Virus record (IMG/VR): IMGVR_UViG_3300010885_031091
Location: 1-38,756 of that record
Source of the DNA: a virus
Reading direction: 5' to 3' (one strand)
Length of the DNA stretch: 38,756 bases
Shown here: piece after piece, positions 1-38,756 of the stretch
Position numbering within the stretch: the first letter of the stretch is position 1
Layout of the letters: each line of letters begins with the position of its first letter
Position numbers and translations under genes: made by a program
The notes under the pieces: model-generated
Databases searched by the model: none
Told to the model about the DNA's origin: nothing
Seen by the model: only the letters and a program-made list of their open reading frames with translations

Positions 1-1542
1 CCTCCAGCGGGGCCGCCTCCGCAGATGCCTCAGGCTCAGGGAATGGCACCTCCTCCGGGCATGGCCTCTGGTGGTATTGCTGACCTCAAGAAGGGTGAGC
101 CAATCCACATGGATGGTGGTGGCCTTTCAGGCGGGATGATCCCAGATTATGTCGGGCCATTTGGAAAAGAGTCTTCACCGGACATGATGTCAGACAGCAG
201 CCTTATCGAGGCGGCCAAAAGCTCTGATCCGTCCGTCAGTCAAGCTGCCCGGTCGGAAATTGAAGCAAGAAATTCACAAAGCAACATTGGGGCTTTTGGG
301 TCTCGCCTGTCTCGCACTGGCAGGGCTATGGCAAGGGACGCAATAGCAATAGCCAAATATGGACTTAACCCAAATTCCGAAGGATATGGGCCTGATTCAA
401 GCGAGGCAATCAACTATCTTTCCAAAAAACGCGATCCTCTTGTTGTTAATGGAGATGTTGCTGCACCCCCTGCCTCCCCGGCAGCGGCAACTCCACTAGA
501 CACATCAAACATAACCCCCAGCGAGCCTGTTGCAGAAGCACAGCCCATGTACCGGCCAGACTTTAACTACGAAAGCACCGCCGCTCCCGCCGCTGCTGCG
601 CCTGAAGCGCAGCCTGCGTCCGCTTATGATCAGGCAATCCAGCGCCTCTTGAACCCGCCCGCCGCAGCAAAGGTGGCGAGGTCTTCCCCGGTGTCTGGCG
701 CGGCGGAGAAAGGTGCAACTAACACACAACCCCAGCGTGACTATGCCTCTGAGTACGAGACAAAGGTCAACGACTTGATGAGCAAGATGGGTGCTGACCC
801 CGAGAAGCGTCGGGAGCAAAACATCAACAATGCCCTTATGCAGGCTGGCCTTGGCATCGCTGGGTCCAAGGGACCCAACTTCATGAACGCCCTTGTGTCT
901 GGCGCTCAGCAGGGTCTAGGCACATATCAGACTGGCAATGAAGATATCCGCAAGCAGCAGCTTGCGGGTCTTGCTGGTCAGGTCACAGCCGCAGGCGAGC
1001 TTGCTGGCCTCCGTCAGAAGCAGGACATCTCCGCTCAGGACATCGCGTCTAGGCAGGCAATATCCAATCGAGAGACTGCGGCTAGGGAGGCAATCGCGGA
1101 GAGGGATCTTGAGGCTCGCTCGACCGATGCCGCCGCTCGTCGTGCTGAAACACTCGCGCTGACTCTTGCTCACAGCAAAGACATTCTGGCTCAGATCAAT
1201 GCCCCCAGCCCGGAGTACAGGTCAGATGTTGCAGCGAATGGAGCGAACGCTCCAAATGTTTACAACGCAAGACTGTTGGCGCCAATACTTACGTCACAGT
1301 CGGCGCTGGTGAACACCCTTGCTAAAGATCTAGCCCGCGTTGCTGCAACTGGAACCGCAGATCCAAACTACATCAAGCAACTTGAGGGCGAGCTTCAGGC
1401 TGAGAAGGATAGGCTGCGCGGTATACAGGATCAGTTTAGTGGTCTTATTGGGGTGCAGCCCGCAAGCTCCTCCACATCAACGTCCGATCCAAAGGAAGCC
1501 CTGCTTCGGCAGCAGTACCCCGGCTATGCTCTTACTCAGTAA
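1..1542 (+). CDS. virion-associated protein, C-terminal part (5' end outside window)
   Basis: The reading frame is open from the first base, so the true start lies upstream; an internal ATG at 25 is not a convincing start. At least 513 residues are visible. The N-terminal visible part is Pro/Gly/Met-rich with the motif SGGIADLKKG, a type of motif I know from virion-associated proteins of marine and alphaproteobacterial phages. The middle is Ala/Pro-rich and probably disordered. Residues around 330-400 are Ala/Arg/Glu-rich and look like a long helix. It directly precedes the giant internal virion protein (20-nt gap), so a role in the tail, ejectosome or internal core is likely. No enzymatic motif is seen and the exact function is unknown. 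Confidence 0.6.
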   Translation, partial: PPAGPPPQMPQAQGMAPPPGMASGGIADLKKGEPIHMDGGGLSGGMIPDYVGPFGKESSPDMMSDSSLIEAAKSSDPSVSQAARSEIEARNSQSNIGAFGSRLSRTGRAMARDAIAIAKYGLNPNSEGYGPDSSEAINYLSKKRDPLVVNGDVAAPPASPAAATPLDTSNITPSEPVAEAQPMYRPDFNYESTAAPAAAAPEAQPASAYDQAIQRLLNPPAAAKVARSSPVSGAAEKGATNTQPQRDYASEYETKVNDLMSKMGADPEKRREQNINNALMQAGLGIAGSKGPNFMNALVSGAQQGLGTYQTGNEDIRKQQLAGLAGQVTAAGELAGLRQKQDISAQDIASRQAISNRETAAREAIAERDLEARSTDAAARRAETLALTLAHSKDILAQINAPSPEYRSDVAANGANAPNVYNARLLAPILTSQSALVNTLAKDLARVAATGTADPNYIKQLEGELQAEKDRLRGIQDQFSGLIGVQPASSSTSTSDPKEALLRQQYPGYALTQ

Positions 1543-1562
1543 TCAAACCAAGGATAACCCCT

Positions 1563-4500
1563 ATGGCGGTCGCATATAACCCGACTACTGGTGAGGCCGT
1601 TTTCTGGAATGGAACAAGCTGGGCTCCAGCCACAGTTGCGGCCAATCCAAAGACCGGAGACAAGGTGGCTTGGGACGGGACCAACTGGTCGCCAATCGGC
1701 ACGCCTGCACCACAGACAAGTGTACTGTCGGACCTTGGTCAGTTCGCCAAGCGGGGTGTCGGCGAAGCGATTGGTCAGGTTGGGTATCTAGCTAACCGTC
1801 TTCCCGGTGACTACGGCACCGGCATGGAGAAGTACGGTGAGGAGATGGCTGCGTCCGCAGATCAGGCCATATCTCCTGAGGCCAAGGAGCGCGCAGCGCG
1901 TCCATATGTGACGGAGACTGAGCCCGGCAAAGGAACCTTTGGGACCAGCTATCAGTTCAACCCCTCTGCTATTGCTGGCATCCCGTATCAGGCGGCGGAG
2001 ATGGCTCCCGGTGCTGCCGTTGCCATTGGCGGCGGCTTGCTTGCGGGCTCAGGCGCTGTTGCGGCGTCTCCTTTAGAAGCCACTACTGGACTTGGCCTTC
2101 TCGCCCTTCGAGTGCTTGGTCCTCTTGGCGAAAGCACTGCTGCCAAGATGCTTGGCACCGCTGGTGTGGCGGCGGCAAGACAGTCAGGAGCATCGCTCCT
2201 TGAGAGCGCCGCTCCGGCTGTGGGCCAGCTTCTTCTGCGGACGCTGCCTGCTGATGCAATCATGGGCCTCCAGATGGGGGCCATAACCGGTCAGGCTACA
2301 GAGAAGCAGATCACCCAGCAGCTTCAGGCCAATCCCGATCAACTCACAAAGACACCTGAGGGCGTCGCCGCTCTTGCCAAGACCAATGGCAATGTTGAGG
2401 AGGCGATTAAGATTATTGCTGAGTCCACCTCTGGCACCGCAGCACTTCGCGGCGGTGTGCTTGGCGCTCTTGCTGGTGTACCCGGAAAGCTGTTTGAGGC
2501 CGGTGTTGTTCAACAGGGCTTTACACGGGGCGCTCTTAGTGATGCTGCAAAGGGCGCTGCCCTAGAAGGTATATCCGGCGCTGGCATTGGTGCTGGTCAG
2601 CAGTATATCGAAAACATTGAGGCCATGCCCTACACGCCCGGCCTGACGCCGGGCAAGGATGTGCTGAACTCAGCCATTCAGATGGGCGTGCTTAGCTCTG
2701 GCATTGGCGGTGGGTTAGGTGCGTTTCGTGGCGCGACCAAGGCGCGGGATATAACCCCAGAGCAATATGACCGCGCTCTTCAGATTGCCAACGATGCAAA
2801 CCTTCTGAGGGATATCCAGACTTTCCGGCAGTCTGAGGATGTGAACATCCGCGCCCGTGGTGAGCAGCTTGCACAACAGTTCGCAGAGGCGCAGCGCATC
2901 ATAGCGCTGCCGCCTCCTCCTCGTCCGGGTGAGGGTCCTGCCATTGTCCCCCCATCTTCCGCAGAAGATGCGTCATTTGCGTCCCCTCTATCTGGTCTGG
3001 ATGCCCGTCAGGTTATCGGCTGGGCAGAGACCAACGCCGCCCAGTACCCGGCTTTCAGGAGCATCCTTGATGCTCCGTTGGACATCAATGACAAGGCCAA
3101 GGCTCTCTTTGCTGCCGAACGGGATCAGGCGTCTAGGGTCTACACCAAAGCTCAGGCTGACCGGGACGCTGCCGTTAAGGCAGCGGAGATACAGCGTCAG
3201 CAGGAAGAAACAGCCCGCACACTGGCGGCGGCTGGAGAAAGTCAAACCACAAAATACCCTCGACGGTATGATGATGTGCGCGAAACTCCAGAGTGGCAGG
3301 AGTTGCATGGCAATTACTCTGACGTTGCCGGAGATGCAGTCGATTACTCCGATCCCGCCTACAAAGACATTGCTGGTAACCCCAAGCTTAAGGGTGCCAT
3401 CAAAGACAAGGCCCTTGCAGATCTGGCCGCACAGCGTCGTTCTGACTTCGAGCAGAAGCGTAGTGAGATTCTGGATGCGTTTGATGCTAGGCGTAAGGTA
3501 GAGCCAGAGGCTGGCGACCGTCAGACCCTTGCTGCTGCCAGCGATTTTCAAAAGTACCCGACTGGCTTTCGCCCTGATGAGGGAGACGCGAACTCACCAA
3601 CCCTCATTAACTACCTCCTCAGCATCAAGCCGGGAGAGGGGCCTCTCACTGGAGAGGTGCAGAATATTCTGGGCCTCAACGTAAGCGCCAAGGATGCTAG
3701 AGCGGCTATTGAAGCTCACTCTGATGGTCGCGGTCTCAACATCTTTGATACTCAACAGAACAAGTACGGAACGACGTTCGTCCGCAATGACGTGCGCACT
3801 GGAGGTCCCGAGGCCAACCGGGATGTGAGCAATCCACTCCGCCCTGCCGAACCTGCCGTTGAGACCGCCGCTCCTAGGAAAACCGGTCTCGATGTAACAC
3901 AGCCAGACACCCGCACGTTCGAGGAACCGGCTCCGGAGCCGGAGGTCGCTGACGTCAAGCTTGTGCAGGACTACATCAAGTCTGCAACTTTTGGCCAGAG
4001 GGTCACGCCAGAAAAAATTCAGAGCGAGACTGGCGCGGACATGGGTGTTGTTAAGTCTGAAATAGCTGCGCATTTCCCGGCAACGACGGCGCAGGAAGCC
4101 TTGCTTCGTGGGAATAGGGCCGGGATGCTCCGGCCTGATCCGAACAGGCCCGGTGCGTTTATACGCACAAAGGTTTCTGGAGAATCTGTTTTCAAGCCAA
4201 GGAAGACAGCGCCGAAGGACACGCGCCCTCCAGAGCAGAAGGTTCGGGACTACATTCGTGACCTAGACAAGGGTCGTATGGTGAGCCCAAGGGAGGTTGC
4301 CTCTGCCACTGGTGCCAGCGAAGAGATGGTCAGGCACGAACTTGAGTCACACACCTATGACCCCACCCGCAGTGCTATCGCGGAGTCGCTTCTTTCGAGC
4401 CGGGAGAAGCTTCTCACCAAGACTGGTGATGGGAACTATATCCGCAATAGCTCGCGCCCTGAGGCATCGGAGGCCGCATCACCCGCCGAAGAACGCATCC

Positions 4501-7500
4501 TGCGCACGCCTAATCTGGGGGCAAAGGAGCAAGTTGCACCTTCCTCTAAAGAGCCCTTGACGGCAGAGCGGATTGCGGAGGCTCGCAAGAACATTGGCTC
4601 GAAGCTCCGAGAGCTTCGGGCCATGGGCAAGGGCGGCAATGAACTGGCTAACTCTCTTGTCCGCGCACTGAAGGACCGTGAGCTTACGGACCAACAGGTC
4701 CTGCATGCCTTCGTGACTTCGGACATGATGGCAAAGCTCCTTGGCGTCACTGGTGCTGCGCCTCGCGTCGAGTTCATGAAGCAGCTTCTTCACCCCGAGA
4801 CCAAGGGTGAGGTTGGTGGTCTCGCCATGCGCAACCTTATCCAGATCTCTCTGGACAAGAAGTTCCTTGAGAACGTCCGTGAGACTGGTGCGCATGAGGC
4901 GTTCCACTTGCTTCAGGACATCATGGTTGCGCACGACCCCAAGGCTGCGTCCCTGCTGTTTGGCAAGCGTGTCGGCACCAATGCCGAGGGTCGCGGGATA
5001 TACGAGGGCGGTGCGTTTAAGGACGGCATGAAGCTCAGCGATGTCCCGACAGACATCAAGCGCGCCCTCCAGTCTGCAAGCCCCACACAGGGCGGTGAGA
5101 CCTACTGGCAGCGCCTTGAGAAGATGTTCGGGAAGGATGGCAGGTTCAAGGAAGCCTTCACCACACAGCGTGAGGCCATGGCATATGTCTTTGGCTCTCT
5201 CGCTGATGCCAAGATGCGTGGGTATTCCAACGCTGGCCTGCTGCCAATGTCAAAGCGCTTCACCAACTTTGCGGCAGGTGTGATGACCCGTCTGCGCAAC
5301 CTCCTGCGCGGTGAAGGGTATCGTAACGCCAACGACGTCCTGTCGGAGTACGCGACTGGCAAAACCCAGCGCGGCCTTGAAGCCGCGCCTGAATTGAATG
5401 GACGCCCTGAGTTTGCATGGACGGGAGAGAAGGGTGCCACTTGGCCCAAGGAAGTCCAGAAGACTGCCGAGGGCATGGAAGCCAACGGCGACACGCCAGA
5501 CATGATTTACTTTGCTACCGGCCTGCACCGTGGAGAGAAAGACGGCAAGTGGCGCAAGGAAGTGCCTGACGTAAACGCTGAGATTGATGCAGGTGAATTG
5601 ATTCACACGTTCCTAAACTTTGACAAAGATGGGAATTTGGTTAACTTTGATAGAAATGCTACGGCTGCACTAGAGGATATTTACGACCATAGGGATCTAT
5701 ATAACGAATATCCATTCCTCAAAGACTACGCCATCAAACTTATTCCTGAATCTGATGAGGGCAGAGTTGGTGGGCGTCATAGAGAGACTGAAAAAATAAT
5801 AGAGGTGTCTGGAAAACAGATAATGTCGTACCTCGATTACATGGTTAAAAAGCTGGCGAAACAAGATACCACGCCGAGTGAACCACTTTCGTGGACTTCA
5901 GTACCCGGCATTGCCGCGCACAAACTTCCAAGGATTATTGCGCACGAGATCCAGCATGCAATCCAGAGCCATGAGGGATTTGCGCTGGGAACTAATCCCG
6001 GTGCTGTAGAGCGCAGGATGCGAGAAGATGCTAAAAACCTTCTTGGATCCGTAAATGCCTTCAAAGATAAAGTGTATGCCGACATCAAAAATATGTCTGA
6101 CTTTGTGCGTGTTAATATGTTCCGTGACTTTAAGTCAAAGCATCCAGACATTGCCATAAGCGTACTTGATTTTCTGGATGGAAGCTCTGACAGGGTTAAG
6201 CTCTGGAGGAATGGAAATCAAATTCCTATCGCTGAACGCATCAAACTATTGAGGGAGCTAGAATCTAATTATGAGTTTGGACAGATCGTTAATTATCGTG
6301 ACCGTGCAGAAACAGCGCTTCAAAAAGCAAGAGATGCCGAGGGGCTTATTGTAGGAACCGAAGGTGGGTACAGCAAGTCAGACGCTGACCAGCACTATCT
6401 TAAGAATGCTGGGGAAACAGAGTCCAGAGATGTGGAGGGGCGACTTGATCTGACTACGGAAGAGCAGCGTCGAGCGCATCTTCCGGGAGAGATGGACTAC
6501 GTCCCATCATCAAAGGGCCGAGAGCATATCTTTGATGCTCCGTACTTTGAAAGCATAAGGGATGGCAGCGCGCTAGATCCATTTGCAAATATCCTTAAGG
6601 GGGTAAGGGCTACAATCAGCCGAGACATAGTTGACAGATATATGGAGGAGCGCTCAGAAGCTTCCGTGGTTGGAAAGGAGGAACTTACACCTTCCGAAAA
6701 CTCTGCCGTCTACAACGAGCCTAAGTCCAAGGGCAGTCCCGAGCGTTCCATTGCATACCACGCACCCTTCGAGGCCAGCACTGCCAAGCAGGCCAAGGAT
6801 GCGATGGACAACATCGAGCGCGACACCACTGGCATTATGCGCCGCACCTACAACAAGGTGTATGATGCACTGGTCACCAAGTGGGACCCCAAGGGGTCCC
6901 TCCCCATGTCTCAGAAGTACATGGGCCTTATGTATCTGACGCGAGGGAAGATTGCCCAGTTCAGCGAGAGCGCCCGCAAGCTTTACGATGTGATCAACAC
7001 TGCCAAGCCTGAAGAACGGGCGAAGGTATACGAGTACCTGATTAACAAGGGCGCTCCACTTCCTGCTGTACCCCCGAAGATACTGGAGGCAGCTAAGACC
7101 GCTAAGAGCGAGATCCTCAAGATTGGAGAGGACGCGGTCTACAAGGGGCTCCTGACACCGGAGCAGCTTAACCAGTACAAGGACGCATATCTGCCGCGCC
7201 TGTACCTCCAGTACATGCTTGAGGACGGTGGTCTTGGCGGCTCCGGTGGGTTCAAGACTGGTGATCAGGGGTGGCGCAAGGAGCGCATGAACCTGACGCC
7301 AGAGGAGCGCGCCCTCAAGGGTGAGATCAAGGACCCCGGCTTCCTCACCATGGCCGCATTGATCAGGCCGCAGCGTGACATGGCAATCCTCGACTTCCTT
7401 CAGGATGTTGCCAACGATAAGGAAGCGCAGTGGGTCCTGCCGAAGAGCATCGTTAACTGGCGCGGCAGGAATGTGTCTGCCTTCTGGCTGGCGAAAGAAG

Positions 7501-9182
7501 CCGACAAGCTTCTTGAGCGGTCGCTGATGGAGAGTGTTCCTGAGAACAAAGAACTCATGATCCGCATGGCCACAGGCATGAAGAAAGCCACCGCTGACAG
7601 CTTCGGCAGGGCGGAGCACAAGGACTACAAGAAGATCCCGACATCCGCCCGCTATGGCGCGCTCGCTGGCATGGAGGTCCGCAAGGAGATCTATGATGAC
7701 GTGGTCGGCATGGGCTCGTTCAACCCTGACCCCAACACTTGGCAGCGCTTGTTTGGTGAACAAAACTCCACGGTTGCCAATGCAGTGAACACATGGAAGG
7801 CAACAAAGACCGTCTATAATCTTCCCTCGCAGGTTCGCCAGCTTATAACCAACGCCGTCACGCTCCAGTTGTCTGGCGTTCCTCTGGCAAAGGTTCCGTT
7901 GCGCATCACTCAAGCGATTGACGCGATGGCAAACAACGGAGAGGCGTGGAGGATTGCCAAGGACTACGGGGTCACTGGCAGCGGCATGGCCGAGACCGAA
8001 CTGCGACCGGCCCTAGAAAAGTTGAAGTCATACCTTTCTGGCAACAAGGACGGGATGCTTAACCCGAACGGCCTGAGGGCTGCGCTTGGAAAGATCATCG
8101 TGGACAACCCGCAGAAGCTCTACTCGCTTGGCGATAGGGTCTACAAGGTTGCCAAGATCATTGACGAGATGGACAGGGCGCGTAAGGACGGAAGACTCTC
8201 GACGCCTGAGGGGCGTCGAGATGCTGAGCGGGATGCCGCCCTCGAAGCGCACAAGTATTTCTTTGACTATGCCAACGCTCATCCGTGGGTGAAGTCTGCC
8301 CGGTCCTCGCCGTTTGGCGCTCCGTTCCTGACCTACTACTACAAGATGGCCCCTGTTCTGGCCGAAACGATTCTCAAGAACCCGCAGCGCTTCATCCCGT
8401 GGATAGCCCTACATTATTCGCTGCCGCTCATGGCGGCGGCGATGTTCGATGTAAAGCAGGACGACCTCAAGCACCTGAAGAATACTCTTTCAAAGTTTCA
8501 GGCCGAGAACCCTGACGTGCTGCCGCTCCCTTACAGGGATGATCGTGGCAAGGTGGCGTTCTTCGACGTGGGCTACTTGTTTCCGTGGCAGATGTTTAGT
8601 GGCATAGCCAGTGCCTTTGCTCAGGGCGACCCTAGGAAAGCAATTCGGGCCACTGGCTTCCTTGGCAACCCGGCAATCAATGTCCCAGTCAACATCATGA
8701 GCAATGTTGATTCGTTCAACGGCAAGCCAATCTACAACGAGTTTGACCCGCCAAACCAGCAGATGGGCGACATGCTCAACTATGTCTGGGGTCAGGCCAT
8801 GCCCCCAATCTTCACGCAGTATGGTGCGGTTGGTAAGCTTGTGACCGACCACTTCCTGCACAACGGTGAGGGCGTGGACCGTAAGGGTAACCCCACTCTC
8901 TCCGGCGCTGAACTGTTTGGCCGGGCCATTGGCCTCAACGTCTACCCGACAGACCCGATACATCAGCGTGCGCAGCGTGTCGCGCAGATGGAGTACGACC
9001 TCAACAAGACCATATCGCGCAGGACATGGGCGATGCGAGATCACTCGCGCACGCGCGAGCAACTCAACGCCATCAATCAGGACTACGTGAACGACATCAA
9101 ACAGAAACAACAAGCAATTAGACAGTACATGCTGGACACGCAAATACCCGACAGCCTATTGCCAAAGCCAAGCACGCAGTGA
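1563..9182 (+). CDS. giant multidomain internal virion protein with LPD-type domains and two HExxH motifs
   Basis: 2539 residues; the ATG follows an AAGGA Shine-Dalgarno. In order: two tandem copies of an NPxTGxxVxWxGTxWxP repeat (residues about 5-49); Gly/Ala-rich hydrophobic stretches (about 140-390) that could cross or disturb a membrane; charged helical regions; two related winged-helix-like repeats (about 798-860 and 890-935); a HEAFH motif at 1111-1115; a second zinc-protease-like HEIQH at 1461-1465 inside a segment resembling LPD23-type polyvalent proteins; and a C-terminal part (about 2050-2380) resembling the LPD38 domain, with KATKTVYNLPSQVRQLITNA. Proteins of this class are packaged in the capsid and ejected with the DNA. 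I infer an ejection protein carrying peptidase-like effector domains. The 5590-6660 segment is visibly AT-richer than its flanks, suggesting domain insertion. Confidence 0.8.
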   Translation: MAVAYNPTTGEAVFWNGTSWAPATVAANPKTGDKVAWDGTNWSPIGTPAPQTSVLSDLGQFAKRGVGEAIGQVGYLANRLPGDYGTGMEKYGEEMAASADQAISPEAKERAARPYVTETEPGKGTFGTSYQFNPSAIAGIPYQAAEMAPGAAVAIGGGLLAGSGAVAASPLEATTGLGLLALRVLGPLGESTAAKMLGTAGVAAARQSGASLLESAAPAVGQLLLRTLPADAIMGLQMGAITGQATEKQITQQLQANPDQLTKTPEGVAALAKTNGNVEEAIKIIAESTSGTAALRGGVLGALAGVPGKLFEAGVVQQGFTRGALSDAAKGAALEGISGAGIGAGQQYIENIEAMPYTPGLTPGKDVLNSAIQMGVLSSGIGGGLGAFRGATKARDITPEQYDRALQIANDANLLRDIQTFRQSEDVNIRARGEQLAQQFAEAQRIIALPPPPRPGEGPAIVPPSSAEDASFASPLSGLDARQVIGWAETNAAQYPAFRSILDAPLDINDKAKALFAAERDQASRVYTKAQADRDAAVKAAEIQRQQEETARTLAAAGESQTTKYPRRYDDVRETPEWQELHGNYSDVAGDAVDYSDPAYKDIAGNPKLKGAIKDKALADLAAQRRSDFEQKRSEILDAFDARRKVEPEAGDRQTLAAASDFQKYPTGFRPDEGDANSPTLINYLLSIKPGEGPLTGEVQNILGLNVSAKDARAAIEAHSDGRGLNIFDTQQNKYGTTFVRNDVRTGGPEANRDVSNPLRPAEPAVETAAPRKTGLDVTQPDTRTFEEPAPEPEVADVKLVQDYIKSATFGQRVTPEKIQSETGADMGVVKSEIAAHFPATTAQEALLRGNRAGMLRPDPNRPGAFIRTKVSGESVFKPRKTAPKDTRPPEQKVRDYIRDLDKGRMVSPREVASATGASEEMVRHELESHTYDPTRSAIAESLLSSREKLLTKTGDGNYIRNSSRPEASEAASPAEERILRTPNLGAKEQVAPSSKEPLTAERIAEARKNIGSKLRELRAMGKGGNELANSLVRALKDRELTDQQVLHAFVTSDMMAKLLGVTGAAPRVEFMKQLLHPETKGEVGGLAMRNLIQISLDKKFLENVRETGAHEAFHLLQDIMVAHDPKAASLLFGKRVGTNAEGRGIYEGGAFKDGMKLSDVPTDIKRALQSASPTQGGETYWQRLEKMFGKDGRFKEAFTTQREAMAYVFGSLADAKMRGYSNAGLLPMSKRFTNFAAGVMTRLRNLLRGEGYRNANDVLSEYATGKTQRGLEAAPELNGRPEFAWTGEKGATWPKEVQKTAEGMEANGDTPDMIYFATGLHRGEKDGKWRKEVPDVNAEIDAGELIHTFLNFDKDGNLVNFDRNATAALEDIYDHRDLYNEYPFLKDYAIKLIPESDEGRVGGRHRETEKIIEVSGKQIMSYLDYMVKKLAKQDTTPSEPLSWTSVPGIAAHKLPRIIAHEIQHAIQSHEGFALGTNPGAVERRMREDAKNLLGSVNAFKDKVYADIKNMSDFVRVNMFRDFKSKHPDIAISVLDFLDGSSDRVKLWRNGNQIPIAERIKLLRELESNYEFGQIVNYRDRAETALQKARDAEGLIVGTEGGYSKSDADQHYLKNAGETESRDVEGRLDLTTEEQRRAHLPGEMDYVPSSKGREHIFDAPYFESIRDGSALDPFANILKGVRATISRDIVDRYMEERSEASVVGKEELTPSENSAVYNEPKSKGSPERSIAYHAPFEASTAKQAKDAMDNIERDTTGIMRRTYNKVYDALVTKWDPKGSLPMSQKYMGLMYLTRGKIAQFSESARKLYDVINTAKPEERAKVYEYLINKGAPLPAVPPKILEAAKTAKSEILKIGEDAVYKGLLTPEQLNQYKDAYLPRLYLQYMLEDGGLGGSGGFKTGDQGWRKERMNLTPEERALKGEIKDPGFLTMAALIRPQRDMAILDFLQDVANDKEAQWVLPKSIVNWRGRNVSAFWLAKEADKLLERSLMESVPENKELMIRMATGMKKATADSFGRAEHKDYKKIPTSARYGALAGMEVRKEIYDDVVGMGSFNPDPNTWQRLFGEQNSTVANAVNTWKATKTVYNLPSQVRQLITNAVTLQLSGVPLAKVPLRITQAIDAMANNGEAWRIAKDYGVTGSGMAETELRPALEKLKSYLSGNKDGMLNPNGLRAALGKIIVDNPQKLYSLGDRVYKVAKIIDEMDRARKDGRLSTPEGRRDAERDAALEAHKYFFDYANAHPWVKSARSSPFGAPFLTYYYKMAPVLAETILKNPQRFIPWIALHYSLPLMAAAMFDVKQDDLKHLKNTLSKFQAENPDVLPLPYRDDRGKVAFFDVGYLFPWQMFSGIASAFAQGDPRKAIRATGFLGNPAINVPVNIMSNVDSFNGKPIYNEFDPPNQQMGDMLNYVWGQAMPPIFTQYGAVGKLVTDHFLHNGEGVDRKGNPTLSGAELFGRAIGLNVYPTDPIHQRAQRVAQMEYDLNKTISRRTWAMRDHSRTREQLNAINQDYVNDIKQKQQAIRQYMLDTQIPDSLLPKPSTQ

Positions 9183-9212
9183 TTGGCGGCAGACTCAACC
9201 AAGGAGACGTGC

Positions 9213-10331
9213 ATGAGCGCGCCCCTAATATCAAAGGATCTGGCCGGAAGGTTCATTGAAGCAATAGAAGAAGCCCTCAGGGCCGGTTACCCGCCAAAGG
9301 GTATGGCCGACAAGAACAAGATCTCTGCCGTCAGGTTCGGCATCTTGCAGGTGGACCCGAAGCAACCAGTCTCTGGTCTGTCTAGCCGGTACATATCCAT
9401 CGTTCGTGCCGCCGGTAAGGAGCCGGACTGGACCCTGTACAAGAAACAGCGACAGCTTGACTTCCCGATCATACCCGATCCGAACATACCCATCGAGGAA
9501 CTGATCGAGCGCCTCTCCAATGACTTCGAGCGGCGCAACGCCACAGAGCAAGCCCGTAAGTGGTTTGAGATCAAGGTAAAGATAAAGGGTCCTATCGGCA
9601 TAGCATGGCTTGGCGACCCGCACCTTGGTGACAACGGCACCAACTGGCCCCTTCTGAAACGCCATGTGGAAATCATTCGATCCACGCCGGGTATGTTTGC
9701 CGCCAACATTGGCGACACCGAAAACAACTGGGCAGGCAGGCTTGCCCATCTTTACAGCCAGCAGGATACGAGCCGAGCCACAGAGAGGCAGCTTACTGAA
9801 TGGCTGTTCTCAAAGAGTGGACTGGCGTGGATGGTTCTGCTTCTGGGCAACCACGATGTGTGGGGGAACAATGAGGATGCGTTGTCTCGCATCTCCAGAG
9901 GCGGCGCTCCTCTTTCCGACTGGTCCGCGCAGTTCAAACTCACCTTCCCCAACAAGAAAGAAGTAAAGATCTGGGCAAGCCATGACTTCCCCGGACACAG
10001 CCAGTGGAACCCCCTTCACGGGCCACAGAAGACTGCCAAGTTTACTGGAGCGGCAAGCCTGTATATCTGCGGACACAAGCACAACTGGAGCCTCTTCCAA
10101 GGCGAGGACGAGCATCGAGGCGATGTCTACTGGCTGGCCCGTGCGCGTGGGTACAAACACATCGACAGCTACGGCGCTCATCTTGGACATGGATCACAGC
10201 AGAATGGATCAGCTATCGTGTCGGTGATAGACCCCGATGCCAAAGGCCCTAACATCATGCAGTGCTTTGCTGATGTCGAGCAGGCGGCTTCATACCTAAA
10301 CTTCCTTCGCAAGCGAGGCGGATATGACTGA
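9213..10331 (+). CDS. calcineurin-like metallophosphoesterase
   Basis: 372 residues. The ATG at 9213 is chosen over the TTG at 9183 because AAGGAG lies 6 nt upstream of it. The dimetal phosphoesterase motifs are in order: GDPHLGD (D135, H137), NIGDTEN, LGNHDVW (N213, H214, D215), ASHDFPGHSQ and CGHKH (H288, H290). This is a complete active site, so the protein is probably an active phosphodiesterase or phosphatase on nucleic acid or nucleotide substrates. The first about 90 residues look like a separate helical, possibly DNA-binding, domain. It lies between the virion and lysis genes, so expression with late genes is likely. The substrate cannot be told from sequence. Confidence 0.9.
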   Translation: MSAPLISKDLAGRFIEAIEEALRAGYPPKGMADKNKISAVRFGILQVDPKQPVSGLSSRYISIVRAAGKEPDWTLYKKQRQLDFPIIPDPNIPIEELIERLSNDFERRNATEQARKWFEIKVKIKGPIGIAWLGDPHLGDNGTNWPLLKRHVEIIRSTPGMFAANIGDTENNWAGRLAHLYSQQDTSRATERQLTEWLFSKSGLAWMVLLLGNHDVWGNNEDALSRISRGGAPLSDWSAQFKLTFPNKKEVKIWASHDFPGHSQWNPLHGPQKTAKFTGAASLYICGHKHNWSLFQGEDEHRGDVYWLARARGYKHIDSYGAHLGHGSQQNGSAIVSVIDPDAKGPNIMQCFADVEQAASYLNFLRKRGGYD

Positions 10332-10563
10332 CGAAGTTCAAGACGATGGCAGCATCATCAACCTCTATGACTGCATCACCGACAAGGTGTACGTCATGAA
10401 CGAGAAGCTATCGCTCGATGAGCTTCGCCGCATCCACTGGCTCACGTTCGTGGGGAACACAGACAAGATCTCGCCCGAAAAGTGGGTCGAGATCTCTGAT
10501 GCCTGCGTCAAGTTTGTTGAGACTGGCGAGGTGTCCGTGCCAAAGATCCGGGTGGTTAAGTGA
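10324..10563 (+). CDS. small hypothetical protein
   Basis: 79 residues, starting inside the last codons of the phosphoesterase gene (8-nt overlap) and ending in TGATG shared with the lysozyme start, so translation of the three genes is probably coupled. The protein is acidic with a moderately hydrophobic core and no membrane segment or known motif. I do not recognise the family. Its place between phosphoesterase and endolysin suggests late expression. Confidence 0.75.
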   Translation: MTDEVQDDGSIINLYDCITDKVYVMNEKLSLDELRRIHWLTFVGNTDKISPEKWVEISDACVKFVETGEVSVPKIRVVK

Positions 10564-10976
10564 TGTATGACAAAGACATCCTGATTCAGGAACTGATGCG
10601 CGACGAAGGGGTGCAACTTAAACCTTACCGGGACACGGTAGGCAAGTTGACCATCGGTGTCGGCAGGAACCTCAACGACGTGGGCATCTCTAGGCCAGAA
10701 GCTTTAGGGCTTCTGGCCAATGACATAGCCGCAGCGGAATGTGCTCTGGACAAGGTGTTCCCGAAGTGGAAGAGCCTGACCGACACTAGGCAGCGAGTGC
10801 TGCTGAACATGGTGTTCAACATGGGTCCTTCCGGCCTTACCGCCTTTTCTAAGTTCATTGCCAACCTTTCCCTTGGTGATTGGGGAGGCGCTGCCACAGA
10901 GATGCTTAATAGCAAGTGGGCAGTGCAGGTTGGTCAGCGAGCCGTCAGGCTTGCTGACATGATGAGGAGGGGTTGA
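10563..10976 (+). CDS. endolysin, T4-type lysozyme (glycoside hydrolase 24 type)
   Basis: 137 residues from ATG 10563; a GTG three bases upstream is an alternative. It carries the T4-lysozyme catalytic triad with exact spacing E-8-D-5-T: E15, D24 and T30, followed by IGVGRN. It therefore should hydrolyse the N-acetylmuramic acid-N-acetylglucosamine bond of peptidoglycan. No signal peptide or signal-anchor is present, so release to the periplasm would depend on the holin encoded two genes downstream. Its length is typical of the short phage members of the family. The stop overlaps the start of the 42-aa membrane protein (TGATG). Confidence 0.95.
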   Translation: MYDKDILIQELMRDEGVQLKPYRDTVGKLTIGVGRNLNDVGISRPEALGLLANDIAAAECALDKVFPKWKSLTDTRQRVLLNMVFNMGPSGLTAFSKFIANLSLGDWGGAATEMLNSKWAVQVGQRAVRLADMMRRG

Positions 10977-11104
10977 TGGATTACTTACCTTTCATCCTGA
11001 TCTTTTTTGCGGCGGGGATCGGAACGCTTTCAGTGATGATAGCTCTGGCAGCAGATCCTGCCCCGCCAAAGCCTAGGTCGCGCAAGAAGAGGAGGCCATT
11101 CTGA
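10976..11104 (+). CDS. 42-aa single-TM protein in lysis cassette (spanin-, pinholin- or antiholin-like candidate)
   Basis: Too short for usual ORF cut-offs, but well supported: the ATG lies in TGATG with the lysozyme stop, AGGAGGGG sits directly upstream, and the stop TGATG leads into the holin start. The sequence begins MDYLPFILIFFAAGIGTL, giving one transmembrane helix (about residues 4-26), followed by a Pro-rich, strongly basic tail (PPKPRSRKKRRPF). The position between endolysin and holin suggests a lysis accessory factor. Topology by the positive-inside rule would put the basic tail in the cytoplasm, which fits an antiholin or regulator better than an outer-membrane spanin. No lipobox is present. 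Confidence 0.75.
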   Translation: MDYLPFILIFFAAGIGTLSVMIALAADPAPPKPRSRKKRRPF

Positions 11105-11505
11105 TGGACCCAGTATCCGCCGTAGCAGGTCTGCTAGACACTGCCATCAATAAGATCTGGCCAGACCCCGCAGCCAAGGCAACCGCCGAGGCCATGCTGA
11201 TGAAGGCTCAGGCCGACGCCGCTATCGCGCAGGTCCAGCAGCAGATCGACATCAACAAGATTGAAGCCGCGAGCAGCAGCGTGTTTGTATCGGGCTGGCG
11301 GCCCTTTGTAGGCTGGGTATGTGGAAGCGCGTTCGCCTTGCACTTCCTTTTCATTCCGCTCCTCAACTGGATCGCGGAATTGTTTGGCCACTCCGCCATC
11401 CTGATCCCGTTTGACATGGCAACTTTGTCCACCGTCCTCATGGGGATGTTGGGTCTGGGAACTATGCGCTCAATCGAGAAGGTGCGTGGGGTCGCCAGTA
11501 AGTAA
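11104..11505 (+). CDS. holin, 3-TM gene-transfer-release type
   Basis: 133 residues. An N-terminal amphipathic or coiled region (AEAMLMKAQADAAIAQVQQQ) is followed by SGWRPFVGWVCGSAFALHF and further hydrophobic segments at about 64-85 and 100-120. This is the layout of the 'holin of 3TMs, for gene-transfer release' family known from alphaproteobacterial gene transfer agents and phages. It should permeabilise the inner membrane for the lysozyme. It is the last gene of the rightward lysis unit. Its stop is followed by one base, a perfect copy of the 15-bp palindrome and then a strong hairpin. Confidence 0.88.
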   Translation: MDPVSAVAGLLDTAINKIWPDPAAKATAEAMLMKAQADAAIAQVQQQIDINKIEAASSSVFVSGWRPFVGWVCGSAFALHFLFIPLLNWIAELFGHSAILIPFDMATLSTVLMGMLGLGTMRSIEKVRGVASK

Positions 11506-11506
11506 G

Positions 11507-11521
11507 GGTGCAACTTGCACC
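11507..11521 (+). promoter_or_regulatory. 15-bp palindrome copy (perfect), after holin gene
   Basis: GGTGCAACTTGCACC, two 7-bp arms around one central base. It lies one base after the holin stop and before the convergent-gene hairpin. It is the leftmost copy of the dispersed element. Confidence 0.8.
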
Positions 11522-11527
11522 TTAGTT

Positions 11528-11567
11528 AGCTAGCAGGAGCCTCCTGAAGAGGCTCCTGCCTGTAGCT
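11528..11567. terminator. strong hairpin between convergent gene blocks
   Basis: A perfect 11-bp stem (GCAGGAGCCTC, 11533-11543, with GAGGCTCCTGC, 11549-11559) has a 5-nt loop and is extended by AGCTA/TAGCT arms with a 3-nt bulge. There is no long T-run on either side. It separates the rightward lysis genes from the leftward block, and the stop of the leftward gene (11566-11568) lies at its edge. A bidirectional terminator is the natural reading. Confidence 0.75.
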
Positions 11568-11916
11568 ACTTAGGCATCACTCGATAGCCATCGTCAGATG
11601 ACTGGGCTCTGTGAACAGCACACAGCCTGTGATGCGGTCCTTCAGAATAAAACCTAGCGGTACAAGCCATACATTTCCGGAGGGTCATCTCCCCGAGGGT
11701 ACTCCTTGGCTTGCTCACAGTCTCTGTCTTCTTTGTAACAACAACTTTGATGTGACCAGCGCCAATCTTGTATGACCTATTTCTGATGGCGTCGAAGCTT
11801 TTGCTTGGGAACGCAATCAGGTACTCGTGCTTCTCCGCCTTCTTCTCTACGAGTGACCTAAGAAGATCATCCATGGACTTGGTCCAAGGGCCTCGCGTGT
11901 TAACTCGATTCCCCAT
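11566..11916 (-). CDS. SANT/Myb-like DNA-binding protein with C-terminal zinc-binding motif
   Basis: 116 residues from the ATG at 11916; a TTG 15 nt further upstream is less likely. The N-terminal GPWTKSMDDLLRSLV...FPSKSFDAIRNRSYKIG has the tryptophan/helix pattern of SANT/Myb-like helix-turn-helix folds. The C-terminal KCMACTARFYSEGPHHRLC is a Cx2C...Hx3C-type zinc knuckle seen in small phage proteins. It is therefore a likely DNA-binding regulator. It overlaps the upstream gene by 17 nt and is the last gene of the leftward block. The target is unknown. Confidence 0.65.
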   Translation of the reverse strand: MGNRVNTRGPWTKSMDDLLRSLVEKKAEKHEYLIAFPSKSFDAIRNRSYKIGAGHIKVVVTKKTETVSKPRSTLGEMTLRKCMACTARFYSEGPHHRLCAVHRAQSSDDGYRVMPK

Positions 11917-12097
11917 TATCTTCACCGTCAAACTCTGAGATCGTCGCCTTGATATTGATCAGGTCTGACTCAGTTGGCAACTGCATGACCAGACGGCGAA
12001 GCATATCGGCCTCGATCACAACAACATCATCAGGCAACTGCCTCCAGCCGTGGGCATGGAGCTCCTCGATGACGGCATCATCCTCAAAGTTAATCAT
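11900..12097 (-). CDS. small acidic hypothetical protein
   Basis: 65 residues; the ATG is preceded by GGGGATAACG, a weak Shine-Dalgarno. It is acidic (ending GEDNGESS), helical in appearance and has no recognised domain. The neighbours are a 68-aa membrane protein upstream and the SANT-like protein downstream with a 17-nt overlap, so it belongs to the same leftward operon as dCMP deaminase. Function unknown. Confidence 0.65.
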   Translation of the reverse strand: MINFEDDAVIEELHAHGWRQLPDDVVVIEADMLRRLVMQLPTESDLINIKATISEFDGEDNGESS

Positions 12098-12106
12098 CGT
12101 TATCCC

Positions 12107-12313
12107 CTAGTTCACATCGAGCGGTAGGGCCGCCCTCATTGGCATCACAACAAGCGTGCCGCGCCAAGCGGCAGCGCATTGGTAGTGTTTGAATCCGTCG
12201 TCCTGACATTCAGACATGAAGAGGTGTCTGCGTTCGCTCTCGTCGTACAGATAGCCTATCCACACTATGGCTGATATCAGAAGCAGTGACAGAACAACAA
12301 CGACTTTGTCCAT
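12107..12313 (-). CDS. small single-TM protein
   Basis: 68 residues. It starts MDKVVVVLSLLLISAIVWIGYLY, one transmembrane helix or uncleaved signal, followed by a short soluble part with the pattern C-x(7)-HYQC. Such two-cysteine small membrane proteins are common in phage early regions. Its ATG lies one base after the dCMP deaminase stop, so translation is probably coupled. An inner-membrane location is expected; the role is unknown. Confidence 0.7.
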   Translation of the reverse strand: MDKVVVVLSLLLISAIVWIGYLYDESERRHLFMSECQDDGFKHYQCAAAWRGTLVVMPMRAALPLDVN

Positions 12314-12314
12314 A

Positions 12315-12743
12315 CTAGATCTCCATTTCAGTTACGTGGATGTCTGCATCCATGAACATTTGGTTTCCAATTTTGCAGCTATCTGCCCACCGTTCTCCGG
12401 CGGGAGGTGAGACGATCCTGACTATGCCCGACTGTATGATGGGTCCAGCGCACCGTGAGCACGGTGGCATTGGCCATACATACATGGTGGCTCCCCACAG
12501 TTGATTGCTGCAAAACAGCAGGGCATTCATCTCAGCATGTATGGTGCGTGCGTACTTGTAATCGCGGTCATCAAGATTGAGGTCGGGGACTCCAACGGGG
12601 AACCCGTTGTAGCCAAGGCTCAGGATGCGGTGATTAGGATCCATAATCACCGCACCTACTTTAGTGCTTGGGTCCTTGCTCCATTCAGCGACGTGCCTTG
12701 CAAGCTCCAGACCCCTGCGGTCCCACTTATCAGCATCCCTCAT
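12315..12743 (-). CDS. deoxycytidylate (dCMP) deaminase
   Basis: 142 residues, close to the length of phage dCMP deaminases. The zinc site is complete: HAE with H69 and catalytic E71, and PCSRC with C95 and C98. YNGFPVG is also typical of the family. The enzyme converts dCMP to dUMP, feeding dTMP synthesis for phage DNA. GGAGGAGAGCA precedes the ATG. It heads a four-gene leftward group with small genes of unknown function. No thymidylate synthase is seen in the window, so host ThyA/ThyX or a gene elsewhere is presumably used. Confidence 0.92.
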   Translation of the reverse strand: MRDADKWDRRGLELARHVAEWSKDPSTKVGAVIMDPNHRILSLGYNGFPVGVPDLNLDDRDYKYARTIHAEMNALLFCSNQLWGATMYVWPMPPCSRCAGPIIQSGIVRIVSPPAGERWADSCKIGNQMFMDADIHVTEMEI

Positions 12744-12777
12744 TGCTCTCCTCCGTGCATCTCTCCTGTGTGATTAT

Positions 12778-12796
12778 CGCGCACCTTAAGTGCGCG
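12778..12796. terminator. hairpin between leftward genes
   Basis: CGCGCAC / GTGCGCG, a perfect 7-bp stem with a 5-nt loop, lying 4 nt after the stop of the 84-aa gene in the leftward direction. No U-run follows, so it may be a Rho-assisted terminator, a processing site or an RNA-stabilising hairpin. Confidence 0.5.
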
Positions 12797-12800
12797 AAGA

Positions 12801-13055
12801 TTAGTCGTATCCAGCTTCCACCCGCAGACGCCGCCGCTCTTCGGTCAGGTATCCCGCCAGTTCTCGCAGGCGTTCGATCTCGTCTTCCTGCTTGCCGTTT
12901 ACAACGCAAAGGTTCATGACCGCGTCGCGCAGCCGATCAATCTCATCGGCTGCCGAAACACAACCACATCCGGGATTTTTCTTCATGGTCTTGCATCTGC
13001 GGTTAAACTCAGCGCATGGGCCTCCCTCGCGCATGTATGCGGAGATGTCGGCCAT
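12801..13055 (-). CDS. small coiled-coil protein, paralogue of upstream gene
   Basis: 84 residues. The central stretch ADEIDRLRDAVMNLCVVNGK followed by QEDEIERL is nearly identical to a stretch of the upstream 139-aa protein, so the two arose by duplication. The N-terminal part has four cysteines (PCAEF, RRCK, GCGC), possibly metal-binding. The rest predicts as a coiled coil. GGAG lies within the end of the upstream gene, 2 nt before the start. Function unknown. Confidence 0.7.
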   Translation of the reverse strand: MADISAYMREGGPCAEFNRRCKTMKKNPGCGCVSAADEIDRLRDAVMNLCVVNGKQEDEIERLRELAGYLTEERRRLRVEAGYD

Positions 13056-13057
13056 GG

Positions 13058-13477
13058 CTAGCTCCTGCTCCGCAGCATGTCGATCCGTCTGTTCATTTCC
13101 CTGATCTCCATCCTTGCGTCGGCAGTGTCTTTCCTGACCTCAGCCACAATCAGGGCGGCGCTCTCTAGATTTTTGTCCAAGGCAGCAATGTGCTGTATGG
13201 CGCATTGATAATGCTGGTGTCCCCATGTCCAACAGCCGGGGCTGTGGGTTCCAACCCTGCCCGACCTGTCCTGCTCCCACTTCAGCGCCTTGTTGAGGCG
13301 CTCGATCTCGTCCTCATGTTTGCCGTTGGCAACGCAGAGGTTCATGACCGTCTCGCGCAGTCGATCAATCTCATCAACTGCATCCCCCATGACATCACAG
13401 ACACACATCCTGATTGACATGCAGCCGGTGTTATCTGGACAAGCGGTCGCCTTCATCCTCTCCACGATGTCAGTCAT
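13058..13477 (-). CDS. coiled-coil hypothetical protein with Cys-rich N-terminus
   Basis: 139 residues. A cysteine-containing N-terminus (ACPDNTGCMSIRMCVC), the duplicated heptad module shared with the downstream gene, a HSPGCWTWGHQHYQC segment that recalls other phage small proteins, and a long C-terminal helix ending in RRIDMLRSRS. It overlaps the next upstream gene by 4 nt (ATGA). Probably an oligomeric cytoplasmic protein; role unknown. Confidence 0.7.
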   Translation of the reverse strand: MTDIVERMKATACPDNTGCMSIRMCVCDVMGDAVDEIDRLRETVMNLCVANGKHEDEIERLNKALKWEQDRSGRVGTHSPGCWTWGHQHYQCAIQHIAALDKNLESAALIVAEVRKDTADARMEIREMNRRIDMLRSRS

Positions 13478-13758
13478 ACCCGCCCCCGGCCATCAATGTC
13501 ATCAAGACGTGTGAGGTGACCGGCGATGTCAGACTGCATGTCCTCGATCTTCTTGAGAGCGCCCATCAGTTCCTGCTCGTTGTCATCGACGGCGTTGTTG
13601 ATGGCATCAACGCTCTGCTCAAGACGAAGGATATCATCCCGCATGTTGTCGAGGCTGTGCCTTCTGACGCTCGTGATCTCGTAGTAGCTGGGCAGCATGT
13701 TCCTGCCGACATAAGCCAAGGCAAAGATCAGAGCGCACCAGACCATATTGTCATTCAT
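13474..13758 (-). CDS. small membrane protein with long coiled coil
   Basis: 94 residues from the ATG at 13758, preferred to an upstream start because GAGGGGG precedes it. It begins MNDNMVWCALIFALAYVGRN, one transmembrane helix, and continues as an acidic coiled coil (NMRDDILRLEQSVDAINNAV and onward). Single-TM/coiled-coil proteins of this kind are common in phages, for example as spanin-like or membrane-anchoring proteins, but nothing specific can be claimed. It overlaps the 57-aa gene upstream by 8 nt. Confidence 0.65.
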   Translation of the reverse strand: MNDNMVWCALIFALAYVGRNMLPSYYEITSVRRHSLDNMRDDILRLEQSVDAINNAVDDNEQELMGALKKIEDMQSDIAGHLTRLDDIDGRGRV

Positions 13759-13924
13759 GATTGCCCCCCTCCTCAGCCATACGGCGTTCCTCAATCTCTA
13801 TCGCGTCATCCATCCCCTCCCAGTTATCAACACCGGCCTCTTCAAGGCACTTCACCCAACGCAGGGTGTCTTTCAAACGCTTGTATTCCTTCACCGTGAT
13901 GGTGATCGTTTCTTCCTCAGCCAT
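13751..13924 (-). CDS. 57-aa conserved phage-type small protein
   Basis: Short gene read from the minus strand: ATG at 13924 preceded by GGAGGACAAAC, stop at 13751. The protein has the pattern TITVKEYKRL...LEEAGVDNWEGMDDAIEI, which I recognise as a widespread small phage protein of unknown function (the CLEEAGVDNW-type motif). It is acidic and soluble. It lies just downstream of a strong hairpin and overlaps the following membrane-protein gene by 8 nt. Confidence 0.75.
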   Translation of the reverse strand: MAEEETITITVKEYKRLKDTLRWVKCLEEAGVDNWEGMDDAIEIEERRMAEEGGNHE

Positions 13925-13945
13925 GTTTGTCCTCCTCCGGCGATA

Positions 13946-13969
13946 CCGCCCGCGCTTGAACGCGGGCGG
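13946..13969. terminator. GC-rich hairpin between leftward genes
   Basis: A perfect 9-bp stem, CCGCCCGCG with CGCGGGCGG, and a 6-nt loop, lying 9 nt after the stop of the 75-aa gene (leftward). The 3' flank is GGTATCG, without a U-run. A terminator or mRNA-end stabiliser is likely. Confidence 0.6.
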
Positions 13970-13978
13970 CTTGTCGCA

Positions 13979-14206
13979 TCACTTCACGAGAGATTCGATC
14001 TTGGCCTCAAGGGCATTGATACGTTCATGAGCCTCCTCCGCCAGAGAGTGGGCGTCTGCCGCCAGACCCTCTTCATGCTGAACAATCTTCGCCCGGATCC
14101 TAGCGTACCCGTCAGGGATCGTGTGCTTGATCAACTCTACTAAACCCCAAGTGATCGGGAACGATGCAAGCACCCACGCGAGTGCATTAACACTAAAGCT
14201 GTCCAT
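13979..14206 (-). CDS. small membrane protein with C-terminal coiled coil
   Basis: 75 residues. A hydrophobic N-terminal segment (ALAWVLASFPITWGLVELI) is followed by a charged helix with heptad-like spacing (EEGLAADAHSLAEEAHERIN). Inner-membrane anchor with a cytoplasmic or periplasmic coil. GGAG-like purines sit before the start, and a copy of the 15-bp palindrome ends 18 nt upstream. Function unknown. Confidence 0.65.
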   Translation of the reverse strand: MDSFSVNALAWVLASFPITWGLVELIKHTIPDGYARIRAKIVQHEEGLAADAHSLAEEAHERINALEAKIESLVK

Positions 14207-14224
14207 CTTAACTCTCCATTGATT

Positions 14225-14239
14225 GGTGTAAGTTGTACC
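14225..14239 (-). promoter_or_regulatory. 15-bp palindrome copy, start-associated
   Basis: Plus strand GGTGTAAGTTGTACC. It fills the space between the stop of the 69-aa gene and the start at 14206 (18-nt gap). As RNA the leftward transcript would have two mismatches in the stem, which argues for a DNA-level site. Confidence 0.75.
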
Positions 14240-14449
14240 TTACGACACACGCCAGAAGCGGATGCCGCCGTCTTCACGCTTGCTTGTCCACGTAGTCCCG
14301 GTCTTCTTCTTGTACCGATAAAGCACAGTGCGAAGAGTGTGGATGCGGTTCTTCTCCGTCAGGAAGAGACTGTCACCCGGCTCCATATCTGCAATCGGGA
14401 ACGAGTTGGTCTTCATGCTGGGTACTGGAACATTGGTATCGATCTTCAT
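14240..14449 (-). CDS. small conserved phage protein
   Basis: 69 residues. The pattern FPIADMEPGDSLFL ... YRYKKKTGTTW ... GGIRFWRV matches a very common small phage/prophage protein type of unknown function. I know it by pattern, not by assay. It is basic and soluble, and possibly nucleic-acid binding. Its ATGA overlaps the stop of the upstream XRE-like gene. The palindrome copy follows its stop directly. Confidence 0.75.
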   Translation of the reverse strand: MKIDTNVPVPSMKTNSFPIADMEPGDSLFLTEKNRIHTLRTVLYRYKKKTGTTWTSKREDGGIRFWRVS

Positions 14450-14787
14450 GGCTGCGCCTCTTCCTTGCTATCAAACATATCCGGCTGATCACCGAAGACC
14501 TCCGGATACTCACGCGACAAGAAGGCTTCCCTCGCCTGCTTGTGCTCAACCGCCTCGATGTCGAGTGACAGTTCGTGACTCAAGAACTCGAACATTGAAA
14601 CCAGTTCAGCGAACGTAATGTCTCCACGCTCGCGGGCAGTTCCTGACAGGATAGAGGAGATGCGCTTCTCGCCAATCCCCGTCTTTGCCGCCAAGTTCAT
14701 GGGGGCCATGTCCCGATCAATCAGGGCGGTGTGCAGCAGGATGGCAAGCTGATGCCTTGCCCGCTCAACAACTCGGCTCTCACTCAT
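14446..14787 (-). CDS. XRE-like helix-turn-helix regulator
   Basis: 113 residues from the ATG at 14787, which has GGAGCCTTCAG upstream; an in-frame start 60 nt further up is less likely. NLAAKTGIGEKRISSILSG is a typical lambda-repressor-type helix-turn-helix, followed by DITFAELVSMFEFLSHEL. The C-terminal extension is acidic. It could regulate phage transcription, and is one of several candidates for reading the dispersed palindrome, though it has no direct link to it. It overlaps the upstream gene by 8 nt. Confidence 0.7.
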   Translation of the reverse strand: MSESRVVERARHQLAILLHTALIDRDMAPMNLAAKTGIGEKRISSILSGTARERGDITFAELVSMFEFLSHELSLDIEAVEHKQAREAFLSREYPEVFGDQPDMFDSKEEAQP

Positions 14788-15106
14788 CTGAAGGCTCCTT
14801 CCACTTGTCTTGCTCTTCGATTGTTTTGGTAGCGATCTCTTCCGCAACGGCGGCGTATCCCGCGATGTCTATGTGACTATCGCGGTGACCCGGATTGCCA
14901 ACAAGGCGGGCAATCTTGAGAAGCACCATCATGATGGCCACGTCATACTCATCAAGATCAATGCGGGATGCGCCATGACGCCCCTCGATCCAGCCCATCC
15001 AGAGGGCCGCAATCCTCTTGTGCAGTTCGGTGATGTCACCGTACTCAGCGGCCTTCTGGCCGCCCACAAGATCTGCTGCTTCAAGCAGCATCTCTTTGCT
15101 CATCAT
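14780..15106 (-). CDS. DUF6378-like phage protein
   Basis: 108 residues. LLEAADLVGGQKAAEYGD ... DVAIMMVLLKIARLVGNPGH ... HIDIAGYAAVAEEI matches the conserved pattern of the small phage family annotated DUF6378, which recalls MazG/HisE-like all-alpha pyrophosphohydrolase folds. Activity is not established. Its ATG overlaps the stop of the upstream gene. It is part of the leftward recombination/metabolism operon. Confidence 0.7.
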   Translation of the reverse strand: MMSKEMLLEAADLVGGQKAAEYGDITELHKRIAALWMGWIEGRHGASRIDLDEYDVAIMMVLLKIARLVGNPGHRDSHIDIAGYAAVAEEIATKTIEEQDKWKEPSDE

Positions 15107-15537
15107 CTTGCAGTCTCCCTCTTGAAGTCATCGACCATAACAACGAAGGCCCTACGTGCCTCTCTGTTGGTCTTCAGTTCGGCCCGGCTCTCTATGCCGC
15201 ACACTTCCCTTACTGCCGCTATGGCGGCATCCTCGGTGTCCTCAAAGGACATCCCTGACTGGACAAGCCATGCACGGAAGCGGGGCAGCTTACAAAGCTG
15301 CGCCGCCTGAGCAACGGCTTCTCGTCCCTCCTTGGCCTCGGGGGGTTCAACGGGTGAGTCATCATCACCCATCTTAACCATGGCCACCATGTACCTACTG
15401 CCTACCCAGTCACGAAGCAAACTGTCAGGCACTTCGTTGGGGTGTATGGCCATGGTCAGGATGAACCCGGACTTGTCCTGCTTGAGACTCAGCTTCACTG
15501 CCTCGAAGTGAACGGCTGCATCTCTCACGTCTGTCAT
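15103..15537 (-). CDS. conserved phage protein, recombination operon
   Basis: 144 residues. The N-terminal part (VKLSLKQDKSGFILTMAIHPNEVPDSLL ... RYMVAMVKM) resembles a conserved phage protein that often sits beside single-strand annealing genes. The C-terminal part is helical. There is no catalytic motif. It overlaps both neighbours by 4 nt, so it is translated as part of one operon with the ERF and SSB-like proteins. Function unknown. Confidence 0.65.
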   Translation of the reverse strand: MTDVRDAAVHFEAVKLSLKQDKSGFILTMAIHPNEVPDSLLRDWVGSRYMVAMVKMGDDDSPVEPPEAKEGREAVAQAAQLCKLPRFRAWLVQSGMSFEDTEDAAIAAVREVCGIESRAELKTNREARRAFVVMVDDFKRETAR

Positions 15538-15866
15538 GCGTTGCCTCCCGTCTCACCGACGAGCCTTACAAGATCCTTGGGGATCAGTGCCTTCATCCGC
15601 TTGACCTCATCAGACATGAGGTCAAGGACGGACGATGCCACGATCAGGACGTTTGCCTTGGCCGTGTTGTCGTTGATGTTATCGAAGGCAGCGGAAAGAG
15701 TTCCGATGATCATGTTTGTCATTGCAAACGACACCGGAACACCAGCAATACCCTCTGGTCTGTGAAGAGCCAGAGCCTCACAGAATATCTCCATGAGGCT
15801 TTCAGTCTCTTCGATCCCCTCTTCGTTCATCCACTTGGGGACCACCACCATCACTTCTGTTGCCAT
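15534..15866 (-). CDS. hypothetical protein
   Basis: 110 residues with AAGGAGCAATT before the ATG. Mostly helical, with moderately hydrophobic stretches (FAMTNMIIGTLSAAFDNIN) that are not long enough to be clear membrane segments. No known motif. The 5' end overlaps the HNH gene by 65 nt and the 3' end overlaps the next gene by 4 nt. Confidence 0.65.
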   Translation of the reverse strand: MATEVMVVVPKWMNEEGIEETESLMEIFCEALALHRPEGIAGVPVSFAMTNMIIGTLSAAFDNINDNTAKANVLIVASSVLDLMSDEVKRMKALIPKDLVRLVGETGGNA

Positions 15867-16110
15867 AATTGCTCCTTGCCCATTCGATGGGATCTATTCC
15901 TGCAAGAGCCCACCACATTGACTCATCGCCACTGGCATGAAGGTCCCTATGGTGCAAGTTGCACAAAGGTACCGCCCAGTTATCGCCGCTCTTCTTGCCC
16001 ATGGCTGAAGGCTCGGCGTGCATCATGTGGTGGGCTATGGACCACTGACCACAGACCAAGCATGGCTTGGTCCGGATCTCCCTCAGGTATCGTTCGTCTT
16101 TGACCCTCAT
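15802..16110 (-). CDS. HNH-type (DUF968-like) nuclease
   Basis: 102 residues from the ATG at 16110, with GAGGATCAG in front. Motifs: PCLVCG, AHHMMHAEPSAMGKKSGDNW and VPLCNLHHRDLH. These are the cysteine pairs and histidines of a zinc-ribbon/HNH fold of the DUF968 kind found in phage recombination regions. Probably a DNA endonuclease acting in recombination or packaging. It sits directly downstream of the SSB-like gene. The C-terminus runs 65 nt into the next gene. Confidence 0.75.
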   Translation of the reverse strand: MRVKDERYLREIRTKPCLVCGQWSIAHHMMHAEPSAMGKKSGDNWAVPLCNLHHRDLHASGDESMWWALAGIDPIEWARSNYGNRSDGGGPQVDERRGDRRD

Positions 16111-16117
16111 CTGATCC

Positions 16118-16408
16118 TCAGAAAGGGATCTCGTCATCGTCGTAGCTCGCTGCTGGTGAGGGCTTCGGCTCAGGCTTCTTCTCACGGGGGAGTTCCGCCT
16201 TCACGCTGATGAAGGTTGACCCTGTCTTGGTCTCCTTTTCCCAGCCAGCAAGCTGCAACTTGATGGCCTTGCCTTCCTTGGCAAGAGCAACAAGTCCACG
16301 CAGAAGGTCGGCATCCATCTCGATGTCGCCGCGCCATGCGGGGGCCTTGGGGTTGGAGTCACGGTCGTTCCGGAACAGGGCTCCGGTGTTCGGGTACTGA
16401 CTAGCCAT
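16118..16408 (-). CDS. single-stranded-DNA-binding-like protein
   Basis: 96 residues. It starts QYPNTGALFRNDRDSNPKAP, a pattern seen in small phage OB-fold-like proteins, and ends SYDDDEIPF, the acidic tip typical of SSB proteins, which recruits partner enzymes. The position directly downstream of the ERF annealing gene and next to a PD-(D/E)XK nuclease supports a role in single-strand handling during recombination and replication. AGGAGATACACC precedes the start. The fold assignment is an inference. Confidence 0.65.
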   Translation of the reverse strand: MASQYPNTGALFRNDRDSNPKAPAWRGDIEMDADLLRGLVALAKEGKAIKLQLAGWEKETKTGSTFISVKAELPREKKPEPKPSPAASYDDDEIPF

Positions 16409-16418
16409 GGTGTATCTC

Positions 16419-17204
16419 CTACTTCTTCTTTAGTTCATCACGACGTGTGTTGAAGATGGTACGGACCTCTGCGTGCGTGGCTTTGTCATCGACTTCCATC
16501 TTCTCGATGACGCCGATGTTGTCAGACCACAGCGAGCGGACGAGCCCGACTGTGTCGCATGCGTTAAGTCCAAGCTGAAGCACATGTTTCACAGACTTCC
16601 AGTCCTTGGTGTCCGTCTTGATGATCGACTGGCCGTCTTTGTTTAGGTGGCTGATCACCGCCATGTGTGGCGAGGGATCTGTTGAAGTTGCACCTTTCTC
16701 CGGCTTGGCTCGGACCTCTGTGATCTCCGCGTCGGGGAAGGTCTTCAGCACTTCCTTGACGTTGGTGTCTGACTTGGCCCGGATCTTCAGATCTTCCGGG
16801 TTGGTTGCGTCGGCATCCTCTTCACCCGTGATCACCTTGAAGGCGGTCCTCATGAAGAGCTTATCCGCATAGCTGGCGGCAGACCCTGCGGTCTGCGCGC
16901 CTTGAATGGCGTGCAGGATGGTGAACTTCGAGAACTCTTCGATCATATCGCCACTCTCGTGGTAAAGATCGAAGGCGTATGTTGTCTTGACGGAACCATC
17001 CTTGCCAACGTTGGGGACGATTTCGTGGGCAACCTCGCGGGGTTGCCACAAGATACCATTGGCGGCAGCGATCTTCGCCACGGCCTCATAGTACTTATCG
17101 ATGCTGACGTAGTTGTATTTGGCAAACTGGTTCCTGTCTGCCTTGCCGATCTGTGGAATTGCCTGAGCAATCCGCACCATTGCTGACGCAATGTTTGGTG
17201 TCAT
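16419..17204 (-). CDS. erf: ERF-family single-strand annealing protein
   Basis: 261 residues. The N-terminal domain has the ERF signature: KADRNQFAKYNYVSIDKYYE, then GAQTAGSAASYADKLFM and GEEDADA. ERF proteins form rings that anneal complementary single strands, and P22 Erf is the type member. The C-terminal part (about 150-261) is variable and resembles no known domain. Its ATGA overlaps the nuclease stop, giving an exonuclease/annealase pair like lambda Red. Confidence 0.88.
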   Translation of the reverse strand: MTPNIASAMVRIAQAIPQIGKADRNQFAKYNYVSIDKYYEAVAKIAAANGILWQPREVAHEIVPNVGKDGSVKTTYAFDLYHESGDMIEEFSKFTILHAIQGAQTAGSAASYADKLFMRTAFKVITGEEDADATNPEDLKIRAKSDTNVKEVLKTFPDAEITEVRAKPEKGATSTDPSPHMAVISHLNKDGQSIIKTDTKDWKSVKHVLQLGLNACDTVGLVRSLWSDNIGVIEKMEVDDKATHAEVRTIFNTRRDELKKK

Positions 17205-18109
17205 GACTTATCTCCCATGTTTGTCTCGATGACATACTGACCGTACTGTTCGCAGAACGGTGCTACGCGACAGTAGTTTCCAGTGCAGCGCACTGGTTCT
17301 CCGGGTCGGTGGTCCACATAGAAGGCTTGAGGGGCGTTCTGATTTTTGAGCCACTCATGTGCTTCGGGCTCAGTATCAAACACCTTAGTGGCCTTCTTGT
17401 TACCGATCTTAACCACGGCGAACTTCTCGCCCCGCACCCACCGGTCTTCGTCGGTGCAATGCGGGAGGTCATCCCCGAACTCAGAGGCAGTTGCTGCTGC
17501 CTGATGAATCCGGACCCGCTCCTCAACGTAGGCTTGCTGCCTTTCGAAATCCCACAGCGGGATGTCAATGACTTTGGCCGGTGCTTGAGGGTAGGCTGGG
17601 TTACGTTCAGCATCCTGCTTGCGCCAGTCCCGGATGAGGGCGCAGATGGCAAGGCGCTTTATGCTCACGCCCTTCACCTTGCGGACAAGCCAAGCATACA
17701 AGTTCAACTGTAGTTCCCAGTCGCTCTTGCTCTCGGCGTGCATCACTGCCCATGCTGATGTGAACTTGTAGTCTTCGAGGCTGATGCTGCCATCATCCTC
17801 AAGTGTCTGGAGGTCTATGCCTCCAGACAGAACCCACCCACCCACGTCTGCAAACAGACGCTCTTCTGGCAGGTGCCTGTGGTCTGCCCCGCTCTCCGCC
17901 ACATGGTGGATGGCACGGCCTACCAGAGCCCACAGCCCATCAGCAACATCAACTTCGATCTCGTCATCATGACGCTGCCGAAGTATGCTGATTCGCGGAG
18001 CACTGATTAGTGTAGTTACACTAATCCTAGCGGCACCTTTGGTGTAAGTATCACGTTCTGTAAGGTTGACCAAGGTCTCGGGGAGACCGTGTTTGTTTGT
18101 GTACTTCAT
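17201..18109 (-). CDS. PD-(D/E)XK nuclease (Cas4/RecB-like), recombination partner of ERF
   Basis: 302 residues. The core GGIDLQTLEDDGSISLEDYK gives the GxxD and (E)xDYK elements of the PD-(D/E)XK fold, followed by QLNLYAWLV. The C-terminal CTGNYCRVAPFC has three cysteines which, with one more, could hold an Fe-S cluster as in Cas4/AddB nucleases. Probably a 5'-3' exonuclease that makes single strands for ERF. GGAGGACAC precedes the start. It heads the leftward operon and is divergent from RusA. A 22-bp dyad lies within its first 35 codons. Confidence 0.8.
   Translation of the reverse strand: MKYTNKHGLPETLVNLTERDTYTKGAARISVTTLISAPRISILRQRHDDEIEVDVADGLWALVGRAIHHVAESGADHRHLPEERLFADVGGWVLSGGIDLQTLEDDGSISLEDYKFTSAWAVMHAESKSDWELQLNLYAWLVRKVKGVSIKRLAICALIRDWRKQDAERNPAYPQAPAKVIDIPLWDFERQQAYVEERVRIHQAAATASEFGDDLPHCTDEDRWVRGEKFAVVKIGNKKATKVFDTEPEAHEWLKNQNAPQAFYVDHRPGEPVRCTGNYCRVAPFCEQYGQYVIETNMGDKS
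18005..18026. promoter_or_regulatory. 22-bp dyad inside the nuclease gene
   Basis: Perfect 10-bp arms GATTAGTGTA / TACACTAATC around a 2-bp centre. It looks like an extended, one-base-shorter relative of the dispersed palindrome. A weaker match (GGTGTAAGTATCACG) follows at 18041-18055. It lies 83-104 nt downstream of the nuclease start, within reach of the divergent promoter region, so it could be an operator. Confidence 0.5.
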
Positions 18110-18169
18110 GTGTCCTCCTGCCAGTTGAGAGCGTAGCTTTACCTGTAACCTTAGTCAACAGGAAATATC
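18110..18169. promoter_or_regulatory. divergent intergenic region, presumed promoters
   Basis: Only 60 bp separate the divergent starts of the PD-(D/E)XK nuclease and RusA. Both Shine-Dalgarno sequences are present (GGAGGACAC leftward, AGGAAA rightward). I cannot identify convincing -35/-10 boxes for either direction. Promoters must be here or in the adjoining coding sequence, where the 22-bp dyad lies. Confidence 0.4.
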
Positions 18170-18580
18170 ATGGACGTAATCGAGCTTGTTATTGAGGGGG
18201 AGCCTGCAAGCAAGGCGAACTCGCGCCGGATCGTGAAGCGCGGCAACCGACTTGCCAGCATCAAATCGGCAAAGGCCTTGTCCTACAGCGACCACTTCAG
18301 GGAACAATGCCCTCAAGGCATTGTTCCTCTCACTGTACCGGTGAAGGTACATCTCGAAATCTTCTACGCATCCCGCCGTCCGGATCTGGACGAGAGCCTG
18401 ATCCTCGACCTGTTACAGGGGGTAGCCTATGACAACGACCGACAAGTCAGAGAGAAGCACATCTACTGGGGACTCGATCCCGACAGACCACGCACGCACA
18501 TCCGCGTTGAAGCTGCTCCGCTTCTCGATAGTGCAAGCCATCGAGGACGCAGCAAAGGGAAAGGGAAAGCGCCAGCGTGA
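18170..18580 (+). CDS. rusA: RusA-family Holliday junction resolvase
   Basis: 136 residues. ELVIEGEPASKANSRRIV and RRPDLDESLILDLL...YDNDRQV are the RusA signature. The acidic residues D72, D74, D80 and D88/D90 provide the metal site. Such enzymes cut four-way junctions, clearing branched DNA before packaging. The conserved fold ends around THIRVE. The last about 20 residues (Ser/Gly/Lys-rich) are atypical and coincide with the overlap with the next gene. AGGAAATATC precedes the ATG. Confidence 0.9.
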   Translation: MDVIELVIEGEPASKANSRRIVKRGNRLASIKSAKALSYSDHFREQCPQGIVPLTVPVKVHLEIFYASRRPDLDESLILDLLQGVAYDNDRQVREKHIYWGLDPDRPRTHIRVEAAPLLDSASHRGRSKGKGKAPA

Positions 18581-18743
18581 GGCGATGACTTATCTTTCCT
18601 CGCGCGACTTTGCTGATGACTGCGCCAAGATTGGCCTAAGTCGCAAGGCAATAGGTGATGCCATCATAAGGTTGCTTAACATGGATGAGGATGATCGGAT
18701 CGAGGAGATCACCAAACTCAAGAGGTTCGTTCGAGGTGCTTGA
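18429..18743 (+). CDS. small helical phage protein overlapping rusA
   Basis: 104 residues if started at ATG 18429, giving a 152-nt overlap with rusA in another frame. An in-frame TTG around 18510 would start just before the recognisable part. From KLLRFSIVQAIEDAAKG through AMTYLSSRDFADDCAKIGLS it matches a common phage pattern in which a short helical protein has a helix-turn-helix-like end. The first 28 residues are Ser/Thr-rich and may not be translated. Possibly DNA-binding. Start uncertain. Confidence 0.6.
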   Translation: MTTTDKSERSTSTGDSIPTDHARTSALKLLRFSIVQAIEDAAKGKGKRQREAMTYLSSRDFADDCAKIGLSRKAIGDAIIRLLNMDEDDRIEEITKLKRFVRGA

Positions 18744-18756
18744 CTCCAACGACGCA

Positions 18757-19403
18757 TCTCGAACATATTGTTCGGGACTCCAAACGAAAGACCCCGCCAC
18801 GGCGGGGGACACCGGGCGGGGTCTAGGAGTGGATCGTCTTTGGCAAGAGGTGATCCACTCTCGCGCTGTGGGCTGTAGGAGGCCAGCGCGTTGGGTCAGA
18901 ACGTACCATGGTGAACCATGGCGTCAAGTCCCACCGCACAACTTTCACACTCGCAGCGAAGCGGCAGTCGTAGAGACGGCTCTCGTCGCGGGCGTTCGCC
19001 TTGATCGGTCTCTCAGGTGGAGTTCCCTTACGGACCAAACCAAACCCGGTCAACGTCGAGCCCTGACGAACCGGTGCCTGCCGCCGCAAGGTGAAGGTAG
19101 AGGTGAAGCAGTCTGGTGGCCGGGGATGGTCAGGGCCACCAGATGTCCAGCGCCTCAGGAAAAGCTGGAAGGCAGACGACTCACCCCAGAGTCGGAGGAC
19201 GACGACGGTCCTCAAGGAACTGAGTATGCGGCACGCCCTTCAGGGGCGTGCTTCCCTTCACCGAGGGACTGTGGACCTATACCTAAGGTCAGCAGGCAGA
19301 AAAGGGCGGAGCCATGTCCGGAGCATAACGTGCAAGTTACACCAATGTTTACCTGAGAAACATCTTGAATGTGACTGCGTCATCTGCCTAGGATGTAGGC
19401 GGC
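18757..19403 (+). ncRNA. candidate large structured noncoding RNA upstream of primase
   Basis: About 670 bp without a credible gene, yet filled with local complementary arms. Stems seen: 18757-18764/18770-18777 (8 bp, one G-U); 18789-18798/18815-18824 (10 bp, competing with an inner CCCCGCC/GGCGGGG); 18827-18835/18852-18860 (9); 18862-18868/18884-18890 (7); 19112-19121/19134-19143 (10); 19177-19182/19189-19194 (6); 19195-19200/19208-19213 (6); 19231-19238/19244-19251 (8); 19274-19278/19286-19290 (5); 19345-19350/19358-19363 (6); 19386-19390/19396-19400 (5). Open frames here give Arg/Pro/Ser-rich nonsense. Large phage RNAs such as GOLLD and ROOL are precedents in size and context, but no identity is claimed. 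It could instead be a long structured leader of the primase gene. Confidence 0.5.
19329..19343 (+). promoter_or_regulatory. 15-bp palindrome copy upstream of primase gene
   Basis: CGTGCAAGTTACACC, one base off the consensus at the outer position. It ends 71 nt before the primase start, inside the hairpin-rich stretch. This is the only copy ahead of a rightward replication gene. Confidence 0.6.
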
Positions 19404-19414
19404 AAGAGGGAATC

Positions 19415-21160
19415 ATGACAGTGATGCAATCACAGGATGACGAGATCATTCTGCCCATGGCAAACAGCCGTGGGCAGGGGCAGCACCGTGTTGTTTGTCC
19501 CTTCTGTAGCGGTCAGCGCAAGCGGACCAACCAATCAGCCAAGACCATGTCATTGAAGGTGGACCATGACGGCTATGTCTTTACATGCTGGCATTGCGGA
19601 GCCAACGGCAGTGGTCTCAACAACACAGGGTCATACATGGCGCAGCCAGCAAGAACATTATCAGAGGTGACCGTCCTGTCAGAGGACGGCCTGTCGTACC
19701 TGTTGACACAGCGCGGCATCAGTCACGCCACCGCCAACGAGGCAGGGCTCTTCGAGTCCAAGGTGTGGGTGCGGGAGGTCGGGGAAGAAACGACATGTGT
19801 GGGGTTCCCGTACTTCGATGAGCGTGGCGTTAGGACCGGAGCAAAGCTTAGGTCCATCAAGGCGAAGGGCTTCACCGCACAGGGTGCGGCCCGTAACTTC
19901 TTCGGGATCGAGCGGCTCATTCCAAATGAGCCGATTGTAATCTGCGAGGGTGAGATGGACGCGCTGTCGGTGACAGAGGCGGGCATGCCCAACGCAATGT
20001 CGGTGCCGCATGGCGCACCACCTGTTCCCAAATCTGGAACAAAGTCAGACTCAAATGACAAGCGGCTTGAGTGTGTGTGGAACGCACGCGACCTGCTTGA
20101 GGCCGCGCCAAAGGTCATCATTGCCGTGGATAGTGATGGACCCGGAGATGCCTTGGCTGAAGAACTTGCAAGGCGCATAGGCAAGGCCAAGTGCTGGAGG
20201 GTGCGCTGGCCGGAGGGAGTGAAGGATGCCAACGAGTTTCTACTTGCGCATGGCGCTGCCGATCTACGCGAGTATATCGAAGAGAAGGCTGATCCGTGGC
20301 CGCTGTCCGGCGTACACCAAGCCAGCGATTTTAAGGCGCAACTCGTTGACCTTTATGACAGGGGTCTTTCCTCTGGACTTGGCACGGGATGGAGCACGGT
20401 TGATGAGTTCGTCTCTATATCGCCGGGCATGTTATATGTTGTCACCGGAGTTCCGGGCTCCGGTAAATCGACATGGCTCGATGCGCTCCTGATGAACGTC
20501 ACCCAACAGTGCGGGTGGAAAGGTGCAATAGCATCTTTCGAAAACCCGATCCCCATCCACCTTGCCAAGTTTGTCAGCCTCTACACGGGCAAGCCATTCG
20601 GTGAGGGCAAGCCGGGGCGCGTGACAAAGCAGGAGACTGAAGACGCACTCGACTGGATCAACGATCACATGATGTTCCTTGCACAGGATGGCGAGCCGCC
20701 AACTGTAACCAACATCATCGACCGTCTGACCGCAGCGGTTAAGCGCATGGGTGTGAGGTGGGTTGTGATCGACCCCTTCAACTTCATCAGGCTTGGGGAT
20801 GGCGAGGCTGCTCTGTCAGAGACATCAGCGATCAATGAGATGCTTGCCGCCTTCAAGACCTTCGCCACCACCCACGACGTGGCGTTGTTCATCGTTGCCC
20901 ATCCAGCGAAGCCCCCGTCATCAGCCGGGAGCGAGTGGGTGCCAAGCGGATACAACATATCCGGCTCAGCCAACTGGTATAACAGGGCCGACTTCGGGAT
21001 AACGGTGCAGAGGCTGGAGGCATTGTCTCGCGTGCATGTTTGGAAGTGCAGGTTCGGACATCTCGGCAAGGTGGGGTCGGAAGATCTTGTGTTCCAACCC
21101 GACACGGGCCGATACTTCGAGGCCAACGATCCTGCATGCTTTGACGATCTGGATTTCTGA
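19415..21160 (+). CDS. bifunctional DNA primase-helicase (T7 gp4-like)
   Basis: 581 residues from ATG 19415 with GAGGGAATC upstream; the frame is open further 5' but that part is noncoding in character. An N-terminal zinc-binding domain (C28/C31 in CPFC, C58/C61 in CWHC), a TOPRIM domain (CEGEMDALS and VDSDGPG), then a RecA-like SF4 helicase with Walker A GVPGSGKST at 345-353 and Walker B VVIDPFNF. It primes and unwinds at the phage fork. It is followed after one base by the DUF6456-like gene. No DNA polymerase gene lies nearby. Confidence 0.93.
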   Translation: MTVMQSQDDEIILPMANSRGQGQHRVVCPFCSGQRKRTNQSAKTMSLKVDHDGYVFTCWHCGANGSGLNNTGSYMAQPARTLSEVTVLSEDGLSYLLTQRGISHATANEAGLFESKVWVREVGEETTCVGFPYFDERGVRTGAKLRSIKAKGFTAQGAARNFFGIERLIPNEPIVICEGEMDALSVTEAGMPNAMSVPHGAPPVPKSGTKSDSNDKRLECVWNARDLLEAAPKVIIAVDSDGPGDALAEELARRIGKAKCWRVRWPEGVKDANEFLLAHGAADLREYIEEKADPWPLSGVHQASDFKAQLVDLYDRGLSSGLGTGWSTVDEFVSISPGMLYVVTGVPGSGKSTWLDALLMNVTQQCGWKGAIASFENPIPIHLAKFVSLYTGKPFGEGKPGRVTKQETEDALDWINDHMMFLAQDGEPPTVTNIIDRLTAAVKRMGVRWVVIDPFNFIRLGDGEAALSETSAINEMLAAFKTFATTHDVALFIVAHPAKPPSSAGSEWVPSGYNISGSANWYNRADFGITVQRLEALSRVHVWKCRFGHLGKVGSEDLVFQPDTGRYFEANDPACFDDLDF

Positions 21161-21161
21161 C

Positions 21162-21647
21162 ATGGTTAAGCCAACCCTCCAGCTTGAGTATCATGCACCC
21201 AACTCCAGAGTTAAGGTCAGGGTGCGAGATGTGACTCCGACTGAACTCGACCGGCTGTATCACGAGGGCATGATCTCTCGTGACCTGCACGACGCAGGAG
21301 AGGCAGCGATGCGCGACCTGTGGAAGGCGCGCATGCTCGGGATCTCTGCCGTGGATTACAATGCGTCTGGTGGGGGTGGTGATCCGCAGCCCATGTCAAG
21401 CGGCAAGTCCAATGCGCTGAAGCGAGTCAACGAATGGCTTGGCTATGTGCGGTCGGTTATGGGCAGTGATGGTAGCATGCTGCTAATGAGGGTGCTGTGT
21501 GACAACGTCATGGTCACATCACCCTCCACCATCTTGGCCCTGAGGCAGGCCCTCAAGGCAACAGTAAACCATCAAGAGGAAAGGCGGCGGGACAAACCCG
21601 CCGCCTCTTTGTTCAGTCAAGCCTTCGACTCAACCCACCGCTCGTAG
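21162..21647 (+). CDS. DUF6456-like phage protein
   Basis: 161 residues, starting 1 nt after the primase-helicase stop. The pattern LDRLYHEGMISRDLHDAGEA ... ALKRVNEWLGYV ... MRVLCDNVMV resembles the helical DUF6456 type found in alphaproteobacterial regulators and phages. A DNA-related role is plausible but unproven. The last about 20 codons run through a perfect terminator hairpin and overlap the convergent ribbon-helix-helix gene by 31 nt, so the C-terminus (after about KATVNHQEE) is probably not conserved. Confidence 0.65.
   Translation: MVKPTLQLEYHAPNSRVKVRVRDVTPTELDRLYHEGMISRDLHDAGEAAMRDLWKARMLGISAVDYNASGGGGDPQPMSSGKSNALKRVNEWLGYVRSVMGSDGSMLLMRVLCDNVMVTSPSTILALRQALKATVNHQEERRRDKPAASLFSQAFDSTHRS
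21582..21606. terminator. terminator hairpin at convergent gene ends
   Basis: AGGCGGCGGG / CCCGCCGCCT, a perfect 10-bp stem with a 5-nt loop ACAAA, followed rightward by CTTTGTT. It ends the rightward replication unit although it lies inside the last codons of the DUF6456-like gene. It could also stop leftward transcription. Confidence 0.8.
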
Positions 21648-21793
21648 TATTCCAAGATAGCTTTGCGGGCTATGAAGGACATGCTGCGTTCAGTGGACAG
21701 TGACATCTCGTTTAGCTTGTCGTACTCGTCAGTCTTCATGCTAAGCGTTAGGCGATATGTATTGCTGACGCTCTGCTGAATGATGTTGGTCAT
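21617..21793 (-). CDS. ribbon-helix-helix transcriptional regulator
   Basis: 58 residues from the ATG at 21793, with GGAGATCAAC in front. NTYRLTLSMKTDEYDKLNEM forms the beta strand and first helix, and SMSFIARKAILEYYERW the second: an Arc/CopG-type fold. Such dimers bind palindromic operators. The gene carries a degenerate copy of the dispersed palindrome 17 nt upstream of its start, so it is a candidate both as regulator and as target. It is the last gene of the leftward early region. Confidence 0.75.
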   Translation of the reverse strand: MTNIIQQSVSNTYRLTLSMKTDEYDKLNEMSLSTERSMSFIARKAILEYYERWVESKA

Positions 21794-21810
21794 GTTGATC
21801 TCCATTGAAA

Positions 21811-21825
21811 GGTTGTAGTTGCACC
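21811..21825 (-). promoter_or_regulatory. 15-bp palindrome copy (degenerate), start-associated
   Basis: Plus strand GGTTGTAGTTGCACC, with one arm degenerate. It lies between the stop of the 252-aa gene and the Shine-Dalgarno of the ribbon-helix-helix gene, 17 nt from its ATG. Confidence 0.6.
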
Positions 21826-22584
21826 TTACGCCATCGAGTTCATTACTCGTTCGGTAAGCTTCTTGTTCATGAGTCCGACAACTCTGGCTGGCTCCATTGC
21901 AAACGAGTGCATGCACTCGGTGCCATCATCGGACCTCCATATAGCCATGTATCCGGACAGGGGTCGCAGGCTCTCAGAGTCAAAGACATTGGCAGTGTGG
22001 ACGGCTATGCCGCGATCCACATCAAAGGCATGCTTGTGAGAGAGGACCACGTAGCGCTTGTTTATATCTGCGGTCCCAAGCTTCTTTACCATCCTCATGT
22101 ATCCGGGTGACAACTCGATGCTGACAGTGGCATTGCGCCCGGTACCGCTGCTTCCCCTCACTCTTGTTCCAGTAGATTGCATCGCCCTCACATCTATGCT
22201 CGACCTGCATGATTGGAAGCTGGCCCTAGCATAGGCAACACAGTACTGGTACCACTCAGCAAGGGGGGGTCTTTCATCAAAGCTCCTCATGTCCCGCCTG
22301 ATCTTCTGCGCTTCATCAAGGCTTGTAGACACGACCCTCGCTATGCGGGAGTTGACTGGGTTTAGGGCGCGGTTCATGTCGTAAGAACTGATCGTCTTAG
22401 AACTTGAGTTTCGCCTGCGGTTTGCGATCTCATGTTTGATATGGTCAGTCAGGCACAGCTTCATCATGCCGGATGTGCTGTGCCGGATAAGCTGTAGCGA
22501 CTTCCACTCCGTCACGCTGTGCGCTCTTGAGTATGGCAGGCAAACGTTCCTGCCGGATTGCATTACGAACACGCTCTTATTCAT
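21826..22584 (-). CDS. hypothetical protein, 252 aa
   Basis: GAGGAGATTGATCAC precedes the ATG. Basic, Ser/Arg-rich N-terminal half (RRRNSSSKTISS) and a C-terminal half with beta-like segments (ATVSIELSPGYMRMVKKLG, RYVVLSHKHAF, YMAIWRSDDG). No domain recognised. It lies downstream of the VWA protein gene, separated by a hairpin over that gene's stop codon, and upstream of the ribbon-helix-helix gene. It may be functionally linked to the MoxR/VWA module or be independent. Confidence 0.65.
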   Translation of the reverse strand: MNKSVFVMQSGRNVCLPYSRAHSVTEWKSLQLIRHSTSGMMKLCLTDHIKHEIANRRRNSSSKTISSYDMNRALNPVNSRIARVVSTSLDEAQKIRRDMRSFDERPPLAEWYQYCVAYARASFQSCRSSIDVRAMQSTGTRVRGSSGTGRNATVSIELSPGYMRMVKKLGTADINKRYVVLSHKHAFDVDRGIAVHTANVFDSESLRPLSGYMAIWRSDDGTECMHSFAMEPARVVGLMNKKLTERVMNSMA

Positions 22585-22615
22585 GTGATCAATCTCCTCT
22601 TCGGGCGGGTACTAA

Positions 22616-22635
22616 GCAGGGGCTTACGCCCCTGC
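22616..22635. terminator. hairpin around the VWA gene stop codon
   Basis: GCAGGGGC / GCCCCTGC, an 8-bp stem whose 4-nt loop contains part of the TAA stop of the VWA gene. No U-run. It may attenuate transcription into the 252-aa gene or protect the upstream mRNA. Confidence 0.5.
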
Positions 22636-23796
22636 CTCGATGCGAACGCTCTCACCAAACGGTGCTGGGTGATCCGTGGTCTTGGCCCAGAGCACGGGAT
22701 ACGGAGGGGCGTGCTGCGGGAAGACGCCCTCCATGTCGGTCAGGTAGATCATGGCTGCTGGCTGGATGCCTTGGTCCTCGACCCACTTGAACACCGGTCG
22801 GAAGTCAGTGCCGCCGCCACCGCGAACCAGACCCTTGAGCCTGTCGAAGACACCGCACATGTCGCCGTTGTCAAAGGTGTCAGTTGCACTAATCGCAGCA
22901 TCACAGAACACAACATGCACGGTCTCGGGCTTGGTCTCGTCGCAGATAGCCTCGACCTCAGACAGGAACTGCTTGGTCAGATTGGCGTCCGCGTAGATGG
23001 AGCCTGATGTGTCGATGCCGACAACCATGACACCGACACCAGACTTGACGATGCCGGGAAGGTAGACATTCTGCGCGATGAACCTGCGGTTGGGTCGAGC
23101 CCATGAGTAGTTGCTGGGAACCACCGCAGACACAAACCTGCGCAGCGCCTCCTTCCAGTTGACCTTGGGCTTGATGATCTCACCAACAAGCGCGGCCACA
23201 GATGCGGGCAGCTTGCCCTGACGGCGAGCTGCCTCGGCTGCCTCGGCCACCATGACCTTGACCTCCTGCTCAGCCATGGATACTTCGGAGTCGGACATAC
23301 CCTCGGTGCCATCAAGCACCTCACCAAAGCCGCCATCACCTTCACCCTCACCATCTTCGGGCTTGTCGGGCTTCGGCTTGTCCTTCTCCTCCTCTTCGAG
23401 CATGCCATAGACACGCTCGGCTGACTTGCCGGTGTACTTGGGATCGACCAGCCCGTCAGGCGGCAACTCCATGCCAGCACTCATGACGATGGGGTTGATC
23501 ACAAAGTCGCAGGCTTTGTTCCAGCGACCATGATCACGCTTGCCCTTGCGCAGGTGATGAGCGTTGGCAATGTGCAGGACCTCATGGCACAGCACGCCAA
23601 TGGTCTGCGGCTCAGTGAGGGTCTCAAGGAACTCGGGATTGACGAACAGGTTCTTGCCGTCAACGCCCATGGTCTTGACCTTAGGTGTTAGTTGCACGTT
23701 CATCTTCATGGCGATGCTGCCAAAGAACGGCTGGCCGAACAGCATCTTGATACGGGCGCGGCTGATGCGGCGCATTGCTTCCTTGTGATCAATCAT
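22624..23796 (-). CDS. VWA domain / putative metallopeptidase protein (DUF2201-like)
   Basis: 390 residues from ATG 23796, which has GGGGA at good spacing; an ATG 6 nt upstream is possible. The N-terminal domain has HEVLHIANAHHLR (H71, E72, H75), a HExxH zinc-protease-like site. An acidic linker (PKPDKPEDGEGEGDGG) follows, then a von Willebrand A-like domain with the MIDAS motif DTSGS (from D262) and TDFRPVF. This is the architecture of DUF2201 proteins, which pair with MoxR ATPases. The MoxR gene is in the same operon, two small genes upstream. The role in phage growth is unknown. Confidence 0.85.
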   Translation of the reverse strand: MIDHKEAMRRISRARIKMLFGQPFFGSIAMKMNVQLTPKVKTMGVDGKNLFVNPEFLETLTEPQTIGVLCHEVLHIANAHHLRKGKRDHGRWNKACDFVINPIVMSAGMELPPDGLVDPKYTGKSAERVYGMLEEEEKDKPKPDKPEDGEGEGDGGFGEVLDGTEGMSDSEVSMAEQEVKVMVAEAAEAARRQGKLPASVAALVGEIIKPKVNWKEALRRFVSAVVPSNYSWARPNRRFIAQNVYLPGIVKSGVGVMVVGIDTSGSIYADANLTKQFLSEVEAICDETKPETVHVVFCDAAISATDTFDNGDMCGVFDRLKGLVRGGGGTDFRPVFKWVEDQGIQPAAMIYLTDMEGVFPQHAPPYPVLWAKTTDHPAPFGESVRIEAGA

Positions 23797-24115
23797 TTTC
23801 ATATTCCCCTATCTTGCATCTGTGGAAGTTAGTGTTGAGGAGGCAGTCCATACTGCCTCCCGATAGTTCTATCTCCAGCTTCTTTGCCACCTCCCAAACA
23901 GCCATGACAAAGGAGGCATTGCTATCGACCGGAAGAATGGCCACGGTGAGGGTAGCTAGTCTGTCGCCGCTCTTGATGGGTCTGTTCAGATCCACAAGGG
24001 CAACCTCGATGCACTCACCCTCATTGGAGGGCGAGAGACTCGCCCTCCACACAGCCTTGCCGTTCTCCATTGACAGAAAGACAAGCGCTGCAACGTCGCT
24101 CTCTGTCAGCTTCAT
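23789..24115 (-). CDS. hypothetical protein in MoxR-VWA operon
   Basis: 108 residues. Beta-rich in appearance (AVWRASLSPSNEGE, LATLTVAILPVDS), acidic, with no membrane segment. It overlaps both neighbours (ATGA upstream, 8 nt into the VWA gene), so it is co-translated. It shares a general layout with the following small gene, perhaps distantly related. Function unknown. Confidence 0.65.
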   Translation of the reverse strand: MKLTESDVAALVFLSMENGKAVWRASLSPSNEGECIEVALVDLNRPIKSGDRLATLTVAILPVDSNASFVMAVWEVAKKLEIELSGGSMDCLLNTNFHRCKIGEYEND

Positions 24116-24453
24116 ACCAGTCTGCCCTCCGTATAGATGTCCTCGTCGCCAGACACCGCCCGGTGGTAGACCTCCATTGCATCTTCATGGAAGTCATCGA
24201 CGGTGACGGCATGGGGGTCCATGATGTTTGGCTCAGGCATCACGGCAACAGCAACAAAGAACCTCCACACAACGGTGCTGTGTCTGGTGACTGGCGGCCC
24301 GTCGCTCGCGCCATCAACCAACTCGACAACCACATCACGCAGGCTCTTGTCAGCCTCGTGCGTTATGTATCGAACGCGGAACCTGCCACCATCCATCTTG
24401 CACAGAGTGATGGTGCCAATGATCTCCTCGCGGCGGTCTGATTCATCTGTCAT
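24112..24453 (-). CDS. hypothetical protein in MoxR-VWA operon
   Basis: 113 residues from the ATG at 24453, chosen for the AGGAGGATCGC upstream; an in-frame start 15 nt earlier is weaker. Acidic protein with beta-like segments (RFRVRYITHEAD, VVWRFFVAVAVMPE). No motif recognised. A degenerate copy of the 15-bp palindrome lies 16 nt upstream of the start, between it and the MoxR stop. Confidence 0.65.
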   Translation of the reverse strand: MTDESDRREEIIGTITLCKMDGGRFRVRYITHEADKSLRDVVVELVDGASDGPPVTRHSTVVWRFFVAVAVMPEPNIMDPHAVTVDDFHEDAMEVYHRAVSGDEDIYTEGRLV

Positions 24454-24469
24454 GCGATCCTCCTGCAAA

Positions 24470-24484
24470 GGTTGAAGTTGTACC
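24470..24484 (-). promoter_or_regulatory. 15-bp palindrome copy (degenerate), start-associated
   Basis: Plus strand GGTTGAAGTTGTACC, 16 nt upstream of the 113-aa gene, between the MoxR stop and the AGGAGG. Confidence 0.6.
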
Positions 24485-24495
24485 TAACGCCCCCC

Positions 24496-25518
24496 TCAAA
24501 TGATGAGGGAGGCGTTCTTCGCTGCCCATGCCCGGACCTCGGGGATCTTCTTGGTGTCTGCGTCACGGGCGATAGCGTCCTTGATGCAGAGCACGGCGAA
24601 CTCCTCGTTCGGCAGTCGGCCAAGATACTCAACGATAGCCTTGGCGTTCTTGGTATTGATGGCGCGGCTCAGGTTCGAAGCCACGGCATAGGACATGGCC
24701 GGGGCGTGCTCACCATCGGGGACCCTCGCCTTCGAAGGCGAGGCAATGATCTCCTCGACTGAGGGCATCTGACCGTACAGGCGGAGATGACCCATGAACT
24801 CGATGGCCGCACCCTCGCCAACGGTACCAGCGAACATGCACTGTTGGACGTAGGGGTCCAGACCCTGCATGTCCAAGATCCCGGATACGAAAGCCCACGC
24901 GCGGGGAGATGGGAAGCAGGTCTCTGCCGCATCGAACTTGTGCAGTAGTTCGGTGCGAGACCGGACAAAGGACACCACCTCGCCGCGAACGTCATTGGTG
25001 TTGGCCCATGTCGCGAAGTCATCCACGTCAGCCTCCACGTCAATGAAGGTGAAGCGGTTGGCAAGATGGCGGGGCATCTCGTTGACGGCAGACCGGTCGG
25101 ACCGGCGGTTACCAGCGGCAACGATGACGGCACCAGCGGGTAACACAACTGTACCCATGCGACCCTCCAGCACGATCTGCGAGACTGAAGACTGAACGAT
25201 CTGTGCAGCCTGCACGATCTCGTCGAAGAAGATGAACCCCTTCCACTTGGGATCAGTCGGGATGTCCTCAGGCGTGCACCAGATGGTCTTCTTGCCTTCG
25301 ACCTTGGGGACGCCGCGCATATCGGCAGCGTCCATACCGGCGAGGCGGTACTCAGCAACCTCAACGCCAAGTGAGTCAGCGGCCTGATAGATCAGGCTGG
25401 ACTTGGAAACGCCCGGCGCACCGCGCAGGAACAGATTGATTGCACGCTGGCGGGGGATGCCCGACAGGTTGTAGTTGAAGGCCGAAGTGATGGCGTTCAA
25501 AGCAAGAGATGGCTTCAT
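24496..25518 (-). CDS. MoxR-type AAA+ ATPase
   Basis: 340 residues from the ATG at 25518 (GGAGAAGTACCAACC upstream); an upstream ATG at 25554 coincides with the -10 box and is unlikely. Walker A is GAPGVSKS at 33-40 and Walker B IFFDEI with D99/E100. Sensor region VIVAAGNRRSDRSAV, then MPRHLANRF as arginine-finger region. MoxR ATPases act as chaperones that remodel partner complexes together with VWA proteins, and the VWA protein lies in the same operon. It heads the operon behind a TATAAT box. Confidence 0.88.
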   Translation of the reverse strand: MKPSLALNAITSAFNYNLSGIPRQRAINLFLRGAPGVSKSSLIYQAADSLGVEVAEYRLAGMDAADMRGVPKVEGKKTIWCTPEDIPTDPKWKGFIFFDEIVQAAQIVQSSVSQIVLEGRMGTVVLPAGAVIVAAGNRRSDRSAVNEMPRHLANRFTFIDVEADVDDFATWANTNDVRGEVVSFVRSRTELLHKFDAAETCFPSPRAWAFVSGILDMQGLDPYVQQCMFAGTVGEGAAIEFMGHLRLYGQMPSVEEIIASPSKARVPDGEHAPAMSYAVASNLSRAINTKNAKAIVEYLGRLPNEEFAVLCIKDAIARDADTKKIPEVRAWAAKNASLII

Positions 25519-25552
25519 GGTTGGTACTTCTCCGGTTGTCCCCTCAGGGATC

Positions 25553-25572
25553 ATTATAGTAGCACAACGCTA
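25553..25572 (-). promoter_or_regulatory. leftward promoter of the MoxR operon
   Basis: A perfect TATAAT (minus strand, 25558 to 25553) lies about 35 nt upstream of the MoxR start. No good -35 box is seen at 16-18 nt. A small dyad GTAGC/GCTAC (25558-25572) overlaps it, and a palindrome copy lies about 50 bp upstream, so activator or repressor control is plausible. Confidence 0.55.
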
Positions 25573-25607
25573 CACAACATGCAAGTACAAAGATTGTGAG
25601 TTATGAA

Positions 25608-25622
25608 GGTACAAGTTGCACC
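25608..25622 (-). promoter_or_regulatory. 15-bp palindrome copy upstream of MoxR promoter
   Basis: Plus strand GGTACAAGTTGCACC, directly beside the terminator of the upstream unit and about 50 bp upstream of the TATAAT. This copy is not start-associated but promoter-associated. Confidence 0.7.
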
Positions 25623-25625
25623 AAT

Positions 25626-25651
25626 CCCCGGCACGACCAAGCGTGCCGGGG
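25626..25651 (-). terminator. terminator hairpin after HTH gene
   Basis: CCCCGGCACG / CGTGCCGGGG, a perfect 10-bp stem with a 6-nt loop, 11 nt after the stop of the HTH gene. The leftward tail is ATTGG, without a U-run. It separates this unit from the MoxR operon. Confidence 0.7.
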
Positions 25652-25662
25652 TGGCACAAGGC

Positions 25663-26010
25663 TTAGAGCAGGCGACCTGCCATGCGGTGAGTCAGGATCT
25701 CTACCTGCTCGCCGAGGCGCTGAACCTCTTCCAGAAGGAGTTCAATGCTGGCCTCCGCACCGCGCAGGCGGGACACCAACTCCATGTACTTGACGGGCTT
25801 GCCGTGCTCCTCTGCACGACCAGTGATCAGCTCGCCGAACCCGCTCTGGCGAACGTACTTGACCGACGAAGGGGGTACGCCAAGCTTGTCGGCGATTGCC
25901 TTGTCTGACATGTTGTTGACGTACTTGAACAGCTTGTCGCCAGACTTCTCGATGTTGGCGGAAACCGTGGTGTAGATGTCAAGCTTCTGCTTGAGGGTAA
26001 GACGTGCCAT
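25663..26010 (-). CDS. helix-turn-helix protein with C-terminal coiled coil
   Basis: 115 residues from the ATG at 26010 (AGGAG 8 nt upstream); a GTG three codons earlier is possible. MSDKAIADKLGVPPSSVKYV is a helix-turn-helix. The C-terminal RLRGAEASIELLLEEVQRL is a coiled coil for dimerisation. A plausible DNA-binding regulator, and a good candidate to bind the dispersed palindrome because it is encoded among the copies. It is the third gene of a unit that begins at a perfect palindrome. Confidence 0.7.
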   Translation of the reverse strand: MARLTLKQKLDIYTTVSANIEKSGDKLFKYVNNMSDKAIADKLGVPPSSVKYVRQSGFGELITGRAEEHGKPVKYMELVSRLRGAEASIELLLEEVQRLGEQVEILTHRMAGRLL

Positions 26011-26046
26011 TTTACTCACTCCTAGATAGCGCCACTCGGGCGTTGG

Positions 26047-26139
26047 TTAGCTGAACGCACATACGATTGCAAAGAAGGCGATCATGAAGACGCCAGCGTA
26101 GACGTGCGCGCAGATGGTATCTGATATCACACGCAACAT
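26047..26139 (-). CDS. 30-aa single-TM peptide
   Basis: The ATG at 26139 overlaps the previous stop as TAATG; stop at 26047. The peptide MLRVISDTICAHVYAGVFMI plus AFFAIVCAFS is nearly all one transmembrane helix. No separate Shine-Dalgarno is visible, so expression would depend on coupling. Tiny membrane peptides are common in phage early regions. Moderate to low support from position alone. Confidence 0.45.
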   Translation of the reverse strand: MLRVISDTICAHVYAGVFMIAFFAIVCAFS

Positions 26140-26318
26140 TATGCTGCCACAGCACAGCGAACCGCGCCAATGCTTGCGGTGACGGATGCGTAGCGATTGC
26201 CACTCAGAACAATGCTCACAGCCGCAGACTTGTTACGGGCATACACAGCGCACTGCTTGACGATGTTGCCATCCTCGTCACGAGCAATGACGATGTACTG
26301 CCCAAGATAACCAGACAT
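26139..26318 (-). CDS. 59-aa hypothetical protein
   Basis: The ATG at 26318 has AAGGAGATCAACC directly upstream and a perfect palindrome copy 22 nt upstream. The protein starts MSGYLGQYIVIARDEDGNIV and continues with KSAAVSIVLSGNRYA: two beta-like strands around a turn. Soluble, no known motif. First gene of a three-gene leftward unit. Confidence 0.7.
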   Translation of the reverse strand: MSGYLGQYIVIARDEDGNIVKQCAVYARNKSAAVSIVLSGNRYASVTASIGAVRCAVAA

Positions 26319-26340
26319 GGTTGATCTCCTTCAGATGAAA

Positions 26341-26355
26341 GGTGCAAGTTGCACC
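26341..26355 (-). promoter_or_regulatory. 15-bp palindrome copy (perfect), start-associated
   Basis: GGTGCAAGTTGCACC on the plus strand, 22 nt upstream of the 59-aa gene. It belongs to the duplicated block palindrome + GACCAC dyad + terminator. Confidence 0.85.
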
Positions 26356-26357
26356 CT

Positions 26358-26400
26358 AGACCACAGTGGTCTGATGTCGGCATGGCTCAACCATGCCGAC
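26358..26400 (-). terminator. dyad plus terminator hairpin, first copy of duplicated block
   Basis: AGACCAC-A-GTGGTCT (26358-26372) is a 15-bp dyad. Next to it GTCGGCATGG / CCATGCCGAC (26376-26385, 26391-26400) forms a 10-bp stem with a 5-nt loop, 6 nt after the stop of the 52-aa gene in the leftward sense. Almost the same block recurs at 28256-28316. Confidence 0.75.
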
Positions 26401-26406
26401 CGCAGA

Positions 26407-26565
26407 TCACTCTGCTTTGATGATGGCGTCGGTGATGGCAATGGCATCAGACAATGCAGCCACAACATCACGCCTGAAGCTTGGCTCGCCATGATGCGTC
26501 TCGCTCACATAGGCAATCGCCAAGTGGAGCGCGTCATCCAGAATCCTCATTTCGTCGGGCGTCAT
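26407..26565 (-). CDS. 52-aa hypothetical protein
   Basis: The ATG at 26565 overlaps the preceding stop (AATGA), the stop is at 26407. The peptide MTPDEMRILDDALHLAIAYV continues to DVVAALSDAIAITDAIIKAE, all-helical and acidic. It is coupled to the upstream 97-aa gene and followed by a terminator. Function unknown. Confidence 0.65.
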   Translation of the reverse strand: MTPDEMRILDDALHLAIAYVSETHHGEPSFRRDVVAALSDAIAITDAIIKAE

Positions 26566-26855
26566 TCTGCTGCCTCCGCGATAGTCTCGATTGCGAGATC
26601 CCGGAGGAGCGTGTTGAGCGACGGCTTGTCCGCCAGTGTCACCACGAGTCCAGAGTACAGAGTGTAGGCAGCACCATTAGTGCTGCCTTCCCTCACGCCA
26701 ATACGCACAGTGTCGCGGCCCATATAATCCACACCAAGTTCTACCGTGATCGTGCCTGAATAGGACTTCGCCCGAACAGTCAGGCCGGTCGTCGCGTGGC
26801 CAAGGCGGGACGCCACACCGCGCCCACCTTCAACGGTTCCCATAAATCTAGCCAT
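26562..26855 (-). CDS. hypothetical protein, 97 aa
   Basis: GGGAGATGAATC before the ATG and a palindrome copy 19 nt upstream. Gly-rich N-terminus (GTVEGGRGVASRLGHATTGL) followed by beta-like segments (GTITVELGVDYMGRDTVRIG) and a C-terminal helix. It resembles small phage beta-barrel-like proteins in general outline only. Function unknown. Confidence 0.7.
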   Translation of the reverse strand: MARFMGTVEGGRGVASRLGHATTGLTVRAKSYSGTITVELGVDYMGRDTVRIGVREGSTNGAAYTLYSGLVVTLADKPSLNTLLRDLAIETIAEAAE

Positions 26856-26874
26856 GATTCATCTCCCTCACATA

Positions 26875-26889
26875 GGTACAAGTTGCACG
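26875..26889 (-). promoter_or_regulatory. 15-bp palindrome copy, start-associated
   Basis: Plus strand GGTACAAGTTGCACG, 19 nt upstream of the 97-aa gene, immediately after the stop of the 94-aa gene with no terminator between. Confidence 0.75.
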
Positions 26890-26893
26890 TAAA

Positions 26894-27178
26894 TCACTTC
26901 AGCTTCTTACGGATGTAGGAGACGGCATTAGCCACCTCCGCATCAGTCATCGGACGCTCCTCTTCCGCATCTTCGTATGGATCATCAGGCTCTACAGAAC
27001 ATAGAGCACCGCTCCATTCGCCATTTTTAGGGTCAAGTTCATAGAACAGGGACCATACCCTGCTCTCGCACCCCTCAAGATCGTCCTTGAGCAGGTACTC
27101 GATGTAGTCAGTACCCTTTGTTGACCAAGGCACACCAGAGAACTCGATGTTGCTGCCATCGATGTCTATAAAGTTCAT
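26894..27178 (-). CDS. acidic hypothetical protein, 94 aa
   Basis: AGGAGGAGCCGCT precedes the ATG. Strongly acidic (EPDDPYEDAEEERP), with several tryptophans and tyrosines, ending in a basic helix VSYIRKKLK. Small acidic phage proteins sometimes act as DNA mimics or inhibitors, but nothing specific supports that here. No palindrome ahead of it; it is second in its unit. Confidence 0.7.
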   Translation of the reverse strand: MNFIDIDGSNIEFSGVPWSTKGTDYIEYLLKDDLEGCESRVWSLFYELDPKNGEWSGALCSVEPDDPYEDAEEERPMTDAEVANAVSYIRKKLK

Positions 27179-27208
27179 AGCGGCTCCTCCTAGCTATGCC
27201 GATGCACG

Positions 27209-27493
27209 TTAGCTCCACATATCTTCCAGATTGTCGGCGATCCAGTGGAGCGCCTCCTTAGCCTTGGCAAAGCTTGCGTCGGTGGCATTGCCATTCTTGT
27301 CCAGAGAACCATGATTGCTCAGGATCCTACCGGCATCACGGATGGCCAAGCCCCATGCCTCGGGGGTGGTGTCATGGGGATGGCTCTTGGCATGCTCCGC
27401 CATGAAGATCAGGCGTTCACCAAGCCACAGCGGGAGGCTAGACCGTAGGTCGTACCAGCCAGCGGGGATCTTCTTCTTGAGATCTACAGACAT
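27209..27493 (-). CDS. hypothetical protein, 94 aa
   Basis: ATG at 27493 with AAGGAGAATGAC; a longer frame upstream runs through the palindrome and is not used. Amphipathic helices: SLPLWLGERLIFMAEHAKSH, PEAWGLAIRDAGRILSNHG and AKAKEALHWIADNLEDMW. Soluble helical protein of unknown role. First gene of a two-gene unit that begins with a perfect palindrome. Confidence 0.7.
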   Translation of the reverse strand: MSVDLKKKIPAGWYDLRSSLPLWLGERLIFMAEHAKSHPHDTTPEAWGLAIRDAGRILSNHGSLDKNGNATDASFAKAKEALHWIADNLEDMWS

Positions 27494-27510
27494 GTCATTC
27501 TCCTTCGAAA

Positions 27511-27525
27511 GGTGCAAGTTGCACC
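27511..27525 (-). promoter_or_regulatory. 15-bp palindrome copy (perfect), start-associated
   Basis: GGTGCAAGTTGCACC, 17 nt upstream of the 94-aa gene. A 10-bp palindrome GATAATTATC (27535-27544) lies just upstream of it. Confidence 0.85.
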
Positions 27526-27555
27526 TCGATCCATGATAATTATCAAGAACTCCAA

Positions 27556-27610
27556 CCCCTGACATGAAGACTGCGAGAGCGCGAAGCCGCCCGAATATTC
27601 ATGTCAGGGG
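27556..27610 (-). terminator. long-stem terminator hairpin
   Basis: A perfect 13-bp stem, CCCCTGACATGAA (27556-27568) with TTCATGTCAGGGG (27598-27610), enclosing a 29-nt GC-rich head that can itself fold. It lies 21 nt after the stop of the 46-aa gene and ends that unit. Confidence 0.7.
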
Positions 27611-27631
27611 GTAATCAAAGGCGGTGGTCTA

Positions 27632-27772
27632 TTACCCTTCCCACCATGGTCGAAGCGCCCGGCGATTCCGGATGCGATCAAAGATGTGCGTTGCGACACC
27701 GACAAGCGCGGTGGGGCCGAAGAAGACGGCGACCAGCGCCATCACCTTCCAGAACAGGGGTGCATGTTCCAT
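27632..27772 (-). CDS. 46-aa single-TM protein
   Basis: ATG 27772, GGAAGTGAGCC upstream, stop 27632. The sequence begins MEHAPLFWKVMALVAVFFGP followed by TALVGVATHI, a transmembrane helix of about 22 residues, with a basic C-terminal tail (RIRNRRALRPWWEG) that should stay in the cytoplasm. The start lies 3 nt after the previous stop. Role unknown. Confidence 0.7.
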   Translation of the reverse strand: MEHAPLFWKVMALVAVFFGPTALVGVATHIFDRIRNRRALRPWWEG

Positions 27773-27775
27773 GGC

Positions 27776-27961
27776 TCACTTCCCACAAAAGGCGCAAGTT
27801 ACACCAACCTTGGCGGCCTCCGCCTTGCGAAGCCCCTCAATCACAGAGTTCAAGTGGGCAATGATGTGGTCAGGGTTCATGCCAGCCTTCTCTAGCTTGT
27901 GTGGCATGGCGGCGGCGAGATCCCTGATCACTGTGTACCGATTCAGTTCTGACTTGAACAT
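27776..27961 (-). CDS. 61-aa hypothetical protein whose 3' end encodes the palindrome
   Basis: ATG 27961 with AGGAGGGTAAGAGAA; upstream in-frame starts are less likely. Helical protein ending VGVTCAFCGK. The codons for GVTCA are the palindrome copy at 27791-27805, placed 18 nt before the next gene's start. The terminal CxxC could bind metal or just reflect the DNA constraint. Function unknown. Confidence 0.7.
   Translation of the reverse strand: MFKSELNRYTVIRDLAAAMPHKLEKAGMNPDHIIAHLNSVIEGLRKAEAAKVGVTCAFCGK
27791..27805 (-). promoter_or_regulatory. 15-bp palindrome copy inside coding end, start-associated
   Basis: Plus strand GGCGCAAGTTACACC. It overlaps codons of the 61-aa gene and lies 18 nt upstream of the 46-aa gene start, so spacing to the start is kept even at the cost of coding sequence. 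Confidence 0.7.
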
Positions 27962-27975
27962 TTCTCTTACCCTCC

Positions 27976-28233
27976 TCAGGAATGAAACGAGAAGCCATCG
28001 CCATCCCACATGGCGAACATCATGAACTTGGGGCGCGCATCGTTATCATCGGACTCACGATAGGATGCGAAGATCTCTTTCTTGTCGGGGTTCACATATA
28101 TGCGAACAATCGGGATCTCCATGCACCAGTTCGACAGGTAGCCGATGCACCGATCCAACGCCATCGCGTTGGTGACGCTGCGCATTTTCTCCATGCCCAG
28201 CGGGTCGCACTTAATCTGAACGATTCTTGCCAT
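27976..28233 (-). CDS. hypothetical protein, 85 aa
   Basis: ATG 28233 with GAGGAAGATTGATC. N-terminal beta strand (MARIVQIKCDPLG), a central helix (NAMALDRCIGYLSNWC) and a tyrosine/aspartate-rich C-terminal part (IYVNPDKKEIFASYRESDDN). First gene of a three-gene unit that follows the duplicated terminator/dyad/palindrome block. Not recognised. Confidence 0.7.
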   Translation of the reverse strand: MARIVQIKCDPLGMEKMRSVTNAMALDRCIGYLSNWCMEIPIVRIYVNPDKKEIFASYRESDDNDARPKFMMFAMWDGDGFSFHS

Positions 28234-28255
28234 GATCAATCTTCCTCACATGATT

Positions 28256-28270
28256 GGTGCAACTTGCACC
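28256..28270 (-). promoter_or_regulatory. 15-bp palindrome copy (perfect), start-associated
   Basis: GGTGCAACTTGCACC on the plus strand (central base opposite to most copies), 22 nt upstream of the 85-aa gene. Confidence 0.85.
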
Positions 28271-28272
28271 TT

Positions 28273-28316
28273 CGACCACAGTGGTCGGAAGTCGGCATGG
28301 CCCAGACCATGCCGAC
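28273..28316 (-). terminator. dyad plus terminator hairpin, second copy of duplicated block
   Basis: CGACCAC-A-GTGGTCG (28273-28287) and GTCGGCATGG / CCATGCCGAC (28291-28300, 28307-28316; 6-nt loop). It matches the 26358-26400 block nearly base for base while the loop and edge bases differ, and compensating changes keep the dyad ends paired (AGACCAC/GTGGTCT versus CGACCAC/GTGGTCG). Confidence 0.75.
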
Positions 28317-28323
28317 ATGCCCA

Positions 28324-28443
28324 TCACTGAAGCATTGCGCCAATCACAGCCACGTCGAACGCTGCGCACGCCAAGCACGCAACGACCACAGCCACGATCC
28401 AAGCGGCATCCATCCGCCGATGATAACGCTGAACTCGGTTCAT
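28324..28443 (-). CDS. 39-aa single-TM protein
   Basis: ATG 28443 preceded by GGGAGGAGAAATC; stop 28324. It starts with the basic MNRVQRYHRRMD and continues as AAWIVAVVVACLACAAF, a transmembrane helix, ending AVIGAMLQ. By the positive-inside rule the N-terminus is cytoplasmic. Followed by the second terminator block. Role unknown. Confidence 0.7.
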   Translation of the reverse strand: MNRVQRYHRRMDAAWIVAVVVACLACAAFDVAVIGAMLQ

Positions 28444-28457
28444 GATTTCTCCTCCCA

Positions 28458-28718
28458 TCACTGCCAAGAGATCTCGGGATCATCCGCATAATCCCACGTA
28501 ATCATTAAGACCACCGCCACGCCGGAAAAGCGAAGCTCTATGAAATCACCCCCATCCACATACACGTAGTGCCGGGCAGCAATACCAAACGCCCTCTTGG
28601 CATTACGAATAAGGGTGCGACGTGAGATGTTCGCCTCACCCTCAATGGTGAGGCGGTGAAGCCAACCATAGTTAGCCTCGCCACCAAACAGGTCAGTAAA
28701 CTCTAGAATGTAGGCCAT
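28458..28718 (-). CDS. hypothetical protein, 86 aa
   Basis: GGAGGGATGAATC before the ATG, palindrome copy 19 nt upstream. The central RRTLIRNAKRAFGIAARHYV is basic and helical, flanked by beta-like segments (VYVDGGDFIELRFSGVAVV). The pattern recalls small phage proteins of unknown function. The stop is 14 nt before the next start. Confidence 0.7.
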   Translation of the reverse strand: MAYILEFTDLFGGEANYGWLHRLTIEGEANISRRTLIRNAKRAFGIAARHYVYVDGGDFIELRFSGVAVVLMITWDYADDPEISWQ

Positions 28719-28737
28719 GATTCATCCCTCCATGATA

Positions 28738-28752
28738 GGTACAAGTTGCACC
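28738..28752 (-). promoter_or_regulatory. 15-bp palindrome copy, start-associated
   Basis: Plus strand GGTACAAGTTGCACC, 19 nt upstream of the 86-aa gene, between two genes without a terminator. Confidence 0.8.
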
Positions 28753-28763
28753 AAAGGTGCTTG

Positions 28764-29030
28764 TCAGACATTGAAGATGTAGCCACGCGACAGCAAGATC
28801 TGCGAGACACCAGAGCATGTCAGATGACGCGACCAGTTCGCCCGACGGTGATACCGATTCCCACAACAATCATGCTCGTGCACGCAATGCTCGGCATCGA
28901 AGCACTCATCAATCCACCGCTCGATTTCAGCATCGTCATGGCTGGTTTCCCAAACAGACCAGACCGTCCCACCGTAACCGTCCTCATCCTGATGCTCCCA
29001 AGAAGTGATGAAGCACATTCTCTCCGACAT
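28764..29030 (-). CDS. Cys/His-rich hypothetical protein, 88 aa
   Basis: ATG 29030 with AAAGGAAAAATC upstream. Residues about 42-58 (ECFDAEHCVHEHDCCGNRYH) are dense in cysteine and histidine and could bind zinc. The N-terminal part is Trp-rich and acidic (TSWEHQDEDGYGGTVWSVWE). No named family recognised. It is the first gene after the 485-bp noncoding hairpin region. Confidence 0.65.
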   Translation of the reverse strand: MSERMCFITSWEHQDEDGYGGTVWSVWETSHDDAEIERWIDECFDAEHCVHEHDCCGNRYHRRANWSRHLTCSGVSQILLSRGYIFNV

Positions 29031-29049
29031 GATTTTTCCTTTCACGTTT

Positions 29050-29064
29050 GGTGTAACTTGCACA
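29050..29064 (-). promoter_or_regulatory. 15-bp palindrome copy, start-associated
   Basis: Plus strand GGTGTAACTTGCACA, 19 nt upstream of the 88-aa gene. Confidence 0.7.
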
Positions 29065-29455
29065 AAAGGTGCTTGCCAGAAACTGTGATTGCAATGCAAT
29101 CGCGCACAACATGATGCAACATGTCATGTGCGATAGCATCGCTGCTATCTGCCCGCTTAGGGGTTGAGCGTTCGCAATTAAGGCGCATTGCCAGACCCGA
29201 TAGAGTGCGGTATCTGGCGCGCCACCTTGAGGGTGCCTGCCACATGTTCTGGCACCAGTCAGACCTAGCTTAGGGCGCGTTGACGATATGCTTTGCAGCA
29301 TCAATCCAACACGTTTAGTGCAAGTTGCACTAAACCTAAACCGGTTTCTCTGGCTGAACATGTACCATGTGTTGTTCCACCACATGGCATGGTTTCACGG
29401 CTCCGGACCATGGTGTCAGTATGGGCTCCGGACCGTGAGATATAGACGTGACAAG
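29065..29455 (-). other. noncoding, hairpin-rich stretch
   Basis: No credible gene on either strand. Local stems: GATTGC/GCAATC (29087-29092, 29096-29101), CGCACA/TGTGCG (29103-29108, 29127-29132), GATAGCA/TGCTATC (29132-29138, 29143-29149), GCCAGA..CCG/CGG..TCTGGC (29190-29218), GGTGCC/GGCACC (29232-29237, 29251-29256), CCATGTG/CACATGG around 29366-29388, and a direct repeat GGCTCCGGACC (29399 and 29424 regions). It may be a leader or small RNA for the leftward units, or a promoter region. No clear -35/-10 pair is seen. Confidence 0.4.
29313..29335. promoter_or_regulatory. extended palindrome copy, 23 bp perfect
   Basis: GTTTAGTGCAA-G-TTGCACTAAAC. The core AGTGCAAGTTGCACT differs from the consensus symmetrically in the outermost base of both arms. 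This compensated change supports selection for dyad symmetry. It sits mid-way in the noncoding stretch. Confidence 0.8.
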
Positions 29456-29484
29456 GCCCCACGCGGACAAGGTCCGCATGGGGC
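29456..29484 (-). terminator. 12-bp hairpin next to inverted repeat
   Basis: GCCCCA-c-GCGGAC-aag-GTCCGC-a-TGGGGC: two 6-bp helices separated by one C/A mismatch, loop of 3. It abuts the left inverted repeat and, with it, lies downstream of the leftward 226-aa gene; probably a second terminator. Confidence 0.7.
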
Positions 29485-29519
29485 ATATCAGGGAACAAGG
29501 GGTTTTGTCTTGTGCCGCC
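29485..29519. repeat. left inverted repeat (35 bp) flanking the 226-aa gene
   Basis: 31 of 35 bases match the reverse complement of 30310-30344. It has an internal ACAAG/CTTGT stem, so in the leftward direction it also looks like a terminator 5 nt after the gene's stop. The outer ends share ATAT; no clear target-site duplication is seen. Confidence 0.75.
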
Positions 29520-29524
29520 TTTGA

Positions 29525-30205
29525 TTACGCTACTTCTGTTTCTACCGCGCCTTGCGTCTCATTCGCCTTGCGCGCCTTCGCAGCCGCCGTTGCCTTTGCA
29601 GTGTCTGGCTTAGGCAATGACGCAAGCCGCTTCAATTCAGCCGTGTAAACTGCGAGCTCTGTCTTCGATTGCTGCATCTTGAAGACGGCGCGCGCCAGCA
29701 GGATCGCTGGCTCCTCACTCTTCTTGAAGGTCGCCTTCTTCAACTGATCTTCATTGGCGATCTTCATCTTTTCGAAGAGGCGCGCGACGTTACTGTAACC
29801 CTTCCGCGCCTCTTCCAAGATCAGAAGGCGCGTCTTGTAGTGCTCGCATGTTTCTGTCTCGCCTTCACGCAACACAGGATCAATCGCCTTGCGGCTTGTT
29901 TCCATGATTGTCTTGCGCACGGCGGGAGTAACGCCCCGCGTCTTCAGAAGCGCGTGTACTTCTGAACTCATGCGATTAGTCCAGACGTCCGGTCCGATAT
30001 GCGCGACCATGCAGACTAACTTGCCATACATGGTGACTTTGTCAGTCCGGAGGCGGCCGTCTGCCGCCTTCTTATCTGCAATGCCTTCCAGTCCGGCACA
30101 AATGGTGTCTGCAATATCTTTTGCAGTGTACTCATTCATGGGGACGGGGGGGACGATCATCTCGAGAACATTCTTCGCCTTGGTGGTCTTTGTGGTCTTT
30201 GCCAT
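29525..30205 (-). CDS. hypothetical protein bounded by inverted repeats
   Basis: 226 residues from the ATG at 30205; a TTG 21 nt upstream is possible. Lys/Thr-rich N-terminus (MAKTTKTTKAKN), a helical middle (TAKDIADTICAGLEGIADKK, ARKGYSNVARLFEKMKIANE) and an Ala/Lys-rich tail that may bind nucleic acid. No known domain, and no transposase or nuclease motif. It is isolated in its own leftward unit with a long hairpin-rich leader upstream, a TTGACA box further up and hairpins downstream. It may be a moron or mobile cassette. Confidence 0.7.
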   Translation of the reverse strand: MAKTTKTTKAKNVLEMIVPPVPMNEYTAKDIADTICAGLEGIADKKAADGRLRTDKVTMYGKLVCMVAHIGPDVWTNRMSSEVHALLKTRGVTPAVRKTIMETSRKAIDPVLREGETETCEHYKTRLLILEEARKGYSNVARLFEKMKIANEDQLKKATFKKSEEPAILLARAVFKMQQSKTELAVYTAELKRLASLPKPDTAKATAAAKARKANETQGAVETEVA

Positions 30206-30237
30206 GGTCTTTGATCCATCTTCCAATGGAACGACAT

Positions 30238-30258
30238 GCGGAACCGATATGGTTCCGC
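30238..30258 (-). other. hairpin in leader of the 226-aa gene
   Basis: GCGGAACC / GGTTCCGC, an 8-bp stem with loop GATAT, about 33 nt upstream of the start codon. Next to it the arms TTGTGCCGCC (30259-30268) and GGCGGCACAA (30310-30319) pair over a palindrome copy, making the whole leader strongly folded. Confidence 0.6.
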
Positions 30259-30276
30259 TTGTGCCGCCCCTAGAGC

Positions 30277-30301
30277 CGTTTGGTGCAACTTACACCAAAC
30301 G
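30277..30301. promoter_or_regulatory. extended palindrome copy, 25 bp
   Basis: The core GGTGCAACTTACACC at 30282-30296 is extended by CGTTT/AAACG arms, so CGTTTGGTG pairs with CACCAAACG. It lies within the enclosing 10-bp arms of the leader. Confidence 0.8.
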
Positions 30302-30309
30302 ACCATAGC

Positions 30310-30344
30310 GGCGGCACAAGGCAAAACGCCTTGTTTCCCGATAT
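30310..30344. repeat. right inverted repeat (35 bp) flanking the 226-aa gene
   Basis: Partner of 29485-29519. Here the internal stem is better: ACAAGGC/GCCTTGT with loop AAAAC. The differences between the copies fall at four positions. Confidence 0.75.
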
Positions 30345-30376
30345 TCACAATGTCAAATAACTACGCAACGTCACAT

Positions 30377-30406
30377 AACCTAGCATAACACCGGAAAACA
30401 TGTCAA
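30377..30406 (-). promoter_or_regulatory. candidate leftward promoter
   Basis: TTGACA (minus strand, 30406-30401), 18-nt spacer, TAGGTT (30382-30377). It lies in an AT-rich stretch upstream of the right inverted repeat and could drive the 226-aa gene and perhaps the whole leftward early region. A second TTGACA at 30356-30351 has no -10. Confidence 0.5.
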
Positions 30407-30576
30407 CAACTAAAATTCATCAATGATTACAGATACTTAGGTGTAAGTTACACGTAACCACATAGATAACATTGCATAACATGGGGCGTTTATGTGAGTG
30501 TGATTCGCCATGGCCGGAACCATGGTTCTTGTTCCTATAAAGTATTAATCCGGTATTCGAGCGGAGCGAGTAAGAA
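30407..30576 (+). promoter_or_regulatory. AT-rich divergent intergenic region ahead of terS
   Basis: Contains a palindrome copy (30440-30454), two CCATGG sites 12 bp apart, and TATAAA about 40 nt upstream of the terS start that may be a -10 box without a clear -35. GGAGCGAGTAAGAA precedes the terS ATG. No gene seen. Confidence 0.45.
30440..30454. promoter_or_regulatory. 15-bp palindrome copy in divergent region
   Basis: GGTGTAAGTTACACG: both arms have T/A in place of C/G at the same symmetric position, a compensated change. It is about 34 bp upstream of the leftward TTGACA box. Confidence 0.75.
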
Positions 30577-31206
30577 ATGCCCCCTAAATCCCTACCGCCT
30601 CTAAAGACTGCCCCAGCACTAATGCGGGGGAGGAACCAGAGGACCGTGACATACGAAAACGAATTGACTGAATCACAGGAGTTATTCGCACAACACGTTG
30701 CACAAGGCTTCGCGTTAAGCGAAGCCTATAGAAGATCATACCATGCTGATAAGATGAGACCGTCCACGATATACCGAAATGCAAGCATGTTGCATAAGGC
30801 GGACAAGATTCAGAAGAGGATTGTTGCACTGCGTGAGAAGAATGAGCAGGGAACATTGCATGACCGTGCGCGTGCTCTTGATTTTGCGTTAACTATTCTA
30901 CAATCCGAGGCAACAGATGGTGAGCATGCGTCATCTAGACTTAAAGCCATTGAATTAATTATGAAGCATCACGGATTGTTATCAGAAGCACCAATTGTGC
31001 GCGTCGACCCCCATGAGGGAATGAGTGCAGCGGACCTGCGAACCGCGATACAGGAGAGATTACTGGTTGCACTAGGCCCTGTAACCGATGACGATGTAGT
31101 TACCATTGATGATACAGGGTTACATGACGACGACGATACCGACGATAGTAACGATGACGATGACATGGTTACGGATGTGGAATTGGAATTGGATGAAACA
31201 CCATGA
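30577..31206 (+). CDS. terS: terminase small subunit
   Basis: 209 residues. LTESQELFAQHVAQGFALSE, then AYRRSY...STIYRNASMLHKADKIQKRI matches the DNA-binding N-terminal part of small terminases (LTxxQxxFxxxxxxG...A...). The C-terminus is a highly acidic low-complexity tail (HDDDDTDDSNDDDD). The protein recognises the packaging site and feeds DNA to TerL. It uses several TTA leucine codons, unlike TerL, and is separated from terL by a 590-bp noncoding stretch and two small genes, so it may have a different origin. Confidence 0.75.
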   Translation: MPPKSLPPLKTAPALMRGRNQRTVTYENELTESQELFAQHVAQGFALSEAYRRSYHADKMRPSTIYRNASMLHKADKIQKRIVALREKNEQGTLHDRARALDFALTILQSEATDGEHASSRLKAIELIMKHHGLLSEAPIVRVDPHEGMSAADLRTAIQERLLVALGPVTDDDVVTIDDTGLHDDDDTDDSNDDDDMVTDVELELDETP

Positions 31207-31233
31207 CACCCGTGGTCACAGGTAACCAGAGAT

Positions 31234-31248
31234 GGTGCAAGTTACACC
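31234..31248 (+). promoter_or_regulatory. 15-bp palindrome copy after terS
   Basis: GGTGCAAGTTACACC with flanking GAT/ATC extending the dyad approximately. It lies 27 nt after the terS stop and is not start-associated. Confidence 0.75.
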
Positions 31249-31504
31249 TATCGTGTGACCATGGTGTGCGCATGGTTACAGTAACGATAGGACACTCATT
31301 GTTACAGGGACGTCATGGGTTACATGGGGTGAGCATGGTGAGCGCATGGGGCCAGCATAGGCGTCCGGGGCCACCCCCACCCCACCGGCACCCCCCTCCG
31401 CACGTGCACGCGCCCGCCCACACGGGTGTTAATAATCCACACATCACACACCTATCTCCAAATCCAATCACCCCCCCCCCAACACGTTTAAACGCCCCGT
31501 AGAA

Positions 31505-31531
31505 GGGGGGTGGGGGTCAACCCCACCCCTT
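31505..31531. terminator. G/C-run hairpin
   Basis: GGGGTGGGG / CCCCACCCC, 9 bp plus two G-T pairs, loop of 5. There is no U-run after it. Either a terminator for terS or a structural element; the G-runs could also form a quadruplex. Confidence 0.55.
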
Positions 31532-31662
31532 CCTAGCCTAGCCTGAGAGTTGGGTCCCTACGGCCATCCTCGGTGCAGGGGGGTATATTTCTACTAAACG
31601 ATGTTAGTTTTGAACATTATTGGAACATATATGCCCATTTTACCGGGGTTACAGCAGCCTAA

Positions 31663-31677
31663 GGTGGAATTTGCACC
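31663..31677 (+). promoter_or_regulatory. 15-bp palindrome copy (degenerate)
   Basis: GGTGGAATTTGCACC within AAGG...CCTTT. It lies about 117 nt upstream of the toxin-like gene. Confidence 0.55.
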
Positions 31678-31730
31678 TTTCTGTCCAGAAATGTGTAGGA
31701 TCATTCATGGAACTTAGTGATAATGTAGCT

Positions 31731-31773
31731 TATATGAGTCATTAACTGGCTTTGTGACTCGTATATGAGTCAT
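31731..31773 (+). promoter_or_regulatory. operator-like direct repeat and dyad upstream of toxin-like gene
   Basis: TATATGAGTCAT occurs at 31731-31742 and 31762-31773, spaced 31 bp (three helical turns). The second copy is part of the perfect dyad TGACTC-GTATAT-GAGTCA (31755-31772), about 20 bp before the start at 31794. It shares TGACT/AGTCA half-sites with the dyad at 32453-32468. Confidence 0.65.
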
Positions 31774-31793
31774 CTGTAGGGAGCTGATTTGGA

Positions 31794-32147
31794 ATGATGG
31801 ACGAGATCAAGCCGGGAGACATTGTCATCTGGAGGTTCTGGAGCCGTGATGTGGGCTATCTAGACCCCAAGCCGGGGGTGGTGCTCTTCAGGGACCGCTA
31901 TCACCGTCTGGGGGTCGCCTACTGCACGTCAGACAGGGCTGGCAGGCGTAAGGAGTGGTCCATTGGTGTGGCAGGATCTGGTCTTTCTGGTCCAACTGTT
32001 ATCCGTGTTGATAGAGTTGACGTTAGAGAGCCTGATGAGACTGTGAAAGTCATAGGCAGGCTTGCTAATGACAAGTACGACGAGGTCATGAACATGCGTG
32101 ATGAGTATGACGCATGGCGTAGAGAGCAGAAGGAGAAGGCGATATGA
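31794..32147 (+). CDS. PemK/MazF-like protein (possible toxin or regulator)
   Basis: 117 residues (a second ATG at 31797 is equally possible; GGGAG is about 10 nt upstream). It starts KPGDIVIWRFWSRDVG, continues KPGVVLFRDRYHRLGVAYCT, then GLSGPTVIRVDRVDV and ETVKVIGRLANDKYDEV. The order GDIV-W-F, P-VVL, PTV-RVDRV, IGRL fits the PemK/MazF mRNA-interferase fold. Catalytic residues are not conserved clearly enough to claim activity. It overlaps the LexA-like gene by ATGA, which could act as its antitoxin or repressor. Confidence 0.55.
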   Translation: MMDEIKPGDIVIWRFWSRDVGYLDPKPGVVLFRDRYHRLGVAYCTSDRAGRRKEWSIGVAGSGLSGPTVIRVDRVDVREPDETVKVIGRLANDKYDEVMNMRDEYDAWRREQKEKAI

Positions 32148-32488
32148 CCCCGAAGAGGCTCAAGATCCTCCAGCTTATCCGCTCGTATTGGTATCATCAT
32201 AAGATGGGGCCAACTCTTAACGAGTTGGCCTATCACATGGGGGTGAAGAGTCGCTCTAACATGCACCTAGCAGTGCAGGCCCTGATCAAGGAGGGGTTTG
32301 TTTCAAAAGAGGGCGGAATGCACAGGAGCACTGCGCTAACTAGCAAAGGCTTAAACCTTTGCCGGGGTGGTCTGTATATACGAGAGGTTCCACCTGCTCC
32401 CGGTACTGTGGGGGTAGTGCTGCCCGTAGTATCTGCGCCGTCAGAAAAAGAGTTGACTGACGAGTCAATCCCCCCTAATGTGCTATAG
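32144..32488 (+). CDS. LexA-like winged-helix DNA-binding protein without peptidase domain
   Basis: 114 residues. MTPKRLKILQLIRSYWYHHK followed by GPTLNELAYHMGVKSRSNMH and IKEGFVSKEG closely follows the LexA N-terminal DNA-binding domain. The second part is short and Pro-rich (PPAPGTVGVVLPV) and lacks the Ser/Lys autoprotease domain, so it should not be cleaved by RecA. It is co-translated with the PemK/MazF-like gene. TGACT...AGTCA dyads lie upstream of the operon and at its 3' end, which suggests autoregulation and control of terL. Confidence 0.75.
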   Translation: MTPKRLKILQLIRSYWYHHKMGPTLNELAYHMGVKSRSNMHLAVQALIKEGFVSKEGGMHRSTALTSKGLNLCRGGLYIREVPPAPGTVGVVLPVVSAPSEKELTDESIPPNVL

Positions 32489-32489
32489 T
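32453..32489 (+). promoter_or_regulatory. candidate promoter with dyad before terL
   Basis: TTGACT (32453-32458), 17-nt spacer, TAATGT (32476-32481); TATAGT follows at 32484. The -35 is part of the dyad TTGACT-GACG-AGTCAA (32453-32468), inside the end of the LexA-like gene. A second small dyad ATGAC/GTCAT lies at about 32501-32515. Confidence 0.5.
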
Positions 32490-32540
32490 CTTACTTGGTG
32501 TATGACGTTTGTCATGTGTCTCCTCCCGTTGAACTTTCAG

Positions 32541-32573
32541 GGCCAGACCCATCAAGGGTCTGGCCTTCTTCTT
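32541..32573 (+). terminator. terminator hairpin directly before terL
   Basis: GGCCAGACCC / GGGTCTGGCC, a perfect 10-bp stem, 5-nt loop, then TTCTTCTT. It ends 4 nt before the terL ATG, leaving no room for a Shine-Dalgarno outside the hairpin. Confidence 0.75.
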
Positions 32574-32577
32574 AAGA

Positions 32578-34083
32578 ATGGACGCCGCAAGACGACATCT
32601 CGATAGGATCGCTGCTCTACCGGTTGCTGAGCAGAAGGAGATTCTATCGCTCCTGAAGAAGCTAGAAGAGGCAGAGCGCAAGGAAAAAGCGCGTGCCAAG
32701 TTCATGCCCTTCGTTCAAGAGATGTGGCCCGGATTCATTGAGGGCGACCATCACAAGATCATGGCAAACGCCTTCGAGCGTGTTGCCAAGGGTGAGTTGA
32801 AGCGGTTGATCATCAACATGCCTCCTCGCCATACCAAATCAGAGTTTGCCTCTTACCTTCTTCCGGCTTGGTTCCTCGGGCAGTTCCCGAACAAGAAGGT
32901 CATTCAGGCTTCGCACACCGCAGAGCTTGCTGTCGGGTTCGGACGTAAGGTTCGAAACCTTGTGGGCAGTGAGGGCTATCAGAACATCTTCCCCGGTGTC
33001 GGCCTCAAGGCCGACAACAAAGCCTCAGGTCGGTGGGCAACCACACAGAACGGTGATTACTTCGCCGTGGGTGTTGGTGGTGCAGTCACCGGTAAGGGTG
33101 CAGACATCTTGATCATTGACGATCCTCACTCCGAACAGGAAGCGAAGATTGCTGAGCACCAGCCCGAAGTGTTCGACGGTGTGTATGACTGGTACACATC
33201 CGGGCCTCGCCAGCGCCTCCAGCCGGGAGGCGCTATCATCATTGTGATGACGCGGTGGGCCAAGCGCGACCTTACCGGGCAGATCATTAAAGCCGCCACT
33301 GAGCGCGAAGGATCTGATGAGTGGGAAGTGATCGAGCTTCCAGCCATCATGCCATCAGGCCAGCCCCTATGGCCCGGCTTCTGGCCGCTTGATGAGCTTG
33401 GCAAGCTTCAGGCAGAACTTCCCCTGTCAAAGTGGCAGGCACAGTATCAACAGCAGCCGACCTCTGAAGAGGGCGCGCTGGTCAAGCGTGATTGGTGGAG
33501 GGTCTGGGAGCCTGAAAGGCCCCCAGCCTGCGAGTTCATCATTCAATCTTGGGACACCGCATTCGAGAAGAATCAGCGTGCTGACTTCTCAGCCTGCACA
33601 ACTTGGGGCGTGTTCTATCATCCAGATGATGATGGCAAGCAACAAGCCAACATCATATTGCTCGATGCTTACAAAGAGCGCCTTGAGTTTCCGGAGCTAA
33701 AGTCCAAGGCGTTCAAGATGTACAAAGAGTATGAGCCCGATGCCTTCCTCGTGGAGAAGAAGGCGGCAGGCGCTCCTCTGATCTATGAGCTTCGAGCCAT
33801 GGGTATCCCGGTATCTGAGTTCACCCCGGTTCGCGGGCAGGACAAGATAGTCCGGGTGAACGCCGTATCGGACCTCTTCAAGTCTGGCATCGTGTGGGCT
33901 CCGCCCACTCGATACGCAGAAGAGGTGGTTGAAGAGTTCGCCTCGTTCCCAGCAGGGGAACACGACGATCTTGTAGACAGTTCAACGCAGGCTCTGTTGC
34001 GCTTTCGTCAAGGCGGCTTTGTCCGCCTCTCCTCTGACGAGGAAGAGGTGATGAAGATGCCGCGCAAGCGCGAGTATTATTGA
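32578..34083 (+). CDS. terL: terminase large subunit
   Basis: 501 residues. The ATPase domain has the Walker A-like PPRHTKSE at 82-89 and Walker B DILIIDDP from 176. The nuclease domain follows: QSWDTAFEKNQRADFSACTT (aspartate near 326), FLVEKKAAGAPLIYEL and a C-terminal HDDLVDSSTQALL. It powers DNA translocation into the prohead and cuts the concatemer. No Shine-Dalgarno precedes the ATG, because a terminator hairpin does. A leaderless or downstream start cannot be excluded, though residues 1-40 look like genuine coiled protein. Confidence 0.95.
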   Translation: MDAARRHLDRIAALPVAEQKEILSLLKKLEEAERKEKARAKFMPFVQEMWPGFIEGDHHKIMANAFERVAKGELKRLIINMPPRHTKSEFASYLLPAWFLGQFPNKKVIQASHTAELAVGFGRKVRNLVGSEGYQNIFPGVGLKADNKASGRWATTQNGDYFAVGVGGAVTGKGADILIIDDPHSEQEAKIAEHQPEVFDGVYDWYTSGPRQRLQPGGAIIIVMTRWAKRDLTGQIIKAATEREGSDEWEVIELPAIMPSGQPLWPGFWPLDELGKLQAELPLSKWQAQYQQQPTSEEGALVKRDWWRVWEPERPPACEFIIQSWDTAFEKNQRADFSACTTWGVFYHPDDDGKQQANIILLDAYKERLEFPELKSKAFKMYKEYEPDAFLVEKKAAGAPLIYELRAMGIPVSEFTPVRGQDKIVRVNAVSDLFKSGIVWAPPTRYAEEVVEEFASFPAGEHDDLVDSSTQALLRFRQGGFVRLSSDEEEVMKMPRKREYY

Positions 34084-34095
34084 CCGGAGGAATGA

Positions 34096-36555
34096 ATGGC
34101 TGTGGACCGCGCTATGACGGCAGACATCCTGCCGGGTGGCGAAGCCTTGGCTGTACATAGCCTTGAGGTTGAGGTGCCTGAGGGGACATCGTCAGAAGAA
34201 ACGCCGGATGGCGGCATCGTTGTTACGTTCGGGGAAGAGATCCATCATCATGAACTGGAAGACGTTCCCCATGACGCCAATCTTCTGGACTACATGGATG
34301 ATGCTGACCTTTCGGGGATTGGATCAGACCTTCTGTCTCAGTTTGATGCAGATAAGCGTTCCCGCACTGATTGGGAGCGCGCATACGTAAAGGGTCTGGA
34401 GTTCCTAGGCACCCGCTTCGAGGAGCGCACACAGCCTTGGGAAGGCGCTTGCGGGGTGTATCACCCCATCCTTTCTGAAGCAGCCATGCGCTTTCAGGCC
34501 AACGCCATCATGGAGATCTTCCCTGCTGGCGGCCCGGTAATGACCGAGGTAGTTGGCAAGCTGACGCCAGAGAAGTCCGCTCAGGCAAGCCGTGTTGAAG
34601 ATGACATGAACTACATCGTCACCGAGGTGATGACGGAGTACCGTGCCGAGACAGAAAGGTTGTTATTCAACCTTTCTCTGGCAGGCTGCGCTGTGCGCAA
34701 GGTCTATTATGATCAGGTCCTGCGCCGTCCGGCGGCGCTGTTTGTGCCTGCTGAGGACTTCGTGGTCAGCTACGGGGCCAGCGACCTTGGGTCGTGTCCC
34801 CGCTACACGCATGTGATGCGTCTGCCGAAGAACGAGATCCTGAAGCGTCAGGTGGCAGGGCTCTATAAGTACATGCCGCTGCCTGATCCGTCGCCGGAGC
34901 GTTCCGATCTTGAGGACGCCAAGGACCGGACAGAGCTTGAGACCCATAACTGGGAATATGATGACCGACTAGCGGTCCTTGAGATGCACGTTGACCTTGA
35001 CCTTCCGGGGTTTGAGGACGATGACGGTATTGCTCTTCCGTATGTAGTCACGCTCCTTAAATGTGATGGCACCATCCTCTCTATCCGGCGCAACTGGGAA
35101 GAGGATGATGAGACCAAGACGAAGATCATTCACTTCGCGGTATACAACTATCTGCCCGGCATGGGGTTCTACGGCTTCGGTCTGATCCACCTGATTGGTG
35201 GTATCGCCAAGTCTGCCACTGGTATCCTGCGCCAGCTTGTTGATGCTGGCACAGTGTCAAATCTGCCCGGCGGCCTGAAGTCCCGTGGTCTGCGTATCAA
35301 GGGTGACGATAGCCCAATCCAGCCCGGCGAGTTCCGGGATGTGGATGTCCCCGGCGGGTCCATCCGCGACAACATCACGTTCCTTCCCTACAAGGAACCG
35401 TCCAACGTTCTGTATTCGCTCCTTGGCACCATCGTTGAGGAGGGTCGGCGCTTCGCCTCGATCTCCGAGATGAACGTCGGGGACATGAAGCAGGATGCGC
35501 CTGTAGGCACCACGCTCGCTCTTCTTGAGCGCTCGCAGAAGGTCATGTCGGCAGTTCAGGCTCGCTTGCATGCAAGCATGCGTCAGGAGTTCAGGCTCCT
35601 TGCTGGCATCGTTCGTGACTACATGCCGTCCGAGTACCCCTACGAAGTAGAGGGTGACTCTGATCGGGCCAAGGATTACAGCGATACAGTCGATGTGTTG
35701 CCGGTGTCGGACCCCAATTCGACCACCATGGCACAGCGCATCATGCAGTATCAGGCTGCATTGCAGCTTGCTCAGGGCCAGCCCGGCATCTACGACATGC
35801 CCGCGCTGCATCGGAAGATGATCTACACCCTTGGCATCAAGGACCCCGACACCATCATCCCGGTGACGGACAACATGAAGCCGACTGACCCGGTAACAGA
35901 GAACATGGCCATCCTCAACGGAAAGCCCGTAAAGGCTTTCCTGTCGCAGGACCATGAGTCCCATATTGCCGTGCATACAAGCGCCATGCAGGACCCAATG
36001 ATCCAGAAGCTAGTTGGGCAGTCCCCCAACGCTGGACCCATTCAGGCGGCATCCTACGCTCATATTCAGGAACACATTGCATTCGCCTACCGGCAGCGTA
36101 TCGAGCAGCAGCTTGGTGCTCCGCTCCCGGCACCGAAGGATGTGCTCCCTGAGGACGTCGAGGTCCGTCTTGCTCCCCTGCTTGCACAGGCAGCGCAGAA
36201 GGTCTTGCAGAACAGCCAGCAGCAGGCTCAGCAAGAACAGGCCCAGCAGCAGGCTCAGGATCCAGTCATCCAGATGCAGCAGCAGGACCTGCAAATCCGC
36301 CAGCAGGAGGTCCAGCGCAAGGCAGCGAAGGACCAGATGGACGCTCAGCTTGCTCGTGATGTCATGGCGCAGCAGGCCCAGATTGCACAGCAGAAGATGG
36401 CTGTGGAGCAAAGCATTGCTGGCGCTCGTATCGGCATGGATTCCGCAAAGCATCGTGCCGCTGAACAGACAAAGAACGCTCAGATCTCATCGACCGAGCG
36501 CACACAGGGCGCACGCATTGGCGTCGATATAGCGAAGGACCGTTTCGGTGGTTGA
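34096..36555 (+). CDS. portal protein
   Basis: 819 residues, CGGAGGA upstream. Acidic N-terminus, then a large conserved body: TDWERAYVKGLEFLGTRFEE, QPWEGACGVYHPILSEAAMR, NAIMEIFPAGGPV, GFYGFGLIHLIGGIAKSATG, a pattern known from portals of large podovirus-type phages. The C-terminal about 120 residues are a Gln/Ala-rich coiled coil (QQQAQQEQAQQQAQ), consistent with a barrel extension into the capsid. It forms the dodecameric DNA entry vertex and sits directly downstream of terL. Confidence 0.9.
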   Translation: MAVDRAMTADILPGGEALAVHSLEVEVPEGTSSEETPDGGIVVTFGEEIHHHELEDVPHDANLLDYMDDADLSGIGSDLLSQFDADKRSRTDWERAYVKGLEFLGTRFEERTQPWEGACGVYHPILSEAAMRFQANAIMEIFPAGGPVMTEVVGKLTPEKSAQASRVEDDMNYIVTEVMTEYRAETERLLFNLSLAGCAVRKVYYDQVLRRPAALFVPAEDFVVSYGASDLGSCPRYTHVMRLPKNEILKRQVAGLYKYMPLPDPSPERSDLEDAKDRTELETHNWEYDDRLAVLEMHVDLDLPGFEDDDGIALPYVVTLLKCDGTILSIRRNWEEDDETKTKIIHFAVYNYLPGMGFYGFGLIHLIGGIAKSATGILRQLVDAGTVSNLPGGLKSRGLRIKGDDSPIQPGEFRDVDVPGGSIRDNITFLPYKEPSNVLYSLLGTIVEEGRRFASISEMNVGDMKQDAPVGTTLALLERSQKVMSAVQARLHASMRQEFRLLAGIVRDYMPSEYPYEVEGDSDRAKDYSDTVDVLPVSDPNSTTMAQRIMQYQAALQLAQGQPGIYDMPALHRKMIYTLGIKDPDTIIPVTDNMKPTDPVTENMAILNGKPVKAFLSQDHESHIAVHTSAMQDPMIQKLVGQSPNAGPIQAASYAHIQEHIAFAYRQRIEQQLGAPLPAPKDVLPEDVEVRLAPLLAQAAQKVLQNSQQQAQQEQAQQQAQDPVIQMQQQDLQIRQQEVQRKAAKDQMDAQLARDVMAQQAQIAQQKMAVEQSIAGARIGMDSAKHRAAEQTKNAQISSTERTQGARIGVDIAKDRFGG

Positions 36556-36733
36556 GCTTGAACGACTGCGCCGCAGGATCCGCGAGATCCTTAATGACTA
36601 CGCCGACACCATTGCAGGTGGCGGTGCACAGGACTTTGCAGAGTACAAGCGACTCTGCGGGGTCATCGAGGGCCTAGCCCTCGCTGAAAGAGAGCTACTT
36701 GACGTCCGTCAGCAGTCTGAGGACGACGACTAG
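36548..36733 (+). CDS. small hypothetical protein
   Basis: 61 residues starting at GTG 36548, overlapping the portal stop by 8 nt. It is a helical, charged protein (LERLRRRIREILNDYADTIA ... ALAERELLDVRQQSEDDD) like other small proteins placed next to portal genes. Function unknown. It is followed by two small hairpins and the GroES-like gene. Confidence 0.65.
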   Translation: MVELERLRRRIREILNDYADTIAGGGAQDFAEYKRLCGVIEGLALAERELLDVRQQSEDDD

Positions 36734-36745
36734 CATCCTTTAATC

Positions 36746-36784
36746 CGACTTCGGTCGCAGAGGGTACGTGCGCCCCTAAGCACG
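36746..36784 (+). other. two small hairpins before the GroES-like gene
   Basis: CGAC-TTCG-GTCG (36746-36757), a 4-bp stem with a UUCG tetraloop, and CGTGC/GCACG (36767-36784). They fill the 61-nt gap between portal-linked gene and co-chaperonin; possible mRNA processing or stability element. Confidence 0.5.
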
Positions 36785-36794
36785 CAGGAGAATC

Positions 36795-37169
36795 ATGTTC
36801 GATATTAAGACCGATAACCCAATCGGTGCCGAGAAGGCGCGTCAACTTCCTGAGCCGAGCGGGTACAAGATCCTGATCATGCTCCCCCAGATGGAGGAGA
36901 AAACCGAAGGTGGTGTGTATATCCCGGAGGAACGTCGTTCCGCCGAGGAAACAGCATCAATCGTCGGGTTTGTGATCAAGATGGGCGACCTCTGCTATCA
37001 GGATGCTTCCAAGTTCCCCACCGGACCTTGGTGCAAAGAGGGCGACTGGGTGATGTTCCGTGCTTATTCCGGCACGCGCTTCAAGGTTCATAGCGCCGAG
37101 TTCCGCCTGATCAATGACGATACTGTTGAGGCAGTTGTTCAAGATCCTAGGGGAGTACGGCGGGTATGA
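36795..37169 (+). CDS. GroES-like co-chaperonin (Cpn10)
   Basis: 124 residues; CAGGAGAATC before the ATG. SGYKILIMLPQMEEKTEGGV followed by YIPEERRSAEETASIVGFVIKMGD is the GroES core including the mobile loop region. KEGDWVMFRAYSGTRFKVHS and ND-DTVEAVV complete the beta barrel. It is slightly longer than bacterial GroES (about 95 aa) with N- and C-terminal extensions. It probably works with host GroEL to fold the capsid protein, like T4 gp31. Located between portal and scaffold, so expressed with head genes. Confidence 0.88.
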   Translation: MFDIKTDNPIGAEKARQLPEPSGYKILIMLPQMEEKTEGGVYIPEERRSAEETASIVGFVIKMGDLCYQDASKFPTGPWCKEGDWVMFRAYSGTRFKVHSAEFRLINDDTVEAVVQDPRGVRRV

Positions 37170-38104
37170 GTATGGACAAGACTGCTCGTGCAGAGCCAGA
37201 CGAAGAGCTTCAGATCGAGATTATTGACGATACTCCTGAACCGGATCGCAACAAGACGAAGCGCCCCCAAGGCGCTGAGCCTGAGATCCCGGAAGATGAT
37301 GAGATCGCGTCCTACTCTGACAACGTTCAGAAGCGGATCAAGAAGCTTAAGTATGAGTTCCATGAAGAGCGCCGCCGCAAGGAAGAGGCTCTTCGTGAAA
37401 ATCAGGAAGCAGTGTCAGTTGCAAAGCGACTGCTTGAAGAGCGCAACATCTATGCCGAGCGCCTAGCGCGAGGTGAAGAAGCGCTGATTGAGCAGGCCCG
37501 TCGCCGGGCGCAGTCGCAGCTTGAGCAAGCTGAAAAGGCGTATCGTGAAGCATATGAGGCTGGAGACACCGACAAGGTGATCTCTTCTCAGCGCGACATG
37601 ACCCGCCTGACAATGGAACATCAGCAGCTTGAGAACATTCGTCCTCCGGAGCGTCAGGTTCCGGAGCGCACCCAGTATCAGCAGCCTCAGCAGTATCAGC
37701 AGCAGGCTTCTGAGCCAGACCTGAAGGCCAAGAGTTGGCTTAAGTCCAATCCTTGGTTCGGTCAGGAAGAGGAAATGTCCGGGTACGCCTATGGCGTTCA
37801 CGAACGCCTCATCAAGCGGGACCGTGTTGATCCTCTGTCTGATGAATATTATGAAAAGCTTGACGCCTCCATGCGGAGGCGCTTCCCAGAATACTTCGAG
37901 GATGAAGGCGGTCAGGACGTTGAAGTCCCGACCTCTGCTGCGTCTCCCCGAAGGGTGCCTGTAGTGGCTCCTGCCACACGGGTCGCGGCGTCAGCGCCGC
38001 GCAAAGTGCAGCTAACCGCCACCCAAGTGGCTCTCGCAAAGCGCTTGGGCCTGACCCCTGAGCAGTACGCTGCCTCGATGGTTAAGGAGATGATGAATGG
38101 CTAA
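37166..38104 (+). CDS. scaffolding-like protein
   Basis: 312 residues, ATGA overlap with the co-chaperonin gene. Acidic N-terminus (DEELQIEIIDDTPEPD), a long central coiled coil with many Glu/Arg/Gln (FHEERRRKEEALRENQEAVS), a Gln/Pro-rich linker and a basic Ala-rich C-terminal helix (LTATQVALAKRLGLTPEQYA). Low sequence complexity, high charge and position between portal and capsid genes are typical of internal scaffolds. The assignment rests on these properties. Confidence 0.75.
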   Translation: MSMDKTARAEPDEELQIEIIDDTPEPDRNKTKRPQGAEPEIPEDDEIASYSDNVQKRIKKLKYEFHEERRRKEEALRENQEAVSVAKRLLEERNIYAERLARGEEALIEQARRRAQSQLEQAEKAYREAYEAGDTDKVISSQRDMTRLTMEHQQLENIRPPERQVPERTQYQQPQQYQQQASEPDLKAKSWLKSNPWFGQEEEMSGYAYGVHERLIKRDRVDPLSDEYYEKLDASMRRRFPEYFEDEGGQDVEVPTSAASPRRVPVVAPATRVAASAPRKVQLTATQVALAKRLGLTPEQYAASMVKEMMNG

Positions 38105-38552
38105 CAATCGCGCTGATCGTGACACTGGAACTCGTGAGTCCATTACTCGCGCTAAATCATGGGCACCTCCCTCTCTTCTGCCAGACCCAAAGCCAGTTGA
38201 TGGCTGGAAGTACCGCTGGATTCGCACCTCGATGCTTGGCAATGCCGACAACCAGAACGTTTCGGTACGCATGCGTGAGGGCTGGGAACCTGTAGCGGCA
38301 GAGGAAGTTCCTGAGTTGAAGCTTCGAACCGATTCGAAGTCTGAATACAAGGGCAACGTTGAAGTTGGTGGCCTGCTCCTTTGCAAAGCTCCTGTTGAAA
38401 TGGCTGACGGACGTCAGAGCTATTATCAGGAGCTTGCCCAGCGGCAGCTTCAGTCCGTGGACAACAACATCATGCGCGAGCAGGACTCCCGTATGCCTCT
38501 GTTGAACCCGGAACGGCGCTCTCGCGTCACATTCGGTCGCGACGATAAGTGA
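38097..38552 (+). CDS. head-region hypothetical protein
   Basis: 151 residues, overlapping the scaffold stop by 8 nt. Contains DGWKYRWIRTSMLGNADNQN ... REGWEPVAAEEVPEL ... SEYKGNVEVGGLLLCKAPVE, a pattern I associate with proteins encoded between scaffold and capsid in marine podovirus-like phages. Basic C-terminus. Probably a minor virion or assembly protein. Confidence 0.7.
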   Translation: MANNRADRDTGTRESITRAKSWAPPSLLPDPKPVDGWKYRWIRTSMLGNADNQNVSVRMREGWEPVAAEEVPELKLRTDSKSEYKGNVEVGGLLLCKAPVEMADGRQSYYQELAQRQLQSVDNNIMREQDSRMPLLNPERRSRVTFGRDDK

Positions 38553-38595
38553 TTATCGCCGCATCATCTCGCACCATTCCTGAAAGGAAACCATA

Positions 38596-38756
38596 ATGGC
38601 CACTACTGCGGCTCCTTATGGCGGTCGGGTCGTTCGACTTACCGGCAATCGCCCGAACACCAACGGTAACAGTCTGTACCCCATCGTCTCTAACTACGGC
38701 ACGGCCATCTACAATGGCCAGCCGGTTGTGTTTGCTTCTTCTGGCGTCACGGTTCC
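38596..38756 (+). CDS. virion structural protein, N-terminal part (cut by window end)
   Basis: AAAGGAAACCATA precedes the ATG; 53 codons are visible. MATTAAPYGGRVVRLTGNRP and NYGTAIYNGQPVVF recall the family of phage structural (capsid-decorating or capsid-like) proteins beginning APFGxRPVR with a GYATSIFxGDPV-type motif. A major capsid or decoration protein is expected at this position. The rest lies outside the window. Confidence 0.65.
   Translation, partial: MATTAAPYGGRVVRLTGNRPNTNGNSLYPIVSNYGTAIYNGQPVVFASSGVTV

Follow-up and report, generated by a model that had tools for sequence, protein, structure and literature searches.

A candidate Shine-Dalgarno-blocking small RNA in the hairpin-rich noncoding gap before the primase-helicase gene of an environmental phage

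The gap that precedes the primase-helicase gene of an environmental phage (analysed here as a window that spans its entire IMG/VR virus record, 38,756 bp) contains a structured core that is tentatively read, with a probability of roughly 45%, as an orphan phage small RNA (sRNA) blocking translation of the primase and the exonuclease. An sRNA of ~112 nt would be transcribed leftward from a promoter-like site at ~18900-18927, end at an intrinsic terminator and fold as three perfect stem-loops with C-rich loops (Table 1). The loop of hairpin 2 would expose CCUCUUGCC, which is predicted to form 9-10 bp with the Shine-Dalgarno sequence (SD) of each flanking operon: that of the primase-helicase on the right and, on the left, that of the exonuclease, whose gene leads to Erf. 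Covering of these SDs would block ribosome entry, and recombination and replication proteins would be held back together, or shut down after early infection. If the primase mRNA reads through from rusA-p104, the sRNA would also be a true antisense RNA to the primase leader.

Table 1. Features of the gap and its surroundings, with related features elsewhere in the window.
Feature	Position	Strand	Basis or detail
Erf-like gene, next after exonuclease	16419-17204	-	
PD-(D/E)XK exonuclease gene	17201-18109	-	PHROG 2139, E 1.9e-53; Pfam PDDEXK_1
Exonuclease SD GGCAGGAGG	18114-18122	-	predicted second target
RusA-like Holliday junction resolvase gene	18170-18580	+	Pfam RusA, 34.7 bits
p104 gene (104-aa protein), ends where gap begins	18429-18743	+	codon score +0.16
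Palindrome CGAACATATTGTTCG, directly past p104 stop codon	18760-18774	.	hairpin scan
Candidate sRNA gene, ~112 nt	18782-18893	-	three perfect hairpins and U-rich 3' end; predicted ends
U-rich tail UUCGUUU after terminator stem	18782-18788	-	terminator scan
Hairpin 3 / intrinsic terminator, 10-bp perfect outer stem, loop with CCCCC	18789-18824	-	terminator scan, fold
Hairpin 2, 9-bp perfect stem, loop ACCUCUUGCCAAAGAC (anti-SD loop)	18827-18860	-	fold, hairpin scan
Seed CCUCUUGCC in hairpin 2 loop	18842-18850	-	complementary to primase and exonuclease SDs
Hairpin 1, 7-bp perfect stem, loop GCCUCCUACAGCCCA	18862-18890	-	fold, hairpin scan
Extended -10-like element TGGTACGTT	18900-18908	-	TG-n + TACGTT (3/6), 16 nt from -35
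Inverted repeat CCATGGTGAACCATGG filling promoter spacer; possible operator	18906-18921	.	CCATGG pattern count
-35-like hexamer TTGACG	18922-18927	-	5/6 match
Second hairpin row, stems of 10, 6, 6, 6 and 8 bp	19112-19251	+	fold scan
One copy of dispersed palindrome GGTGCAASTTGCACC	19329-19343	.	~72 bp before primase ATG
Primase SD GGCAAGAGG	19401-19409	+	predicted target, 9 Watson-Crick pairs
Primase-helicase gene	19415-21160	+	PHROG 239, E 1.5e-90
Dispersed perfect hairpins (examples)	8197-8221; 10693-10718; 15600-15626; 17804-17829; 18301-18327; 24025-24049; 33212-33234; 34653-34677		
Copies of palindrome GGTGCAASTTGCACC	712, 4526, 11507, 14225, 15951, 19329, 25608, 26341, 26875, 27511, 27791, 28256, 28738, 29050, 30282, 30440, 31234 and others		

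The gap (18744-19414) is genuine noncoding DNA. Its codon-usage scores in all six frames (-0.14 to -0.34) fall at the out-of-frame background (mean -0.33, sd 0.18; most real genes score +0.15 to +0.4) and a 223-aa ORF at 18685-19356 has no match in Pfam or PHROG, which together rule out a protein and agree with the original prediction that the region holds no credible one. It is also strongly structured, with z-scores of the whole-region minimum free energy of -5.1 on the plus strand and -4.9 on the minus strand (equalled by 0/20 shuffles). Counted as perfect, non-overlapping hairpins whose stem is at least 6 bp, the at least eleven local helices first described come to exactly 11, compared with 2.35 +/- 1.45 (maximum 6) in 60 dinucleotide shuffles, and stems of at least 9 bp number 3 versus 0.03. 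The two mutually exclusive foldings proposed for CCCCGCC (18792-18798) are likewise borne out, with GGCGGGG partners present at both 18801-18807 and 18815-18821; the shorter of these pairings is also the match of the terminator scan.

The hairpins fold independently along the gap, in a series with one extreme cluster, and do not make up a single large fold. Among 150-nt windows, 18751-18900 reaches z-scores of -7.4 (plus) and -7.8 (minus), the lowest of the genome on each strand, while most of those across 18901-19350 lie far nearer to the genome mean of -0.9. Folded alone, the 505 nt of 18910-19414 have z-scores of -2.5 (plus) and -1.7 (minus), the segment 19055-19260 gives -2.5 on the plus strand and -0.9 on the minus strand, and a hairpin just upstream of the primase start produces a 150-nt window with a z-score of -4.0 on the plus strand. 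The mildly structured part at 18930-19414 may be an ordinary primase leader or control DNA. Of the large structured RNA originally envisaged, the noncoding status and the strong structure stand but the large fold is not supported, with the signal concentrated at 18751-18900.

The unevenness of the fold signal along the gap speaks against one giant RNA, and the idea of a new class of giant noncoding RNA is highly improbable: length, noncoding status and hairpin count would suit it, but the structure includes near-background stretches, and no relatives were found. ROOL adopts a complex pseudoknotted fold and assembles into an RNA cage. Both ROOL and GOLLD resemble the region in being noncoding, hairpin-rich and of phage context; however, the region has no covariance-model match, tRNA neighbourhood or large conserved fold. 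The proposed likeness to these giant RNAs was not upheld, given that neither family matched the window in Rfam covariance-model searches, even at E-values up to 10 with permissive filters, and the tandem hairpins are independent of each other. OLE likewise had no Rfam match. Whereas GOLLD exceeds 800 nt in many members and often lies near tRNA islands (PMC12286853), the gap here is 671 nt long and no tRNA, let alone a tRNA cluster, is found in the 38.8-kb record. The further suggestion of a decayed mobile RNA such as an intron finds no support in the same kind of search, with no group I or group II catalytic core matching 18000-19800 at E-values up to 10.

The extreme cluster coincides with the candidate sRNA gene. 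The 129-nt segment that holds it folds at -62 kcal/mol (z -5.6, with 0/200 shuffles as good), the loops of its three hairpins are C-rich and 15-16 nt long, and hairpin 3 has two alternative inner pairings. Because the hairpins of the gap are near-symmetric between strands, the choice of strand must rest on other marks. One of these is the U-rich tail that follows the GC-rich hairpin 3 on the minus strand; no U-tract follows this hairpin on the plus side. Another is the promoter-like site TTGACG-16-TACGTT, which would place the start of transcription at the base of hairpin 1. The -10 element TACGTT is a poor match. A combined score (-35 plus extended -10) as high as this one is found at 0.046% of positions on the minus strand, a figure that includes a TG-motif bonus of the analysts' choosing and a consensus that may not be this phage's promoter type. 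The minus strand of 18782-18927 carries the terminator and hairpins of a candidate short gene, together with a weak promoter-like site. The inverted repeat in the spacer (CCATGGTTCACCATGG) suggests that this promoter is regulated; the pattern CCATGG-N2..10-CCATGG occurs twice in the window versus 0.06 expected. The other such repeat, CCATGG-N6-CCATGG, lies at 30508-30525, upstream of the small terminase gene.

A rightward structured RNA, either a long primase 5' leader or a rusA-p104 3' UTR, is an unlikely reading of the same hairpins. In such an RNA, GGCAAGAGG in the hairpin 2 loop would serve as a decoy for ribosomes or as an attenuator. The strong plus-strand fold is consistent with this, as is the greater structure of 18910-19414 on the plus strand than on the minus strand, which includes the hairpin before the primase start and a weak terminator-like hairpin at 19231-19251 that closes the second hairpin row. 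However, the strongest hairpin lacks a U-tract in this direction, no suitably placed start codon follows the SD-like loop of the plus strand, and the region matches none of the riboswitch or leader families of Rfam.

The loop of hairpin 2 links the candidate sRNA to its predicted targets. Its duplex with the exonuclease SD comprises 10 pairs if the preceding U is counted, one of them G-U. Duplex energies are -15.5 kcal/mol for the primase and -16.8 kcal/mol for the exonuclease, with estimated net values of ~-7.5 and ~-6.6 kcal/mol respectively after opening both partners. In the 38,756 bp, GGCARGAGG sites number three, one in the hairpin 2 loop and one at each of the primase and exonuclease SDs; an exposed stretch complementary to target SDs, a trait of SD-blocking phage sRNAs, is present (9 and 10 bp) and is unique in the window. 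Across 46 translation starts, the best contiguous matches to loop 2 belong to the exonuclease (10), the primase (9) and p104 (8), all members of the same module. Relatives without the element carry other sequences at the two SD positions, and a loop match of at least 9 is seen at 0/32 of their exonuclease starts and 0/53 of their primase starts, a comparison in which some start codons of distant relatives are possibly mis-assigned. When ACCUC is held fixed and the rest of loop 2 shuffled, both matches arise jointly in 0.02% of cases, though the complementarity was found after inspecting three loops, the statistics were computed with the match already known, and every loop with CCUC has some complementarity to SD sequences. 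On sequence grounds, these tests give good but not conclusive support for the predicted pairing.

In this genome, the presence of hairpins says little by itself in favour of an sRNA. Perfect hairpins with stems of at least 9 bp and loops of 3-8 nt number 27 in the whole window versus 1.3 in shuffles (~20-fold), with many located inside genes and with unrelated stem sequences. The same class is represented by 0 hairpins in T7, 3 in the first 50 kb of DSL-LC04 and 9 in the 45 kb of MinM2. Three close relatives (L087-L089) are as dense in hairpins, with 6-7 perfect ones of at least 8 bp in 2.1-2.5 kb; some lie at the same positions, others have moved and some show paired changes. Across the stems of relatives, 14 pairs have changed on both sides and still pair, and 64 are broken. 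Given that hairpins are cheap in this genome, the sRNA reading draws its support not from folding energy but from the direction of the terminator, the promoter-like site and the match between the loop and the SDs. As a side observation, an 86-nt direct repeat (86% identical; 12868-12953 and 13296-13381) lies between two nearby leftward genes and suggests a gene duplication.

This abundance of hairpins, dense also in L087-L089 and sparse in T7, DSL-LC04 and MinM2, favours an account in which those of the gap are local products of a genome-wide process, with no discrete sRNA. The process could take the form of quasipalindrome template switching or of selection for many mRNA hairpins, and would be most visible in an unconstrained gap. 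Such an account is somewhat unlikely: it leaves unexplained the directional U-tail, the well-placed promoter-like site and the loop match to two flanking SDs, and the loops of hairpins 1-3 are 15-16 nt long versus 3-8 nt in the dispersed class. The two ideas can also be combined, with the gap as the densest point of a lineage-wide system of perfect RNA hairpins that runs through genes at ~1 per kb and in which compensatory changes keep or remake the hairpins in relatives; within it, one dedicated sRNA would recognise, through its loop, the ribosome-binding sites of both the replication and the recombination operon. This composite is quite unlikely.

The preferred reading, a dedicated minus-strand sRNA, concerns an element that appears to have a narrow distribution. 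Gene order is kept in relatives, with the Erf-like and exonuclease genes leftward and RusA, a small gene and the primase-helicase rightward. In the sole relative with a recognisable p104 (L003, a weak homologue), the small gene stops 72 bp before the primase, and only ~130-570 bp separate the RusA match from the primase match in the other syntenic relatives. This spacing fits a small gene, but not a small gene plus a 671-nt gap, so that the gap appears to be particular to this phage, and perhaps to its closest kin. The contig of the nearest relative (L002), with a primase 82% identical, stops inside the primase gene and leaves the upstream region uncovered. No homologue of the element was found by blastn against phages and plasmids or in the records of relatives. 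Scans of viral contigs with both-strand translations of the region and with p104, and of genome contigs for the element, found nothing beyond chance, as did a search of viral contigs for the loop 14-mer with a check of flanking stems, among the matches listed. The more distantly related Synechococcus phage MinM2 has an unannotated noncoding gap of 748 bp before its primase (L245:18037-18784), which lies between divergent operons, is less structured than 18744-19414 and contains a TTGACA box and several hairpins.

Proximity to replication genes also raises an explanation at the level of DNA, in which operators and hairpins form a regulatory hub or replication origin. The gap adjoins the primase, contains the CCATGG inverted repeat and a copy of a 23-copy palindrome at 19329, and has a counterpart in the divergent gap of MinM2. 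Even so, this explanation is improbable, as the region has no iterons or AT-rich stretch (GC 0.59), the GC-skew turn at 18 kb tracks gene orientation, and the gap is absent in syntenic relatives. The palindrome itself (GGTGCAASTTGCACC, 15 bp; 0.13 copies expected in the window) often stands immediately 5' of the SD of leftward genes at 24-29 kb. It is also present in the homologous phages L181, L215 and L223, with a longer form (AACTCAGGTGCAASTTGCACCTGAGTT) in the latter two, and is probably an operator or promoter element of a phage regulon.

The candidate sRNA may work like known bacterial sRNAs with C-rich loops while standing outside their Rfam families. The Rfam search that the original prediction had proposed yielded no family at cut-off in the window, and 15 related loci likewise contained no member at cut-off. 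The best match is to sX13 (RF02232), at full length on the minus strand with 32.0 bits compared to a cut-off of 50; the whole-window search gave it 30.5 bits and E=0.042, the same E-value as an obvious chance match to a plastid intron. For ar14 (RF02344), the score is 20.8 bits against a cut-off of 58.8. A search of 39 phage records for these two families found chance-level matches only, and is no negative for the window, as its fast first pass also missed the window's own weak match. Like the candidate, sX13 and ar14 contain consecutive hairpins with C-rich loops, the last of which is the terminator, and a loop that can base-pair with SD regions rich in G, but the candidate scores below both cut-offs and is not a member of either. 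The idea of an RsmY-like CsrA sponge was rejected, with an RsmY match of only 17.8 bits (E=0.14).

By analogy, the nearest functional parallels may lie among the short antisense RNAs of phages, for example sar of P22 and OOP of lambda. These are antisense to their own target gene, whereas the predicted targets of the candidate are two flanking genes, contacted via one loop. Both sar and OOP act on phage control genes, and the promoter of OOP is tied to replication control (PMC12197685). No sequence relation of the candidate to either was found within the Rfam search. Plasmid countertranscript RNAs, such as CopA of R1, offer a further comparison, as antisense RNAs with loops that control translation of a replication gene. 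Unlike CopA, the candidate is predicted to target a phage primase-helicase and exonuclease, with SD contact through a loop stretch of 9-10 nt.

If the sRNA reading is correct, an environmental phage controls the start of its replication and recombination operons with one short loop, and the candidate sRNA would be a simple timing device. Hairpin-rich phage gaps that lack homologues would then be readable through the direction of terminators and the match of loops to ribosome-binding sites nearby. Apart from the sRNA, the abundance of perfect hairpins across this phage genome, many of them within genes, is a striking finding in its own right.
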